From: Rubrivirga marina
Lineage (GTDB): Bacteria; Bacteroidota; Rhodothermia; Rhodothermales; Rubricoccaceae
Length of the DNA stretch: 64,000 bases
Assembly (NCBI RefSeq): GCF_002283365.1
Contig: NZ_MQWD01000001.1
Location: forward strand, 745,694 to 809,693
Direction of reading: 5' to 3'
In this document: positions 1 through 64,000 of the stretch, in pieces
Numbering within the stretch: position 1 is the first letter of the stretch
Layout: the number at the start of each line of letters is the position of its first letter
The notes under the pieces: model-generated
Databases searched by the model: none
What the model was told of the DNA's origin: nothing
What the model saw: only the letters and a program-made list of their open reading frames with translations
Position numbers and translations under genes: made by a program

Positions 1-2196
1 GCGTGGGTCGGGACGCGGGGTGGCGGGCTGTTTCTCCTCGACGCCCGAGGCGCGAGCGCCCACGCGGTGACGCTCACGCGCGTCCGCGACGGCGACCCCA
101 TCGCTCGGCCTGAGATCCTCTCCGTTCTCGAAAGCCGAGGCTCGCTCTGGATCGGCACGACGGACGGCGTCCTCCACGCAGACGTGACGCCGCCCCGGTT
201 CGAAACCATCGCGGCCGACCCCACTCGGCCGGACGGTCTCCGCACGCCGGAAGTCATGTCGGTCTACGCCTCTCGCCGAGACCCCGGCACGGTCTGGGTC
301 GGGACGGTCCGGGGCGGGCTTCACCGCTACGACCGGGAGACCGGCCAGGCCGAGGCGTGGTTTGGCGACCCAACTCACTCGCTCTCGGTCCCGTTCGCGA
401 TCCGCGAGGCCTCAGACGGTGCGCTCTGGCTCGGCGGACTCCGCACGACGCTGTACCGGTTCGAGCCCGGCGTCCCGCTCGATTCGATCCCGTTGGCAGC
501 CGACCCCAGGAGCTACATCACCAGCATCGTCCCGGCCCGGGGCGGCGGGCTCTGGGTGACGACCTCGGCATCCGGCGTCTTCCGCGTCGAGCCGGCGGCG
601 CGGAGGGTGACCTCGCTGCCCGATATCATGCCCGAGGCGGGGCCAGTGGCGGTCTACCAAGTCGTGGAGCCGACCGACGAGCCCGGCGTGCTCTACGCGA
701 CGACCTACGGAGCCGGTCTCGTCCGAGTCGATGTAGAGGCTGGCCGGACCGAGCGTGTTCAGCCCCAAGGCTGCGTGCTCGACGACAAGCTGATCGGGCT
801 CGCCGTCGGGCCCGACGGCGCGCTCTGGGTGGGAAGTGACGAGAACCGGCTCGCCCGCATCGACAGGCAGACCGAGACCTGCCGCGCCTGGGGTCCGGCC
901 GATGGGGTTCCCAATGGGAGCGTCGGCGGGATCCTCCTGGATGCGCGCGGACGGGTGTGGACGAGCACGATGGCCGGGCTGGCCGTCTTCGACCCGAAGG
1001 CCGAGGTGTTCACCCGGTTCTCGGCGGCCGATGGACTTCCCGAGGGCGCGCTCTACTTCCACGCCCACGATCAGACGCCGGCCGGTGAGGTTCTCGTCGG
1101 GGGCGCCGCCGGGTTCGCGGCGTTCGACCCCCTGGCCGTCGCCATCGACTCGGCGGGGGCGCCCGTCCGACTCACGCGCGTGCTCGTGGATGGCGAGCCG
1201 GTGCCGCTGGCGGAGGCGCGCGGTGGGCTCCGCCTCCGCCACAACCGGAACGACCTCGCCGTCGAGTACGCCGCGCTCGACCTCCGCCAGCCCGAGAAGA
1301 CCCGCTACCGCGTCCAACTCGTCGGCCTCGACGAGGACGCGGCGACGACGGACCGCGCCGACGTCCGCTACGCGTCGCTGCCGCCGGGCCGGTACACGCT
1401 CCGAATCGCGGCCACCAACCGCGACGGCTACTGGAGCGAGCCGACCGAGCTCGGCGTCCGGATCCTCCCGCCCGTCTGGCTGCGGCCGTGGTTCTGGCTG
1501 CTCGTGGCGGGCCTCGTCGGCGCCGTCGGGCTGGCGGCCCACCGGTACCGCGTGGCCCAGCTCCTCCGCGTCGAGCGGACGCGGCGCCGGATCGCCGACG
1601 ACCTCCACGACGACATCGGGAGCAAGATTTCGAGCGTGGCCCTCCGGCTCGAGGCGGCCCAGCGCTCGCCGGCCCTCCCGCCCGACGAGCGCGACCGCCT
1701 CGCCCGCCTCGGCGACACGACGCGCGCCGTCGTCGGCGACCTCCGCGACACCGTCTGGCTCGTCGACGCCGGACACGACGACCTGAGCTCCGTGGCCGAC
1801 CGGATGGAGCAGTTCGCCCGGCACACGCTTGAGGGCGGGCGCGGCGCCGTCGAGCGCGGGCCGGTTCCCAAGGCCCCACTCGGCATGGAGGCCCGGCGCG
1901 ACCTCTACCTCCTCTTTACCGAGGCCCTCCACAACGCCGTCCGCCACGCCGAGGCCGGCCACGTCGCGGTCCGGATCGGGTGTGATGACGGCGCCTTCCG
2001 GGTCGAGGTCCGCGACGACGGGTGTGGCTTCGATCCATCCGAGGCGAGCGCGGGCCGCGGCATGAGCACCATGCGCCGACGTGCCGACGCCCTCGGCGCC
2101 ACGCTCGGCATCGAATCGGCGGCGGGCGAGGGCACGGTCGTGCACCTCCGGCTCCCTCTCCGCTCCCGATCCTCGCGATATCGTGCGAATGGCTGA
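1..2196 (+). CDS. Sensor histidine kinase with beta-propeller and Y_Y_Y sensor (5' truncated)
   Basis: The reading frame is open from the first base of the window, and propeller-type repeats (WVGTRGGGL and similar) are already present there, so the gene begins upstream. The product has a long periplasmic two-component-regulator propeller, a Y_Y_Y domain (about 1190-1455), one membrane helix (about 1465-1525), then a cytoplasmic HisKA_3-type kinase. The dimerisation box IADDLHDDIGS carries the likely phospho-acceptor His at 1606-1608. The ATPase domain shows an N-box (EALHNAVRHAEAG) and DDGCGFDP and GRGMSTM boxes. It should sense an extracellular ligand and phosphorylate the NarL-type regulator that starts 51 bp downstream. 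No receiver domain is fused to it. The ligand cannot be told from sequence. The family call is firm; the true start lies outside the window. Confidence 0.93.
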   Translation, partial: AWVGTRGGGLFLLDARGASAHAVTLTRVRDGDPIARPEILSVLESRGSLWIGTTDGVLHADVTPPRFETIAADPTRPDGLRTPEVMSVYASRRDPGTVWVGTVRGGLHRYDRETGQAEAWFGDPTHSLSVPFAIREASDGALWLGGLRTTLYRFEPGVPLDSIPLAADPRSYITSIVPARGGGLWVTTSASGVFRVEPAARRVTSLPDIMPEAGPVAVYQVVEPTDEPGVLYATTYGAGLVRVDVEAGRTERVQPQGCVLDDKLIGLAVGPDGALWVGSDENRLARIDRQTETCRAWGPADGVPNGSVGGILLDARGRVWTSTMAGLAVFDPKAEVFTRFSAADGLPEGALYFHAHDQTPAGEVLVGGAAGFAAFDPLAVAIDSAGAPVRLTRVLVDGEPVPLAEARGGLRLRHNRNDLAVEYAALDLRQPEKTRYRVQLVGLDEDAATTDRADVRYASLPPGRYTLRIAATNRDGYWSEPTELGVRILPPVWLRPWFWLLVAGLVGAVGLAAHRYRVAQLLRVERTRRRIADDLHDDIGSKISSVALRLEAAQRSPALPPDERDRLARLGDTTRAVVGDLRDTVWLVDAGHDDLSSVADRMEQFARHTLEGGRGAVERGPVPKAPLGMEARRDLYLLFTEALHNAVRHAEAGHVAVRIGCDDGAFRVEVRDDGCGFDPSEASAGRGMSTMRRRADALGATLGIESAAGEGTVVHLRLPLRSRSSRYRANG

Positions 2197-2247
2197 CGCC
2201 GCCGCCCCACGCGCTCAGGATCGTACCAGCCCCTGCCCTCCGCCCCG

Positions 2248-2910
2248 ATGCCTCCGTTCTCCGACCTCACCCACGTCCGCGTCTGGATCGTCGAAGACGA
2301 CGTGGCCTTCCGCGAGGCCTTCGAGGAGGTCGTCGGGCCACACGTCGGGCTGGCGGGCGTGTTCGGGAGTGTCGAGGCGGCCGAGGCCCGGCTCGACGTG
2401 CTCCGCGGGGCCGAGACGCCGGACGTGGTCCTGCTCGACGTGAACCTCCCCGGACAAAGCGGGATCGAGGGGATCGGCGCGCTGAAGGCGCGCGCGCCCG
2501 GCGCCCGCGTGGTCATGCTCACGATCCGCGACGACCCCGAGACGGTGGCCGAGGCGCTGGGGGCGGGGGCCTCGGGCTACGTCACGAAGGGGGCGCCCGC
2601 GGAGCGCGTGCTCGCCGCCGTCGCCGAGGCCCACGCAGGCGGGATGCTCATGGGCCCGGCCGTCGCCCGCGTGATCCAGGCGTCGTTCGAGCGCCGGCCG
2701 CCGTCGACCGACTACGGCCTGACCGACCGCGAGCGCGAGGTGCTCGCGGAGATGGCGGCCGGCGGGACGCAGCAGGACATCGCCGACCGGCTGTTCGTCA
2801 GCCGGAGCACCGTCAACACGCACGTCCAGCGGCTGTACGAGAAGCTCCACGTCCACTCGGGGAGCGCCGCCGTGGCGAAGGCGATCCGGGAACGCCTGTT
2901 GGCCGGGTAG
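2248..2910 (+). CDS. NarL/FixJ-family response regulator
   Basis: This 220-residue protein has an N-terminal receiver domain, with the acidic pair in VEDD near residues 15-18, the phospho-acceptor Asp64 in LLDVNLPG, and the conserved Lys in the YVTKGAP segment. A C-terminal LuxR-type helix-turn-helix follows (LTDREREVLAEMAAGG, then IADRLFVSRSTVNTHVQ). Length and domain order are standard for the family. It follows the sensor kinase by 51 bp on the same strand, so the two very probably form a cognate pair. The target genes are not visible. A worn copy of the dispersed intergenic palindrome lies just after the stop codon. Confidence 0.95.
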   Translation: MPPFSDLTHVRVWIVEDDVAFREAFEEVVGPHVGLAGVFGSVEAAEARLDVLRGAETPDVVLLDVNLPGQSGIEGIGALKARAPGARVVMLTIRDDPETVAEALGAGASGYVTKGAPAERVLAAVAEAHAGGMLMGPAVARVIQASFERRPPSTDYGLTDREREVLAEMAAGGTQQDIADRLFVSRSTVNTHVQRLYEKLHVHSGSAAVAKAIRERLLAG

Positions 2911-2920
2911 CGACGCGTCT

Positions 2921-2945
2921 CGTCTCGACGCCGAGGCGGGCGGGG
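2921..2945. repeat. Degenerate copy of the intergenic palindrome
   Basis: The right half, CGACGCCGAGGCGGGCGGGG, matches the dispersed repeat seen at 25572, 35001 and elsewhere. The left arm (CGTCTC) is worn. It lies 10 bp after the response-regulator stop codon. Confidence 0.5.
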
Positions 2946-3002
2946 TGACGGGGAGGCGTCACGGGCGGTCCCGACTCTGGGAGCGCCCCTCTCCACCCCG
3001 CC

Positions 3003-4061
3003 GTGTCCGACCCGCTCCCCCGCCGGGGCCGCGCCGCCGCCGTCAACCCGGTCGGCCGGTTTGCCCGCCTCGACGTCACGCTCGACCCGGCCGCGCTCGA
3101 CGACGACGAGCGCCGGGCCGTGCCCACACAGGTCTTCCGCGACACGACGCGGACGGCGCTGGCGACGAACGACAGCCCGGACCTCCCGTTCTCGCACTCG
3201 CTCAACCCGTACCGGGGCTGCGAGCACGGGTGCCCGTACTGCTTCGCCCGGCCGAGCCACGAGTACCTCGGGTTTTCCGCCGGGCTCGACTTCGAGACCA
3301 AGATCGTCGCCAAGCCGGACCTGCCGCGGCTCCTGTCCGAGGCGCTCCAGAAGCCGAGTTGGCGGCCCCAGACGATCGCGCTGTCGGGCAACACGGACCC
3401 GTACCAGCCGATCGAGCGCCGGCTCGAGATCACACGCGGCTGCCTAGAGGTCCTGCTCCGCCACCGGAACCCGGTCGGGCTCATCACGAAGAACGCGCTC
3501 GTCACGCGAGACCTCGACGTGCTCCGCGAGCTCGCCGCGCTCGACCTCGTCCGCGTGACGCTCTCCGCCACGACGCTCCGCGACGACCTCGCCAGGCCGA
3601 TGGAGCCCCGTGCGAGCCGGCCCGGTGCGCGGCTCCGGGCCGTCGAGGCGCTCGCTGAGGCCGGCGTGCCCGTCGGCGTCAACGCGGCGCCGCTCATTCC
3701 GGGGCTCACCGACGAGGAACTCCCGGCCATCCTCCGCGCGGCGGCCGACGCGGGCGCGACCTCGGCCGGTTACATGCTCGTGCGGCTTCCGGGCGCCGTC
3801 CAAGATGTGTTCGAGGAGTGGCTCCGGCGGACGCTCCCCGACCGGGCCGACCGCGTGCTCAACCGGATCCTCGAGGGCAAGGGCGGCCGGCTCAACGACC
3901 CGCGCTTCGGCCACCGCTTCCGCTCGGACGGGCCGTACGCCGACGCGATCCGGCAGGTGTTCCGGGCCGAGGTCCGCCGCCTCGGGCTGAACCGGGACCG
4001 GGCGCCGCTCGCGACGCACCACTTCCGCCGGCTGTCGGGCGGCCAGATGGACCTGTTCTGA
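3003..4061 (+). CDS. Radical SAM protein, PA0069/spore-photoproduct-lyase-like family
   Basis: The 352-residue protein has a CxxxCxxC iron-sulfur motif (Cys73, Cys77, Cys80 in CEHGCPYCFA), followed by ARPSHEYLGFSAGLDFETKI. That pattern is typical of the PA0069/Rv2578c radical SAM family, which is related to spore photoproduct lyase. Length is normal for the family and the GTG start at 3003 gives the usual N-terminus. It would use S-adenosylmethionine and a [4Fe-4S] cluster to make a 5'-deoxyadenosyl radical. The substrate is unknown; a nucleic-acid repair role is only suggested by similarity. It ends 6 bp from the convergent LuxR gene. Confidence 0.9.
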   Translation: MSDPLPRRGRAAAVNPVGRFARLDVTLDPAALDDDERRAVPTQVFRDTTRTALATNDSPDLPFSHSLNPYRGCEHGCPYCFARPSHEYLGFSAGLDFETKIVAKPDLPRLLSEALQKPSWRPQTIALSGNTDPYQPIERRLEITRGCLEVLLRHRNPVGLITKNALVTRDLDVLRELAALDLVRVTLSATTLRDDLARPMEPRASRPGARLRAVEALAEAGVPVGVNAAPLIPGLTDEELPAILRAAADAGATSAGYMLVRLPGAVQDVFEEWLRRTLPDRADRVLNRILEGKGGRLNDPRFGHRFRSDGPYADAIRQVFRAEVRRLGLNRDRAPLATHHFRRLSGGQMDLF

Positions 4062-4067
4062 CGCGAC

Positions 4068-5153
4068 CTAGCAGTCGGGCTCGGCGAGCTTGGCCTGCAC
4101 GTCCCGGCGGTCGCGCAGGTGGAGCTTGCGGAGGACGGCCTCGGTGTGGTTCCGGGCCGTGTGAGGGCTGATGAAGAGTGCCTCGGCGATCTCGCGGTTG
4201 CTCTTCCGCGCCCCCAGGAGCAGCGCCACCTCGGCCTGCCGCTCCGTGAGCCCGAACCGGGCCACGAGCGCGTCGACCGACGGCGCCGCGTGCGCGCGCT
4301 CGACGTTGACGATGGCGAGTGGCGTCCCGACGTGCCCCCCGTAGAGGCACCCCCGGAGCGCGTACGCCGCCGACCGGGTCCGCACCGACCGCTCGAACGC
4401 GGCGCCGGCGCCATCCCCACGCTCGGCCCTGACGGCGCCGCCCAACAGGTCGCGGAGGGCGGCCCGGAGCGGGACGGGGTCCGGGTCGTCGTCGAGCATC
4501 TGTTCGAGGGCCGGCGTGACGTGGAGGAGCCGGCCGTCCATGTCAGCCACGGCCGCGGCCTGGCCGAGACGGTCGAACGCGTCGAGGAGGCTCTTCCGGT
4601 GGCGGGTCCACGCGACCGTGCTCCGAATGCCGGCCATGAACGCCGGCCGCAGAACCCGAAGGAGAGCCACTTCTCGGTCGCCGAACGTGGGGCCGGTCGG
4701 GCGATCGTGCCAGAAGTGGAGGCTCGACAGCCCCGCGACCTCCGGGCCGACGGCCGTCATCATCAGCGTGTCGTGTGAGTGGTGCGGCGCCGCATGCTCG
4801 TTGTAGTGCGCGCTGGCGAAGTACTCCGAGGGGTCACCCTCGTAGGCCATCGCCAGCGTGGCGACGCCGAGCTCGGCGCTCTTGACCAGGCCGGGCACCC
4901 CGTTCACGTCGGGCGGCGGGGGAACGTCCGGGTAGGTGTTGAGCTCGCCGAGGTCCTGCTCGTTGCTGTAGAACGGGAGCTGACCCGGCACTGGCAGGAG
5001 GAACCCTGCCGAGTCGGCGCCGAGCAGAGGTCGCAGGTGGGCCAGGACCGCCGACCGCCAGCCGTCGACCCCGTCGTGGTCGAACGGCGAGACGAGCAGG
5101 CGGACGGCGTCGCCGAGGTGAGCGAGGTCGGACGAGGTGAGCGTGACAGCCAT
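4068..5153 (-). CDS. LuxR-type transcriptional regulator with PAS/GAF-like sensor region
   Basis: The last 60 residues form a LuxR-type helix-turn-helix (FGLTERQAEVALLLGARKSN, then REIAEALFISPHTARNHTE). The N-terminal 300 residues have no receiver-type Asp signature. They include a stretch near residues 196-225 that reads like the start of a PAS domain (VADMDGRLLHVTPALEQML), so it is probably an orphan one-component regulator. I chose the ATG at 5153; an in-frame TTG at 5162 is also possible. It is transcribed divergently from the leucine-rich-repeat gene across a 335-bp region with a perfect 18-bp palindrome, which makes that region a natural place to look for its binding site. Ligand unknown. 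Confidence 0.88.
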   Translation of the reverse strand: MAVTLTSSDLAHLGDAVRLLVSPFDHDGVDGWRSAVLAHLRPLLGADSAGFLLPVPGQLPFYSNEQDLGELNTYPDVPPPPDVNGVPGLVKSAELGVATLAMAYEGDPSEYFASAHYNEHAAPHHSHDTLMMTAVGPEVAGLSSLHFWHDRPTGPTFGDREVALLRVLRPAFMAGIRSTVAWTRHRKSLLDAFDRLGQAAAVADMDGRLLHVTPALEQMLDDDPDPVPLRAALRDLLGGAVRAERGDGAGAAFERSVRTRSAAYALRGCLYGGHVGTPLAIVNVERAHAAPSVDALVARFGLTERQAEVALLLGARKSNREIAEALFISPHTARNHTEAVLRKLHLRDRRDVQAKLAEPDC

Positions 5154-5162
5154 TCCATGCAA

Positions 5163-5488
5163 AGCGGTCCCGACCTCAATAATAACGACCTGACACGGAG
5201 CCGGCTAACCCCCTGACTATCAGTCGCTTATCTGCCTAAACCGCTCCCGCTTATGTGTTCGAATGACGACGCTCTTGGAGCCTCAACCCAAGGGGGCAGG
5301 GCGGCCTCTCTACGTGAGAGTCGTGCGATCGCACGACCGGATATGGGCAGAAGCTGCCTATGCTCGACGCCTGGAAGCTCGATAGGCTTGATCTCCCCCG
5401 TTCTGACGGCACGGAGGCGAAGCCACAAGCTCCCACGTCAGGGCTCGGGGGCCCTGCGCCCCAGCCGCTCACCTGCACGCGCTCACAT
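5163..5488. other. Divergent intergenic region with a run of stem-loops
   Basis: This 326-bp stretch has no convincing gene. On the plus strand it holds several inverted repeats in a row: CTCTC/GAGAG (5306-5320), the perfect palindrome at 5320-5337, ATGGGCAG/CTGCCTAT with a 3-nt loop and one G-U pair (5343-5361), AAGC/GCTT (5375-5389) and CAGGGC/GCCCTG (5439-5456). The last ends 32 nt before the leucine-rich-repeat start codon. It could be a structured 5' leader or a small RNA; promoters were not identified with confidence. Confidence 0.55.
5320..5337. promoter_or_regulatory. Perfect 18-bp palindrome, candidate operator
   Basis: GTCGTGCGATCGCACGAC is fully self-complementary with no spacer. 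It lies 151 bp before the leucine-rich-repeat start and 166 bp from the LuxR-type start on the other strand. A dimeric regulator site is the simplest reading, with the adjacent LuxR-type protein a candidate binder. An RNA hairpin is the alternative. Confidence 0.5.
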
Positions 5489-8400
5489 ATGACCCGACGG
5501 GTACACGTCCTCTCCGCCCTCTCTCTCCTCCTGACACTCCCTGCCCTCGCTCAGGCCCCGCCCGCCTCGGTGGGCCACCGGGCCGAGGCGGGGCGGGTGA
5601 CCCCGGCCGAGCTCACGCCGGGCCCGTCGCCGCCGACCCTCGAGAGCCCGCTGGCCCCACCTGCTCGCCGGTCGACGGCCGCCAGCGCGGCCGTTGTCGA
5701 GCAGGACTCGCTCGCCCTCGTCGCGTTCTATGAGGCCACCAACGGTCCGGGCTGGACGAACGACGACAACTGGCTCACGGGCCCGGTCGCGTCGTGGCAC
5801 GGCGTGACCGTGTCGGGCGACCGCGTCGTGGCCCTCGGCCTGGCACAGAACGGGTTGAGCGGCACGATCCCGGCCGACCTCGGGCAGCTCCTCGCCCTGG
5901 CCGAGCTCTACCTCTGGGACAACCAGCTCGAGGGCCCGATCCCCGCGGAGCTCGGCTCGCTTGCCGGGCTCCGGATCCTCGCCCTGGGCGACAACGCCCT
6001 GTCCGGGGGGATCCCGACGGCGCTCGGGCAGCTGACGGCCCTCATCGAGCTCAACCTGGAGCGCAACGACCTTACCGGCTCGATCCCGGCCGAACTGGGC
6101 CAGCTGGCGTCCCTCCGTTACCTCTTGCTGAACGGGAACCAGCTGTCGGGGTCGATCCCGACCGAACTGGGTCAGCTGAGCGACCTCGTGATGCTGTACC
6201 TCTACGAGAACGCGCTCACCGGCTCGATCCCGGCCGAGCTCGGCCAGCTGGGCAACCTCGAGTTCCTAGCTCTCAACTCCAACTCGCTGACCGGGGAGAT
6301 CCCGGCTAGCCTCGGCCACCTCGACCGGCTCGTCTGGCTCTACCTCGCGCTCAACGAGCTCTCGGGGACGATCCCGGAGGAGCTCGGGCAGCTGGGCCAG
6401 CTCGAGCGGCTCGCCCTCACGGTCAACGCGCTCACGGGGCCGATCCCCGACGCGCTCAGCGCCCTCGACTCCGTCTGGCTCTTCGCGCTCGGCGGCAACG
6501 ACCTCACGGGGCCGATCCCGTCGTGGGTCGGCGACCTACCCGCGCTCAAGGAGCTGTACCTCTGGGGGAACGAGCTGTCCGGGCCCGTCCCGGCGTCGCT
6601 CGGCCAGCGCGACGGGCTGGCCTACCTCTACCTCGACCAGAACCCCACTGTCGGCGGGCCGCTGCCGCTGTCGCTGATCGGCCTCCCGCTCGTCACGTTT
6701 ACCTACGACGGCACGGCCCTCTGCACGCCGGACGACGCCGCGTTCGAGGCCTGGCTGGCGACGATCGAGAACCTGGAGCGGTCGGGGCTGACCTGTGGAG
6801 CAGGAGGCGACGGCCTCGCCCAGGACTCACTCGCCCTCGTCGCGCTCTACGAGGCCACCGGCGGTCCAAACTGGACGACCGACGAGAACTGGCTCACGGG
6901 CCCGGTCGCGTCGTGGCACGGCGTGACGGTCGAGGGCGGGCGCGTCACCCGCATCAGCCTCAACGAGAACCAGCTCAGCGGGTCGCTCCCGGCCGAGATC
7001 GGCCAGATGAGCCGCCTGGAGCGCCTGTACGCCTTTGGAAACGAGCTGAGCGGGCCGATCCCCACAGAGATTGGGGGTCTCTCTTCGCTCACTCATCTGG
7101 CCCTGTACGACAACCAGCTCACTGGGGCCCTCCCCAACGAGCTCGGCCGACTCGATGCCCTGACTTACCTGTTTCTGGATCAGAACCAATTGAGTGGGGA
7201 GATCCCGGAGGAGCTCGGGCAGCTCTCCGACCTGCTAGAGCTCTGGCTCGACCAGAACGAGCTCTCCGGGGCGATCCCGTCGCAGCTCGGACAACTCGTC
7301 ACCCTGGTGCGCCTGGAGCTCGACGAAAACCAGCTGAGTGGTGAGATCCCGGCCGAGCTCGGACAGCTGAGCCAGTTGACCCGGCTGGAGCTGAGCAAGA
7401 ATCAACTGACCGGAGAAATTCCGTCGGAGCTCGGGCAGTTGAGCCGCCTGGAGCGCCTCTACCTCGACGTGAACCAACTGACCGGAGAGATCCCGGCCGA
7501 GCTCGGACAGCTTCAGGCCCTCGAGACGATGTGGCTGTACATCAACCAGCTGACCGGCCCCATCCCCCCCGAGCTCGGGCAGATCAGCAGCCTGAGAGAC
7601 CTCTCTCTTCACTACAACGAGTTAACCGGGCCGGTCCCGGCCGAGCTCGGGCAACTGGGCAACCTCGAGTTTCTACTGGTCTCCTACAACTCGCTCGCCG
7701 GGCCGCTCCCGACCGACCTGACCGGTCTGTCTCTAGACTGGTTTCACTTCGAGGAGACGGACCTGTGCGTGCCGGATACGGAAGCCTTCCAGTCGTGGCT
7801 GTCGGGGATCGAGAACGTCCAGGGGGCCGACCAGGTCTGCGAGGCGTCCAGCCCGGAGGTGTTCACGTCGCGCGCTGAGTTCGAGGCGGCGGCTCCCGGC
7901 CTCCCCACCGAAACGTTTGAAGAGGGGCGGATCCCGGAAGGCGAGAACTCGGCGATCTGCCGCCCCCTCGTAGACGCGACGAGCGATTCGGACTGCTTCG
8001 AGCCCGGCGACATCCTCCCCGGCGTCCAGTTCACGACGGGTCGTGGCCAGGCGGAGCTCTTGCTCATCGACTCGTTCTCGCCGACGAAGGCCTTGATGAC
8101 GAACGTCATCGTCGAGGAGACGCGAGTCGATTTCCCCAGCGGCGGCGTCACCGCGGCCGGGCTCGACGTGTACACGTACAACAACCGCGGCGCGGACGGC
8201 GAAGACGACCCGGTCTCCGTGAGGGTATACGGCGCCGGCGGGGAGGCGCTGGGCGCGTTCGAGGTGCCCCCCGGCGACCCGACGTTCGTCGGCGTCGTGT
8301 CGGACGTCCCGGTGGGCCGGCTCGTCATTGACGGCGCCGTCGCCTACGACTGCTGTGACGGGCAGACCGCCGCGAACCCGGTCGAAATTCTCGACAACGT

Positions 8401-9016
8401 GTCCTTCGGGCGGCCGTCGGGCGACGTCGTGGAGGGCGACGGCCCGGCCGACGGCGCCGAGGACGTGTCGCTGACGCCGACGCTCGACTGGACCGACTTC
8501 GCCGGGACCGGCTCGTACCGCGTCCAGGTGGCCCGCGACGGGTTCGACGCCTCGCGCCGGGCGAGCGACACGGCTGAGGTCGTCTTCGACCAGGTCGTCG
8601 AGGGCACCGAGGCCACGGTCCCCGACGGGACGCTCGTTCCGGGCACGACCTACGCCTGGCGTGTCGCCGGCGTCGACGGCGGGACGACCGGGGCTTGGAC
8701 GGCGCCCGCCGTGTTTACGACGGCCGGCGACGTCGACGCGGCCGACGGCCCCGAGGCCCGCTTCGCCCTTCACGTCGCGCCCAACCCCGTCGCAGGCCGC
8801 GGCACGGTGACCGTCGAGGTCGGACCGGCCGAGTCCGTCCGCCTCGGCGTGTACGACGTGCTCGGCCGCGAGGTCGCGCGGCTCGTCGACGGGCCGCTCG
8901 TGCCCGGCGCCCACGAGGTCGCCTTCGACGCCTCGGCCCTCGCGCCCGGCGTGTACGTGCTCCGCCTCGCCACCGAGCGGGAGCGCATCGCGCGCCGCGT
9001 CACGGTGGTCCGCTAA
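5489..9016 (+). CDS. Secreted leucine-rich-repeat protein with type IX sorting domain
   Basis: The product is 1175 residues from the ATG at 5489, chosen because it begins a clean signal peptide (MTRRVHVLSALSLLLTLPA, cleaved near AQA). Two modules follow. Each opens with a conserved cap (SLALVAFYEATNGPGWT, then a DNWLTGPVASWHGV-type segment) and carries about ten 24-residue leucine-rich repeats of the plant-like form NxLTGxIPxELGQL. A roughly 200-residue Cys-containing beta-rich domain, a fibronectin-III-like domain (about 1000-1095) and a type IX C-terminal sorting domain (FALHVAPNPVAGRGTV to the end) complete it. It should be exported and attached to the surface or released, probably for binding or adhesion. 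The two LRR modules look like an internal duplication. Partner unknown. Confidence 0.93.
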   Translation: MTRRVHVLSALSLLLTLPALAQAPPASVGHRAEAGRVTPAELTPGPSPPTLESPLAPPARRSTAASAAVVEQDSLALVAFYEATNGPGWTNDDNWLTGPVASWHGVTVSGDRVVALGLAQNGLSGTIPADLGQLLALAELYLWDNQLEGPIPAELGSLAGLRILALGDNALSGGIPTALGQLTALIELNLERNDLTGSIPAELGQLASLRYLLLNGNQLSGSIPTELGQLSDLVMLYLYENALTGSIPAELGQLGNLEFLALNSNSLTGEIPASLGHLDRLVWLYLALNELSGTIPEELGQLGQLERLALTVNALTGPIPDALSALDSVWLFALGGNDLTGPIPSWVGDLPALKELYLWGNELSGPVPASLGQRDGLAYLYLDQNPTVGGPLPLSLIGLPLVTFTYDGTALCTPDDAAFEAWLATIENLERSGLTCGAGGDGLAQDSLALVALYEATGGPNWTTDENWLTGPVASWHGVTVEGGRVTRISLNENQLSGSLPAEIGQMSRLERLYAFGNELSGPIPTEIGGLSSLTHLALYDNQLTGALPNELGRLDALTYLFLDQNQLSGEIPEELGQLSDLLELWLDQNELSGAIPSQLGQLVTLVRLELDENQLSGEIPAELGQLSQLTRLELSKNQLTGEIPSELGQLSRLERLYLDVNQLTGEIPAELGQLQALETMWLYINQLTGPIPPELGQISSLRDLSLHYNELTGPVPAELGQLGNLEFLLVSYNSLAGPLPTDLTGLSLDWFHFEETDLCVPDTEAFQSWLSGIENVQGADQVCEASSPEVFTSRAEFEAAAPGLPTETFEEGRIPEGENSAICRPLVDATSDSDCFEPGDILPGVQFTTGRGQAELLLIDSFSPTKALMTNVIVEETRVDFPSGGVTAAGLDVYTYNNRGADGEDDPVSVRVYGAGGEALGAFEVPPGDPTFVGVVSDVPVGRLVIDGAVAYDCCDGQTAANPVEILDNVSFGRPSGDVVEGDGPADGAEDVSLTPTLDWTDFAGTGSYRVQVARDGFDASRRASDTAEVVFDQVVEGTEATVPDGTLVPGTTYAWRVAGVDGGTTGAWTAPAVFTTAGDVDAADGPEARFALHVAPNPVAGRGTVTVEVGPAESVRLGVYDVLGREVARLVDGPLVPGAHEVAFDASALAPGVYVLRLATERERIARRVTVVR

Positions 9017-9093
9017 CCGCGGTCCGAAGGCCCGAGGAGGACTCGCGCCGGGCTGCGACTGGCGGCCGTGCGCGAGCCCTCCTCACGGTCTCA

Positions 9094-9145
9094 CCCTTCC
9101 CCTTTCTGTTTCCCGTCGGCCCCCTTCGTGGTGGGAAGGGGCCGG
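9094..9145. repeat. Copy 1 of a second intergenic repeat (CCCTTCCCCT ... GTGGTGGGAAGGGGCCGG)
   Basis: CCCTTCCCCT at 9094-9103 and GTGGTGGGAAGGGGCCGG at 9128-9145 form an inverted pair (CCCTTCCC with GGGAAGGG). The same two blocks recur at 11514-11523 and 11542-11559 with one mismatch. Both copies are intergenic and both precede a strong GC-rich hairpin. Confidence 0.45.
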
Positions 9146-9149
9146 CTCG

Positions 9150-9179
9150 GGCGCCGCCGCCCATTGAGGCGGCGGCGCC
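9150..9179 (+). terminator. Perfect 12-bp GC hairpin between secreted-protein genes
   Basis: GGCGCCGCCGCC and GGCGGCGGCGCC pair around a 6-nt loop (CATTGA). It lies 134 bp after the leucine-rich-repeat stop and 35 bp before the next start. No T tract follows, so it is either a weak or Rho-assisted terminator or a structural repeat. Confidence 0.45.
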
Positions 9180-9214
9180 ACCGACTGACTCCACCGTCTT
9201 CACCCCCCCGCTCC

Positions 9215-10054
9215 ATGACCTTCCCCCGGTTCTCTGGCATGCGCCCCTGCCTGCTCCTCCTCGCCCTCGTCCTCGCGACCGCCCCGGCCGCCCAGGTCAA
9301 CGTCGGCGCCGGCGGCTACGCCGTCGAGTACGCCCTCGGCGACAACGCGCCCGCCTACACGTTCGACAGCGACGTGTACGCCGCCGGGTTCTACAGCGCC
9401 ACCGGCTTGTTCCATGTGTTCTATGGGACCGACGTCCAACCCTCGGCGGCGGAGGGCGACTCGACCAAGGCGAGCGCGCTCGGCGCCGACCTCGCCTCGG
9501 CGGGCCGCCTCCCGATCGCGACACTGGGCGAGGACGTCACGGTGAACCTGTTCGTGCCTCTCGGGGTCGAGCTCGGCTACCGGTACTTCCGCGTGGAGCC
9601 CTCACTGGCGGACGGCGTCGAGCCCGACGAGGACGATATCGAGACGCTCCACCTCGGGCTGGCCGCGCTCCGCGTTGGCGGCGGCGCCGAGGCCGAAGTC
9701 CCGCTCGAAGGGCTCCCCCTCGCCAGTGCCCTCACCGGCTCGGCGTCCCTGACACTCGGCGCCGGCGCCCGGGCCGACTTCGACCCGCTCGAGGCCAGCA
9801 ACCAGCTCGGCGGCGCCGAGGGCGATGGGGTCGATGCGTACGGCCTCCGCACGAGCACGCTCACCTTGCAGGCCAAGCTCGACGGCGTCCTCGGCACGGA
9901 CCTCGGCGCCATCCTCGGCTACACGCTTCGGACCACGCGTACCGACTCGACCCCGCTCGAATCCGTGGGCGACCTCGTCGGCGTGGTCACCGAGGCCAGC
10001 GACTACACGCAGCTCGATCGGCTCCACCTCGTCCGGGTCGGGGTCCTGTTCTAG
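9215..10054 (+). CDS. Secreted or outer-membrane beta-barrel-like protein, function unknown
   Basis: I do not recognise a family. The 279-residue product starts at the ATG at 9215; a second in-frame ATG at 9239 gives a tighter signal peptide, MRPCLLLLALVLATAPAAQ. The mature part is rich in Gly, Thr and alternating hydrophobic stretches. It ends LHLVRVGVLF, a terminal aromatic residue on a beta-strand pattern typical of proteins inserted by the Bam machinery. A small outer-membrane barrel or a soluble beta-rich exported protein would both fit. It follows the leucine-rich-repeat gene on the same strand after a 198-bp gap containing repeats. Confidence 0.7.
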   Translation: MTFPRFSGMRPCLLLLALVLATAPAAQVNVGAGGYAVEYALGDNAPAYTFDSDVYAAGFYSATGLFHVFYGTDVQPSAAEGDSTKASALGADLASAGRLPIATLGEDVTVNLFVPLGVELGYRYFRVEPSLADGVEPDEDDIETLHLGLAALRVGGGAEAEVPLEGLPLASALTGSASLTLGAGARADFDPLEASNQLGGAEGDGVDAYGLRTSTLTLQAKLDGVLGTDLGAILGYTLRTTRTDSTPLESVGDLVGVVTEASDYTQLDRLHLVRVGVLF

Positions 10055-10129
10055 CCTGCCGGTCTAGCCGTCCAGAGTTCAAACCTCTTCCATGCCACGT
10101 TCCATGCCCTCCACGTTCTGCTGGTCTCG

Positions 10130-11281
10130 GTGCCCGGCTGTGACCTCATCGAACCAAGCGGTACCTCCCCGGACGCCGAGCCCTCCGACAGCCAAGAGAT
10201 CGGGCTGGCGGTCGTAGAAAACGCTCCGGAGTCACCACTTGTCGTCGTTCATCCGGACGGCTCCTATGCGGCTCCCATCTTCGACCCCGATTCGGGGGTG
10301 CTCACGGGCGGCACGTTTGTCGCACCGGACAGCACCACCACCACAGTCCTCTTCGGCGAAGATGGGCTCCCCCAGACACTTCACGCGCAGGGGGCAGTCC
10401 TCGCGTTCGCGAACTACCGGCCCGGCCTCGTCGACGTGGCCTTGCTTCTCCCGAATGGGGAGATGTCGTTTCAGCGCGATGTCGACATCGCGGAGATCAA
10501 CCTCAGCGATCTCACCGACGGCTTAGCGAACGGCCTCCGCGTCAGCGCCGACGTTGACGTCACCGCGGCCGTCGTGACGTTCGCCAGAGCGACCTCCGCG
10601 GCCGTTGCCCTGGCGACGGCCGCCGTCGCAGCGGTCAATGGAGCCGCCGTGGGATTCGCGTCCCTGACATGGGATGCGGGCCTCGCAGGGACGGCCATCC
10701 GCATCTATAACGCGACCACGGACTGGGCCCAATGCTTGGGGATGAACGCCGTCGCGTGCGGAGTCGCCCTCGTCGATACCGCCTTGCTCGCGTACGATTC
10801 GGCCACGTCGGAGAGGCTGCGCGATCTGGTGCTCACTATGCTGGCGGCGCTCGACACGGGGTCGGGTGACGTACAGGTCACGCTAAAGTGGACGAACACG
10901 GCCGACCTCGACCTCTACGTTTCGGATCCGACCGGGGAGACGATCTACTACGGGCAACCGACCTCAAGCTCCGGAGGCCAGCTCGACGTTGACGACACTG
11001 ACGGCGAGGGGCCCAAGAACGTTTTCTGGCCCACAGGGCAGGCACCGAGAGGGACTTACGCGGTCTCCGTTGATCACTATTCGGGGCCGAGCCCAGCGTC
11101 GTTCACCGTGCTCGTGCAGGCGTTTGGGCACACCCGGACCTTCTCCGGCTCGGTCGCTAATGGCGAGAGGGTATTCGTCACGGCGTTCTCGCCCGACGGG
11201 ATCGCCCGCCAGTCTGCCAGGGCACTTAGGGTCCGCTCTCGCCCCGCACAGCCCGGGCTGAAAGTGGCCGGACCGTTCTGA
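10130..11281 (+). CDS. YfaP-like (DUF2135-type) lipoprotein with probable frameshifted signal peptide
   Basis: The only usable start in this frame is GTG at 10130, which opens directly in a lipobox-like segment (VPGCDLIEPSG). Upstream, the frame without a start codon reads HVLLVSVPGC, while two ATGs (10092, 10104) lie in another frame. One extra C in the CCC at 10107-10109 would join them into a normal lipoprotein signal. The body has an Ala/Val-rich hydrophobic segment (about residues 145-180) and a C-terminal domain resembling YfaP/DUF2135 (WTNTADLDLYVSDPTGE and GPKNVFWPTGQAPRGTYAVS). It is probably exported; its role is unknown. Either the start is missed by a sequencing indel or the gene is recently damaged. 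Confidence 0.75.
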   Translation: MPGCDLIEPSGTSPDAEPSDSQEIGLAVVENAPESPLVVVHPDGSYAAPIFDPDSGVLTGGTFVAPDSTTTTVLFGEDGLPQTLHAQGAVLAFANYRPGLVDVALLLPNGEMSFQRDVDIAEINLSDLTDGLANGLRVSADVDVTAAVVTFARATSAAVALATAAVAAVNGAAVGFASLTWDAGLAGTAIRIYNATTDWAQCLGMNAVACGVALVDTALLAYDSATSERLRDLVLTMLAALDTGSGDVQVTLKWTNTADLDLYVSDPTGETIYYGQPTSSSGGQLDVDDTDGEGPKNVFWPTGQAPRGTYAVSVDHYSGPSPASFTVLVQAFGHTRTFSGSVANGERVFVTAFSPDGIARQSARALRVRSRPAQPGLKVAGPF

Positions 11282-11294
11282 CCTCGGGCTCCGA

Positions 11295-11324
11295 CCGCCG
11301 CCGCCCCACGTCGGACGGCGGCGG
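11295..11324 (+). terminator. Hairpin after the YfaP-like gene
   Basis: CCGCCGCCG and CGGCGGCGG pair around a 12-nt loop, 14 bp after the stop codon. No T tract is present. Confidence 0.5.
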
Positions 11325-11513
11325 CTGGGCCAGCAGAAGATCGCGTAGGAGGTTGAGGAACTGGGCTTCGCTGGCGAGGGCGCCGACTCGATGGCATGCA
11401 CCTCGCTCGCCTAGCTGCCCCGACGGCCCGACAGCGCCGAACAAATCGTGTGATCCCATGATGTGGGCAGCCTGTGCGGCGGCCGATTCTGTTAGCGGCT
11501 CACTGGGGACCCT

Positions 11514-11559
11514 CCCTTCCCCTCCGGGGCCGGCCTTTTCTGTGGTGGGAACGGGCCGG
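11514..11559. repeat. Copy 2 of the CCCTTCCCCT/GTGGTGGGAA repeat
   Basis: CCCTTCCCCT (11514-11523) and GTGGTGGGAACGGGCCGG (11542-11559) match copy 1 at 9094-9145, with one mismatch in the second block. The spacer differs in length and sequence. Confidence 0.45.
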
Positions 11560-11571
11560 TCCTCCGGCGTC

Positions 11572-11609
11572 GAGGCCGCCGACCCCAGCTGTACGGGGCC
11601 GGCGGCCTC
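11572..11609 (-). terminator. Long hairpin downstream of metK
   Basis: GAGGCCGCCG-A-CCCC and GGGG-C-CGGCGGCCTC pair over 15 positions with one A-C mismatch and an 8-nt loop. It lies 21 bp after the metK stop. The outer sequence (GAGGCC...GGCCTC) resembles the dispersed palindrome family. Confidence 0.6.
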
Positions 11610-11629
11610 ACGTGTTCAGGAGGGCTCGG

Positions 11630-12844
<1,215 letters not shown>

Positions 12845-13101
12845 GGGAAACGCAACGGGAGGACGTGGGCGACGAAGGTAGCGGCACCCCGTCCGCCTCG
12901 GCGTCGGATTCGCCCCCCTGCCGATGGCCTCAACCGCGTCTTCCGGGAATCTGCGGCGGGGGGCGTGCGTAAGGAGGGCCGCCACCGCCCCGTCCGGCCC
13001 CTCGGACCGCCGGGCCGATTGCCCGCCCCGGCCGGCTGGCGTAGCTTTCCCGCCCTCATGGCGCCGTTTCGCGCCCGCCCCCTCTACCCGACCCACCCCC
13101 C

Positions 13102-13347
13102 ATGGCCGCCGAGTCCACCGAACAGCGCATCAAGGAGATCATCGTCGAGAAGCTCGGCGTCGACCAAGCCGACATCACGCGCGAGGCCTCGTTCACCAAC
13201 GACCTTGGCGCGGACTCCCTCGACACCGTCGAGCTCATCATGGAGTTCGAGAAAGAGTTCGACATGACCATCCCCGACGAAGACGCCGAGAACATCGCCA
13301 CCGTCGGCGACGCCATCGACTACGTCGAGGCCAACAAGGAAGGCTAG
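13102..13347 (+). CDS. acpP: Acyl carrier protein
   Basis: This is an 81-residue acidic helical protein with the phosphopantetheine attachment site Ser39 in [16 protein letters not shown]. It carries growing acyl chains in fatty-acid synthesis. Length and motif are canonical. fabF follows 107 bp downstream on the same strand, the usual pairing. Confidence 0.98.
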
Positions 13348-13454
13348 CGTTCTCGTCGGCCCTTCGCTCTGAGTCTCTTGCCGGCGGGGCGCCCCACAGC
13401 GCACCGCCGGTTTTGTATCGCGCCGCGTCCGCGGCGCCCGCTCGCCCCTCCCCC

Positions 13455-14717
13455 ATGTCGTTCTCCGACCGCCGCGTCGTTGTCACCGGCCTCGGCGCGA
13501 TCACGCCGCTCGGCCACTCGGTCCCCGCCTTCTGGGACGCCATGATGGAGGGCCAGAGCGGCGCCGGCCCCATCACCCACTTCGACGCCAGCGAGTACCC
13601 GACGCGGTTCGCCTGCGAGGTCTCCGACTTCGACCCCGGCGACTACCTCGACCGGAAGGAGGCCCGCCGGCTCGACCCGTTTGCCCAGTACGCCATCGTC
13701 GCCGCCGACGAGTCGCTCCGCGACGCCGGCATCGACACCGAGGCGCTCGACGCCGAGGAGAAGACGCGGATGGGCGTGGTGATGGGCTCCGGGATCGGCG
13801 GGATGAAGCTGTTCCAGGACCAGGTCGTGGAGTACGCCGAGCACGGGCCGCGCCGGCTCAGCCCGTTCTTCGTGCCGATGATGATTATCGACATGGCGCC
13901 CGGCCTGATCTCGATGCGCCACGGCCTCCACGGGCCGAACTACGCGACGGTCTCGGCCTGCGCGACCTCGAACAACGCGATCGGCGACGCCTGGATGGTC
14001 ATCAAGGCCGGCCTCGCCGACGTCATGGTGGCCGGCGGGACCGACGCGAGCATCACCGAGGTCGGCCTGGGCGGGTTCGGCAACATGAAGGCGCTCTCGA
14101 CCCAGAACGACGACCCGCTCCACGCCTCCCGTCCGTTCGACGCGGGCCGGGACGGGTTCGTGATGGGCGAGGGCGCCGGCTCGCTCGTCCTCGAGGACTA
14201 CGAGCACGCCAAGGCCCGAGGCGCCAAGATCTACGCCGAGGTCACCGGCCTCGGCATGTCGGCCGACGCCCACCACATCTCGGCCCCCCACCCCGAGGGG
14301 CTGGGCGCCAAGCTGGCCATGGAGCAGGCGCTCCAGACGGCCGGCGTCGCGCCCGAGGCCGTCGACTACCTCAACATGCACGGGACGAGCACCCCGCTCG
14401 GCGACGTGGCCGAGACGAAGGCGATCAAGGCCGTCTTCGGCGAGCACGCCTACGACATGAACCTGTCGTCGACGAAGTCGATGACGGGCCACCTCCTCGG
14501 CGCCGCCGGCGCCGTGGAGGCCATCGCCTCGATCCTCGCCATCACGAACGGCCGGATCCCGCCGACCATCAACTTCGAGACGCCGGACCCGGCCTGCGAC
14601 CTCAACTACACGTTCAACGAGCCCCAGGACCGCGACGTGAAGGTGGCGCTCTCGAACGCGTTCGGGTTCGGCGGGCACAACACGTGCGTCGTGTTCGAGA
14701 AGGTCGAGGACGAGTAG
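13455..14717 (+). CDS. fabF: 3-oxoacyl-[acyl-carrier-protein] synthase II
   Basis: The 420-residue condensing enzyme elongates acyl-ACP with malonyl-ACP. The start at 13455 gives the family N-terminus (RRVVVTGLGAITPLG). The catalytic triad is visible: Cys169 in VSACATSNNA, a His in NMHGTSTPLGD and a His in STKSMTGHLLGAAG. The C-terminal NAFGFGGHN loop is intact. It lies after acpP and probably shares its transcript. A GC hairpin (14742-14769) follows the stop. Confidence 0.97.
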   Translation: MSFSDRRVVVTGLGAITPLGHSVPAFWDAMMEGQSGAGPITHFDASEYPTRFACEVSDFDPGDYLDRKEARRLDPFAQYAIVAADESLRDAGIDTEALDAEEKTRMGVVMGSGIGGMKLFQDQVVEYAEHGPRRLSPFFVPMMIIDMAPGLISMRHGLHGPNYATVSACATSNNAIGDAWMVIKAGLADVMVAGGTDASITEVGLGGFGNMKALSTQNDDPLHASRPFDAGRDGFVMGEGAGSLVLEDYEHAKARGAKIYAEVTGLGMSADAHHISAPHPEGLGAKLAMEQALQTAGVAPEAVDYLNMHGTSTPLGDVAETKAIKAVFGEHAYDMNLSSTKSMTGHLLGAAGAVEAIASILAITNGRIPPTINFETPDPACDLNYTFNEPQDRDVKVALSNAFGFGGHNTCVVFEKVEDE

Positions 14718-14741
14718 GCCCGCTCCGTTCGAGTTCCGCGG

Positions 14742-14769
14742 GGGCGGTGGGCGATGGCCTGCCGCCCCG
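14742..14769 (+). terminator. Hairpin after fabF
   Basis: GGGGCGG (14742-14748) and CCGCCCC (14763-14769) pair around a 14-nt loop. GTGCTGTTT follows, giving a short T-containing tail. Confidence 0.45.
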
Positions 14770-14800
14770 TGCTGTTTCAGTCCCGCCACGGAGGTCCCGA

Positions 14801-14832
14801 GGCGGACCGCCCTCGGCGAGAGGGTCCGCCTA
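14801..14832. repeat. Hairpin upstream of the DUF819 gene
   Basis: AGGCGGACC and GGTCCGCCT are exact inverted arms separated by 14 nt, ending 28 bp before the DUF819 start. The arms resemble the flanks of the dispersed palindrome. Confidence 0.4.
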
Positions 14833-14860
14833 TCTTCGCGGCTCCCCTTCCCGACCGCGC

Positions 14861-16057
14861 ATGGACCCCGCCGAGGCCGCCCTCATCACCGAGCCCACCC
14901 AGGTCGCCGCCCTCCTAGCGGCCGTGCTCGCTGGCGTGTTCGCGCTCTCGCGCGTGGCCGCACTGGAGAAGCTGTTCGACGTCGTCCCGCCGGTGATCTG
15001 GGCGTACTTCGTGCCCATGCTCCTCACGACGGCAGGCGTGACGCCGGCCTCGAACCCGGCCTACGACTGGTTCAGCTACGTGCTGCTCCCGTTCGCGCTG
15101 TTCCTGCTGATGATCACGATCGACCTCCGCGCGATCTTCAGCCTCGGGCCCCTCGCGCTGGCGATGATGCTCGTCGGCACGCTCGGCATCGTGATCGGCG
15201 GGCCCATCGCCTACCTCGCCGTCGGGCAGTTCATCGGTGACCCGGAGACGTGGAAGGGGATGGCCGCGCTCTCCGGCTCGTGGATCGGCGGCACGGCCAA
15301 CATGCTGGCGCTCAAGGAGTCGGTCGGGCTGAGCGACGCCGGGCTCGCACCGATCATCGTCGTCGACACGGTCGTGGGCTACGGGTGGATGGCGGTCCTC
15401 CTGTTCCTCTCGGGCTACCAGGCCCGGTTCGACCGCTGGGTCGGCGCCGACACGGCGGCCATCGACCGCGTCAACGCCACGCTCCAGGCCATGGACACCT
15501 CGCGGCGACCGTCGACGACGGCGACCGTGGCCATGATCGTCGGCCTCGGCTTCGGCGCGGCCGTCCTCTCGCGCGTGCTCGGCGGGCTGCTCCCCACGCT
15601 CGGCGACCCCACGATCATCTCGGGCGGGACGTGGGCCGTCCTCCTCGCCGTCACGGCCGGGCTCGCCCTCTCGTTCACGCCGATGCGCCAGCTCGAGCCC
15701 GACGGCGCCAGCCGGATCGGGTTCGCCGCGCTCTACCTGCTCCTCACGTCGATCGGCGCGACGGCCGACCTCGCCGCCGTCCTCCAGGCGCCGTCCTACC
15801 TCCTGATGGGCGTCGTCTGGCTGGCCGTCCACATCAGCCTCCTGTTCCTCGCGGCGAAGCTGCTCAAGGCCCCACTCTTCTTCGTGGCGACGGGCTCGAT
15901 GGCGAACGTGGGGGGGGCCGCCTCGGCGCCGATCGTGGCCGGGGTGTACCTCCCCGCGATGGCGCCCGTCGGCCTGCTGATGGCCGTGGCCGGCTACGTC
16001 CTGGGCATCTACGCCGCCCTCGGCTGCGCCTGGATGCTCGGTCAGCTGGGCGGGTGA
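14861..16057 (+). CDS. DUF819 family multi-pass membrane protein
   Basis: The 398-residue integral membrane protein has about ten hydrophobic segments and matches the DUF819/YjcL family (WAYFVPMLLTTAGV, GSWIGGTANMLALKE, FVATGSMANVGGAASAPI). I chose the ATG at 14861; the frame runs further upstream, through fabF-terminal and intergenic sequence that does not look coding. The repeated Gly/Asn-rich GGTAN and MANVGG segments recall ion- or solute-coupled transporters, but no substrate is known for the family. It converges on the LexA-like gene with a bidirectional hairpin between them. Confidence 0.88.
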   Translation: MDPAEAALITEPTQVAALLAAVLAGVFALSRVAALEKLFDVVPPVIWAYFVPMLLTTAGVTPASNPAYDWFSYVLLPFALFLLMITIDLRAIFSLGPLALAMMLVGTLGIVIGGPIAYLAVGQFIGDPETWKGMAALSGSWIGGTANMLALKESVGLSDAGLAPIIVVDTVVGYGWMAVLLFLSGYQARFDRWVGADTAAIDRVNATLQAMDTSRRPSTTATVAMIVGLGFGAAVLSRVLGGLLPTLGDPTIISGGTWAVLLAVTAGLALSFTPMRQLEPDGASRIGFAALYLLLTSIGATADLAAVLQAPSYLLMGVVWLAVHISLLFLAAKLLKAPLFFVATGSMANVGGAASAPIVAGVYLPAMAPVGLLMAVAGYVLGIYAALGCAWMLGQLGG

Positions 16058-16064
16058 GTTCAGG

Positions 16065-16108
16065 GTTCAGAGTTCGTCGGTAGCAGCGACACGCGCCGAA
16101 CGCTGAAC
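16065..16108. terminator. Bidirectional hairpin between convergent genes
   Basis: GTTCAGAGTTCG (16065-16076) and CGAACGCTGAAC (16097-16108) pair with one mismatch around a 20-nt loop. It sits between the DUF819 stop and the lexA-like stop. Confidence 0.5.
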
Positions 16109-16122
16109 TTCCCCGTCTGCAC

Positions 16123-16812
16123 TTACCCCAGCGCCCGCATCACCGCGAGCGCCCGGCCGAGGACGAAGTACTCCGGGTCGTCGGGGCGGACCGTCTCGTC
16201 GGCGTAGGTCCGGTCGGCGGCGCGGAAGTGGAGCCGGTCGTTGACGACCTCGAACTGGCGGACCACCACGTGGTCGTAGAACAGGACCGCGGCCATCGCC
16301 CCGTTCGGGACGTCTCGCCAGTCCCGCTCCTCGACCACCACGAGGTCGCCCTTCCGAACGCCGGCCCCGTTCATCCCGTCGTCGCCGACGCGGACGCCGA
16401 GGCAGTCGTCGAGGTCGACGTCGTCGGGGAGCAGCGCGGGGTCGACGAGGAGCGGACGGCGCGAGCGCGGGAGCGGGTGGTCGGCCGTCTCCGACGTCAT
16501 CATCCGCGCCCGCCGCCCGACGCCCTCCTTCAGCTTGAGCATGAGGACGCCGGGGGGTTCGTCGGCGTCGTAGCCCCGCTCCTCATCGACGAGCTCGATG
16601 CCGCGCGCCTCGTGCTTCGTCCGCGTGATGTAGCCCTTCTCCTCCAAGACCACGAGCATCTTGTAGACGCCGTTCGTCGACTTGATGCCGAGGCTCTGAC
16701 CGATCTCCTTGATCGTCGGCGGCTTCCCGTTGCGGCGGACGTACGTGCGCAGGAATTCGTAGACCTGGTTCTGCCGCTCGGTCAGGGCGGGGCGGGCGGA
16801 GGAGGCGGGCAT
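16123..16812 (-). CDS. LexA-like repressor with inactivated self-cleavage domain
   Basis: The 229-residue protein keeps the LexA winged helix (residues 9-75: LTERQNQVYEFLRTYV, KPPTIKEIGQSLGIKSTNGV) and the S24 peptidase fold (VDPALLPDD to the C-terminus). Against E. coli LexA, the catalytic Ser119 position is Gly146 (RVGDDGMNGAG), the catalytic Lys156 position is Arg185 (VVVRQF), and no Ala-Gly cleavage bond is present in residues 85-120. It therefore should not self-cleave on RecA activation and is probably a stable DNA-binding regulator. It is divergent from mraZ; two identical palindromes in the gap are its likely operators. Fold call is firm; the regulatory role is inferred. Confidence 0.9.
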   Translation of the reverse strand: MPASSARPALTERQNQVYEFLRTYVRRNGKPPTIKEIGQSLGIKSTNGVYKMLVVLEEKGYITRTKHEARGIELVDEERGYDADEPPGVLMLKLKEGVGRRARMMTSETADHPLPRSRRPLLVDPALLPDDVDLDDCLGVRVGDDGMNGAGVRKGDLVVVEERDWRDVPNGAMAAVLFYDHVVVRQFEVVNDRLHFRAADRTYADETVRPDDPEYFVLGRALAVMRALG

Positions 16813-16856
16813 CGTGACGGAGGGGCTAGGGGATCTCCTGACGGCAAGCTAGCACG

Positions 16857-16872
16857 GTGAAATCATTTTCAC
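16857..16872. promoter_or_regulatory. Palindromic operator, copy 1
   Basis: GTGAAATCATTTTCAC has 6-bp inverted arms (GTGAAA/TTTCAC) and lies 45 bp upstream of the lexA-like start. An identical copy lies 32 bp away centre to centre, about three helical turns. Probable binding site of the LexA-like dimer, giving autoregulation. Confidence 0.7.
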
Positions 16873-16888
16873 CCGCCTCCCAAACAGG

Positions 16889-16904
16889 GTGAAATCATTT
16901 TCAC
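16889..16904. promoter_or_regulatory. Palindromic operator, copy 2
   Basis: This is an exact second copy of GTGAAATCATTTTCAC, in the same orientation as copy 1 and nearer to mraZ. It is AT-rich against a very GC-rich background. The pair is placed to control both divergent genes. Confidence 0.7.
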
Positions 16905-16958
16905 TTTTGGCCATTCAGAGGGCGTTTGGAGGTGAAGGCAGGTGAGGAACGACGGGAC

Positions 16959-16967
16959 TTATCCACA
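16959..16967 (+). promoter_or_regulatory. Perfect DnaA box upstream of mraZ
   Basis: TTATCCACA matches the DnaA consensus exactly. At this base composition I expect far less than one such 9-mer by chance in 64 kb. It stands alone, so it is a possible regulatory site and not an origin. Confidence 0.5.
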
Positions 16968-16998
16968 AAAACGGGCCGTTTGGGCCATTTTTGAGGGG

Positions 16999-17035
16999 GT
17001 GGGGTACTTTGGGGGAGCAGTGGGGAAAAGTGGGG
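16999..17035 (+). promoter_or_regulatory. MraZ-box direct repeats
   Basis: Four TGGGG repeats start at 17000, 17010, 17021 and 17031, a spacing of 10, 11 and 10 bp. Known MraZ operators are TGGGN repeats at 10-bp period upstream of mraZ. The array ends 50 bp before the mraZ start and overlaps a possible -7 element (TACTTTG, 17005-17011), which has a TTTG at 16979-16982 upstream. Confidence 0.75.
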
Positions 17036-17085
17036 AATCCGCCCCACAGCCTGGCGGCCCCTTCTGCGCACACACCCTCCCGGCC

Positions 17086-17538
17086 GTGGCCGGTTTTAAA
17101 GGACAAGCGGAGAACTCCATCGACGGGAAGGGCCGAATGCCCGTCCCGGCGAAGATGCGACGGGCGCTCAGCCCGGACGCCAAGGAGACCTTCGTGGCCA
17201 CCCGCGGGATCGAGCGCTGCGTCTTCCTCTACCCCCTCAACGTGTGGGAGGAGATCGAAGAGGCCGTCCGGGAAAAGAACCAGTTCGTCGCGGCCAACCG
17301 CGACTTCGTCCGGACCATCGCCATGTGGGCGGACGAACTCACGCTCGATGGGCAGGGACGCGTCGGGCTCCCGAAGAACCTCATCGACTTCGCCGGGCTG
17401 CAGACCGGGAGCAAGGCCCTCGTCATCGGGGCCTTCGACCGCATCGAGGTCTGGGACCCCGACGTGTTCCAGGCCCACCTCAACGACCAAGACGAGTCCT
17501 ACGAGTCGCTCGCGGAGCGAGTGATGGGCGGGATCTAA
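17086..17538 (+). CDS. mraZ: MraZ, transcriptional regulator of the dcw cluster
   Basis: I chose GTG at 17086 because it yields 150 residues with the family N-terminus (FKGQAENSIDGKGRMPVPAK); the frame stays open back to about 16942, but that would cover the control region. Two SwapAB/AbrB-like repeats are visible: DGKGRMPVPAKMRRAL and DGQGRVGLPKNLIDF. MraZ forms a ring and binds TGGGN repeats in its own promoter. Four such repeats lie just upstream. It is the first gene of the cluster and rsmH starts 27 bp after it. Confidence 0.95.
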   Translation: MAGFKGQAENSIDGKGRMPVPAKMRRALSPDAKETFVATRGIERCVFLYPLNVWEEIEEAVREKNQFVAANRDFVRTIAMWADELTLDGQGRVGLPKNLIDFAGLQTGSKALVIGAFDRIEVWDPDVFQAHLNDQDESYESLAERVMGGI

Positions 17539-17565
17539 CCCCCCGGAGATCCCACCTATGTATCC

Positions 17566-18675
17566 ATGACCGCCGTCCCCTCCATGACCCGCCCTCGCCG
17601 CCCGCGCCGCGCCGACCGCTCCGACGTCCCTCGCGTCGGGCCCGGCTCCGACGTGGGCGCCGACGGCGCGCAGGGGGGCGGCGGTGTGGATGCGCTCCGC
17701 TACGCCACGGCCTACCACGCCCCGGTGCTGGCGGCCGAGACGCTCGACCTCCTCATCACCGACCCGGCCGGCCTCTACGTCGACGGAACGCTCGGCGGCG
17801 GCGGCCACTCGGCCGCGCTCCTCGACGCGCTCGGCGAGGGCGCCCTCGTCGTCGGCATCGACCAGGACCCGGAGGCGCTGGCGACGGCGCGCGCTCGACT
17901 GGCCGACGCCGAAGCCGCCGGCCGCTTCGTCGCGCTCGAAGGCAACTTCGGCGACCTCGGCGCGCTGCTCGGCCGGGCCGGGCTGGGGCCAGCCCACGAC
18001 CGCCCCGCGACCGGCGTACTCCTCGACCTCGGCGTGAGCAGCCACCAGATCGACGAGGCCACGCGCGGCTTCGCGTTTTCCGCCGAGGGTCCGCTCGACA
18101 TGCGGATGGCCGCCGGCGGCACCGAGGCGGGTGAGACCGCCGCCGACCTCATCGCTCGTCTCGACGCCGACGCGCTGGCCGACGTCATCTATCAGTACGG
18201 CGAGGAGCGCCGCTCGCGTGCGATCGCGCGCGCGATCAAGAAGGCCGCCCCCACGACGACCGCCGAGCTGGCCGACGCCGTCCGCGCCTCGGTGCCGACG
18301 CGCGAGGAGGTGAAGTCGTTGGCCCGCGTCTTCCAGGCGCTCCGGATCGCCGTCAACGGCGAGATGGACGTTCTGGAGCGGGCGCTCCCGGCCGCGCTCG
18401 ACGTGCTGGCAGACGGGGGCCGCCTCGCGGTCATGTCCTACCACAGCCTCGAAGACCGCCGGGCCAAGCAGTTCCTCAAGACCGGCCGGTTCACGGCGCA
18501 GGTCGAGAAAGACTTCTACGGCAACCCGATCACCCCGTGGGCCCCGGTCACCCGGAAGCCCGTCACCGCGAGCGACGCCGAGATCGCCCGCAACCCCCGC
18601 GCGCGGAGCGCCCGCCTCCGCGTCGCCGAAAAGCAGACTCCCCCCGGACCCTCCGAGCGACGCCCGGGAGCGTGA
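17566..18675 (+). CDS. rsmH: 16S rRNA (cytosine(1402)-N(4))-methyltransferase
   Basis: The 369-residue enzyme methylates C1402 of 16S rRNA using SAM. Motifs: YHAPVLAAETLDLL, the SAM-binding VDGTLGGGGHSAALL, LLDLGVSSHQIDEATRGFAF, and the C-terminal SYHSLEDRRAKQF. The first 50 or so residues, rich in Pro, Arg and Gly, precede the family N-terminus, so the true start may be later, although no better start codon stands out. It is the second dcw gene; its stop overlaps a GTG that could start the ftsL-like gene. Confidence 0.96.
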   Translation: MTAVPSMTRPRRPRRADRSDVPRVGPGSDVGADGAQGGGGVDALRYATAYHAPVLAAETLDLLITDPAGLYVDGTLGGGGHSAALLDALGEGALVVGIDQDPEALATARARLADAEAAGRFVALEGNFGDLGALLGRAGLGPAHDRPATGVLLDLGVSSHQIDEATRGFAFSAEGPLDMRMAAGGTEAGETAADLIARLDADALADVIYQYGEERRSRAIARAIKKAAPTTTAELADAVRASVPTREEVKSLARVFQALRIAVNGEMDVLERALPAALDVLADGGRLAVMSYHSLEDRRAKQFLKTGRFTAQVEKDFYGNPITPWAPVTRKPVTASDAEIARNPRARSARLRVAEKQTPPGPSERRPGA

Positions 18676-18749
18676 GCGGACCGCGCGGCATCAGCCGGCC
18701 CATCCGCCCCCGCCTCCGGGCCTCGCCCTCCACTGCTCCCCACCACGCC

Positions 18750-19211
18750 ATGCCCACGACAGCCTCCAAGCCGAAGCGCGCGTCCAAACGAACGGCCACC
18801 TCGCGTGCGCCGCTCCCGGGCTGGACCGACCTCCCGGCGTCGCCGCCTTCGAAGCTCGTCGGCGGGGCGAAGCGGGCGAAGGCCGGCGCCAAGAAGGCCA
18901 AGAAGGAGGCGGAGAAGAAGATCCGCCGGGCACGGCCGCTCGACGCCGTCCCCAGCCTCCGCTTCGGGCTGACGACGCTGGCGGTCTGCCTCGTGCTCAC
19001 CCTTTTCCTCGGCCACGCCTACGCCACGCGCGCCACGCTCGACGCGCTCCAGGAGGCCCGCCGCGACAACGAGCGGCTCCGCCTGACGCACCAGCGCCTC
19101 CAAGGCGACGTCGACCGGATGATGGGCCCCCGCGCCGTCATGTCCGAGGCGGCCGCCCTCGGCCTCGAAGAAGGCATCGCCTACGGCCCCACGATCCGCC
19201 TCGACGACTAG
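18750..19211 (+). CDS. ftsL: FtsL-like division protein
   Basis: The 153-residue protein has a Lys/Arg/Ala-rich cytoplasmic N-terminus, one membrane helix (FGLTTLAVCLVLTLFLG) and a short coiled coil (ATLDALQEARRDNERLRLTH), ending near the conserved region EAAALGLEEGIAYGP. That layout and its place between rsmH and ftsI identify it as FtsL, a bitopic partner in the FtsQLB/FtsWI complex. ATG at 18750 is chosen. GTG at 18672, overlapping the rsmH stop, would add 26 residues and is a realistic alternative. Confidence 0.85.
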   Translation: MPTTASKPKRASKRTATSRAPLPGWTDLPASPPSKLVGGAKRAKAGAKKAKKEAEKKIRRARPLDAVPSLRFGLTTLAVCLVLTLFLGHAYATRATLDALQEARRDNERLRLTHQRLQGDVDRMMGPRAVMSEAAALGLEEGIAYGPTIRLDD

Positions 19212-19304
19212 CCGACTCGGCGCCCCGTAAGGCGCCTCCTCACGTAGCCCCTGCCTCCCATCGCCGCTCGCGACTCCATCCTCACCCGCCTCTACGGCGT
19301 CTTC

Positions 19305-21344
19305 GTGGTGCTCCTGGCGCTGCCGGTCCTCGTGGCCGCGCAGCTCGTCCGGATCCACCTCGCGGACGGCGACGAGCTGCGCGCGCAGGGCGAGCGGCAG
19401 TCGGAGAGCGTGATCGAGCTCGCGGCGCAGCGGGGCGCGATCCTCGACCGCCGCGGCCGGGCGCTCGTCGTCAACACGGCGCGGTTCGAAGTGGCGGCCG
19501 ACCCGACGGTCGCCGGCTTCGAGGAGCGGGCCGACGAGCTCTACGCCCTCCTCGGCGAGCTCACGGGCCGGGGCACGAGCCACTTCCGCCAGCGCGTCGC
19601 CAACCGGTCCAGCCGCCAGTACGTCGTCCTCGTGCGTGACCTCGACGAGGCGTCGAAGGAGGCCCTCGACGCGGGCGGCTTCCGCGGGCTCATCGTCCAG
19701 GGCTCGTACCAGCGGCGCTACAACTACGGCGCGCGAGCGGCCCACGTGCTCGGCCACGTCACGCGCGACCTCCGCGGGGTGGCCGGCCTCGAGATGACGC
19801 TCGACGAGGCGCTCCAGGGCGCGCCCGGCCGGCAGGCCGTCCAGCGCGACCGCCGCGGCCACGTTCGCGCCGTCGTCGGCGGGACGCGCGTGGAGCCGCG
19901 CCAGGGCGACAACGTGGTCCTGACCATCGACCTCGTGCGGCAGGCGATCCTCGAGGAGGAGCTCGCCCGCGGCGTCGAGGCGGCCGGGGCCGCCTGGGGC
20001 ACGGCCGTCGCCCTCGACCCCAAGACGGGCGCGATCCTCGCGATGGCGAACGTCCCGACGTACGACCCGAACCGCGCCGGGGCCTACTCCGACGCCGCCC
20101 GCCGCAACCACGCCGTCGTCGACCGGATCGAGCCGGGCTCGACGTTCAAGCTGGTCACGGCCATCGCCGCCGTCGAGAGCGGGGCCGTCGCGCCGGAGGA
20201 CGTGTTCGACACCGGCGCCGGCTGGCACGTCTTCCACGGGCGGACGGTCCAGGACGCCCACGCCTACGGCCGGATCACGTTCGCCCAGGCCATCGCCAAG
20301 TCGTCGAACATCGCGATGGCGCTGGCGGCCCAGCGGATCGGGCCGGGCCCGCTGTACGAGGCCGCCCGCGACCTCGGCTTCGGCCAGCCCACGTTCGTCG
20401 ACCTCCCCGGCGAGGTGGCCGGCTCCCTCCGCAAGCCGGAGGACTGGAGCGGGGCCACGCTGACGTCGATGAGCCGCGGCTACGGCGTCGAGGTGACGCC
20501 GCTCCAGCTGGCCGTCGCCTACAGCGCGTTCGCCAACGGCGGCCTCCTCGTTCGCCCCTTTATCGTGGCCGAGCGGCGCGACCCGGCGACCGGGCGCGTC
20601 GTGTGGCAGGCGCCGCAGGACTCGGTCCGCCGCGCGTTCCGCGCCGAGACGGCCGAGCGGCTGATGCCCCACTTCGAGGCCGTCGTCAGCGAGGACGGCA
20701 CGGCGGAGCGGGCGGCCGTCGAGGGCCTCCGGATCGCCGGCAAGACGGGCACGGCACAGCGCGCCGTCGGCGGCGGCTACTCGCGGACGTACCGGGCCTC
20801 GTTCGTCGGGATGTTCCCGGTCGAGGACCCCGAGGTCGTGCTCGCCATCGTCCTCGACCGACCGACGAACGGCTACGGGGGTGGGACCGTCGCCGCGCCC
20901 ATCTTCGGCGCTACGGCACGCCGCTGGATCGGCACGTTTCCGACGATCGCCGAGCGCGTGGCGCCGTCCGGGATGATCGCCGCGCGGACCGGCGCGCTCG
21001 TCCCCGACATCGACGGGCTCCCGGCCACGCTCGCCGCCCAGCGCGCCCGCGCCGAGGGCCTCCGCGTGCGCTACGACGAGGACCTCCCGTGGCGGACCGT
21101 CTCCGCGCGCGTCGAGACCGACTCGCTCGACCTCCGCGACCCACTCCGCCTCGACGCCTCCGACGAGGTGGCCGAGGGCCGGATGCCCGACCTCCGCGGT
21201 CGGAGCGTCCGCGAGGCCGTCGCGTGGCTCCGCTCGCTCGGCGTCGACGCCCGCGTCCGCGGGCACGGCGTCGTCCGCCGCCAGTCCGTCGCCCCGGCGC
21301 GCCCGCTGCCCGCGACGGTCGCGCTCACCGCCTCGAGACGATGA
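19305..21344 (+). CDS. ftsI: Division-specific peptidoglycan transpeptidase (PBP3/FtsI type) with PASTA domain
   Basis: The product crosslinks septal peptidoglycan. From GTG 19305 it is 679 residues: N-terminal membrane anchor, dimerisation domain (AAQRGAILDRRGRALVVN), transpeptidase with Ser279-Thr-Phe-Lys282, SxN at 333-335 and Lys480-Thr-Gly482, then one PASTA domain (MPDLRGRSVREAVAWLRSLG). The GTG falls inside the expected membrane segment. In-frame sequence upstream (ARDSILTRLYGVF) looks like the real N-terminus, but it offers only CTG 19251 or ATC 19260 as starts. Its stop overlaps murE (ATGA). Confidence 0.95.
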   Translation: MVLLALPVLVAAQLVRIHLADGDELRAQGERQSESVIELAAQRGAILDRRGRALVVNTARFEVAADPTVAGFEERADELYALLGELTGRGTSHFRQRVANRSSRQYVVLVRDLDEASKEALDAGGFRGLIVQGSYQRRYNYGARAAHVLGHVTRDLRGVAGLEMTLDEALQGAPGRQAVQRDRRGHVRAVVGGTRVEPRQGDNVVLTIDLVRQAILEEELARGVEAAGAAWGTAVALDPKTGAILAMANVPTYDPNRAGAYSDAARRNHAVVDRIEPGSTFKLVTAIAAVESGAVAPEDVFDTGAGWHVFHGRTVQDAHAYGRITFAQAIAKSSNIAMALAAQRIGPGPLYEAARDLGFGQPTFVDLPGEVAGSLRKPEDWSGATLTSMSRGYGVEVTPLQLAVAYSAFANGGLLVRPFIVAERRDPATGRVVWQAPQDSVRRAFRAETAERLMPHFEAVVSEDGTAERAAVEGLRIAGKTGTAQRAVGGGYSRTYRASFVGMFPVEDPEVVLAIVLDRPTNGYGGGTVAAPIFGATARRWIGTFPTIAERVAPSGMIAARTGALVPDIDGLPATLAAQRARAEGLRVRYDEDLPWRTVSARVETDSLDLRDPLRLDASDEVAEGRMPDLRGRSVREAVAWLRSLGVDARVRGHGVVRRQSVAPARPLPATVALTASRR

Positions 21345-22915
21345 GCGCGCTCCACGACCAGGCCCCCGCGGTCCACAACGCGCCCGTCGCGCTCGCCGAG
21401 TTGGCGACGCGGCTGCGCGAGCGCGGCCTCCTCGCCGGCGACGTCGCCGGCCCGACGGACGCGCTCATCCAGGACGTCACGATTGACAGCCGCCGCGCGG
21501 CCCCCGGGGTTGTGTTCGCGGCCATCTCCGCCGATACCCACACGGGCCGTGACGGCCACGACTTCGTCGACGACGCGCTCGCGCGCGGCGCCTCGGCGGT
21601 CCTCGTCTCCGACGAGTGGCTGCAGGGACGCCCCGAGGCGGCGTCGGCCCCGGTACCCTTGGGGAAGGGTGAGCGTCTCCCCGGCGCGGCTCTCGTTCCG
21701 GCAACGGATTCGAGAGCCGCGCTGGCGGAGATCGCGGCGGACGTCTACGGGCGGCCCGGCGACGCGCTCGCCCTCCTCGGCGTGACCGGCACGAACGGCA
21801 AGACCACGACGGTCTTCCTGCTTCACCATCTGTTGACCTCGCTCGGTCAGACCGCCGGCCTCGTCGGGACCGTCGAGAACCGGATCGGCGCCGAGCGCTA
21901 CGCAACGCAGTTCACGACGCCCGAGGCGCCGGCCCTCCAGCGCCTGTTGCGGGCGATGGTCGAGGCCGGCTGCTCCCATGCCGCGATGGAGGTTTCGAGC
22001 CACGGGCTCGCCCTCGACCGCGTCCGCACGCTGCCCTTCCGCGTCGCCGTCTTTACGAACCTTACGCAGGACCACCTCGACTACCACCGGACGTTCGCCG
22101 AGTACGAGGCGGCCAAGAAGCGCCTATTCGACGGCCTCGGCGCCGACGCCGTCGCCGTCGTCAACGGCGACGACCCGGCGCACACGCGGATGACGGCCGG
22201 CACCGCCGCACGCGTCGTGACCTACGGCACGTCGGCGGGCGTCGACGTCCGCGTCGAGGTGATCGAGAACGCCGTCGACGGCCTCACGCTCCGCCTCGGC
22301 GGCGTCGAGCGGCGGTTCCGGATGGCGGGCCGGTTCAACGCCCTGAACCTCGCCGCAGCGTACGCGACCGGCGTCGCGCTCGGTTTTGCCGAGTCCGCCT
22401 GCCTCGACGCGCTCGCCGAGGCGCCCGGCGTGCCCGGCCGGTTCGAGACGGTCCGCGCCGGCGGCGTCCTCGGCGTGGTCGACTACGCGCACACGCCGGA
22501 CGCGCTCGACAACGTCCTCCAGACCGCTCGCGAGATCGTGCCCGAGGGCCGCCGGCTCTGGGCCGTGTTCGGCTGCGGCGGCGACCGCGACGCCGGGAAG
22601 CGCCCGCTCATGGCCCGGGTCGCCGAACGGATCGCCGACCGCGTCGTGATCACCTCCGACAACCCGCGGACGGAAGCCCCCGACGCCATCCTCGACGATG
22701 TCGAGGCCGGGCTGGAGCGTCCCGACGCCGCCCTCCGCATCACCGACCGCGCGGCGGCCATCGCCGCGGCGGCCGAGCGGGCCGAGCCGGGCGACGTGGT
22801 CGTCGTCGCGGGCAAGGGGCACGAGACGTACCAGATCGTCGGGACCGAGCGCCGTCACTTCGACGACCGCGAGGCGCTCCGCGACGCCCTCACCACCCGA
22901 GCCGAGGCCCTCTAG
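21341..22915 (+). CDS. murE: UDP-N-acetylmuramoyl-tripeptide synthetase
   Basis: The 524-residue ligase adds the third amino acid to UDP-MurNAc-L-Ala-D-Glu. It has the N-terminal substrate domain (TIDSRRAAPGVVFAA), ATP loop GVTGTNGKTTT (residues 148-157), MEVSSHGL, and the DNPRTE motif with Asp440-Arg443, which in characterised enzymes marks meso-diaminopimelate specificity. ATG overlaps the ftsI stop. A linker at about residues 100-125 (SAPVPLGKGERLPGAA) is longer than in E. coli or Bacillus MurE and is encoded by two inverted repeats (21655-21722). Function call is firm. Confidence 0.97.
   Translation: MSALHDQAPAVHNAPVALAELATRLRERGLLAGDVAGPTDALIQDVTIDSRRAAPGVVFAAISADTHTGRDGHDFVDDALARGASAVLVSDEWLQGRPEAASAPVPLGKGERLPGAALVPATDSRAALAEIAADVYGRPGDALALLGVTGTNGKTTTVFLLHHLLTSLGQTAGLVGTVENRIGAERYATQFTTPEAPALQRLLRAMVEAGCSHAAMEVSSHGLALDRVRTLPFRVAVFTNLTQDHLDYHRTFAEYEAAKKRLFDGLGADAVAVVNGDDPAHTRMTAGTAARVVTYGTSAGVDVRVEVIENAVDGLTLRLGGVERRFRMAGRFNALNLAAAYATGVALGFAESACLDALAEAPGVPGRFETVRAGGVLGVVDYAHTPDALDNVLQTAREIVPEGRRLWAVFGCGGDRDAGKRPLMARVAERIADRVVITSDNPRTEAPDAILDDVEAGLERPDAALRITDRAAAIAAAAERAEPGDVVVVAGKGHETYQIVGTERRHFDDREALRDALTTRAEAL
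21655..21722. repeat. Two tandem inverted repeats inside murE
   Basis: ACCCTT-GGGG-AAGGGT (21655-21670) is followed by a perfect 12-bp pair, GCGCGGCTCTCG (21684-21695) and CGAGAGCCGCGC (21711-21722). Both lie in a variable linker of murE and keep the frame open. The 13-mer GGGGAAGGGTGAG (21661-21673) also occurs inverted at 9090-9102 in the intergenic repeat. Confidence 0.5.
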
Positions 22916-24072
22916 TGCTGTACCTCCTCTTCGAGTGGATCGAGCGGACCTTCGCGCCGCCGGGCTTCCAGGTCTTCCAGTTCTCGACGGTCCGCGCCGG
23001 GCTGGCGGCCGGGACGGCCCTGCTCGTGGCCCTGTTCGCCGGCAAGAAGATGATCCGCGCGCTCCGGACCCGGCAGATCGGCGAGACGATCCGCGAGGGC
23101 GAGGACGCCGGCGCCGTGAGCCATGCGCACAAGGCCGGGACGCCCACGATGGGCGGCGTCATCCTCCTGCTGGCGCTCGCCGTCGGCGTGCTCCTCTGGG
23201 GCGACCTCACGAACGCCTACGTCTGGGTCGCGCTCGGCGCGACGCTCTGGATGGGCGCCTTCGGCTTCGCCGACGACTACATCAAGGTGGTCAAGAAGAA
23301 CAAGGAGGGCATCGCGCCGAAGGTGAAGCTGGCCGGCCAGCTCTCGCTCGGCGTCTTGGTCGCGCTCCTCATCGTGTTCGTGCTCCCCGACGACGGGCAC
23401 TCCGACACGTTCACGTCGCTCCCGTTCGTCCCCGACGGCGGCATCGACTACGACTTCCTCTCGCCCCTCGTCGGGACCGAGGTGGGCTGGATCATCTACA
23501 TCCCCGTCATCACGTTCATCCTCACGGGCGTGTCGAACGCGGTGAACCTCACCGACGGCCTCGACGGGCTGACGGCCGGGACCGCGGCGTTCGCGACGCT
23601 CGCCCTCATCGGGATGACGTACATCACGGGCAACGCGAACCTCTCGGCGTTCGTCAACGACATCTACCTCCCGGGCACGGGCGAGCTCGTGATCTTCGGC
23701 GCGGCGCTGTCGGCGGCGTGCTTCGGGTTCCTGTGGTACAACGGGCACCCGGCGCAGGTCTTCATGGGCGACACCGGGAGCCTCGCGCTCGGCGCGGCGA
23801 TCGGCACGCTCGCGATCCTGATCAAGAAGGAGCTGTACCTCCCGGTGGTCGGCGCCATCTTCTTCGCCGAGACGCTGAGCGTCATCATCCAGACCGTGTG
23901 GTTCAAGTACACGCGGAAGCGGTACGGCGAGGGGCGCCGGGTCTTCCGGATGGCGCCGCTGCACCACCACTACGAGGCCCTCGGGGTGCACGAGTCGAAG
24001 ATCGTGATCCGGTTCTGGATCGTGACGGCGCTGCTCTCGATCCTGGCCATGTTCCTCTTCCGGATCCGATGA
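22915..24072 (+). CDS. mraY: Phospho-N-acetylmuramoyl-pentapeptide-transferase
   Basis: The 385-residue polytopic membrane enzyme transfers phospho-MurNAc-pentapeptide to undecaprenyl phosphate, forming lipid I. About ten membrane helices are visible, with the catalytic Asp motifs GFADDYIKVVKKN, NLTDGLDGLTAG and FMGDTGSLALG, and the His-rich loop APLHHHYEALG. GTG at 22915 overlaps the murE stop by one base. Its length is slightly above the E. coli form because of an extra periplasmic loop. Confidence 0.97.
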   Translation: MLYLLFEWIERTFAPPGFQVFQFSTVRAGLAAGTALLVALFAGKKMIRALRTRQIGETIREGEDAGAVSHAHKAGTPTMGGVILLLALAVGVLLWGDLTNAYVWVALGATLWMGAFGFADDYIKVVKKNKEGIAPKVKLAGQLSLGVLVALLIVFVLPDDGHSDTFTSLPFVPDGGIDYDFLSPLVGTEVGWIIYIPVITFILTGVSNAVNLTDGLDGLTAGTAAFATLALIGMTYITGNANLSAFVNDIYLPGTGELVIFGAALSAACFGFLWYNGHPAQVFMGDTGSLALGAAIGTLAILIKKELYLPVVGAIFFAETLSVIIQTVWFKYTRKRYGEGRRVFRMAPLHHHYEALGVHESKIVIRFWIVTALLSILAMFLFRIR

Positions 24073-25571
24073 GCGCGGCCACGCCCCTGCTCCCGCCGAT
24101 CCGGCCCGAGGCGCTGCCCGGGTTCGGGGGCACCGTGCCCACGGCCGAGGCGCTCCGCGACTCGGTGAAGGGCGCCCGCGTGACGGTCGTCGGCGGCGCC
24201 CGGTCGGGCCTCGCCGTCGCCCGCCTCCTCGCGCGCCGCGGCGCCACCGTGTTCCTCACCGACCACCACCCCGCCGAGGCGGGCGTGGCCGAGAGCCTGA
24301 AGAAGGACGGGGTCACGAGCGAGTTCGGCGGCCACACGCCCCGCGCGCTCGACGCCGACTGGCTCGTCCTGAGCCCGGGGGTGCCGACGACGACGAACCT
24401 CGTCCAGTCGGCGCTGCGGCAGAAGAAATCGGTCTACGCCGAGCTCGAGGTCGCGAGCTGGTTCTGCCGCGGGCCGATCGTGGCCGTGACCGGCTCGAAC
24501 GGGAAGACGACGACGACCTCGCTCATCGCGCACCTCTGCGCCGTCGACGGCCGCAAGCACGTCGTCGCCGGCAACATCGGCTACCCGCTCTCGGACTACG
24601 TCGACGACGTCGACGAGGACACGGTGGTGGTCCTCGAGGTGTCGTCGTTCCAGCTCGACCACGTCGTCACGTTCCGGCCGCACGTCGCGGTGTTGTTGAA
24701 CGTGACGCCCGACCACCTCGACCGCTACGGGCACCAGCTCGAGCGGTACGCGGCGGCCAAGTTCCGCCTGTTCGCCAACCTCCAGTCGTCCGACTGGCTG
24801 GTCTACAACCACGACGACGCCCGCGTCCGCGAGCACGTCCTGCAGTGGTCCGCCGAGCGCGGGCTCGCCCCCGTCGCCTTCTCGGCCGACGGCGAGCCCT
24901 CGCCCGGCGCCTTCGTGCGCGACGGGCACATCGTCCTGGACCTCCCCGCACTCGGCACCAGCCCCGACGGGCTCGGTGCGTCCCCCACCATGCTCAGATC
25001 CGAGGACCTCATGCCCACGTCCGACCTCGCGCTCCGCGGGCGCCACAACCTCTACAACTCGCTCGCCTCGGCCATCGTGGCCCGGGCCGTCGAGATCCGG
25101 AGCGACGTGGTCCGCGAGAGCCTCACGTCCTTCGAAGGCGTGCCGCACCGCCTCGAGACCGTCCGGACGGTCGGCGGCGTCCGGTTCGTCAACGACTCGA
25201 AGGCGACGAACGTCAACGCCGTCTGGTACGCGCTCGAGAGCTTCCCCGCGCCCGACGGGCCGAAGGTGGTGCTGATCGCGGGCGGGCGCGACAAGGGCAA
25301 CGACTACGAGCCGCTCAAGCGCCTCGTCGAGGAGCGCGTCAGGGGGATCGTGGCGATCGGCGAGGGCGCCGACGCCATCGAGCAGGAGCTCGGCCCGCAC
25401 ACCGGCCGCGTCGCCCGCGCCGACTCGATGGAGGAGGCCATCCAGTACGCCCAGCTCATGGCCGAGCCCGGCGACACGGTCCTCCTCAGCCCCGCGTGCG
25501 CCTCGTTCGACATGTACGAGAACTACGAGGACCGCGGCGACACCTTCAAGCGCCTCGTCCACGCCCTCTAG
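24069..25571 (+). CDS. murD: UDP-N-acetylmuramoylalanine--D-glutamate ligase
   Basis: The 500-residue cytoplasmic ligase adds D-Glu to UDP-MurNAc-L-Ala. It shows an N-terminal Rossmann-like VTVVGGARSGLAVARLL, the ATP loop VTGSNGKTTTTSL, EVSSFQLD and the C-terminal ligase domain (NDSKATNVNAVWYAL, IAGGRDKG). The ATG overlaps the mraY stop (ATGA). It is followed by a copy of the dispersed palindrome in the 41-bp gap before ftsW. Confidence 0.97.
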   Translation: MSAATPLLPPIRPEALPGFGGTVPTAEALRDSVKGARVTVVGGARSGLAVARLLARRGATVFLTDHHPAEAGVAESLKKDGVTSEFGGHTPRALDADWLVLSPGVPTTTNLVQSALRQKKSVYAELEVASWFCRGPIVAVTGSNGKTTTTSLIAHLCAVDGRKHVVAGNIGYPLSDYVDDVDEDTVVVLEVSSFQLDHVVTFRPHVAVLLNVTPDHLDRYGHQLERYAAAKFRLFANLQSSDWLVYNHDDARVREHVLQWSAERGLAPVAFSADGEPSPGAFVRDGHIVLDLPALGTSPDGLGASPTMLRSEDLMPTSDLALRGRHNLYNSLASAIVARAVEIRSDVVRESLTSFEGVPHRLETVRTVGGVRFVNDSKATNVNAVWYALESFPAPDGPKVVLIAGGRDKGNDYEPLKRLVEERVRGIVAIGEGADAIEQELGPHTGRVARADSMEEAIQYAQLMAEPGDTVLLSPACASFDMYENYEDRGDTFKRLVHAL

Positions 25572-25605
25572 CCCCGCCCGCCTCGACGCCGAGGCCGACC
25601 GACTC
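25572..25605. repeat. Intergenic palindrome copy (murD-ftsW)
   Basis: Core GCCTCGACGCCGAGGC (25580-25595), flanked by CCCCGCCC and CGACCGACTC. It starts immediately after the murD stop, inside the operon. Confidence 0.65.
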
Positions 25606-25612
25606 GACTCCG

Positions 25613-26755
25613 ATGGCCACCGCCGCTACTGCACAGCTCCCACGCCGACCCGCCGACCGGGCCGTGATCTGGGCCGTCCTCGCGCTGAGCGCGATGGGCG
25701 TGATCGCGGTGTACTCGGCCATCTCGTTCCTGGCCGAGACGAAGTCGGGCGGCGACACCGAGCGGTTCCTGTTCCGGCACCTCCTCCGGGTGGGGCTGGC
25801 GCTCGGCGTCGTCGGCGTGATGTCGCTCGTCAACTACCGCTGGCTCGCGCGGCTGTCGAAGGTGGCCCTCATCGGGTCGCTCGGGCTGCTCGTGGCCGTC
25901 CAGGCGCTCGGCGCCGTGACGAACGGGGCGCAGCGGTGGCTGGAGCTCGGGCCCATCTCGTTCCAGCCGTCGGACCTCGCGAAGGTGGCGCTCGTGCTCC
26001 ACGTGGCCGTCCTGCTCGCGAGGAAGCAGGACTACATCGGCGACGTGACGCGCGGGTTCGTCCCGCTCCTGGTGTGGATCGCGCCGACGGTGCTGCTCAT
26101 CGGGATGGAGGATTTGTCGACGGCGGCCGTCCTCTCCATGACGATGGGCGCGATGCTGTTCGTGGGCCGCGTGAAGGTGCTCCACATGGCGGCCGTCGGG
26201 CTGGCCGGGCTGATCCTCGCCGTCGGGTTCCTCGCCTCGTCGCCGCAGCGGGCGGCGCGGATGGAGGCGTGGACCGGGATCGAGCTGTTCGCCTCGAACA
26301 ACGAGGCCGTCGAGATCTCCGGCGCCGACGAGAACTACCAGGCCGACCAGGCCCGGATCGCCATCGCCATGGGCGGGCTGACGGGCGTGGGGCCGGGCAA
26401 GAGCGTCCAGCGCGATTTTCTGCCGGCTCCGTACAACGACTTCATCCTCGCCATCATCGCCGAGGAGTACGGTTTGGTGGGCGCGCTGCTCGTCCTGTTC
26501 GTGTTCGTCTGGATCCTCGGGCGGGGGTTCCTCCGGGTCGCACGCGGCGCGCCGGACCCGCTCGGCTTGTTCTTGGCGACCGGCCTGACCACGGCCGTCG
26601 TGCTCGGCGGGTTCGTCAACGCCATGGTCACATGCGGACTGCTGCCCGTGACCGGGCTGGCGATGCCGTTCGTCAGCTACGGCGGCACGTCGATGCTCGC
26701 CACCGGTGCCATGGTCGGGATCCTCCTCAACGTCTCGCGCCACGCCACCTCCTAG
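25613..26755 (+). CDS. ftsW: SEDS-family septal peptidoglycan polymerase
   Basis: The 380-residue protein has about ten membrane helices and the SEDS signatures (NGAQRWLELGPISFQPSDLA, a segment ending IIAEEYGLVG, and MPFVSYGGTSML). FtsW polymerises lipid II glycan strands together with its cognate PBP, encoded at 19305. ATG at 25613 is chosen after the murD stop and repeat. The C-terminus is short, with no cytoplasmic extension. Confidence 0.96.
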   Translation: MATAATAQLPRRPADRAVIWAVLALSAMGVIAVYSAISFLAETKSGGDTERFLFRHLLRVGLALGVVGVMSLVNYRWLARLSKVALIGSLGLLVAVQALGAVTNGAQRWLELGPISFQPSDLAKVALVLHVAVLLARKQDYIGDVTRGFVPLLVWIAPTVLLIGMEDLSTAAVLSMTMGAMLFVGRVKVLHMAAVGLAGLILAVGFLASSPQRAARMEAWTGIELFASNNEAVEISGADENYQADQARIAIAMGGLTGVGPGKSVQRDFLPAPYNDFILAIIAEEYGLVGALLVLFVFVWILGRGFLRVARGAPDPLGLFLATGLTTAVVLGGFVNAMVTCGLLPVTGLAMPFVSYGGTSMLATGAMVGILLNVSRHATS

Positions 26756-26757
26756 CT

Positions 26758-26790
26758 CCCTCCGCCTCGGCCCCGAGGCCGACCGACTCC
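26758..26790. repeat. Intergenic palindrome copy (ftsW-murG)
   Basis: Core GCCTCGGCCCCGAGGC (26764-26779) followed by CGACCGACTC. It fills the 43-bp gap between ftsW and murG. Confidence 0.65.
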
Positions 26791-26798
26791 CGCCCCTT

Positions 26799-27965
26799 GT
26801 GACCGCCACCGCCCCCCCGACGACCGACACGCGCGCCGCCCTCCCGGCGGGGACGCCGCGCGTGCTGTTCGCCTGTGGCGGCACGGGCGGGCACGTCTAC
26901 CCGGCCATCGCCATCGCCGACGCCGTCCGCCAGATTCGGCCGGACGCCGCGGTCGCCTTCGCCGGCACGCGCGACCGGATGGAGTGGGAGGCCGTCCCGA
27001 AGGCCGGCTACCCGATCCGCGCCGTGACGGTGAGCGGCTTCCAGCGGAGCCTGTCCGCCTCGGCGATCGCGCGGAACCTCGCGTTCCCGTTCAAGCTGGC
27101 CAAGGGCCTCTGGGACAGCTGGCGGCTCGTCGGCACGTTCGAGCCCGACGTGGTCGTGGGCACGGGCGGCTACGCGAGCGGCCCGGTCGGGCTGGTGGCG
27201 TCGATGCGCGGGGTCCCGCTCGTGCTCCAAGAGCAGAACGCCTACGCCGGGGCCACCAACAAGCTGCTGGCGAAGCGCGCCTCCGAGGTGTTCCTCGCCT
27301 TCGAGGCCGCCGCGCCCTACTTCGAGGGCGCCGAGACGGCGGTCTCGGGCAACCCGGTGCGCCAGGATCTCGTGGGCGTCGACCGCGCCGAGGCGCGTGC
27401 CCACTGGGGCGTGCCCGAGGGCACCGACGTGCTCCTCGCCATGGGCGGCTCGCTCGGCGCCGGGCCCATCAACGGCGCGCTCAAGCTGGCCATCGAGGGC
27501 CTCCTGGCGAACGAGCAGACGTTCGTGCTCTGGGCCGCCGGCAAGCGCTACTACGACACGCTCCGCGAGGCCGTCCCGGACCATCCGCGCCTCCGCCTCG
27601 TCCCCTACCTCGACCGGATGGACTTGGCCTACGCCGCGGCCGACCTCGCGCTGTGCCGATCCGGTGCCATCACCTGCTCTGAATTGGCCGTCACCGGTAC
27701 GCCCTCCGTCCTCGTCCCCAGCCCCAACGTCACCGCCGACCACCAGACGAAGAACGCCCGCGCGCTCGTCGACGCCGGCGCGGCCGTGCTCCTGCCCGAG
27801 ACCGACCTCGCCCGTCGCTTCGACGACGTCGTCCCGCCGCTCCTCCACGACGCCGAGGAGCGCCAGCGGATGACCGAGGCGGCCCTCGCCATCGCGCGGC
27901 CCGAGGCCGCCGCCACCATCGCCGAGGCCGTCGTGGCCCTGGCCGAGCCCCGAGGCGACCGATGA
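26799..27965 (+). CDS. murG: UDP-N-acetylglucosamine--lipid I transferase
   Basis: The 388-residue GT28 enzyme adds GlcNAc to lipid I on the inner face of the membrane, forming lipid II. Visible motifs are FACGGTGGHVYPAIAIADAV, GTGGYASGPVGL, LQEQNAYAGATNKLLA and the donor-site segment CRSGAITCSELAVTGTPS. GTG at 26799 is chosen because it is the last start before the glycine-rich loop and leaves the ftsW end free; the first 20 or so residues are a flexible Thr/Ala/Pro leader. It overlaps murC by ATGA. Confidence 0.96.
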   Translation: MTATAPPTTDTRAALPAGTPRVLFACGGTGGHVYPAIAIADAVRQIRPDAAVAFAGTRDRMEWEAVPKAGYPIRAVTVSGFQRSLSASAIARNLAFPFKLAKGLWDSWRLVGTFEPDVVVGTGGYASGPVGLVASMRGVPLVLQEQNAYAGATNKLLAKRASEVFLAFEAAAPYFEGAETAVSGNPVRQDLVGVDRAEARAHWGVPEGTDVLLAMGGSLGAGPINGALKLAIEGLLANEQTFVLWAAGKRYYDTLREAVPDHPRLRLVPYLDRMDLAYAAADLALCRSGAITCSELAVTGTPSVLVPSPNVTADHQTKNARALVDAGAAVLLPETDLARRFDDVVPPLLHDAEERQRMTEAALAIARPEAAATIAEAVVALAEPRGDR

Positions 27966-29416
27966 GCGAGACGCGCAAACATGGAGAGATGGGCACCGTC
28001 CGCCGGATCCACATGGTGGGGATCGGCGGGATCGGGATGTCGTCGATCGCCGAGGTGCTCCTGAACCGCGGGTTCGAGGTCACCGGCTCCGACCTCAAGA
28101 AGAGCGACGTGACGGCCCGGCTCGAAGAGCTCGGCGCCGCGATCTACGAGGGCCACGCGGCCGAGCACGTCCAGGACGCCGACGTCGTCGTGTACTCGTC
28201 GGCGGTGAAGAACCCGGACGAGAACCCCGAGACGGCCGAGGCCCAGCGCCGGCTGATCCCCATCATCAAGCGGTCCGAGATGCTCGGGGAGCTGATGCGC
28301 GCCAAGCGCGGCGTCGGCATCGCGGGCACGCACGGGAAGACGACGACGACGACGATGGTGGGCCTCGTGGCTCAGCACGCCGACCTCGACCCGACGATCA
28401 TCGTCGGCGGGAAGGTGGCCGTGTTCGGGTCGAACGCGGTCGCGGGCGGTGGCGAGATCATCGTCGTCGAGGCCGACGAGTACGACCGGACGTTCCTCCG
28501 GCTGGCGCCCATCGTCGCCGTCGTGACCAACATCGAGGCCGACCACCTCGACATCTACAAGGACCTGGACGACATCAAGGACGCGTTCGTCCAGTTCGCG
28601 AACTCGGTCCCCTTCTTCGGCGCCGCGATTCTCTGTCTCGACGACGAGAACGTGCGGAGCGTGCTCGGGCGGATCCATCGCCCGGTTCGCACCTACGGGA
28701 CGAGCCGCCAGGCCTCGCTCCGAGCCGAGACCGTGGACCAGGTCGGTGCCGAGACGCGCTTCGACGTCTACGAAGGCGTCGAGCGTCTCGGCACCGTCGT
28801 CCTGCAGGCGCCGGGCCTCCACAACGTCCGCAACGCCCTCGCGGCCGTGGCGGTCGGGCTCGAGCTTGGCGTCCCGTTCGAGACCATCGTCGAGGCGCTC
28901 GCCACGTACCAGGGCGTCGACCGGCGCTTCCAGGTCAAGGGCGAGGCCGAGGTCACGATGGACGGCGAGACCGGGACCGTCCTCGTCGTCGACGACTACG
29001 CCCACCACCCGACCGAGGTCGAGGCCACGCTGGCCGCCGCCGCGCGGGGGTGGAGCGACCGGCGCGTCGTGGCCGTCTTCCAGCCGCACCTCTACAGCCG
29101 CACCCGCGACCTCGCCGAGGAGTTCGCCCTCGCGTTCTACGACGCCGACGTCCTCGTCATCACCGACGTGTTCCCGGCGCGCGAGGAGCCCATCGAGGGC
29201 GTGAGTGGCAAGACCATCGCCGACCTCGCCCGCCAGTACGGCCACCGCGACGTCCACTACGTCTCGCAGAAGGGGGCGCTCCCGGCCCACCTCCACAGCC
29301 TCGTCCACCCCGGCGACCTCGTCGTGACGATGGGGGCCGGCGACGTGTGGCGCTTTGGCGAATCGTTCCTCACCCAGCTCCAGACCGGCGACACCACGCC
29401 GGTCGGCGACCGATGA
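27962..29416 (+). CDS. murC: UDP-N-acetylmuramate--L-alanine ligase
   Basis: The 484-residue ligase starts the stem peptide by joining L-Ala to UDP-MurNAc. Motifs: HMVGIGGIGMSSIAEVLLN, the ATP loop AGTHGKTTTTTM, EADEYDRTFLRL, DDYAHHPTEV and FQPHLYSRT. Start and stop overlap their neighbours by ATGA, consistent with translational coupling along the cluster. No murB or ddl follows, as is usual for Bacteroidota. Confidence 0.97.
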   Translation: MSETRKHGEMGTVRRIHMVGIGGIGMSSIAEVLLNRGFEVTGSDLKKSDVTARLEELGAAIYEGHAAEHVQDADVVVYSSAVKNPDENPETAEAQRRLIPIIKRSEMLGELMRAKRGVGIAGTHGKTTTTTMVGLVAQHADLDPTIIVGGKVAVFGSNAVAGGGEIIVVEADEYDRTFLRLAPIVAVVTNIEADHLDIYKDLDDIKDAFVQFANSVPFFGAAILCLDDENVRSVLGRIHRPVRTYGTSRQASLRAETVDQVGAETRFDVYEGVERLGTVVLQAPGLHNVRNALAAVAVGLELGVPFETIVEALATYQGVDRRFQVKGEAEVTMDGETGTVLVVDDYAHHPTEVEATLAAAARGWSDRRVVAVFQPHLYSRTRDLAEEFALAFYDADVLVITDVFPAREEPIEGVSGKTIADLARQYGHRDVHYVSQKGALPAHLHSLVHPGDLVVTMGAGDVWRFGESFLTQLQTGDTTPVGDR

Positions 29417-30231
29417 CCACGCGACGCACCAAGAAAACGGCCGATCGCCGTCGCCGCGTCCTCCGGGGCCTCGGGCTCGTCGTGCTCGCCCTCGGGCTCG
29501 TCGCCGCCTGGGTCTGGCAGCGGACGCTCCCGCTCGAGGCCATCGCCGTCGTCGGGGCCGAGCACGCGCCCGAGGCGGAGGTGGCCGCCCTCACGCGGGC
29601 CGAGCCCGACTCGGTCGCCCTGTTCTCGCTCTCGCCGGCCCTCATGGAGGACCGCGTCCAGGCCCACCCGTGGGTCGCTTCGGCGTCCGTGCGGCGCCTC
29701 CCGACGGGGACGCTCCGGATCGCCGTCGAGGAGCGCGTACCGGTCGCCCTCGTGCTCGACGCCGAGGGCCGCCAGAGCCACTTCCTCGACGCCGAGGGCT
29801 ACGCGATGCCCATCGCCGCCGCGTCGCCGGCCGTCTACGACGTGCCCGTGCTGACCGGCGCCCCGCCCTACCACCCGACCCAGCCGGTCGCGGGCGGCCT
29901 CCGCTCGTTCCTGGCCGCCCTCGCGACGGCCGACGAGGCGACGCAGGCGCTCGTGTCCGAAGTCGCGTGGGGCCGCCGCCCGACGCTCTGGACCACGCCC
30001 GTCGCCGCCCACGGCAGCCTCCCGGTCCGCCTCGGGACCACGCCGGGCGAGCACGCCGACCAACTCCGCCGGCTCCGCGCCTTCTGGGACCAGGCCGTCC
30101 TGCCCCAGCCCGAGGTTCGGTTCGACCTCGTCGACCTCCGCTTCGACGGCCAGGTCGTGACGCGCGAGCGCGGCCCCGCCCCCGACTCGACCGAGGCCGC
30201 CGCTCCAGCGGCCTCGACGCCTCCCGCCTAA
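29413..30231 (+). CDS. ftsQ: Division protein FtsQ/DivIB
   Basis: The 272-residue bitopic protein has a basic cytoplasmic start (MTTRRTKKTADRRRR), one membrane helix (LGLVVLALGLVAAWVW), and a POTRA-like segment (IAVVGAEHAPEAEVAAL) followed by the FtsQ domain (HPWVASASVRRLPTGTLRI). It would dock FtsL and recruit the septal synthase. The Ala/Pro-rich tail is encoded by a 9-bp inverted repeat (30192-30216). The position between murC and ftsA supports the call. Confidence 0.93.
   Translation: MTTRRTKKTADRRRRVLRGLGLVVLALGLVAAWVWQRTLPLEAIAVVGAEHAPEAEVAALTRAEPDSVALFSLSPALMEDRVQAHPWVASASVRRLPTGTLRIAVEERVPVALVLDAEGRQSHFLDAEGYAMPIAAASPAVYDVPVLTGAPPYHPTQPVAGGLRSFLAALATADEATQALVSEVAWGRRPTLWTTPVAAHGSLPVRLGTTPGEHADQLRRLRAFWDQAVLPQPEVRFDLVDLRFDGQVVTRERGPAPDSTEAAAPAASTPPA
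30192..30216. repeat. Inverted repeat in the 3' end of ftsQ
   Basis: CGAGGCCGC and GCGGCCTCG pair around a 7-nt loop, 15 bp before the end of ftsQ. The arms resemble the dispersed palindrome, here overlapping coding sequence. Confidence 0.4.
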
Positions 30232-30252
30232 CTCCACCCTCCCCCACACACC

Positions 30253-31581
30253 ATGCCTCACCCCGAACTGGCCGGCGACCGCGTCGTCGTCGGCGTCGAC
30301 ATCGGAACCACCAAGATCTGCGCCGTCGTCGCGAGCGCCGACGACTTCGGCCGGATCCACGTCCGCGGCGTCGGCGTGGCCGAGTCCGAGGGCCTCAACC
30401 GCGGCGTCGTCGTCAACATCGACAAGACGGTCGACGCCGTGAAGCGGGCGATCTCGGAGGCCGAGCACTCCGCCGGCATCGAGACCCAGTCGGTCGTCGT
30501 CGGCATCGCCGGCGACCACATCCAGTCGTTCCAGAGTCGCGGCGTGATCACGGTCGCGGGCGGCGAGATCGACAAGGGCGACGTCCTCCGCCTCCTGGAG
30601 GACACGAAGCACGTCGCCATGCCGGCCGACCGCGAGATCCTCCACGTGCTCCCGCAGGAGTTCATCGTCGACGGGCAGGACGGCGTGGCCGACCCGATCG
30701 GGATGAGCGGCGTCCGGCTCGAGGCCAACGTCCACATCATCACCGGGCTGGTGTCGGCGGCGAAGAACGTCTACCGATGCATCGAGAAGGCCGGGTATGC
30801 GGTCGATGACATCGTCCTGGAGCCGCTCGCGAGCAGTCACGCCGTGCTCCACGACGACGAGAAGGAGGTCGGTGTGGTCCTCGTCGACATCGGTGGCGGG
30901 ACGACCGACATCGCCATCTTCGAGGACAAGACGATCCGCCACACGGCCGTCGTCGCCGTCGCCGGCAACAAGGTGACCGACGACCTCCGCAAGGGGCTCG
31001 GCATCCTCCACGACCAGGCCGAGCGGCTCAAGCGCGAGTTCGGCGTGGCCCTGGTCGACATGGTCGAGGCCGACCAGGAGATCCAGATCCCCGGCATCGG
31101 CGGGCGCCCGGACAAGTCGATCGGGCAGTCGACGCTGGCCCAGATCATCCAGCCGCGGCTCGAGGAGATCCTCGAGTTCGTGGCCATCGAGATCAAGCGG
31201 TCGGGCTACGGTCGGCACCTCTCGGCGGGCGTCGTCCTCACGGGCGGCGGCGCGCTGATCCCGGGCACGGCCGCGCTCGCGGCCGAGATCCTCGGGCTGG
31301 AGGCCCGCGTCGGGCGCCCGCTCGGGCTCGCCGGCGGCCTCGTCGAGGAGGTCGACGACCCGAAGTACGCGACCGGCGTGGGCCTCGTGCTCCACGGGCT
31401 GCGGACGGGCGCCGGCCGGGGGGCCTCGCTCCTCGCGCCCGCGCCCCAGACGGACGACGCGACCGCGCCGGAGCCGGCCCGCGAGCCCGTCGAGGCCCTC
31501 GGCGACGGCTACGACTCGGACCCGGACGGGCTCGTGAACAAAATCGCGAGTCGCATGCGGAGCTGGTTCGACGAGCTCTAG
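30253..31581 (+). CDS. ftsA: Division protein FtsA
   Basis: The 442-residue actin-like ATPase tethers FtsZ to the membrane. It has the phosphate-1 loop (VVGVDIGTTKICAVVA), the SHS2/1C region (QSVVVGIAGDHIQSFQSRGV), the phosphate-2 loop (VVLVDIGGGTTDIAIFED) and the adenosine motif (GVVLTGGGALIPG). The C-terminal NKIASRMRSWFDEL is an amphipathic helix fitting membrane attachment. A variable Ala/Pro-rich linker precedes it. It is followed by a 114-bp gap with its own control elements before ftsZ. Confidence 0.97.
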   Translation: MPHPELAGDRVVVGVDIGTTKICAVVASADDFGRIHVRGVGVAESEGLNRGVVVNIDKTVDAVKRAISEAEHSAGIETQSVVVGIAGDHIQSFQSRGVITVAGGEIDKGDVLRLLEDTKHVAMPADREILHVLPQEFIVDGQDGVADPIGMSGVRLEANVHIITGLVSAAKNVYRCIEKAGYAVDDIVLEPLASSHAVLHDDEKEVGVVLVDIGGGTTDIAIFEDKTIRHTAVVAVAGNKVTDDLRKGLGILHDQAERLKREFGVALVDMVEADQEIQIPGIGGRPDKSIGQSTLAQIIQPRLEEILEFVAIEIKRSGYGRHLSAGVVLTGGGALIPGTAALAAEILGLEARVGRPLGLAGGLVEEVDDPKYATGVGLVLHGLRTGAGRGASLLAPAPQTDDATAPEPAREPVEALGDGYDSDPDGLVNKIASRMRSWFDEL

Positions 31582-31593
31582 GCCTCCCCCCAC

Positions 31594-31602
31594 TTATCAA
31601 CA
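31594..31602 (+). promoter_or_regulatory. Near-consensus DnaA box upstream of ftsZ
   Basis: TTATCAACA differs from TTATCCACA at one position. It lies 94 bp before the ftsZ start in the only sizeable gap of the late cluster. Weak on its own; noted because the mraZ gap holds a perfect box. Confidence 0.3.
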
Positions 31603-31624
31603 CCCCCGCGGCAGGGCTGCGGAG

Positions 31625-31639
31625 CCGGTACCTTACCGG
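31625..31639. promoter_or_regulatory. Inverted repeat upstream of ftsZ
   Basis: CCGGTA-CCT-TACCGG is an exact 6-bp inverted repeat with a 3-bp centre, 57 bp before ftsZ. It could be an operator or a leader hairpin. Confidence 0.4.
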
Positions 31640-31683
31640 TTGTCCTGCCGACGCCTCACAACCCTGGCAAGACACACCCTTTC

Positions 31684-31690
31684 GGAGGGA
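31684..31690 (+). promoter_or_regulatory. Shine-Dalgarno-like site of ftsZ
   Basis: GGAGGGA lies 5 bp before the ftsZ ATG. Most starts in this window lack such a purine run, as is common in Bacteroidota, so ftsZ stands out. Confidence 0.55.
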
Positions 31691-31695
31691 CCCCA

Positions 31696-32976
31696 ATGGA
31701 CGATTTCAGCACCCGATTTGCATTCGACGACGACGCACAGGACACGGCCCTGATCCGTGTCGTGGGCGTGGGCGGCGGAGGCGGCAACGCCGTCAACAAC
31801 ATGCTCGCGAAGGGCATCCATGGCGTCGAGTTCGTCGCCATCAACACCGACGCCCAGGCGCTCCAGGCCAACCAGGCGCCGAGCAAGATCCAGGTGGGCC
31901 GCGAGCTCACCAAGGGGCTTGGCGCCGGCGCCCGGCCCACCGTCGGCGCCAGCGCCGCGCAGGAGAGCCAGCGCGAGATCGAGGCGGCCCTCGACGGGGC
32001 CGACATGGTCTTCGTGGCGGCTGGCATGGGCGGCGGGACCGGCACGGGCGCGGCGCCCGTCGTGGCCGCGCTCGCCAAGAAGATGGGCATCCTCACGGTG
32101 GCCGTCGTGACGAAGCCGTTCAACGCCGAGGGCCGCAAGCGCGGCAAGATGGCCGAGCAGGGCATCGAGCAGCTCCGCGAGGTCGTCGACACGCTCATCA
32201 TCATCCCGAACGAGCGGCTCCTCGACGTCGCCGACGACAACACGACGGTCGTGGAGGCCTTCGAGATGGCCGACGACGTGCTCTACAACGCCACGCGCGG
32301 GATCTCGGAGCTCATCACGGTCCACGGCCTCATCAACCTCGACTTCGCCGACGTCCGGACGACGATGCTCGACGGCGGGACGGCGCTCATGTCGAGCGCC
32401 ATCGCCTCGGGCGAGCGCCGGGCCGAGCGCGCGGCCAAGGAGGCCATCTCGAGCCCGCTCCTCGACGGCATCTCGATCGCGGGCGCGCGGAACGTGCTCG
32501 TCAACATCACGGCCGGCGTCGACCTCGGCATCCGCGAGGCGACCATGGCCACCTCGGTCATCCAGACCGAGGCGGGCGAGGAGGCCGAGGTCATCTTCGG
32601 CACGGTCATCGACGAGACGCTCGGCGACTCGCTCCGGGTGACGGTCATCGCCACCGGGTTCGATCAAACCGGCCGCCAGGACGAGGCGGAGGCGCCGGCT
32701 CAGCGGCCGCGCGTCGTGCTCGGGTCGAACGGCGGGGCCCCGCCTTACAAGGGCGAGGACAACCTCAAGACGCTCGACGTGCCGGCCTACGAGCGCCGCG
32801 CACCGCTCCACCCCGAGCGCGTCCGCGAGGACGAGGAGGTCGCGGACCGCGAGAAGGCCGAGGGGCGCCGCCCGTCGAACGTCCGCCCGCTCCCGAACGC
32901 CACCCCGCCACGCCGCGAGCGGATCAACAAGGACGACACGGACGTGCCGGCCTTCCTCCGCCGCATGATGGACTAG
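31696..32976 (+). CDS. ftsZ: Cell-division GTPase FtsZ
   Basis: The 426-residue tubulin homologue forms the Z ring. It shows the N-terminal [17 protein letters not shown], the GTP-binding loop GGGTGTG (112-118), the synergy loop region [17 protein letters not shown] and a roughly 100-residue charged linker. The C-terminal peptide ([11 protein letters not shown]) is the docking site for FtsA. Last gene of the cluster, followed by a strong double hairpin at 33081-33137. Confidence 0.98.
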
Positions 32977-33080
32977 CGGATACCAGGGCCCGTCCGCCGA
33001 CGTTTTTCCCACATCTCGGGTGTGACGGACCTGTGGCACTCGCCGTCCCTACCCTCGGGCTGGGACGCAACGATCCCCCC

Positions 33081-33103
33081 GGACAACTTCGCCAGGGTTG
33101 TCC
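33081..33103 (+). ncRNA. First hairpin of a tandem pair downstream of ftsZ
   Basis: GGACAAC and GTTGTCC pair around a 9-nt loop, 2 bp before the terminator hairpin. The pair could be part of the ftsZ 3' end or the end of a small RNA from the 240-bp gap; no promoter is proven. Confidence 0.3.
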
Positions 33104-33105
33104 TG

Positions 33106-33137
33106 AGGCCCCGCCGGATCTCCGCCCGGCGGGGCCT
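33106..33137 (+). terminator. Strong intrinsic terminator of the dcw cluster
   Basis: AGGCCCCGCCGG and CCGGCGGGGCCT form a perfect 12-bp stem with an 8-nt loop, followed by CTTCTGT. It lies 129 bp after ftsZ and 81 bp before the next gene. Confidence 0.8.
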
Positions 33138-33218
33138 CTTCTGTCCGGGCGCCATCCTTGAGGGACGGGCGAACGCGGCGGCGCGGCGTGCGTACTCTCG
33201 GCCGGCCTCACCCTGCCC

Positions 33219-35000
33219 GTGTCCCGTCTAACCGCCCTCGCCGCCCTCCTGCTGGCGGCCTCTCTCTCCGCTCAGACGCCGCCCGCCCGCCCCGCCCCGT
33301 CGGCGGACTCGGCGGCGGTCGACTCGACGGCGCCGTCCGCGCCCGCCTCGGCGAGCCCGCGGGCCCGGCTCGACTCGGCCGCGCTCGCGCCGCGGGGGCC
33401 GTTTCCGCCCCTCGACCCGAGCCTCGCGGGCGTCGTCTGGAACGCCCCCGCCGACGCCGAGGCGGCCGTGGCCGACCTCGTGGCGATGCGTCGCGCGGGC
33501 GTCCGAGCGGTCCGTACCGAGTTGATCGAGGAGACGGCCGTGCTCGACGCCGCCAGCCGGCTCGGCATCGCGCTTTGGCAGGACCTCCCGATCGAGGGCC
33601 TCCCGGCCCTGTTCCTCCGCGCGCGGACCGACGAGGCGGCCCAACTCCTCGCCGAGGCGCTCGACCGCTCCCGGCCGTACTCGGCCGCCCGCCACTTCGG
33701 CCTCGCCCAGTCGAGCGACACGAGCGACCCACGCGCGCGGCCGTATTTCGAGGCGCTGACCGAACTCGCCCACGACCGCGGCGCCGAGGGCACCCAGACC
33801 TACTACGTCAGCCGCTTCCCCGTCGACGACCGGTCGGCGCGGACGGTCGACCTCGTGCTCCTCGATGCCCGCGACGGCGACCCGGTGGCGCTCCTTCGTC
33901 GCTGGCGTACCGAGCACGACACGCCGGTGGGCCTGGCGTCGATGGGCACGGGCGTCCGGCCCGGCCAGCCCGGCGGCTGGCGGACGCTCGGGACAGAGGC
34001 CGCCCAGGCGCGGACCCTCGAGAACGCCTTCACCGACCTCCTCGGACTGAGCGAGCCCCCGGCCGCCGCCTTCGTCTACCGCTGGCGCGACACGGACGCC
34101 GACCGCGTGGAGCGCGATCAGCGCGCCGAGGTCACGGGCACCCGCTTCGGTCTGCTCGGGCCCGGCGACGAGCCACGGCCGGCGCTCGATGTCGCGAGCG
34201 GGTTCTGGACCGGCCGCCAGCGCGTGTTCGCCTTCGACGCGGGTTCCGAGGCCCGGCAAGAGCGACGCGCGTCGCCGCTCCTGCTTATCGGCTGGGGGCT
34301 CGTGCTCGGCCTCGGCGTGTTTTATGCCGGGGCGCCGCGGCTCGGGTCGCTCGCGCCGCGCTACTTCGGCCGGCGCGACCTGTACCGCGAGGCCGTCCAG
34401 CGCGGGTTCGACCTGTCGGCGTTCGAGACGTCGGGCCTCGCGCTCGCCCTCACGCTGGCGGCCGGCGTCGTCGGGACGTCGGTGCTGCGGGCGCTGGCGC
34501 GGACCGACGCGCTCGTGGCGGCCACCTCGTCATGGACGCTCGATGGTCAGGCCCGGCTCACGAGCCTCCTCGGCCAGCCGCTCCTGCTCGTCGGCGTGCT
34601 GGCGCTGGCGTACGCCGCGTGGCTCCTGCTCAACCTCATCTGGCTCAACGTCATCACCGGGCGACGTCGGTTGCGGCCCGCGCAGGCGCTCTCGCTCGCG
34701 GTCTGGTGCCGCTGGGGCTGGTTCCCGCTGATGATCCTCTCGCTCCTCCTCGGCAGCATCGACCCGCAACTCGCGACGGTCCTCGCCCCGACGGTCCTCG
34801 GCGTCGGGCTGCTGATCGAGGTCGTGGCCGGCTACAAGATGATGTGGGACCTCCAGGCCGTGACGCACGCGCCGCCCGCGCGGGCCATCCTCCTTGGATT
34901 CGGCCTCCCGTTCCTGCTAGCGGTCGCCGGCCTCGTCGCGCTCGGGATCACCTCCCGCGACGAGATCGGCTTCCTCTGGCACCTCGCGACGCGCGCCTGA
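33219..35000 (+). CDS. Exported multi-pass membrane protein with GH-like N-terminal region
   Basis: No exact family recognised. GTG at 33219 opens a signal peptide (MSRLTALAALLLAASLSAQ) and a low-complexity Ala/Pro/Ser linker. Residues about 70-330 read like a TIM-barrel glycosidase fragment (MRRAGVRAVRTELIEE, LGIALWQDLPIEGLPA), but I see no certain catalytic acids. The C-terminal 240 residues have about six membrane helices with Yip1-like spacing. It may be an envelope protein joining a carbohydrate-binding or degenerate glycosidase domain to a membrane module. It stands alone after the dcw terminator, with a palindrome copy right after its stop. Confidence 0.6.
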   Translation: MSRLTALAALLLAASLSAQTPPARPAPSADSAAVDSTAPSAPASASPRARLDSAALAPRGPFPPLDPSLAGVVWNAPADAEAAVADLVAMRRAGVRAVRTELIEETAVLDAASRLGIALWQDLPIEGLPALFLRARTDEAAQLLAEALDRSRPYSAARHFGLAQSSDTSDPRARPYFEALTELAHDRGAEGTQTYYVSRFPVDDRSARTVDLVLLDARDGDPVALLRRWRTEHDTPVGLASMGTGVRPGQPGGWRTLGTEAAQARTLENAFTDLLGLSEPPAAAFVYRWRDTDADRVERDQRAEVTGTRFGLLGPGDEPRPALDVASGFWTGRQRVFAFDAGSEARQERRASPLLLIGWGLVLGLGVFYAGAPRLGSLAPRYFGRRDLYREAVQRGFDLSAFETSGLALALTLAAGVVGTSVLRALARTDALVAATSSWTLDGQARLTSLLGQPLLLVGVLALAYAAWLLLNLIWLNVITGRRRLRPAQALSLAVWCRWGWFPLMILSLLLGSIDPQLATVLAPTVLGVGLLIEVVAGYKMMWDLQAVTHAPPARAILLGFGLPFLLAVAGLVALGITSRDEIGFLWHLATRA

Positions 35001-35033
35001 CCCCGCCCGCCTCGGCGCCGAGGCGGACGGAGT
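35001..35033. repeat. Intergenic palindrome copy (convergent genes)
   Basis: Perfect palindrome CCGCCTCGGCGCCGAGGCGG (35007-35026), with CCCCGCC before and ACGGAGT after. It fills the 39-bp gap between convergent stops and could terminate both transcripts. Confidence 0.75.
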
Positions 35034-35039
35034 GGTGAG

Positions 35040-36356
35040 CTACCCGGTGTAGCTCACGCGGTAGATCCGCCCGTTGATCTCCTCCGTCACGAGGAGCGAC
35101 CCGTCGGGGAGCACCAGCAGGCCTACGGGGCGCCCGAACGTGGTCGGGCCCGAGGGATCGATGAGGAAGCCGGTCAGGAAGTCCTCGTAGTGGCCGACGG
35201 GCCGACCGTCCTCGAACGGCACGAAGACGACCTTGTAGCCGGTCCCCGGGTCCCGATTCCACGAGCCGCGCATGGCGACGAACGCCCCACCCCGGTAGCG
35301 CTGGGGGAAGGTCTGGCCGTCGTAGAACTGGAGGCCGAGCGCGGCCGAGTGGGCCTGGAACAGGACGTCCGGCATCGCGGTCCGCGCCGCGAGGTCGGGC
35401 GCCTCGCTCCGGTCGCCCTCCATTCGCCGCGGGTCGAGGTTGTCCGGCTCGAAGTACGTGTAGGGCCAGCCGTAGAAGCGCGGCTCGCCCGAGGCATCGG
35501 AGCCGATGGCCGTGAGGTAGTCCGGGACGAGGTCGTCGCCCAGCCCGTCGCGCTCGTTGACGGTCGTGTACGGGACGCCCGTCATGGGGTGGAAGTCGAG
35601 GCCGACGGGGTTGCGGAGGCCGAACGAGACCGTCTCTCGGCCTGAGCCGTCGGGCGCCATCCGGAACACCGACGCGCGCGGCAGCTCCTCGACGTCCACG
35701 TTCGACTCGGAGCCGACCGTCACGTAGAGGCTGTCGCCGTCCGGGCTGGCGACGACGTTCCGCGTCCAGTGCTGGTTGTACCCACGGCCGGGCAGGTCCG
35801 TGACGACGGCCCCCTCGCCCTCGACCCTCCCCCCACTCGAATAGGCGTAGCGCCGCACGTCCGACGTGTTGCCGACGTAGAGATCGCCGTCGACGAACGC
35901 GAGACCCATCGGGAGGTCGAGGCCGTTGGCGTCGGTGGCGATCGTCTCGACCGACTCAGCGACCCCGTCGCCGTCCGCGTCGCGGAGGCGCTTGATCCGG
36001 TTCTCGCGGCTCTCGACGAGGAGCACGTTGTTTTCTGGGTCGAGCGCGAGCCAGCGCGGGCTGTCGAGATCCTCCGCCCAGACCTGGACGGCGAAGCCAG
36101 CTGGCACGTTCAGGACCGCGTCGTCCGGCACGTCGATCACGTCGGCCCCGTTGCGTACCGACTCGGTCGCGTACGGCTCGGGAAGGTCGCCGGCCTCGAT
36201 CTCGATGGGCGTCGGGGTGAGGGGCGCCGTGCGGACGGCGCCGGGCAGCGTCGTGTCGGCCGCGGCGGTGCCCGAGGCGGCCGGAGGCGCAGACGGCACC
36301 GATGGGCCAGACGAAGAGCACGCCGCGAGGAGGACAGAGAGCAGGAGGAGTCGCAT
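35040..36356 (-). CDS. PQQ-dependent sugar dehydrogenase-like lipoprotein
   Basis: The 438-residue protein has a lipoprotein signal with Cys13 (LLLLSVLLAACSSSG) and a six-bladed glucose/sorbosone dehydrogenase propeller. Typical stretches are VQVWAEDLDSPRWLALDPEN, GLALVDG-like MGLAFVDGDLYVGNT, GYNQHWTRNVVASPDGDSLY and RYRGGAFVAMRGSWNRDPG. Relatives oxidise sugars with PQQ, but many family members have no shown activity. It should sit in the periplasm anchored by lipid. It stands as a single gene between convergent and divergent neighbours. Confidence 0.88.
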   Translation of the reverse strand: MRLLLLSVLLAACSSSGPSVPSAPPAASGTAAADTTLPGAVRTAPLTPTPIEIEAGDLPEPYATESVRNGADVIDVPDDAVLNVPAGFAVQVWAEDLDSPRWLALDPENNVLLVESRENRIKRLRDADGDGVAESVETIATDANGLDLPMGLAFVDGDLYVGNTSDVRRYAYSSGGRVEGEGAVVTDLPGRGYNQHWTRNVVASPDGDSLYVTVGSESNVDVEELPRASVFRMAPDGSGRETVSFGLRNPVGLDFHPMTGVPYTTVNERDGLGDDLVPDYLTAIGSDASGEPRFYGWPYTYFEPDNLDPRRMEGDRSEAPDLAARTAMPDVLFQAHSAALGLQFYDGQTFPQRYRGGAFVAMRGSWNRDPGTGYKVVFVPFEDGRPVGHYEDFLTGFLIDPSGPTTFGRPVGLLVLPDGSLLVTEEINGRIYRVSYTG

Positions 36357-36403
36357 CGGGGTGGGAGGGGGACCTAGCTTGTCAACGTCGCTCCGCCGCC
36401 CCA

Positions 36404-36697
36404 GTGCCCTCCTCGAACCAGCCTCAATCCCTCGGGTCCGTCCTCTCCGAGCTCGTCGACCGCTACGGCTACCGCGAGCGGTTCGACGCGGCGCGGGCCG
36501 TGGAGGCGTGGCCGGAGGTCGTGGGCGAGGCCATCGCGAACGTGACGGAGCAGGTCTGGATGCGGCACGGGACGCTCCACGTCAAGGTCCGGTCGTCGGC
36601 GTGGCGGCACCAACTCCAGTTCCAGCGCCAGCAGTGGCGCGAGCGGATGAACCAGCACCTCGGCCGCGAGGTCGTCGACGAGGTCGTGTTCCGGTAG
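36404..36697 (+). CDS. DciA-like (DUF721) protein
   Basis: The 97-residue protein from GTG 36404 shows the DUF721 pattern: LGSVLSELVDRYGYRERFDA, AWPEVVGEAIANVTEQVW, HGTLHVKVRSSAWRHQLQFQ. The family includes DciA, the helicase-loading protein of bacteria lacking DnaC. The short, KH-like domain-only form is usual in Bacteroidota. The start was chosen because upstream frame overlaps the divergent lipoprotein gene. No replication genes are adjacent, so the role is from family only. Confidence 0.85.
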   Translation: MPSSNQPQSLGSVLSELVDRYGYRERFDAARAVEAWPEVVGEAIANVTEQVWMRHGTLHVKVRSSAWRHQLQFQRQQWRERMNQHLGREVVDEVVFR

Positions 36698-36702
36698 GTC
36701 GG

Positions 36703-36738
36703 CCGCCTCCGCCTCGGCGCCGAGGCGGACGGACTCGG
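36703..36738. repeat. Intergenic palindrome copy (after DciA-like gene)
   Basis: Core GCCTCGGCGCCGAGGC (36711-36726) with GGACGGACTCGGGG after it; starts 6 bp after the stop codon. Confidence 0.7.
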
Positions 36739-36800
36739 GGAGCGTCCGGCGGTGCCACGAAGCCCCGCGGGTAGCTTCCGGCCTCACCCACCCGATTCCC

Positions 36801-37376
36801 GTGACCTGCCCCCTCTGCGACGCCGAGCTCGACCGGTCGACCCTCCTCGAGGCCGAGGCCGGCGGCCGGTCCCTCCGCGGCTTCCGCTGCCCCCGCGACC
36901 ACGGCACGTTCCTCCCGGCCGACCTCTACTTCGCGTGGCGTGAGCACTACGAGCCCGCCGACCCGCCAGCCGAGGCCGTCCCCTCGTCCGACGAAGTCGG
37001 CGACGTGAAGCGGGCGAAGCTGTGCCCGCAAGACCAGCACATCATGAGCCGCTACCGCGTCCGTCCCGAGGGCGGGTTCTGGCTCGACCGCTGCGCCACG
37101 TGCGGGGGCGTCTGGTTCGACGGCGAGGAGTGGGACGCGACCGTCGAGGCCGGCCTCCTCAACCGGCTCCCGGCCCTCCTCACGGACGCGTGGCAGCGCC
37201 AGGCCGATCGCGAGGTCGCGCACGACGGCTACGAGGACCGGCTCCGCGACCGTCTCGGCGAGGACCTCGACCGGGTCGACGGCTTCCGCGCGTGGGCGTG
37301 GCAGCACCCCCAGCGGCACCTCATCTTCTCGCGCCTCCGCGAGCGCCCAGACGAGCCCCAGGAGACGGCCGATTAG
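36801..37376 (+). CDS. Zinc-ribbon (TFIIB-type) protein
   Basis: The 191-residue cytoplasmic protein has two zinc-ribbon halves: CPLCDAELDRS with CPRDHGTF near the N-terminus, and CPQDQHIM then CATCGGVWFDGEEWD near residues 75-110. That second motif is the zf-TFIIB signature. The C-terminal part is helical and charged. Such proteins bind zinc and are often of unknown role. GTG at 36801 is the only good start. It converges on the TonB receptor gene. Confidence 0.85.
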   Translation: MTCPLCDAELDRSTLLEAEAGGRSLRGFRCPRDHGTFLPADLYFAWREHYEPADPPAEAVPSSDEVGDVKRAKLCPQDQHIMSRYRVRPEGGFWLDRCATCGGVWFDGEEWDATVEAGLLNRLPALLTDAWQRQADREVAHDGYEDRLRDRLGEDLDRVDGFRAWAWQHPQRHLIFSRLRERPDEPQETAD

Positions 37377-37377
37377 C

Positions 37378-37424
37378 CGCCCCGCCCGCCTCGGCGCCGT
37401 GACCGAGGCGGGCGGAGTCGGGGC
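37378..37424. terminator. Bidirectional hairpin, long form of the intergenic palindrome
   Basis: CCGCCCGCCTCGG (37382-37394) and CCGAGGCGGGCGG (37403-37415) form a perfect 13-bp stem with an 8-nt loop between two convergent genes; GAGTCGGGG follows. Best-formed copy of the family in the window. Confidence 0.75.
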
Positions 37425-39722
37425 CTAAAAGCGCAGCGCCGCCGAGAGCCGCGCGCTCCGCGGGAGGACCGGGTGGAAGTGGACGTCCTCGACGCCCGCC
37501 GCCGGCTCGCCCGGCAGGCGCGACGTGTAGAGGTAGCTCACGTCGGCCGCGTCCGAGTCGAGCAGGTTGAGCACGTCGAGCGCGACGGCGACCGGCCCGA
37601 GCGTCGTGCCCACGCGGGCGTTGACGAGCGTGGACGCCTCGGCCTGGAAGGCGCCGTCGGCCGTGAGCGGGCGCGGGCCGAGGTGGCGGACCTGGAGGCT
37701 GGCGATCCACCCGTCGGGCCGGCCGGCGTAGACGCCCCCCGTGACCACGCGTCCGATCGAGTTCTCGATCCGATCGCCGTCGGACTCGCCCGCGGTGTAG
37801 CGCGAGCGCGTCAGCGCCACGTCGAGGGCCAGTTGGAGCCAGTCGGTGGCGCGGTAGAAGTTGGTCCACTCGACGCCGACGTGACGGCTGGCGTCGCTCG
37901 GCTCCGTCCCGCCCGCGTCGCCAACGAACACGAGCTCCGACTCGAGTTCGAGCGCCCACAGCGCGACGGTCGACTGGAGCCCGTCGACGGCCGCCGTCCG
38001 CGCCCCGACCTCGGCGCCGCGCGTCCGCACGAGCGGGTCCACGGGGTCGACGGCCTCGCCCGTCGCGGGGTCGACCGCGATGACCGTCCCGCGCGCGTCG
38101 TTGCTGTGGAAGCCGAGGCCGGCGTTGAGGTACACCTCCGTCTCGGCCCATGGGCCCAGCGCCAAGCCCACCTTCGGACTGGCGATAAAGGCTGTCTCCC
38201 CGCCCGAGTTGACCTCGCGGTCGCTCGTCACGTCGAACGCGTAGACGTCGCCGCGGAGGCCAAGCGTCGTCCGGAGCCACTCCGTCCAGCGCGTCTCGTT
38301 CGAGACGTAGGCGCCGCCGCGCGTCTGCGCGACCTCGTCGTCGCGGACGGTCCCGACCCGCTCCCGCGCTGACGTCCGGAAGAGGCCGACGCCGAAGATC
38401 TGGTCGTGCCGAAGGTCGGCCCCAACCGTCGTCTCGCTCGCCCGGCCGATTCCGCCCATGCGCCACGAATGCGCGACGTCAGCACCCGCATACGCACGGC
38501 GGTCGGCCTGCTCGAACTGGTCGCCTTGGTCGGGGTCGTCGAGGAAGTAGGTGAAGTTGGAGAACAGGTTGAGGTGGTAGGCCGCGGCGTAGGCTGTCGC
38601 CCGCGTCCGCTGGCCGGCGTCGGTCGACCGGCGCCACGTGCCGGCGAGCGTGTAGCGGCCCGTCGTCCCGCCATTCGTCGCGTCGAGCGTGCCGAACCGC
38701 GTGACGAGGCCGGGCACGGCGCGGCGGGCGATCTGGTCGGTCGCCGTCCAGTCGTTGTGGTAGCCCATCGCGGTGACCTCGAGGCCATTGCGCGTGCTCC
38801 CGGTCGAGTACTTCAGCACGCCGCTCGCCAGCGTCCCATTCTCGGGCTGGACCCACGGGCCGTCGGTGTACTGACCACGGAGCGCGACCAGCAGGTCGCC
38901 TCTGCCGAGGCGCCATGAGTCGGCCACGAGCGCCGCCACGAAGTCGTCCGACCCCGCCTCGGCCTCGGCGAGGCCGGCGTCGAGGCGACGGACGAGGCGG
39001 ATCTCGGCACGGCCAGCCGTGGCGAAGTCGCCGGCCGCCGCGTTCTGCGGGCCCTTCTCGAAAGCGACCGTCTCCACCAGCTCGGGAATCAGGAAGTTGA
39101 GGTCGAGGTAGCCCTGGCCGTGCGCGTGCGTCGGCAGGTTCATCGGGACGCCGTCGACGGAGGCCGCGAAGTCGGTCCCGTGGTCCAGGTTGAAGCCGCG
39201 GAGGAAGAACTGGTTGGCCTTCCCCGACCCGCTGTGCTGCGTGACGATGGCGCCGGGCACCGTCTCCAAGACCTCACCCACGCGGAGCAGCGGACGGACG
39301 GCGATCTGCGCCTGCCCCACGAGCCCGGACGACGCGGCATTCGCCACGCCGACGAGATTCGTCAACCGGCCCTCCACGACGACCTCGCCCAGGTCGGCAT
39401 CCGTCGACACGAGCACGAGCACGACCCTCGTCGTCTCGCCCGCGCGGACGGTTAGGGTCTCGTCGGCGTCGCTGTAGCCGACGGACGAGGCGCGGAGGGT
39501 GACGGTGCCCACTGGCACGTCGAGGTCGAAGCGGCCGTCGGCGTCGGTGACGGCGCCGCGGTCGGAGCCGACGAGGGCGACGTTGACGTCGGCGAGCGGC
39601 CGGGCGGTGCCGGCCTCGGTGACGGTGCCAACGAGGCGGCCGGTGGACTGGGCGGAGGCGGCACCCGCGAGGAGTGCGAGCAGGGCGGTGAGCCGCGCGA
39701 GGCGGCGGAGAAGCGAAGGCAT
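37425..39722 (-). CDS. TonB-dependent outer-membrane receptor
   Basis: The 765-residue protein has a signal peptide (MPSLLRRLARLTALLALLAG, cleaved after ASAQ), a carboxypeptidase-regulatory-like domain (GRLVGTVTEAGTARPLADVN), a plug (VVEGRLTNLVGVANAASSGL, SGSGKANQFFLRGFNLDHGT) and a long beta-barrel ending in the aromatic ALRF. ATG at 39722 is chosen for the signal peptide. It imports a ligand using TonB energy. As the last gene of a cluster with a His-rich protein, it may handle a metal or metal chelate; this is inference only. Confidence 0.93.
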   Translation of the reverse strand: MPSLLRRLARLTALLALLAGAASAQSTGRLVGTVTEAGTARPLADVNVALVGSDRGAVTDADGRFDLDVPVGTVTLRASSVGYSDADETLTVRAGETTRVVLVLVSTDADLGEVVVEGRLTNLVGVANAASSGLVGQAQIAVRPLLRVGEVLETVPGAIVTQHSGSGKANQFFLRGFNLDHGTDFAASVDGVPMNLPTHAHGQGYLDLNFLIPELVETVAFEKGPQNAAAGDFATAGRAEIRLVRRLDAGLAEAEAGSDDFVAALVADSWRLGRGDLLVALRGQYTDGPWVQPENGTLASGVLKYSTGSTRNGLEVTAMGYHNDWTATDQIARRAVPGLVTRFGTLDATNGGTTGRYTLAGTWRRSTDAGQRTRATAYAAAYHLNLFSNFTYFLDDPDQGDQFEQADRRAYAGADVAHSWRMGGIGRASETTVGADLRHDQIFGVGLFRTSARERVGTVRDDEVAQTRGGAYVSNETRWTEWLRTTLGLRGDVYAFDVTSDREVNSGGETAFIASPKVGLALGPWAETEVYLNAGLGFHSNDARGTVIAVDPATGEAVDPVDPLVRTRGAEVGARTAAVDGLQSTVALWALELESELVFVGDAGGTEPSDASRHVGVEWTNFYRATDWLQLALDVALTRSRYTAGESDGDRIENSIGRVVTGGVYAGRPDGWIASLQVRHLGPRPLTADGAFQAEASTLVNARVGTTLGPVAVALDVLNLLDSDAADVSYLYTSRLPGEPAAGVEDVHFHPVLPRSARLSAALRF

Positions 39723-39856
39723 CGGTCGAGAGGGGTCAGTAGAGAGACAGGCACCGTGCGTCGTGCGCACGGCGGGGGCCGCCGCGCCCACGCGCGGCGG
39801 CTCGGGCCAGGGGCGGCCCGGAGGTCCAGACGTGCCGCCAGAGCTGGCGGACGCGC

Positions 39857-40393
39857 TCAGCCGCGCCGGATCGGCGGCGGCGTCTCTACCGAAGGATCGA
39901 CCGAGGCGGGTGGAGCCATCCGCTCCCCACCGAGGGGGACCGCGGCGACTGCGGGCGCCGGGACGCCGGGCGTCGCCGGCAGCCGGTGCTTGTCGAGCGA
40001 GACCGTCACCACGACGTGCTGCTCCGTCGGCGCCGTGTCGTGGCGGTGGACCGCGCCCTCGTGCTCGTGGAGGCCCCGCGCCTCGGGCGGCGTCGCGAGC
40101 ACGTGGATCGTCTCCCGCACCGGATCGGACGCGTGCCGATGCTTGTGGTCGTCGTGCGCGTGCGCCTTCGGGCGGAGCGTCCGGAGCACATCGCGGTCGC
40201 CTTCCTGGTCGCCCACGAGGTGGGGCGCGGCGGGCGCCGTCGGCGCGTGTTCGAGGGCGAGGTGCGGGAGCAGCTTGAGCCCTTCGCCCGACGCCGTCGT
40301 CCCGAGTGCGAGGACGTAGCCCGCCACGACGAGCGCGACCAGCGCGCCCCGGAGGGCGCGCTCGGTCCGACTCGCCGAGGCGCGGCGGCGCAT
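39857..40393 (-). CDS. His-rich membrane-anchored protein
   Basis: The 178-residue protein begins with one membrane helix or signal anchor (ALRGALVALVVAGYVLALG) and then carries dense His clusters: KAHAHDDHKHRH, then HEHEGAVHRHD. The tail is Pro/Ala-rich. The ATG follows the TPR stop codon with no spacing, so the two are cotranscribed. His clusters of this kind bind Zn, Ni, Cu or Co in periplasmic metal-handling proteins. No named family recognised; metal binding is inferred from composition and from the TonB receptor next to it. Confidence 0.75.
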   Translation of the reverse strand: MRRRASASRTERALRGALVALVVAGYVLALGTTASGEGLKLLPHLALEHAPTAPAAPHLVGDQEGDRDVLRTLRPKAHAHDDHKHRHASDPVRETIHVLATPPEARGLHEHEGAVHRHDTAPTEQHVVVTVSLDKHRLPATPGVPAPAVAAVPLGGERMAPPASVDPSVETPPPIRRG

Positions 40394-41746
40394 CTAGCGG
40401 GTGGCGCTCGTGGCGCGGATCGGGGTGCCCGTGCCGAGCGACGCCATGAGCGTCTGCGCCTCGGTCGCCGCGCTCGGGCTCTCGACGTAGAGGTTGCCGT
40501 CGAGCGCGAGCTGGAGGTGGCGGGCCGCCTCGGCGGCCTGGCCGGCGCCCTCGTAGATCCGCGCGGCGCGGTAGTGGACCATCGCGTCGCCCGTGTCGAG
40601 CCGCATCGCGCGCTCGATGTAGGGGATGGCCTCCGCCGAGCGGCCGACGTGGTGAAGCGCCCAGGCGTAGGTCTCGTTCGCGTGGAGGTGGCCCGGCCGG
40701 CGGGCCTGCTGTTCCTTCGCCATCTGGAGCGAGCGCTCCAAATCCTCCCCACGGTCGATCAGGAAGTCGGCCTCCTCCATGTCGACGATCTCGCCGAAGC
40801 CGCGCGCCTCGAGCAGCGCCTCGTGGACGCGCTCGGCCGCGGCCTCCGCCTTCGCCTCGTCGCCTACGGCGAGGTAGGCCTCGACGAGGAGCTCGTCGAT
40901 GACCCCGAGCGGCTCGAGCGCCCGGGCCTCCTCGAGCTGGCGGACGGCCTCGTCGGCGTCGCCCTTCACGAGGGCGACGTGGCCAAGGCCCGCCAGCGCG
41001 GGCACGAAGTCCGGCTTCTCTTCGAGGATGCCGCTGTAGAGGAACGCCGCCGTGTCGGCCTTGGCGTCGCCGAGGTAGAGGCCCGCGAGGTGGTACAGCG
41101 CCCAGGCCCGCTCGGGGCGGCCCGATGGCGCCGCGTCGGCGGCGTAGCGCATGGCCTGGATCGCGCCCTCGGTGTCCCCGTGGAGCTCGCGGAGGTAGCT
41201 CGCGCGTGAATACGCCGGGAGACCCGGCTTCAGCGCTTGGAGCCGGTCCGAGACGCGGACGGCCTCGTCGTACTCACCCAGCTCCACGAGCGCGTCGACG
41301 AGCGTGCCGTGGACGTAGGCGTGGTGCGGGTACTCCTCGAGGAGCTCGCGCGAGAGGTCGCGCGCCTCCTCGAACATGTGGAGCGTGTTGAACAGCGACG
41401 CCTGGAGCGTCCGCGCGTAGTAGTGGTCGGGCGCCATCTCGATGGCCTCGGCGAGGAGCTCCTCCGCCTCGGGGATGGTCTCGGCCTGCGTCCCGCGCTC
41501 TTCGCCAAGCTGGAGGAGCGCGTGGGCGAGGCGGACGCGCGGCTCGACGGCGTCGGGCTCGCGGCGGAGGAGCGCGCGGTAGTAGTCGACGGCCTCTTCG
41601 GCGTTGGCGAACCGGTCGCCGGGGGCGACCTGGGCGTGGTCCTGGGGGAGCGGCGCGGGCTCGCGGTCGAGCCACAGGTAGCCGACGACGCCGATGGCGG
41701 CCAGCACGAGTCCGACGGCCAGGAGACGGGCGGTGCGAGGAGTCAT
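40394..41746 (-). CDS. Membrane-anchored tetratricopeptide-repeat protein
   Basis: The 450-residue protein has an N-terminal anchor (LLAVGLVLAAIGVVGYLW) and about eight to ten TPR units, for example EAVDYYRALLRREPDAVEPR, DEAVRQLEEARALEPLG and EAIPYIERAMRLDTGDAMVH. TPR arrays serve as protein-binding scaffolds. It sits in the periplasm or on the membrane and lies between the DUF4331 gene (99 bp upstream) and the His-rich gene (directly abutting). Role in the cluster unknown; assembly or tethering is plausible. Confidence 0.85.
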   Translation of the reverse strand: MTPRTARLLAVGLVLAAIGVVGYLWLDREPAPLPQDHAQVAPGDRFANAEEAVDYYRALLRREPDAVEPRVRLAHALLQLGEERGTQAETIPEAEELLAEAIEMAPDHYYARTLQASLFNTLHMFEEARDLSRELLEEYPHHAYVHGTLVDALVELGEYDEAVRVSDRLQALKPGLPAYSRASYLRELHGDTEGAIQAMRYAADAAPSGRPERAWALYHLAGLYLGDAKADTAAFLYSGILEEKPDFVPALAGLGHVALVKGDADEAVRQLEEARALEPLGVIDELLVEAYLAVGDEAKAEAAAERVHEALLEARGFGEIVDMEEADFLIDRGEDLERSLQMAKEQQARRPGHLHANETYAWALHHVGRSAEAIPYIERAMRLDTGDAMVHYRAARIYEGAGQAAEAARHLQLALDGNLYVESPSAATEAQTLMASLGTGTPIRATSATR

Positions 41747-41810
41747 GGGAAGAAGGGAATCCGAGAGAAAGGAAAAGAGGAGGCGGAGCGTGTTCGGCCC
41801 CGCCCCCCCG

Positions 41811-41827
41811 GACCCGCCAGGCGGGTC
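41811..41827. repeat. Short hairpin after the DUF4331 gene
   Basis: GACCCGC-CAG-GCGGGTC, 19 bp after the DUF4331 stop on the minus strand. It may weaken readthrough into the TPR gene. Confidence 0.4.
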
Positions 41828-41845
41828 GGTCGAGGCGTGCGCCCG

Positions 41846-44122
41846 TTAGCGGACGACCGTCGCCCGCTTCGTCGCGACGAGCTCCCCGTCCACCATCAGG
41901 CGGTAGAGGTAGGTGCCCGTGGCGAGGCCGGAGGCGTCCCAGTCGACGTCGTGCGCGCCCGGCTGGTAGCGCCGGTCGGTGAGCGTCTGGACGCGGCGGC
42001 CCTGGACGTCATAGACGTCCACGCGAACCGTCGCCGTGCGCGGGAGCTGGAACCGGACCGTCGAGTTGCCGGCGGTCGGGTTCGGGAAGCTCTGGTCGAG
42101 GATCATCCCCGACGGCGCGCCGACGCCCATGCCGCCCGACGTGGCGAACCGAGCGCGCGGGGCGCCCGTCGTCTGGTCCCGCACGTAGTCGTACCCGCGG
42201 TGCGGGTTGGCGAGGTACGGGAAGTCGCTCCGGAGGGCAACGTCGTTGCGGGTCGGGCCGGCCACGAAGTCGAGCTCGGAGAGCGTCTGCGGCGTGACGA
42301 GCGCGCCCATGTAATCGCTCCCGGTGTAGTCGTCCTCGAGGACGCCCACGGCCGTGAGCACGAGGCCGCCGACGGCCTGCAGCGCGATGCCGGTCACGTC
42401 ATCCTCGAGGCGGCGCCCGTTCGGGAAGCCGTCCATGTGCGGGATGAACTCCAGGTCCGTGTTGGCGAAGTCCGGCACGGTCAGGCCGATGGCCGCCGCG
42501 CGGATGAGCCCGAGGCGGGCCCAGTCGGTGAACTCGCTCGAGGAGCGGTCCGTCGTCGGGGTCGCCATGTTGAGGCGGAGCATGTCGCCGCCCCAGAGCC
42601 CGCCGTCGGGCGTCTGCGTGATCGGGAGGAAGTTGTGGATGAACGGCTTGCCCTCGGTGAGGGGGTTGCCGCCCGTCTTCCCGGTCAGGAGCTGGTACGG
42701 CGCCAGGTTCGGGACGCCGAAGTAGAAGATCGGGAAGATGTCCACGAGCCGCGGCTGGTTGTCGCCGGCGAGCGCGGTCACGCTGTTCGCCCCGAGCGGG
42801 CGGAGCGGGGCGACGCTGTCGTCGAACGCCGACCCGGCCACGAACTCCAACGGCACGTCGCCGGCCACGATGGCCTCGACGATGTCGTAGACGCCGTCGG
42901 AGTCGTTCATCTCGCCGAAGTTGGTGTTGAAGTTGAACCCTTCGTTCCCATCGCCGTCGAGGTCACCGAACACGCCCGCGAGCGCGTTCATCTGGATCGA
43001 CAGGTCGTCGGAGAGGCCGGGGACCGCGCCGCCGAAGGCGCCGTTGCCCATGTAGAGGCCGAGCTCCGGGTTGGCGAAGTACTGGATGAACTCCTGCTCG
43101 TCCTCGTCATAGGGCGAGGTGTAGTTCCAGTAGTCCTTCATCCCGATCGGGATGATGGCCTCGTTCGTCAGCGGCATGCCGAGGCGGGAGACCTGGACGT
43201 ACCGGCCCGAGACCTGCGGCTCCGGGTTCTGCGGGTCGCTCGAGAGGCTCGTGAACTGCGGCCGCGAGGCCGAGGCCCACACGCCGATCACGAAGTTCGG
43301 GTCGAGGATCGAGTCCGCGTCGTCGGCCGACATCCCGTCCTTCTGGAGCATCTCGATCGGGATCGAGAGCACGAGGGCGTGGGTGTTGTAGCCGGCGACG
43401 GCGTCCCGGGCGAGGGCCGGGTTCGTCATCTCGCCGGGCGTCCCGTCGGTGCCGAACTGCTGGCGGATGCCGCCGAGGTCGAACACGCCGCCGAGGTCGA
43501 CGAAGAACGGGTCGTCGCGCGGGCCGGCGAACACGGTCTCACCGGTCGTAGCCGTCACGACGGCCTGCTGCGTGAGGTCCTCGTACGTCGTGTTGAGCCC
43601 GGCGCCGGACTCGATCGAGCGCGGGCCGATGTTGGCCGGCGGCGTGTAGCCGTCGGTCACGATCGTCTGGAACGAGGCGCCGCCGTCGGTGCTCTTCTCG
43701 AGCGTGTAGCTCGTGTTCAGGTTCTCCGCGCCGAGGCGGATGTTGAAGAACGTCGAGGGGTCCTCGTTGGCCCGGTCGAACGTGAACCGGTAGGTCACGT
43801 CGTCCGTGGCCGAGCCGAGCATGCCGGCCGACGTCTGGTTCTTGACGTGGATCTCGTAGCGGACGTTCTCGCCGAAGTGGTTGTAGTTCGGGCCGCCCTC
43901 GGGGTGCGAGAGCGGGATGTAGTCGGCGACGATGATGACGTTGCCGTCGTCGTTGGGGTCACGGAAGGCGTAGACGTCCGTGTTGTCGGCGAGCGGGTCG
44001 TCGGCGATGAGCGGGGCCTCGCGGTGGCTCGACGCGTCGGAAGGGGGCGGGGCCAGGAGGCCGGCGGTCAGGATGAGACCGGCCGCGGCCGCGCCCATCA
44101 AGAGGGTTCGCAATGGGGTCAT
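41846..44122 (-). CDS. DUF4331 protein with type IX secretion sorting domain
   Basis: The 758-residue exported protein starts at ATG 44122 with a signal peptide (MTPLRTLLMGAAAAGLILTA). The DUF4331 region opens with SSHREAPLIADDPLADNTDV and continues through NHFGENVRYEIHVKN and GAAVPG-type loops. The last 75 residues are a type IX C-terminal sorting domain (SFPNPTAGNSTVRFQLP to TKRATVVR). It would be secreted or surface-attached. The function of DUF4331 is not known to me. It is the first gene of a minus-strand cluster ending in a TonB receptor and is divergent from a STAND-type ATPase (147-bp gap). Confidence 0.9.
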   Translation of the reverse strand: MTPLRTLLMGAAAAGLILTAGLLAPPPSDASSHREAPLIADDPLADNTDVYAFRDPNDDGNVIIVADYIPLSHPEGGPNYNHFGENVRYEIHVKNQTSAGMLGSATDDVTYRFTFDRANEDPSTFFNIRLGAENLNTSYTLEKSTDGGASFQTIVTDGYTPPANIGPRSIESGAGLNTTYEDLTQQAVVTATTGETVFAGPRDDPFFVDLGGVFDLGGIRQQFGTDGTPGEMTNPALARDAVAGYNTHALVLSIPIEMLQKDGMSADDADSILDPNFVIGVWASASRPQFTSLSSDPQNPEPQVSGRYVQVSRLGMPLTNEAIIPIGMKDYWNYTSPYDEDEQEFIQYFANPELGLYMGNGAFGGAVPGLSDDLSIQMNALAGVFGDLDGDGNEGFNFNTNFGEMNDSDGVYDIVEAIVAGDVPLEFVAGSAFDDSVAPLRPLGANSVTALAGDNQPRLVDIFPIFYFGVPNLAPYQLLTGKTGGNPLTEGKPFIHNFLPITQTPDGGLWGGDMLRLNMATPTTDRSSSEFTDWARLGLIRAAAIGLTVPDFANTDLEFIPHMDGFPNGRRLEDDVTGIALQAVGGLVLTAVGVLEDDYTGSDYMGALVTPQTLSELDFVAGPTRNDVALRSDFPYLANPHRGYDYVRDQTTGAPRARFATSGGMGVGAPSGMILDQSFPNPTAGNSTVRFQLPRTATVRVDVYDVQGRRVQTLTDRRYQPGAHDVDWDASGLATGTYLYRLMVDGELVATKRATVVR

Positions 44123-44269
44123 GAGAGGGAGGGGAGGGAAAGGAGTCAATAAGGAAGCTCTGGATGGTGCTCACTCACGAGTCCGGCGTATGCTCATTCA
44201 CTGCTCACCTTCGTAGGAGAGACCCCCACTTCCGCGTCAGGAAAGCCAATTCGCCCCCTCCCGCCCCCG

Positions 44270-46315
44270 TTGCGCGCCTCCTCCCCCCCCTCCACGGCCA
44301 CCCTCGGCGACCGCCTCCAGGCGGCCCGCCACCGCCGGTTCGTCGGGCGTGAGCGGGAGCTGTCGCGGTTCGCGGACGCCCTCGACGCGGAGGCGCTCCC
44401 CTTCCACCTCGCGCTCGTTCACGGGCCGGGCGGCATCGGCAAGACGGCGCTCCTCGACGAAGTCGCCCGCCTCGGCATCGAGGCGGGCGTGGCCGTCGCC
44501 CGGCTCGACGGGCGCGACCTCGACCCGACGCCGGTCGCCTTCGCGGAAGCCGCCGACGCCGCGCTCTCGGCCGACGCCGATCGGCGCATCCTCCTCGTCG
44601 ACACATACGAGCAAATCGAGCCGCTCGACGGGTGGCTCCGGCGAACGTTCGTGCCGGGCCTCCGGGCTTCGGACCTCGTCGTGCTGGCGGGCCGCAACCG
44701 GCCGTCGGCCGACTGGCGGACGGCGTGGCCCGGCGAGGCCGTGGAGATCGAGCTCCGCGCCCTCGCCCCCGATGAGGCCGCGACGTACCTCTCGGACCGG
44801 GGCATCCCAGAGGAGGCCCACGCCCGCGTGCAGGCCTTCACGCACGGCCACCCTCTGGCTCTCGCCCTCGTGACGGAGCGCCTCCGTCAGTCGGGCGGCG
44901 GCCCGTTCGATCCCGGCACGGAGCCGGGCCTTCTCAGCGACCTGCTCGAGCGGTTCGTGTCGTCGGTCCCGTCGCCGGCCCACCGCGCGGCACTTGAAGG
45001 GGCGTCGGTCGTCCGCTCCGTCACGGTCCCGCTCCTGGGGGCCCTCCTCCCCAATGACGCCGAGGCCGACGCGCTCTTCGCGTGGCTCCGTGGCCTCGCG
45101 TTCGTGGAAACCGACGCGCGCGGCGCCCGCCTCCACGATGTCGTCCGGGAGACGATCGAGGCGGACCTCCGCTGGCGCGACCAGGACCGGTACGCCACCG
45201 TCCACGCCCGTGCGCGCCGCCACTTCGTCGACCGGCTCCGCTCCGCTCCGACCGAAGCCGACCGCCACCAGGCCTTCGCAGACTACCTCCACCTCTACCG
45301 CCACAACGCGGTGGTCGAGCCCCTCCTCGCCAGCCTCCAGACCGCATGGGCCGACGCCCACCTCGCGGGGTCCGGTCCGCTCCGCGACGGCGACGCCGCG
45401 GCCATCCGCGCGCTCGTCACGGACCACCACGGCGAGGACGAGGCGGAGGCCGTCGCCGGCTGGCTCGAGAGGCGCCCCGAGGCGGCCGAGGTGTTTTACG
45501 CTGAGGGCGGCGGCGTGGCCGGCTTCCTCCTCACGCTCTCGCTCGACGCGCTCGCCGACGACGAGCGGGCCGCCGACTCCGTCGTCGCGGCCGTGTGGGA
45601 CGCCGTCGGCACCCGCCTCCGAGAGGGCGAACGGGGCCTCCTCTTCCGGTCGTGGCTCGACGCCGAAGCCGGGCAGGGCATCTCGGCCGTCCAGAGCCTC
45701 GTCTTCGTCCGGACCGTCGAGCGCTACCTCTCCACGCCGAGCCTGGCCACCTCGGTCCTCCTTACGGCCGCGCCCGCGCTCTGGACCCCCGTGTTCGAGA
45801 TCGTCGGCCTGAAGCGGCTGCCGGCCGCCGAGGTCGACGGCGGCCCCCTGGCGGCGTTCAGCAAGGACTGGCGGGCCACGCCGCCCGACGCCTGGCTCGA
45901 CTCGATCGCGGCGTGGTCACCCTCCGGCGTGTCCCCCCCGCGCCCGGACGACTCGGTCGTGGTGCTGGGCCGCGAGGCGTTCACGGAGGCCGTCCGGGAC
46001 GCGCTGAGAGGCTACGCCCGGCCGCACCTGCTCTCCGACAGCCCCCTCCTCGAGGCCCGCCTCGTCCGCGAGCAGGACGGGGACCCCGTCGAGGCGCTCC
46101 GCACGCTCCTCTCGGAGGCGGCCGACGAGCTCAACCAGGGGATCCGGGACCGGCCCTACTTCCGAGCGCTCGACACGACCTACTTCCGGCCGGCCCCGAC
46201 ACAGGCCCTCGCGGCCGAACGGCTCGGCGTCCCGTTCAGCACCTACCGCCGCCACCTCGGGCGCGGCGTCGACCACGTCGTCGACGCGCTCTGGGACATC
46301 GAGACGGGCGGCTGA
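44270..46315 (+). CDS. STAND-type ATPase with C-terminal helix-turn-helix-like region
   Basis: The 681-residue protein has an N-terminal NTPase: Walker A GPGGIGKTALLDE (52-64), Walker B ILLVDTYEQIE (107-117) and a sensor-like segment VVLAGRNRPSADW. The middle is helical, without clear TPR repeats. The last 45 residues (QALAAERLGVPFSTYRRHL) read like a helix-turn-helix. STAND proteins act as switches that oligomerise on ligand binding, often as transcription regulators or in defence. TTG at 44270 is the only start giving the full domain. It is divergent from the DUF4331 cluster, which it may regulate. Confidence 0.8.
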   Translation: MRASSPPSTATLGDRLQAARHRRFVGRERELSRFADALDAEALPFHLALVHGPGGIGKTALLDEVARLGIEAGVAVARLDGRDLDPTPVAFAEAADAALSADADRRILLVDTYEQIEPLDGWLRRTFVPGLRASDLVVLAGRNRPSADWRTAWPGEAVEIELRALAPDEAATYLSDRGIPEEAHARVQAFTHGHPLALALVTERLRQSGGGPFDPGTEPGLLSDLLERFVSSVPSPAHRAALEGASVVRSVTVPLLGALLPNDAEADALFAWLRGLAFVETDARGARLHDVVRETIEADLRWRDQDRYATVHARARRHFVDRLRSAPTEADRHQAFADYLHLYRHNAVVEPLLASLQTAWADAHLAGSGPLRDGDAAAIRALVTDHHGEDEAEAVAGWLERRPEAAEVFYAEGGGVAGFLLTLSLDALADDERAADSVVAAVWDAVGTRLREGERGLLFRSWLDAEAGQGISAVQSLVFVRTVERYLSTPSLATSVLLTAAPALWTPVFEIVGLKRLPAAEVDGGPLAAFSKDWRATPPDAWLDSIAAWSPSGVSPPRPDDSVVVLGREAFTEAVRDALRGYARPHLLSDSPLLEARLVREQDGDPVEALRTLLSEAADELNQGIRDRPYFRALDTTYFRPAPTQALAAERLGVPFSTYRRHLGRGVDHVVDALWDIETGG

Positions 46316-46319
46316 GGGA

Positions 46320-47018
46320 TCAGCCGAGAACGTCGGCGCAGGCCGTGTCGGAGTCGCCGGGCAGCGGCTCGCCGGCGAGGAACGTCCGCACCATCCCGAT
46401 CACGCGGGGCCGCATCATCACGAACGTGTGGCCCGACGAGACGACGGCGTGGGCCGCGCCCTCCAAACACGTCTCTTCGACAGCCACCTTCCCGTCCCGG
46501 CTGGCGGCGATGACGGCCACCTCCACGCCCGGAGGCGCCCCGAGGTCGACGGCGGTGCCGCCCGTTGTCCGCAGCTCGGTGATGGGCGGGAAGGTCCAGC
46601 GGACGAGCCCTGCCCACCGATCCGCCTCGTGGGAGCCCTGGTTGGGCGGTGCCAGCAGGACGGCCCGGCCGGCCGCCTCGGGCGGGTCGTGGACGAGGAG
46701 CCAGCGGATCACGACGGTCCCCAGGCTGTGCCCGACAAAGTGGACACGCGGCGCGGGCTGCTCGACGAGCGCCGCCTTGACCTCCGCCCCGACGCCGGCC
46801 GCGATCTCCGCCACGCTCGGTGCCCCGCTGTCGTAGCCGACGTTGAGCACGCGGTACCCGGCCCGCCGCAGGCCGATGCCCATCGGCACCATCGACAGCG
46901 GCGTCCGCCCCATCCCATGGACGAGGACCACGAGGTCGCGCGGGTCCTCCGTCGGGCGCGTGGTCCCGCACGCACTGAGGGTGGCGACGGCGATCAGGAG
47001 CGAGACGAGGCGGACCAT
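46320..47018 (-). CDS. Lipase-like alpha/beta hydrolase lipoprotein
   Basis: The 232-residue protein has a lipobox with Cys17 (LIAVATLSACGTT), an oxyanion-loop motif VVLVHGMGRTP and the nucleophile elbow GHSLG with Ser98. A likely catalytic His lies in SSGHTFVMM near the end. It resembles bacterial acyl-ester hydrolases related to lipases and PGAP1-like proteins. It should be membrane-anchored in the periplasm. Substrate unknown. Convergent with the STAND ATPase, 4 bp apart. Confidence 0.85.
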   Translation of the reverse strand: MVRLVSLLIAVATLSACGTTRPTEDPRDLVVLVHGMGRTPLSMVPMGIGLRRAGYRVLNVGYDSGAPSVAEIAAGVGAEVKAALVEQPAPRVHFVGHSLGTVVIRWLLVHDPPEAAGRAVLLAPPNQGSHEADRWAGLVRWTFPPITELRTTGGTAVDLGAPPGVEVAVIAASRDGKVAVEETCLEGAAHAVVSSGHTFVMMRPRVIGMVRTFLAGEPLPGDSDTACADVLG

Positions 47019-47069
47019 GCGGGGACCCTACGGGGCGACTCGGCGGACGGTCTGGTACGATCGCACCAC

Positions 47070-47762
47070 TCAGCCCAGAACGAGCCGGTCGTCGCAGAGA
47101 CGGTCCAGCAGGTCGGCGCGGTGGCTGGACAGGACGACGAGGCCGCCGCCGTCGCGGAACGCGGCGATGAGGTCGAGCGCCGCCTCGGTCGCCTCGGTGT
47201 CGAGCGCACGGAACGGCTCGTCCATCAACAGAACGGCAGGCGCCCCGGCCAGGGCGGCGGCCACCTGCGTCTTGCGCGTCATGCCCGACGAGTACGTCCG
47301 GGTGAGCGCCTCGCGCCGCTCGTCGAGGCGGACGGCGTCGAGGAGCGCGCTGTGCCGCTCGGGCGCCGCCTCGTCCCACGCACCGCGCTCGCGGGCGATC
47401 CACTCCAGCGTCTCGACGGCTGTGAGGTAGCCCGGCACGTCCGGCTGGTCGTGCACGACGCCGACCGACGCCAGAAACGCATGCGGGCTCTCGTGCACGT
47501 CGAGCTCGCCGTAGCGGACGTGCCCCTCGGTCGGAGCGCTGAGCGCCGACAGCACGCGGAGCAGCGTCGACTTCCCTGAGCCATTCGGGCCGACGAGCGC
47601 CGTTGCCGTGCCGGGCGCGAACGTGTGGCTCAGCCCGCGCAGCACGAACGGGCCGAACACGTACCGCTTCGTCACGCCATCGACGACGAGCGGGTGCTGG
47701 CGGTCGATGGGGACCGTGAGGAGGGGAACGAGGCTAGGCGACGGCACGGTGGAAGCGGACAT
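47070..47762 (-). CDS. ABC transporter ATP-binding protein
   Basis: The 230-residue ATPase shows Walker A (GPNGSGKSTLLRVL), a divergent signature YSSGMTRKTQ in place of LSGGQ, Walker B (AVLLMDEPFRALD) and the switch His in VVLSSHRADLL. ATG at 47762 lies 28 bp inside the permease 3' end, so the two are translationally coupled. It powers the adjacent permease; the direction and substrate are unknown. The signature resembles those of ABC-2-type exporters. Confidence 0.9.
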   Translation of the reverse strand: MSASTVPSPSLVPLLTVPIDRQHPLVVDGVTKRYVFGPFVLRGLSHTFAPGTATALVGPNGSGKSTLLRVLSALSAPTEGHVRYGELDVHESPHAFLASVGVVHDQPDVPGYLTAVETLEWIARERGAWDEAAPERHSALLDAVRLDERREALTRTYSSGMTRKTQVAAALAGAPAVLLMDEPFRALDTEATEAALDLIAAFRDGGGLVVLSSHRADLLDRLCDDRLVLG

Positions 47763-48981
47763 GAGCAGCGAGCGTGACGAGACCGGCGATGAGCGACGCC
47801 GCCCCCAGGTCAACGAGCGTCCACACGGCGAGGTCGTTCCAGCTGACGTCCTCGGCCAGCCAGATCAGGAGGAGCAACACGCCGGCCAGCGGCGGCAGCC
47901 AACGGACGTTCATCAGAAACCGCGCGGCGCTCCACCGAGCGACCCCGCCGAGCCGCCCCGTCCGCGCCGCCGGTAGCACCTTGTCCGAGGCGGAGAGCGC
48001 GACGGCGCCGTTTATCACCACGACGTAGAGCGCGAGACTGGCCGCCTCGACGCCGTCGCCGAGGCGGGCGAGGTGAACGGCGGCCACGAGCGCCAGCCCG
48101 AGCGCGGCGACGCGCCCCAGCGGGAACCGACGGTCGAGCGACACGAGCCCGGCCCACACCGCTGGCCGGAGCCCGCGCGGTGCCCAGTACACGGCCTCGA
48201 CGCGGATCGGCTCGCGGCTCTCGGCCCGCTCGACCTGGCGGAAGGCGTCGGCCCAGACGCCGTGGGAGATCCAGAACGCCCGGTCGAACGTCGCTCGGAG
48301 CCGGGCGATGAGAACCGCCGTGACGGCCAACACCACGAGCGGAGCCACGAGCGCGGACGGCGCGCTCCCGACGATGGCCCCCGCGTTCGACAGGGTCTGG
48401 GCGACGAGGGGCGAGAGCGCGCCGACGAGGAACACGGCGCCGGTCCGGTTGAGGCCGGGGACGAGCGCGTCGGGCACGCCGTAGCGGACCGACGGCGCCC
48501 AGGTGTAGAGCCGCCGGTACCAACCGCCCGCCTCCTCCCGCTCCCACGCACGGACGACGGGCCCGAGCGACGCGAACCGCGCGAACGCGTAGAGCCCGGC
48601 CGCCAGCACCGACAGCGAGCCCTCGGCGGCCAGCAGCGGCGCACGCCCGTCGAAGGCGATCACAACGGCTGGCACCGACAACACGAGCGGGACCGGCAGC
48701 CACCGTCCGAGCGCGTGCTGGAGGAGCCGCCCGGGCTCGGGGTTGATGAGCTGCAGCCGCCGCACCGCGGCCGACGGGTACAGTGCGTGCTGCACGCCGA
48801 CGGCCAGGCCGGCCGAGATCAGGATCGTGAGGTACCGGACCAGCCGCGCCCGCCCCGCGGGGTCCAGCCCCTCCCCTGCCGTCGCCGCCAGCGCGCCGAG
48901 GACGACAGCGGCGGCGCCCCACCCCACGAGGCGCGCCCACCGCCCCACAGGACTCATCGATCCGGGGAGGAGCGCGCTCAC
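47734..48981 (-). CDS. ABC transporter permease-like membrane protein
   Basis: The 415-residue protein has about eight to ten hydrophobic segments (LVGWGAAAVVLGALAATAGE, YLTILISAGLAVGVQHALY, VALSASDKVLPAARTG region and others). I recognise no permease family by motif; the assignment rests on its coupling to the ATPase gene. Its start overlaps the NUDIX stop (ATGA) and its end overlaps the ATPase start, giving a three-gene unit with the NUDIX hydrolase. Confidence 0.75.
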   Translation of the reverse strand: MSALLPGSMSPVGRWARLVGWGAAAVVLGALAATAGEGLDPAGRARLVRYLTILISAGLAVGVQHALYPSAAVRRLQLINPEPGRLLQHALGRWLPVPLVLSVPAVVIAFDGRAPLLAAEGSLSVLAAGLYAFARFASLGPVVRAWEREEAGGWYRRLYTWAPSVRYGVPDALVPGLNRTGAVFLVGALSPLVAQTLSNAGAIVGSAPSALVAPLVVLAVTAVLIARLRATFDRAFWISHGVWADAFRQVERAESREPIRVEAVYWAPRGLRPAVWAGLVSLDRRFPLGRVAALGLALVAAVHLARLGDGVEAASLALYVVVINGAVALSASDKVLPAARTGRLGGVARWSAARFLMNVRWLPPLAGVLLLLIWLAEDVSWNDLAVWTLVDLGAASLIAGLVTLAAHVRFHRAVA

Positions 48982-49472
48982 CGCAACGTGCCGAGGTACA
49001 CCGTGCCGTCCGGGAAGCCGGCTCGCGCGTCTTCGGCCAGCCGGGAGGCGAACGGCTCGGGGTAGATCGTGATCTGGCCGAGCTCGCTCAAGGGCACGAG
49101 GCGGAGGCCGCGGAGCAACTGGCGGTCGCCCAGCTCCGGGTCGGTCCCGAGGCGGGCGGCCTCGACGTCACGCGCCCGGCAGGCGAAGTAGAACGAGACG
49201 GCGTGCAGCGGCGGCCGGATGAAGTCGATCGCGTACCGGAGCGGGCCGACCTCGACGTCGACGCCCGCCTCCTCCGTCACCTCGCGCCGTAGCGCCTCCT
49301 CCAGCCCCTCCCCGAACTCGACGCCGCCGCCCGGAGGCGTCCAGAACGGCCGGTCCTCCCACAGCCCCTCGTGCTCCGCCAGCAGCACCGCCGACGGGTC
49401 GTCCGGATCATCGAAGACGAGGGCGCCGACGCGCACGCGAACGCGGTTGGTGTAGACGTCGGGGATGCGCAC
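48978..49472 (-). CDS. NUDIX hydrolase
   Basis: The 164-residue protein has a complete NUDIX box (GGVEFGEGLEEALRREVTEE, then AGV) matching GX5EX7REUXEEXGU. It hydrolyses a nucleoside diphosphate linked to another group; the substrate is not predictable. GTG at 49472 gives the normal domain length. First gene of a unit with the ABC transporter pair; the linkage may be accidental. Confidence 0.92.
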   Translation of the reverse strand: MRIPDVYTNRVRVRVGALVFDDPDDPSAVLLAEHEGLWEDRPFWTPPGGGVEFGEGLEEALRREVTEEAGVDVEVGPLRYAIDFIRPPLHAVSFYFACRARDVEAARLGTDPELGDRQLLRGLRLVPLSELGQITIYPEPFASRLAEDARAGFPDGTVYLGTLR

Positions 49473-49499
49473 CGGGGTTGAGAGTAGAGGATCGAGGGC

Positions 49500-49536
49500 G
49501 CCCGCCTCGGGGCGCTGTCGGGCCGAGGCGGACGGA
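49500..49536. repeat. Intergenic palindrome copy (pyrG-NUDIX)
   Basis: CCGCCTCGG (49502-49510) and CCGAGGCGG (49523-49531) pair around a 12-nt loop; ACGGATCG follows. It lies downstream of pyrG on the minus strand. Confidence 0.65.
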
Positions 49537-49621
49537 TCGAGGCGACACATAGATCCCCGCCAGTGCGGAGAGGGCTCGGTCGAAAAGAGCCGGGCCGCTG
49601 GACCTCCGAGCGCAGCGAGCC

Positions 49622-51385
49622 CTACTCCTCCGCCAGCACGCGGGCCGTCGCGCGGCGGACCTTCCGGGTGCGGCTCGGCGCCTTCGGCTCGTCGAGCGTG
49701 CCGCCGGCCTGAGCGTGGGCCACGGCCGCCGCCACGAAGTGGACGAACAGCGGGTGCGGCTCGCGGACACGGCTCCGGTACTCCGGGTGGAACTGGACGC
49801 CGACGAACCACGGGTGGGCCAACTCCGACGCCGGTGCGCCGTCGCCGCCCGCGTCCGGTCGGGGGAGTTCGATGATCTCGACGAGGTCGCGACTTGGGTT
49901 CATGCCCGAGAACACGAGGCCGGCCTCGCGCAGCTTGTAGCGGAGGTCGTTGTTGACCTCGTACCGGTGGCGGTGCCGCTCCTCGACGGCCTCGGCGCCG
50001 CCGTACACCTCACGAGCGAGCGTGTCCTCGCCGAGCGCGCAGGTGTAGGCCCCGAGCCGCATCGTCCCGCCTTTGTCCGTGACGGTCTTCTGCTCGGCCA
50101 TCATCGAGATGACCGGCGCCGGCGAGTCGGGCTCGAACTCCGTCGAGTGGGCGTCTTCCAGGCCGGCCACGTTCCGGGCGAACTCGATGGTCGCCACCTG
50201 CATCCCGAGGCAGATGCCGAAGAACGGGACGCCCCGCTCGCGGGCCCAGCGGACCGCCTCGATCTTCCCGTCGATCCCGCGGTCGCCGAAGCCCGGCGCC
50301 ACCAGGACGCCCGAGACGCCGTCGAGCGTCTCGGCCACGTTCGCCTCGATCACGTCGTCGGAGAGGACGCTCCGGACCTCGACCTGGACGCCGTTCTTGG
50401 CGCCCGCCAGCAGGAAGCTCTCCGAGATCGACTTGTAGGCGTCCTGGTGCTCGACGTACTTCCCGACGAGCGCGACCGTCACCTTCCCCTCGGGGTTCTT
50501 GAGCCGGCGGAGAAAGTCGACCCAGTCTTCGAGATCGGGCGTCGGGTCGACGTCGAGCGGGGCCGTGAGTTGGAGCCGCTTCAGGACCACCTCCTCGAAC
50601 TTCTGCTCGCGGAGCAGGAGCGGGACCTCGTAGATCGACTCGGCGTCGAGCGCTTCGATGACGGCCTCCGACGACACGTTGCAGAACAGGCCGATCTTCC
50701 GGCGGACGTCCTCGGGCAGCGGGTGCTCGGTGCGCGCCACGAGCACGTCGGGCTGGAGGCCGTAGCTCTGGAGCGTCTTGACGGAGTGCTGCGTCGGCTT
50801 CGTCTTGAGCTCGCCGGCGGCGGCGAGGTACGGCACCAGCGTGAGGTGGATGAGCGCCGTGTTCTCGCGGCCCTCCTCGAGCGAGAGCTGGCGGATGGCC
50901 TCGAGGTACGGGAGCGACTCGATGTCGCCCGCGGTCCCGCCCACCTCGGTGATGATCACGTCATAGTCGCCGGTCTCGGCGAGCCGCCGCATCCACCCCT
51001 TGATCTCGTCGATCACGTGGGGCACCACCTGGACCGTCTTGCCGAGGTAGGCGCCGGCGCGCTCCTTCGCGATGACGCCCGAGTAGACGCGGCCCGTCGT
51101 CACGTTGTTGGCCTGCGACATGGGCACGCCGAGGTAGCGCTCGTAGTGGCCCAGGTCGAGGTCCGTCTCGGCCCCGTCGTCGGTGACGTACACCTCGCCG
51201 TGCTCGTACGGGTTCATCGTCCCCGCGTCGACGTTGATGTACGGGTCGAACTTCTGGATGGTGACTCGAAGCCCACGCGCTTCGAGGAGCCGGCCGAGGC
51301 TGGCGGAGACGATCCCCTTGCCCAGCGACGACGTCACGCCGCCGGTCACAAAGAGGAACTTGGTCGGGGCGGAGTCGGCGGGCAT
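49622..51385 (-). CDS. pyrG: CTP synthase
   Basis: The 587-residue enzyme makes CTP from UTP, ATP and glutamine. The N-terminal synthetase domain shows [20 protein letters not shown] and [20 protein letters not shown]. The C-terminal class I amidotransferase domain shows the nucleophile Cys in FFGICLGMQ (about residue 392) and the His/Glu pair in [10 protein letters not shown]. Length is slightly above the family norm because of an added basic tail ([19 protein letters not shown]). Single gene. Confidence 0.98.
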
Positions 51386-51480
51386 CGGCGGGGGTGTGGA
51401 CGCTCGCCCCGCAAGCTACGGGACCGGCGCCCGCGCGCCTGCTTCCGGGCGGACTTTCATGCGCCCCCCCATCCCCTCTC

Positions 51481-51521
51481 CCCGCCCGCCTCGACGCCAT
51501 CGCCGAGGCAGGCGGGGTCGG
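51481..51521. repeat. Intergenic palindrome copy (after M16 peptidase gene)
   Basis: GCCTCG (51488-51493) and CGAGGC (51504-51509) with flanks CCCGCCC and GGCGGGGTCGGG; 1 bp from the peptidase stop on the minus strand. Confidence 0.6.
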
Positions 51522-51522
51522 G

Positions 51523-54348
51523 TCACTCGGTGCTGGTGGCGCCCTCGACCGGGAGGAGCACCACGCGGACGTACTGGTCCTCGTCGAGCGTGTCGACGGC
51601 CATGTCGCGGACGTCGTCCATCGTCAGGCGCGCGACGATGTCGGGCTGGTCGAGGCTGTCCTGCGGGTCCGCGTCGTAGCGGGCGGCCGTCGTGAGGACC
51701 GACAGCCAGTAGCTGTTCTCTTCGAGGTTCGTCTCGCGCGCCCGGCGCTGCTGCTCCTGGAACGCCGCGAGGTGGTGGGACTCGGCCTCGCCGGCCTTCA
51801 GCGTCGCGATCTCGGCGAACACCGCGTCCACCAGCTCATCCACGCGGTCGGGGTCGGCGCCGAACTGGATGCGAATCTGGTACCGGTCCTCGTCCCGGTC
51901 GACGCTCGGCCGGACGCCGACGCCGTAGACGCCGCCGCGGTCCTCGCGGAGCTCCTCGCGGAGCATCTTCGACAGCACGTCGGCGGTGGCGTCGAGGATC
52001 GCGCGGTCCTCGTTGTCGTCGGCGTCGATCTCGCCGTGGAACACGAGAGCCACCTGAGCCTGCGGCTCGACGCCGGCGCGGACCGTCTTCTCGATGACGC
52101 CCTCCGGCGGAGCCACCGAGCGGTCGACGGGCGCCTCGTCGCGGCCGGCGCCGGGGAGGCTGGCGAGGTACGTCTCGACGAGCGGCCGGACGGCCTCGGG
52201 CTCGACGGCGCCCACGAGCACGAACGTGAAGTCGGAGACGTCGGCGAACCGGTCCCGGTAGAACGCGAGCGAGCGGTCGAGGTCGGCCCGGTCGAGGTCG
52301 CCGAGGTACTCGCGGAGCGTCCGGCTGCGGGGGTCCCCGTTGGCGAGCGTGGCCGAGAGCGTGTCGCCGAACGCGACGCGTGGCACGTTGACTTGGCTGC
52401 CGAGGATGCCGCGCGTCTGGGCCAGCGCGGCCTCGAACGCGTCGCGGTCGAGCCGCGGGGCGGTCACGTAGAGGTGGACGAGCTGAAACAGGGTTTCGAG
52501 GTCGCCGGGGGCTGCGCTGCCCGTGAACCCTTCGGTCTGGCCCGAGATCGTCGGCCGGACACTGACGATCTGGCCCGAGAGGGCCTTCCCGAGCGCCGTC
52601 TGGTCGAACGCGCCCACGCCCGACTGGCCGACGTAGCCGGCCGCGCCGCCGGCCGCGATCACGGCCTCGTCGTCGAGGAGCGACGTGCCGCCGGGGCTGG
52701 TCGCGCTCAGGAGCACCTCGTCGGCCTTGAAGTCGGTCGGCTTGAGGATGACCGTGGCGCCGTTGGAGAGCGTCCACGTGATCGTGCCGAGGTCGGCGTC
52801 CGCGTCCTCCTCGAAGACGGAGCCGGCGGCGGGCGGAGCAGGCACGAGCGGGCCCTCGACGATGGCGTCCTCGTAGGGCGTGATCTCCGCGTCGGCGACC
52901 TCGTCCAGCACGGCGAGCAGGTCGGCCTCGGCGGGCACGCTGCCGTCGGTGGGCGCCGTCACCGTGATCACGCGGTCGTCGCCGGCGGCGAGCTCCTCAG
53001 CGACGGCGTTGACCTCGTCGAGCGTGATCGTGGGGAGGTAAACCTCGACGAACGCGAGCCGCGCCTCGGGCGAGACCGACGGCTCGCCCTCCAGGAACGC
53101 GTTGACGTAGGCCATGGCGAGCGCCCGGCTCTCCTGGTTCTCCGCCTCGGCCACCGCCGACTGCGCCGACCGGAGCAGGTCGGCCTTGGCGCGCTCGACC
53201 TCGCCCGGGGTGATCCCAAACCGGCTCGCCCGAACGGCCTCGGTGCCGAGCACGCGCATGGCCTCCTCGATCTGGCCCGGCTTGGCCACCGCGATCAGCT
53301 GCGACGCGCCGACGGTCCGGACGAGGTTGCCGGTGGCGGCGGCCGCGAAGGCGTAGGGCGCGTCGGGCTGGCGCTGGATCTCAGCGAGCCGCTCGCGGAG
53401 CGCTCCGAAAAAGAGCCCCTCGACGAGCGATTGTCGGGCGTCGCCGTAGGTCGTGATCCGCCGGGGCTCGCCGCGGTACATCAGGCGGACGAGCGCGTAC
53501 GGGGCCTCGGGGTCCGTCGCGATGGCGACCGCGCCGCCCGAGGCCTCGGCCATGTCGTAGACGGTCCGCTCGGGCGCGTCGGTGGGGGGCTCGAGGCTCG
53601 CGAACCGCTCTCGGATCATGGCCTCGACGGCGTCGACGTCCACGTCGCCCACGACCACGACGGCCATGAGGTCCGGGCGGTACCAGTCGCGGTAGAAGTC
53701 GCGGAGCCGCTCCGGCGGCGCCGTCTCGATGACCTCGGGCGTGCCGATGGGCAGGCGGTCGGCGTAGCGCGAGCCGCCGAACAAGACCGGGTACACCGTC
53801 CGGTTCATCCGCTCGGAGGCGCCCTGCCCGATTCGCCACTCCTCCAGCACCACGCCGCGCTCGCGCTCGATGGCCGAGTCGGCGAGTGTGATCCGCCCGG
53901 CCCACTCGCGGAGCACGTCGACCCCGGTCTCGAACACGTCGGCCGAGTCGGTCGGGACCTGGAGCATGTAGACCGTCTCGTCGAACGACGTGTAGGCGTT
54001 GAGGTCCGGCCCGAACCGCGTCCCGACGGACTCGAGGTAGCGGACGAGCTCGGGCTCGTCGAACCGCTCGGTCCCGTTGAACGCCATGTGCTCGACAAAG
54101 TGGGCCAGCCCACGCTGGTCCTCGTCTTCGAGCACGCTCCCGGCGTCGACCGCCAGCCGGAGCTCGGCGCGGCCCTCGGGCTCGGTGTTGTGGCGGACAT
54201 AGTACCGGAGCCCGTTGTCGAGCGTCCCCTGCCGCACGGCGGGGTCGAACGGGAGCGGCGCGTCGAGCGCGGGCTGAGCGAGCGCGGGGGCGGCGAGGAC
54301 GAACGCGAGCAGCCCGAGGCGGGCGAAGAGGCGCGACGAGTGGAGCAT
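51523..54348 (-). CDS. Secreted M16 family zinc metallopeptidase (two-domain)
   Basis: The 941-residue protein begins with a signal peptide (LFARLGLLAFVLAAPALAQ). The zinc-binding HXXEH is His83-Phe-Val-Glu86-His87 in LAHFVEHMAFNGTERF. A second M16 half lacking the zinc motif follows from about residue 470, as in pitrilysin-type single-chain enzymes. It should degrade peptides in the periplasm. ATG at 54348 is chosen because it starts the signal peptide; the upstream frame covers a divergent promoter region. Single gene. Confidence 0.95.
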   Translation of the reverse strand: MLHSSRLFARLGLLAFVLAAPALAQPALDAPLPFDPAVRQGTLDNGLRYYVRHNTEPEGRAELRLAVDAGSVLEDEDQRGLAHFVEHMAFNGTERFDEPELVRYLESVGTRFGPDLNAYTSFDETVYMLQVPTDSADVFETGVDVLREWAGRITLADSAIERERGVVLEEWRIGQGASERMNRTVYPVLFGGSRYADRLPIGTPEVIETAPPERLRDFYRDWYRPDLMAVVVVGDVDVDAVEAMIRERFASLEPPTDAPERTVYDMAEASGGAVAIATDPEAPYALVRLMYRGEPRRITTYGDARQSLVEGLFFGALRERLAEIQRQPDAPYAFAAAATGNLVRTVGASQLIAVAKPGQIEEAMRVLGTEAVRASRFGITPGEVERAKADLLRSAQSAVAEAENQESRALAMAYVNAFLEGEPSVSPEARLAFVEVYLPTITLDEVNAVAEELAAGDDRVITVTAPTDGSVPAEADLLAVLDEVADAEITPYEDAIVEGPLVPAPPAAGSVFEEDADADLGTITWTLSNGATVILKPTDFKADEVLLSATSPGGTSLLDDEAVIAAGGAAGYVGQSGVGAFDQTALGKALSGQIVSVRPTISGQTEGFTGSAAPGDLETLFQLVHLYVTAPRLDRDAFEAALAQTRGILGSQVNVPRVAFGDTLSATLANGDPRSRTLREYLGDLDRADLDRSLAFYRDRFADVSDFTFVLVGAVEPEAVRPLVETYLASLPGAGRDEAPVDRSVAPPEGVIEKTVRAGVEPQAQVALVFHGEIDADDNEDRAILDATADVLSKMLREELREDRGGVYGVGVRPSVDRDEDRYQIRIQFGADPDRVDELVDAVFAEIATLKAGEAESHHLAAFQEQQRRARETNLEENSYWLSVLTTAARYDADPQDSLDQPDIVARLTMDDVRDMAVDTLDEDQYVRVVLLPVEGATSTE

Positions 54349-54532
54349 CGGGTCGGGGGAGTGGAGCGGAATCCGCCTGCCGATTTGCAGGGGACCGACG
54401 GCGCCTAAACATAGGGTCCGCCTCTCTTGAGGGCGGCGGCTTCGAGGGGCGGAACGCCGTCGCGTTCGCCATTTGTGCCTTGCCGCACTCGGCGCCCGCG
54501 GCCTATCTCTTGTCGTCCCAACCCGTTGCCCG

Positions 54533-55042
54533 ATGCGGCTCTCCGTCACCCTCCTCGCCGCCGTCGCTCTCACCCTCCCCGCCTCGGCACAGGCGGGCCC
54601 TCCCTGCCAGTCGCCCGAGGCGGACGGGCTCGACTTCTGGGTCGGTACGTGGGACCTCGAATGGGACACGGCCAACGGGACGGCCTCCGGCACCAACGTC
54701 ATCACGCGCGAGCACAACGGGTGCGTGATACAAGAGCGGTTCGCGGCCGAGACCGGGTTCGAGGGCGGGAGTTGGTCGGTCCTCACGCCGGCCGGTTGGC
54801 GGCAGACGTGGGTCGACAACGGCGGCGGCTACCTCCTCTTCGACGGCGCCACCGACGCCGACGGCCGCGTGACCGAAATGCGGCAGGCGCCGTTCGAGAA
54901 CCCGCAGGGCCAGAGGCAGACGAACCGGATGGTCTGGGAGGACGTCACCGCCGACTCGCTCGTGTGGCGCTGGCAGGCCTCCCTCGACGACGGAGAGACC
55001 TGGGCCGACCGCTGGGTCATCCGCTACACACGCCGCGACTGA
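54533..55042 (+). CDS. Secreted DUF1579-like protein
   Basis: The 169-residue protein has a signal peptide (MRLSVTLLAAVALTLPASAQ) and a small beta-barrel-like domain opening with DGLDFWVGTWDLEWDTANGT, then NVITREHNGCVIQERF and a regular series of beta-strands ending RWVIRYTRRD. That pattern matches the DUF1579/lipocalin-like group found widely in bacteria. Function unknown. ATG at 54533 chosen for the signal. Confidence 0.8.
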   Translation: MRLSVTLLAAVALTLPASAQAGPPCQSPEADGLDFWVGTWDLEWDTANGTASGTNVITREHNGCVIQERFAAETGFEGGSWSVLTPAGWRQTWVDNGGGYLLFDGATDADGRVTEMRQAPFENPQGQRQTNRMVWEDVTADSLVWRWQASLDDGETWADRWVIRYTRRD

Positions 55043-55068
55043 CCCCGCCTCGGCGCCGAGGCGGAGGG
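55043..55068. repeat. Intergenic palindrome copy (convergent genes)
   Basis: Perfect CCGCCTCGGCGCCGAGGCGG (55045-55064) directly after the DUF1579-like stop and 15 bp from the convergent methyltransferase stop. Confidence 0.75.
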
Positions 55069-55078
55069 AGGCCGCGCG

Positions 55079-55900
55079 CTAGGCCGGTTTCCGCGAAGTC
55101 ACGAGGAGGCCGGTGCCCGTCGCGTTGTCGGCGCGGAGGTCGACCGCGTTCAGCGCCAGCCCGACGGGGCCGGCCGCGGCGTACCACGCGCCGACGAGCG
55201 GGGCCGTCAGCCACGACGCGTTGAGCGCTTGGATCGGCCACTTCACGAGGAGTCGCCACGCGGCCGAGCCGGCGGGGCCGTAGGCGTAGTCGGTCTCGAT
55301 GACCTCCAGCCCGGCCGTCTCCAGCTTCTCCGTGAGCTCCGCCAGCGGGTACCCGTCGCGGACGTGCTCGCCGATAAAGCTCTCCTCCCCCTCCTCGGTC
55401 ACACCCGACCCGCCCTGGTCGCTCGGCGTGTTGACGATGAACACGCCGCCGGGCTTGAGCGCCGCCAGGACGTGCCGGAAGACGGCCCGGTCGTCCTCGA
55501 TGTGCTCCATCACGTCGACCGAGAGGGCAAGGTCGAAGGCGTCCTCGTACTCGAGGGGGAGCGTGAGGTCGGCGTTCTCGAACACGACGCGGCCGGCGTA
55601 CGGCGTCTGCGCCATGAAGGTCTGCGCCCGCGCGAGGTAGTCGTCCTTCACGTCGACCGCCGTGACGTCGACGTTGGGGAACGTGTCGACGAGCCAGTAG
55701 GCGTACTGGCCGAACCCGGTCCCGGCGTCGAGCACGCTGACGGGTCGGTCGCCGAACGCCTCGATCCGCCGGCGGAGCGCGCGGCGGACGTACCACGAGC
55801 GGAGGAAGACGGTGTCGAGCAGCCGGTAGAACGCCTTCGTCCGGGCGGGCGTCGTCCAGAAGAAGCGGCCGAGGCGGTCTTTGACGGGGTCGTAGTCCAC
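55079..55900 (-). CDS. Class I SAM-dependent methyltransferase
   Basis: The 273-residue protein has the SAM-binding motif I VSVLDAGTGFGQYAYWL (54-70), an acidic post-II (VTAVDVKDDYLARA) and ALKPGGVFIVNTPSDQGG. A C-terminal basic/hydrophobic tail could contact the membrane. It lies near two glycosyltransferase genes on the same strand, so it may modify a glycan or lipid; the substrate cannot be read from sequence. Confidence 0.88.
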   Translation of the reverse strand: MDYDPVKDRLGRFFWTTPARTKAFYRLLDTVFLRSWYVRRALRRRIEAFGDRPVSVLDAGTGFGQYAYWLVDTFPNVDVTAVDVKDDYLARAQTFMAQTPYAGRVVFENADLTLPLEYEDAFDLALSVDVMEHIEDDRAVFRHVLAALKPGGVFIVNTPSDQGGSGVTEEGEESFIGEHVRDGYPLAELTEKLETAGLEVIETDYAYGPAGSAAWRLLVKWPIQALNASWLTAPLVGAWYAAAGPVGLALNAVDLRADNATGTGLLVTSRKPA

Positions 55901-55985
55901 GAGCGCAGGGGGTGGGATCGGAGGTTACGGCCCGCCGACGCGCGGTATCGTTCCCCTCCCCCATCGTCGCCGGAGGTTCACTGCC

Positions 55986-56414
55986 ATGCCCACCTGCATC
56001 TGGTCCCACGAGACGTCCGACCGCGTCGTCCCGCTGACGCTCGACGTGCCGTCGAACACCGGCGGCGAGCGGACCGAACAGACGCTCTACGTCCTCCCCG
56101 AGCACGAGGCCGCCCTCCGGGCCTACAACGAGCGCGTCGCACGCTTCGGCAAGACCTTCCTGCGCGCCATGCTCGGTCTGAGCGCGGCGCTCCTCGGCGT
56201 AGCCGTCGGCGCCCCCCTTTTCGGGTGGCCCGATGCGACGGCCAGCGCCATCGTCGGGTTGGGCGTCTCGGGCATCGGCTGGCTGATGATCGCGTTCCCG
56301 TTCGCCACCCCGACGACGGTCCGCTCGCTCGGCATCCGCCGCTCGATCTGGATCGCGCGCGGCCTCGGCGCCGTGACCGTCGGCCTCGGGATCTGGATCG
56401 CCCTGGCCGGCTAG
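55986..56414 (+). CDS. Small membrane protein, unknown
   Basis: I do not recognise this 142-residue protein. The N-terminal 55 residues are polar (CIWSHETSDRVVPLTLDV), followed by three or four membrane helices (AMLGLSAALLGVAVGAPLFG, AIVGLGVSGIGWLMIAFPF, WIARGLGAVTVGLGIWIALA). It overlaps the 3' end of the convergent glycosyltransferase gene by 4 bp. Coding potential is supported by the clean hydrophobic pattern. Confidence 0.65.
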   Translation: MPTCIWSHETSDRVVPLTLDVPSNTGGERTEQTLYVLPEHEAALRAYNERVARFGKTFLRAMLGLSAALLGVAVGAPLFGWPDATASAIVGLGVSGIGWLMIAFPFATPTTVRSLGIRRSIWIARGLGAVTVGLGIWIALAG

Positions 56415-57532
56415 CGATCCGTGAGGCGCTCGACGGCTTCGCAGAGCCGGTCCCACGAGTACCGCTCGCGCTCGCGGCGGACGCCGGCCGCGAGTCGCTC
56501 CCCGAGGTCGTCCTCCACGAACCGCACGAGCGTGTCGGCAAGCGCGCCCGGGTCCTCAGGGGGGACGACGAGGCCGGCCTCGCCATCCGGCACGATCTCC
56601 GCCAGCCCGCCCACGTCGGTCGTGATCACGGGCGTCCCGAAATGGAACGCGATCTGGGCGACGCCGCTCTGCGTCGCCGAGACGTACGGCTGAACGACGG
56701 CGTCGGCGGCGCTGAAGTAGAGGCCGACGCGGTCGTCCGGGATGTAGTCGGCGTCGAGGCGGACGCCATCGAGCGCGGCGGCCTGCGCGCGGAGCTCGGC
56801 CTCGTCGGCGTAAAACTCGCCGGCCACGACGAGTTGCGCGCCCGGAACGCGCTCGCGGACACGCGGCCACGCCTCCAGCAGGACGTGGAGACCCTTGTAG
56901 CGACGGATGAAGCCGAAGAAAAGAAAGAGCGGGACGCCGGTCGGGAGTCCCAGCGCCTCGCGTGCCTCCGCCGCGGGCGTCGGGACGCCGAAGCCGTCGT
57001 ACACCGGGTGCGCCACCTGCTCCACCGGGGCCCCGAGGCCGAGCGCCTCGACGTCGGCGCGGACCTGGTCGCTCATGACCACGAGCCCGTCGCACGCGCC
57101 GAGCCCGTACCTCGTCAGCGTGATGTCGCCCGGCCGCCGCTCGTGCGGAATCGCGTTGTGGACGACGGCCAGAACCCTCACGCCTCGCTTCCGAAGTCGG
57201 CGCGCGATGACTCCGAACGCGGGGCCAAAAAATGGCATCCAGTGCATGAACACGGCCACCTCCGCACCGCGCTCGGCGACGTGCCGGGCCGTCCGCACCC
57301 ACGAGAACGGGTGGAGCGAGTCGATGCGTTGGGCCGCGATCGGGAGATCGACGGGCGGGGGGCCATCGTCGAGCTGCGTCTTGCCAGGGAAGAGCGCCTC
57401 GGGATACTGACGTCGGAACGTGACCTGATCCACGTTGTGGCCGCGCGCCACCAGCCCGCGAGCGAGGGCGGACTGAAAGTGGGCGATGCCGCCGCGGTAG
57501 GGCCACGCGGGGCCGAGGAGCGTAATGCGCAT
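56411..57532 (-). CDS. GT4-family glycosyltransferase
   Basis: The 373-residue protein has the GT-B fold signs of family 4: N-terminal MRITLLGPAWPYRGGIAHFQ, a central FLFFGFIRRYKGLHVLLEA and the donor site GTPVITTDVGGLAEIVPDG with the EX7E-type acid pair. It transfers a sugar from a nucleotide donor, probably in surface polysaccharide or lipid-linked glycan assembly. The GT2 gene lies next to it in the same direction. Confidence 0.9.
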   Translation of the reverse strand: MRITLLGPAWPYRGGIAHFQSALARGLVARGHNVDQVTFRRQYPEALFPGKTQLDDGPPPVDLPIAAQRIDSLHPFSWVRTARHVAERGAEVAVFMHWMPFFGPAFGVIARRLRKRGVRVLAVVHNAIPHERRPGDITLTRYGLGACDGLVVMSDQVRADVEALGLGAPVEQVAHPVYDGFGVPTPAAEAREALGLPTGVPLFLFFGFIRRYKGLHVLLEAWPRVRERVPGAQLVVAGEFYADEAELRAQAAALDGVRLDADYIPDDRVGLYFSAADAVVQPYVSATQSGVAQIAFHFGTPVITTDVGGLAEIVPDGEAGLVVPPEDPGALADTLVRFVEDDLGERLAAGVRRERERYSWDRLCEAVERLTDR

Positions 57533-57600
57533 AGCGTAAGATCCCTCCGCTCTCGTCCAGCGGCTCGCACCGAGGCCCAGCGGGTCTGTCCCTGGCCCCG

Positions 57601-57622
57601 CCCACCTCGATGCCGAGGCGGG
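57601..57622. repeat. Intergenic palindrome copy (after GT2 gene)
   Basis: CCCACCTCG and CGAGGCGGG (one A-C mismatch) around a 4-nt loop; abuts the GT2 stop on the minus strand. Confidence 0.55.
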
Positions 57623-58600
57623 CTAGACCCGGACCGGCTCCTCTCGACGCACGTCGACCGACGGCGTGACCTCGCTCCGGACGTCGTACTGGTCCGGCCG
57701 CTCCATCTCGGGGCGGACGATCATCTCGCCCAGCAGCCCGGCCAGGAACGACTGCGCGCCGAGCAGGATGAGCATGACGCCGAACAGGAGCAGAGGGCGG
57801 CCGCCGATCGACGCGCCGAATACGAGCTTCTCGACGGTGAGGTAGACCAGCGTCAGGAAGCCGAGGACGAACGCGAGCGTTCCGGCCCCGCCGAAGAACA
57901 CCATCGGCCGGCGCGCGAACCGGGTCAGGAAGACGACTGTGATGAGGTCGAGGAAGCCTCGGAGGTAGCGCTCCAGTCCGAACTTCGTCGTCCCGTGGAG
58001 CCGCTCGCGGTGGTTGACGACCTGCTCCTCGATGTTCGTGAACCCCTCCCACTTCGCCAGGAGCGGGATGTAGCGGTGGAGTTCGCCGTACACGCGGACA
58101 CTCTCGACCACCTCACGCCGGTAGGCCTTGATGCCCGAGTTGAAGTCGTGGAGTGGGATCCCCGACATCCAGCGCGTGATGTGGTTGAAGAACTTCGACG
58201 GGAGGCGTTTTTCCCACGGGTCGTGCCGCTTCCGCTTCCACCCGGAGACGAGGTCGGCGCCGGCCTGGAGGCGGCGGACCATCTCAGGCAGTTCGGCCGG
58301 ATCGTCCTGGAGATCGGCGTCGAGCGTGGCGACATAGCGCCCGCGAGCCCTCCCGAAGCCGGCGGCGAGGGCGGCGCTCTTGCCGTAGTTCCGCCGGAAG
58401 CGGACGCCCGCGAACCGGTCGTCGTCTCGATTGAGCCCCTCAATAACCTCCCACGAGGCGTCGTCCGAGCCGTCGTCGACGAGCCAGACCTCGAAGCTCA
58501 GGCCGGCGCCGTCCAATGCGTCGCGGATCTGGTCCGCCAGCTTGGGCAGGCTCTCGGCCTCGTTGTACGAGGGGACGACGACGGAGAGGTCGGGGCGCAT
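57623..58600 (-). CDS. GT2-family polyprenyl-phosphate sugar transferase
   Basis: The 325-residue enzyme starts at ATG 58600 (MRPDLSVVVPSYNEAESLPK). It has a GT2 catalytic domain with VDDGSDD and the acid pair TLDADLQDDP, plus two C-terminal membrane helices (FFGGAGTLAFVLGFLTLVYL and LLLFGVMLILLGAQSFLAGL). That layout matches DPM1/GtrB/ArnC-like transferases that move a sugar to undecaprenyl phosphate. Likely works with the GT4 enzyme next to it. Confidence 0.92.
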   Translation of the reverse strand: MRPDLSVVVPSYNEAESLPKLADQIRDALDGAGLSFEVWLVDDGSDDASWEVIEGLNRDDDRFAGVRFRRNYGKSAALAAGFGRARGRYVATLDADLQDDPAELPEMVRRLQAGADLVSGWKRKRHDPWEKRLPSKFFNHITRWMSGIPLHDFNSGIKAYRREVVESVRVYGELHRYIPLLAKWEGFTNIEEQVVNHRERLHGTTKFGLERYLRGFLDLITVVFLTRFARRPMVFFGGAGTLAFVLGFLTLVYLTVEKLVFGASIGGRPLLLFGVMLILLGAQSFLAGLLGEMIVRPEMERPDQYDVRSEVTPSVDVRREEPVRV

Positions 58601-58623
58601 GGGCGGGAACGTACGCGCGGGTC

Positions 58624-58652
58624 CCCCCGCCTCGGGCGCGAGGCGGGCGGGG
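58624..58652. repeat. Intergenic palindrome copy (after gyrB)
   Basis: CCCGCCTCG (58626-58634) and CGAGGCGGG (58639-58647) around a 4-nt loop, 5 bp from the gyrB stop. Confidence 0.7.
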
Positions 58653-60827
<2,175 letters not shown>

Positions 60828-60850
60828 CTATTGGCGCCCTCGCGCCCTGT

Positions 60851-61342
60851 TCACACCCCTCCGCCGCCGTCTATGAGAACGTCCCCGAGCGCGTCTCGAA
60901 GGTCGCCGACGCGGGCCGTGAAGGCCGCCAGAGCGCGGCCGTACTCGTCGGCCACAGACCGGCGCCGGGACTCACCCGCGAGCACGCGCGCCTCTTCGAC
61001 AAGCGACTCGTCAACGGCCGGGTACAGGCTCAAAAGCTTCTGATGGGCCGTTCCGAGCGCGTCGCTCAGGTCGTCGAGGAGAAGTCGGTCCTCGAACGCC
61101 TGCGCCAGTGCGGCGGCCTCATTCTCGGGCACGCCGGTCACGACACGGAGCCGGAGGCGGACGAGCGTGGCGCCCACCTCGACGTGGAGACCGCCGAGGT
61201 CGTCCCGGACGGTCCGCTCAGACTCCTGCTCCGACGCGTCGCGCCCGGCCCGGCGGTCTCCGATCCGGCGTGCCGTCTGAAGCGCGGCGCGGGCGGCGGC
61301 CACGAGGGCCACGGCGTGGAAGGCGGCGGAGTCGTTCGGCAC
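60851..61342 (-). CDS. Small helical protein, unknown
   Basis: I do not recognise this 163-residue protein. It is Ala/Arg/Leu-rich and mostly helical (AFHAVALVAAARAALQTARR, ENEAAALAQAFEDRLLLDDL), with no signal or membrane segment. GTG at 61342 is chosen; a GTG at 61381 would add 13 residues. It follows the CBS-domain gene on the same strand by at most 54 bp, so it may be cotranscribed. Confidence 0.55.
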   Translation of the reverse strand: MPNDSAAFHAVALVAAARAALQTARRIGDRRAGRDASEQESERTVRDDLGGLHVEVGATLVRLRLRVVTGVPENEAAALAQAFEDRLLLDDLSDALGTAHQKLLSLYPAVDESLVEEARVLAGESRRRSVADEYGRALAAFTARVGDLRDALGDVLIDGGGGV

Positions 61343-61396
61343 AGTCGGTCGAAAGAGGGGCGTAGGGCGTGGGAGCCCCACGTCCTCTGCCCGCCG

Positions 61397-62050
61397 TTAC
61401 ACGTTGAGGTAGCGCAGGAAGGCAGCGGCGCGCTCTTCGAGGTCGTCCTCGGCCTCGTCAAAGACGGCGACGACGCGGTAGTCGTAGTGCGCCATGACGT
61501 GGCGCACGCGCGCCGTGTCGGTCACGTTCAGCTTGAGCGTCACGCGGACACGCCCCGCGCCCGGGTCATCCTCCGTCGACACGGACAGGATGCGGACGCC
61601 GTTCTGCTCGACGATCTGGGCCACCTGCCCAAGCGAGAAGTCGGTGCGGGAGACGTCGAGGACGACGATGGCGCCCGGCTCCTCGGTCGCCAGCATGTGC
61701 GCGAGCTGCCCAAACACGTCCTGGCGAACGACGAGGCCGGCGTAGCCGCCGTCCCCGGACACGACCGGGAGCACGCTCAGGCCGTGCTGGCGCATGAGGT
61801 GTGCCGCGTCGAACACGTGCGTGTCGAGTCCGATGGAGACCGGCTCGCCGGCCATGAGCGCACCGAGCGGGGCGCTGGGCTCGGGGTGCGCCCGGAGCGC
61901 GGCCTCGGTCACGACCGAGTCGAGGCGGCCGGTCGGATCGAGCACCGGGAGGTGCGCGACGTGGGCGTCGGCCAGCTCGACGAGCGCCTCGCCGACGGTG
62001 TCCGTCGTCGAGAGCGGGCCGAGGGCGCTGAGGATTGTGGCAACGGTCAT
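61397..62050 (-). CDS. CBS-domain protein with ACT-like C-terminus
   Basis: The 217-residue protein has two CBS motifs (TTDTVGEALVELADAHVAHL, then PVSIGLDTHVFDAAHLMRQH, followed by VLPVVSGDGGYAGLVVRQDV) and a C-terminal ACT-like segment (IVVLDVSRTDFSLGQVAQIV). CBS pairs bind adenine nucleotides, so it may sense energy state. ATG at 62050 chosen. Partner unknown. Confidence 0.85.
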   Translation of the reverse strand: MTVATILSALGPLSTTDTVGEALVELADAHVAHLPVLDPTGRLDSVVTEAALRAHPEPSAPLGALMAGEPVSIGLDTHVFDAAHLMRQHGLSVLPVVSGDGGYAGLVVRQDVFGQLAHMLATEEPGAIVVLDVSRTDFSLGQVAQIVEQNGVRILSVSTEDDPGAGRVRVTLKLNVTDTARVRHVMAHYDYRVVAVFDEAEDDLEERAAAFLRYLNV

Positions 62051-62193
62051 AGTAGGGGGGGGACGACCGGATAGAGGCAAGCTATCACCCGGCACCTCTA
62101 CAGACGGGCAAGAGGCGTACCAGATGCAGCGAGCGGCCGGTCCGCACCGACCGTTCACCTGGCGCTCGGGCCCGTTCGGGGAATCTCCCGACC

Positions 62194-62218
62194 TCGGCCT
62201 CGGCGAATCCGAGGCCGA
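62194..62218 (-). terminator. Hairpin downstream of hflX
   Basis: TCGGCCTCGG and CCGAGGCCGA pair perfectly over 10 bp around a 5-nt loop, 4 bp after the hflX stop. Related to the dispersed palindrome family. Confidence 0.65.
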
Positions 62219-62222
62219 AACG

Positions 62223-63626
62223 CTACGCGCCGTCGTCGTCCGCCAGCGTGGCGGACTGCGCGGCGCCGTCGCCTGACGGCACGTCGGCGGCCGTTTGCCA
62301 GCGGAGGTTGCCGTAGCGCTCGAGCATCCGATCGAGGTCGGGCGCGTTCTTCGTCGAGGCCCGGAAGTGGAGGCGGACCACAGCGACGGGTGGCGCGCTG
62401 GCGTCGTAGGCGTCTCCGGCGAAACCGACTTCCTCCTCGATCACCTCGGCCACGCTGTGGATGTGGGCCCGGGCTTTCGGCTTCGCGACGGGCAAGAGCG
62501 CTACGCGGTCGACGTAGTCCGCCTCGACGAGGGCGAGCGTACGGGTGCGGAGTTCGTCGAGCCCGATGCCGCGCGCGGCCGAGATGAACACGGCGTCGTC
62601 GTAAGCCTGCTCGAGTTGGTCCAGAAGGCCGGGGTCGTCCAGGGCGTCCACCTTGTTGAACACCATGAGCGTCGGCTTGTCCTGAGCCCCCAACTCGGAG
62701 AGCGTTTCGTTGACCACGCGGACGTGGTCCTCGGCATTTGGGTGCGTCACGTCGACGACGTGGAGCAGGAGGTCAGCCTCGCGGACCTCGTCGAGCGTGC
62801 TCTTGAAGCTCTCGACGAGCGCGTGCGGCAGCTTCCGGATGAACCCGACGGTGTCGGCCAGGAGAACGGCTTTGTTCGTGTCGAGGTCGACCTGGCGGGT
62901 CGTGGCGTCGAGCGTGGCGAAGAGGCGGTCTTCGGCGAAGACCGTCTCGTCGGCGAGCGCGTTCATGAGCGTGCTCTTGCCAGCGTTGGTGTACCCGACG
63001 AGCGCGACGCGGGTCTGGTCGACGCGGCCCTTCCGCTGCGTGGTCCGCTGGCGGTCGATCCGGTCGAGGTGATCCTTGAGCACGGCGATCCGCTTGCCGA
63101 TGAGGCGGCGGTCGGTCTCGATCTGCGTCTCACCCGGCCCGCGCATCCCGATGCCGCCCTTCTGGCGCTCGAGGTGGGTCCAGGCCCGCGTGAGGCGGCT
63201 CCGGAGGTACTGGAGCTGCGCGAGTTCGACCTGTGCCTTGGCCTGCGCCGTCCGCGCGCGGTCGGCGAAGATGTCCAGGATGAGGCCGGACCGGTCGACC
63301 AGCTTGACCGCGTTGTCCTCCGACTTCAGCGCCTTCTCCAAGTTGCGGACCTGGACCGGCGAGAGGTCGTCGTCGAACACCACGAGGTCGGCCTTGTGCT
63401 TCTCGACGGTCTTGCGGAGCTCCTCGACCTTCCCTTTCCCGATGAACGTCGCGCCGTGGACGCGCGGGAGATTTTGGGTGATGCGGGCGGCCGTGTCGGC
63501 GCCGGCCGTATCGGTGAGGAGTTCGAGTTCGTCGAGGCCGTCGCGGAGTTCGGCGGGCGTCGTGTCAGGCGTCTGGACACCGACGAGGACGGCGGTCTCA
63601 CGTCGGCGGGAGGTCGGTTGCGTCAA
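62223..63626 (-). CDS. hflX: Ribosome-associated GTPase HflX
   Basis: The 467-residue GTPase has the HflX N-terminal domain (ATFIGKGKVEELRKTVEKHK, VVFDDDLSPVQVRNLEKAL), the GPGETQIETDRR box, G1 GYTNAGKSTLMNAL, G3 DTVGFIRKLPHALVESF and G4 FNKVD. HflX splits stalled 70S ribosomes. The start is TTG at 63626 (LTQPTSRRRETAVLVGVQ), the nearest start to the family N-terminus; the frame runs to 63767 through sequence that does not look coding. The start is therefore uncertain. Confidence 0.94.
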   Translation of the reverse strand: MTQPTSRRRETAVLVGVQTPDTTPAELRDGLDELELLTDTAGADTAARITQNLPRVHGATFIGKGKVEELRKTVEKHKADLVVFDDDLSPVQVRNLEKALKSEDNAVKLVDRSGLILDIFADRARTAQAKAQVELAQLQYLRSRLTRAWTHLERQKGGIGMRGPGETQIETDRRLIGKRIAVLKDHLDRIDRQRTTQRKGRVDQTRVALVGYTNAGKSTLMNALADETVFAEDRLFATLDATTRQVDLDTNKAVLLADTVGFIRKLPHALVESFKSTLDEVREADLLLHVVDVTHPNAEDHVRVVNETLSELGAQDKPTLMVFNKVDALDDPGLLDQLEQAYDDAVFISAARGIGLDELRTRTLALVEADYVDRVALLPVAKPKARAHIHSVAEVIEEEVGFAGDAYDASAPPVAVVRLHFRASTKNAPDLDRMLERYGNLRWQTAADVPSGDGAAQSATLADDDGA

Positions 63627-64000
63627 AAGGCGATCTGTAGGCGTCGGAGGTCTGAACGCGGCGGGCCGGGGGAACGGTGCCTCTGCTGTGTGAAAGCTAG
63701 AGTGGAACGGCGGCGGATTCGTGGGGAGGCCCTTGAATTCGTCTCTCGCGCGCCTCCGCCTAGACATCGAGACGGAAGGGGCTGGTTTGGACAGACATCC
63801 CGCTCGCCCGGCGTGTCGCCGCTACGAATCGTGGAATCACAGGACGCGCCGCCCCCGATCTCGGCGCGATTCTGGACCTGTCGGCTGCGACTCGCTCCCT
63901 CCTTTCCCCGAGGGTCCGCCGATGGGTTCCGTGTGCTGGGACGGCACGCCGGCCCCTCTGTCCCGCCTCACGGGACAGAGGGGCTGATCGTCCCGGATCG
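63627..64000. other. Terminal intergenic region without recognised gene
   Basis: This stretch upstream of hflX shows no tRNA, rRNA or convincing protein gene. Its main feature is a strong perfect hairpin at 63952-63984. Sequence beyond the window is needed to see whether a transcript crosses it. Confidence 0.5.
63952..63984. terminator. Perfect 14-bp hairpin at the window end
   Basis: GCCCCTCTGTCCCG and CGGGACAGAGGGGC form an uninterrupted stem with a 5-nt loop (CCTCA). No T tract follows on either strand. It is a terminator candidate for a gene just outside the window, or a structural RNA element. Confidence 0.5.

Follow-up and report, generated by a model that had tools for sequence, protein, structure and literature searches.

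LexA is the textbook self-destroying switch of the bacterial cell, in which a catalytic serine, a lysine and an Ala-Gly bond are needed for RecA-stimulated autocleavage. Canonical LexA proteins, known from E. coli and Balneola (PMC7739468) and present at the Rhodothermales loci L043-L047, have in common with the protein described here a winged helix, an S24 fold and operators at their own promoter. They possess Ser119, Lys156 and the Ala-Gly pair and control SOS genes, whereas the clade described below has lost all three elements. LexA proteins that cannot be cut are already known. The LexA of Synechocystis sp. PCC 6803 is without the catalytic serine and the Ala-Gly bond, is not an SOS switch and seems to have its activity modulated by means other than cleavage (PMC3091678, PMC7567884). 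This protein represses without being cleaved, is the cell's own lexA product with its serine replaced by aspartate, and has many targets. The uncleavable E. coli variants lexA3 (G85D), which still binds RecA filaments, and S119A (1jhf, 1jhh; PMC6363387) keep the fold and lose cleavage, but are laboratory alleles of the SOS repressor. The non-canonical LexA proteins of Bacteroidetes are S24-family regulators from a related group that control the SOS response and carry a CI-type DNA-binding domain (PMC8565304). The single link between LexA and mraZ found in our literature search is the in vitro binding of B. subtilis LexA to a LexA site at an mraZ gene from a metagenome (PMC3998124). No paper on a conserved LexA-like gene divergent from mraZ in this phylum was found in the literature searched, which covered few subscription journals; the uncleavable state is known, and the conserved mraZ-linked clade of paralogues is absent from that literature.

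The window analysed here, a stretch of 64,000 nucleotides from Rubrivirga marina, contains a LexA-like gene with the features collected in Table 1. Its reading frame starts with ATG and is the sole one at these coordinates to fit a preliminary description of the locus. The matches of the window protein to PF01726 and PF00717 both exceed the curated Pfam cut-offs. Residue equivalences were established by aligning the protein with E. coli LexA in HMMER and by MAFFT alignments of about 50 and 95 sequences. Both approaches equate Ser119 with Gly146 and Lys156 with Arg185, and no Ala-Gly scissile pair appears in the cleavage segment in these alignments. The 106 residues of the S24 part contain no serine and one lysine (Lys154), so that no other Ser/Lys dyad can be drawn.

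Table 1 Features of the LexA-like gene and of the adjoining division locus in the window.
Feature	Position	Strand	Evidence
mraZ-linked LexA paralogue, 229 aa, cleavage-dead by residues	16123..16812	-	ORF, Pfam, clade tree
S24-fold domain, residues 134-219, protease-dead by residues	16156..16413	-	PF00717 Peptidase_S24 3e-9
Arg185 in place of general base Lys156	16258..16260	-	alignment
Asp144-Asp145-Gly146 in place of E. coli LexA Gly117-x-Ser119	16375..16383	-	alignment
Linker/cleavage-loop equivalent, residues 90-124, without Ala-Gly, with own-genus insertion	16441..16545	-	alignments
LexA-type winged-helix DNA-binding domain, residues 9-71	16600..16788	-	PF01726 LexA_DNA_bind 8.3e-20; pLDDT 81-91
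Predicted -7 element TAGCTTG of the LexA-like gene's own promoter	16845..16851	-	motif recurring in orthologues
Predicted proximal operator GTGAAATCATTTTCAC, perfect palindrome arms	16857..16872	.	genome pattern search
Predicted distal operator GTGAAATCATTTTCAC, 32 bp from proximal	16889..16904	.	genome pattern search
Perfect DnaA-box sequence TTATCCACA, between operators and mraZ promoter	16959..16967	+	sequence
MraZ-box-like array upstream of mraZ, GGGG steps with a period of about 10 bp	17000..17035	+	read from sequence
Predicted mraZ promoter, -7 element TACTTTG	17005..17011	+	read from sequence
mraZ, divergent neighbour, first gene of division cluster	17086..17538	+	TIGR00242 101.7 bits, cut-off 98.35
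rsmH (mraW)	17566..18675	+	TIGR00006 270 bits
ORF with penicillin-binding-protein motifs, after rsmH	19305-21344		ORF reading

An AlphaFold2 model of the window protein, built from 13 own and orthologous sequences, reached a moderate mean pLDDT of 70, with a good winged helix, a fair to good S24 core and a linker/cleavage region (78-124) that is poorly modelled at low confidence. The best structural match of the full chain is LexA (Z 13.7). Taken separately, the winged-helix part matches 1lea (Z 12.2, rmsd 1.6) and the S24 half matches 6a2q, the C-domain of M. tuberculosis LexA (Z 12.5, 2.4 Å over 98 residues). The preliminary description had read by eye both substitutions, the missing Ala-Gly bond and the retention of winged helix and S24 fold; the alignments agree with the former points, Pfam and structural matches with the latter, and a dyad elsewhere in the protein, which it had named as contrary evidence, is excluded by the residue count. 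The best curated model for the protein is TIGR00498 (lexA), yet its score of 89.2 bits falls below the equivalog cut-off of 110.95, as do those of four orthologues (94.6-108.7 bits). Judged by these residues and scores, the window protein is a member of the LexA family at the level of the fold and lacks the features of an SOS LexA for which it was tested.

Homologues drawn from some 300 genomes of the phylum and from named contigs split into two sets, canonical LexA with Gly117, Ser119, Lys156 and Ala-Gly, and a set that includes the window protein. In a tree from which the catalytic columns were left out, computed by a quick method and with some long branches, the window protein and 58 others occupy one branch apart from canonical LexA (SH-aLRT 97). 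All 59 members have Asp at position 117 (E. coli numbering) and Arg at position 156, where all 29 canonical LexAs have Gly and Lys, respectively. Position 119, a serine in 29/29 canonical proteins, is Gly in 53 members, Ala in three and Ser in three. The Ala-Gly pair is gone across the clade, and the scissile position is mostly Ser-Asp or Ser-His in the relatives. Since the same replacements recur throughout the clade, the loss of the cleavage residues is neither chance nor local decay. The three proteins with Ser119 (L048, L135 and L136) come from one family, are linked to mraZ and carry Arg at 156 and Asp at 117, possibly an intermediate state. Asp, the residue of the uncleavable lexA3 allele, is also the commonest one at the position of E. 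coli Gly85 (26/59). The conserved Cys137 was considered as a redox sensor and dropped, since canonical LexAs of the phylum often carry a cysteine there too.

A profile of the clade scores at least 160 bits in 49 of the 114 genomes of the order and at most 99 bits with canonical copies; in another family, four divergent members linked to mraZ reach 85-97 bits. Two further classes contributed 29 loci, all with D117, G/A119 and R156 and all scoring about 170 bits or more, and the clade spans three classes of the phylum. Many relatives, e.g., Roseithermus and Salinibacter, encode a canonical LexA and the mraZ-linked paralogue in one genome. By its sequence and its place in the tree, the window protein is a separate, ancient LexA paralogue rather than the SOS LexA in mutated form. 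It resembles the Synechocystis protein in having a LexA fold without catalytic serine and Ala-Gly bond, but differs from it in forming a separate clade, in its D117, G/A119 and R156 signature, in its tie to mraZ and in its single operator pair. Unlike the non-canonical LexA of Bacteroidetes, it has a LexA_DNA_bind winged helix, not a CI-type HTH, and is without the cleavage residues.

Divergent orientation from mraZ was found for 56 of the 59 clade members, the other three having no mraZ in the flank examined, and for 25 of the 29 loci from the two further classes, where three of the other four loci are shortened by contig ends. No canonical LexA copy lies near mraZ among those examined. The preliminary description had placed the gene facing the cell-division operon, which holds true, as it is divergent from mraZ-rsmH-ftsI; the search it had proposed for Rhodothermota orthologues with the same substitutions and the same neighbourhood was positive and extended beyond that proposal to three classes. 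Two observations concern individual members: an outlying one (L039) has no mraZ nearby, and one mraZ-linked gene (G330:C5:356911-357552) contains, in this genome alone, an in-frame TGA and is likely a pseudogene or a sequencing error.

In the window genome, no cleavable LexA was detected by a PF01726 search. Downstream of a recO-like ORF lies a second LexA-type gene (L002, G000:C1:4694376-4697546, about 1484-2055), whose product keeps the winged helix but no longer has Ser119, Lys156 or Ala-Gly. Six relatives of L002 from the same family have lost Ser and Ala-Gly, while two of them keep a Lys, and all form one clade with L002 (support 100). The window's family may be without a cleavable LexA, except for one genome (L131) with a diverged copy bearing Ser, Lys and Ala-Gly. 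The window genome still encodes UmuD-like S24 proteins that have Ser and Lys, several of them near-identical (L006, L007, L008, L009, L011); of these, L011 seems to be a partial copy, and the S24 match of L009 contains a TAG. Seven Rhodothermus genomes have no PF01726 match other than the mraZ-linked gene. RecA was present in all 19 genomes searched, and recA promoters of the order (L145-L164) often carry a GTGACA...TGTCAC-like repeat, not a LexA box, just before a TAGCTTG-like element.

The window gene and mraZ are separated by 273 bp. The pattern GTGAAANNNNTTTCAC matches the 4.98-Mb genome exactly at two places, both located here, and the reversed control at none. These sites, absent from the preliminary description, form the predicted operator pair, and 5 bp separate the proximal one from a TAnnTTG-type element directed toward the window gene. 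In many orthologues, too, a TAnnTTG-like motif follows the proximal operator after a few bp, TATCTTTG in Rhodothermus. The spacing was determined in the 39 orthologous intergenic regions that yielded a pair, with pairs picked by fewest mismatches within 15-60 bp and not by spacing. It amounts to 32 bp in 18 regions, 31 or 33 bp in five, 22 bp in seven, 41-43 bp in six and 54 bp in three, which corresponds to 2, 3, 4 or 5 helical turns in 39/39 cases and never to a half turn. Distant clades have other operator letters at the same place, in or against the core promoter, e.g., a tandem CTGAACA-N3-TGTTCAG before TATCTT or GAACAAATGTTC between TTGAT and TATATT. It is mainly because the operator letters covary with the clade that the sites are assigned to the window protein, and from position, conservation and this covariation we infer that the operators belong to it.

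Genome scans for further operators used patterns, not weight matrices. With one mismatch allowed across 20 genomes, additional sites were about as frequent as in the reversed control and lay mostly inside reading frames, and a wider regulon was rejected on this ground. Exact matches to the operators of the window protein occur only at the promoter facing mraZ, unlike those of canonical LexA at SOS genes. No exact match was found at recA, where weaker sites are possible. The related genomes G316 and G318 have one common one-mismatch site near orthologous genes, and Rhodothermus has a one-mismatch pair inside a reading frame. At seven loci (L014, L018, L023, L072, L079, L080, L083) the operators are flanked by a same-strand pair of CACATA motifs about 110-130 bp apart; such pairs occur mostly in genomes with an intact LexA and in none of Rhodothermus or the window's family.

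On the mraZ side, the DnaA-box sequence TTATCCACA has six copies in the whole genome. Among orthologous intergenic regions, TTATNCACA occurs in 16/56 compared with 0.6 expected from shuffles, a count to which related genomes contribute without being independent. The GGGG array is named for its likeness to the MraZ-box consensus, and similar TTCCCCAC/TTTCCCCAC arrays precede mraZ in relatives, as does a recurring GTAC-TTG element. The 273-bp region may therefore take input from the window protein, DnaA and MraZ. The predicted mraZ promoter is about 100 bp from the distal operator, which makes its direct occlusion unlikely. As the putative operators sit on the window gene's own promoter and not on that of mraZ, the evidence favours autorepression over repression of the division operon.

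We consider it likely that this anciently diverged, cleavage-dead LexA paralogue works at the mraZ end of the division locus as its dedicated local regulator. Two dimers would bind both operators cooperatively on one face of the helix and would block RNA polymerase at the paralogue's own promoter, an autorepression that could hold the protein at a set level. Its residues argue against any RecA-stimulated cleavage and for a protein that is stable in the cell. Since it would not cut itself, repression would not be relieved by activated RecA; the protein might instead be diluted out, degraded, released by a ligand or displaced by DnaA or MraZ, which would compete with it on the shared 273-bp region. 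A weaker element of the proposal is that, through this shared region, the paralogue might also tune mraZ-rsmH-fts transcription. Control of mraZ and of division is plausible. Self-regulation alone has no obvious use, so that the picture probably lacks a target or a signal.

A main job in direct control of mraZ and division from operators about 100-150 bp upstream, whether by activation, DNA looping or antagonism to MraZ or DnaA, is a substantial alternative, albeit one to which we give somewhat less than even chances. The linkage is kept in three classes, the operators occur nowhere else and thus leave the window gene and mraZ as the genes that could be served directly, DnaA and MraZ boxes share the region, and the metagenomic mraZ site bound by B. 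subtilis LexA (PMC3998124) offers a precedent in vitro. However, the proximal operator adjoins the -7 element of the window gene and not that of mraZ, and relatives differ widely in how far the operators lie from the mraZ side. A repressor that senses a ligand or the redox state, with the old active-site pocket (Asp144, Arg185) as sensor or dimer lock, appears rather unlikely. The invariant Asp and Arg (59/59 each) point to selection for particular new residues over free drift and suggest a use for the old pocket, but this invariance could serve folding only, the ligand would be a hypothetical one, and the pocket with its linker is modelled at low confidence.

Still less probable is a role in DNA damage that dispenses with self-cutting, whether canonical LexA represses the gene via the flanking CACATA motifs or RecA filaments titrate the protein. 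The CACATA flanks accompany an intact LexA in relatives and are absent from seven Rhodothermus loci (no canonical LexA) and six loci of the own family (degenerate LexA), and E. coli LexA(G85D) binds RecA filaments although uncleavable (PMC6363387). Nevertheless, these losses are confined to a few clades, which makes the correlation weak; CACATA makes up only one half of the box (CACATATTnCACACAG-like) that canonical LexA has at lexA promoters, recA promoters are mostly without it, and the window genome has neither the motif here nor an intact LexA. With a half box that recA promoters mostly do not share, we make no claim that canonical LexA places the mraZ-linked gene under SOS control. It is very improbable that the gene is a decaying lexA without function: its catalytic residues are lost and the other LexA copy of the genome (L002) is degenerate, but its ORF is intact, the replacement residues are fixed across classes, and operators and synteny are conserved. 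The chance that a true SOS LexA was misaligned and has its dyad elsewhere is close to nil, even though TIGR00498 lexA is the best curated model, given an S24 part with no serine and one lysine, a score of 89 against a cut-off of 111 and a separate canonical paralogue in many relatives.

Extending the preferred reading of a local regulator, we tentatively suggest, at odds short of even, that the paralogue lost self-cleavage before the three classes split, became a RecA-independent regulator of the division cluster that integrates DnaA and MraZ, and outlived the cleavable LexA in Rhodothermus and in the window's family. A clade with the switch removed and new residues fixed, standing beside mraZ in three classes, provides natural material on an S24 fold that does not cut, and also opens the question of how division genes are controlled outside model bacteria. 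The single operator pair keeps tests simple. For genome annotation such lexA-like genes are a hazard, and an SOS prediction made from them would probably be wrong, e.g., in Rhodothermus, where no LexA-type gene other than the mraZ-linked one was found. The locus suggests that the division cluster has a conserved regulator which is distinct from the SOS switch and most likely controls its own gene.
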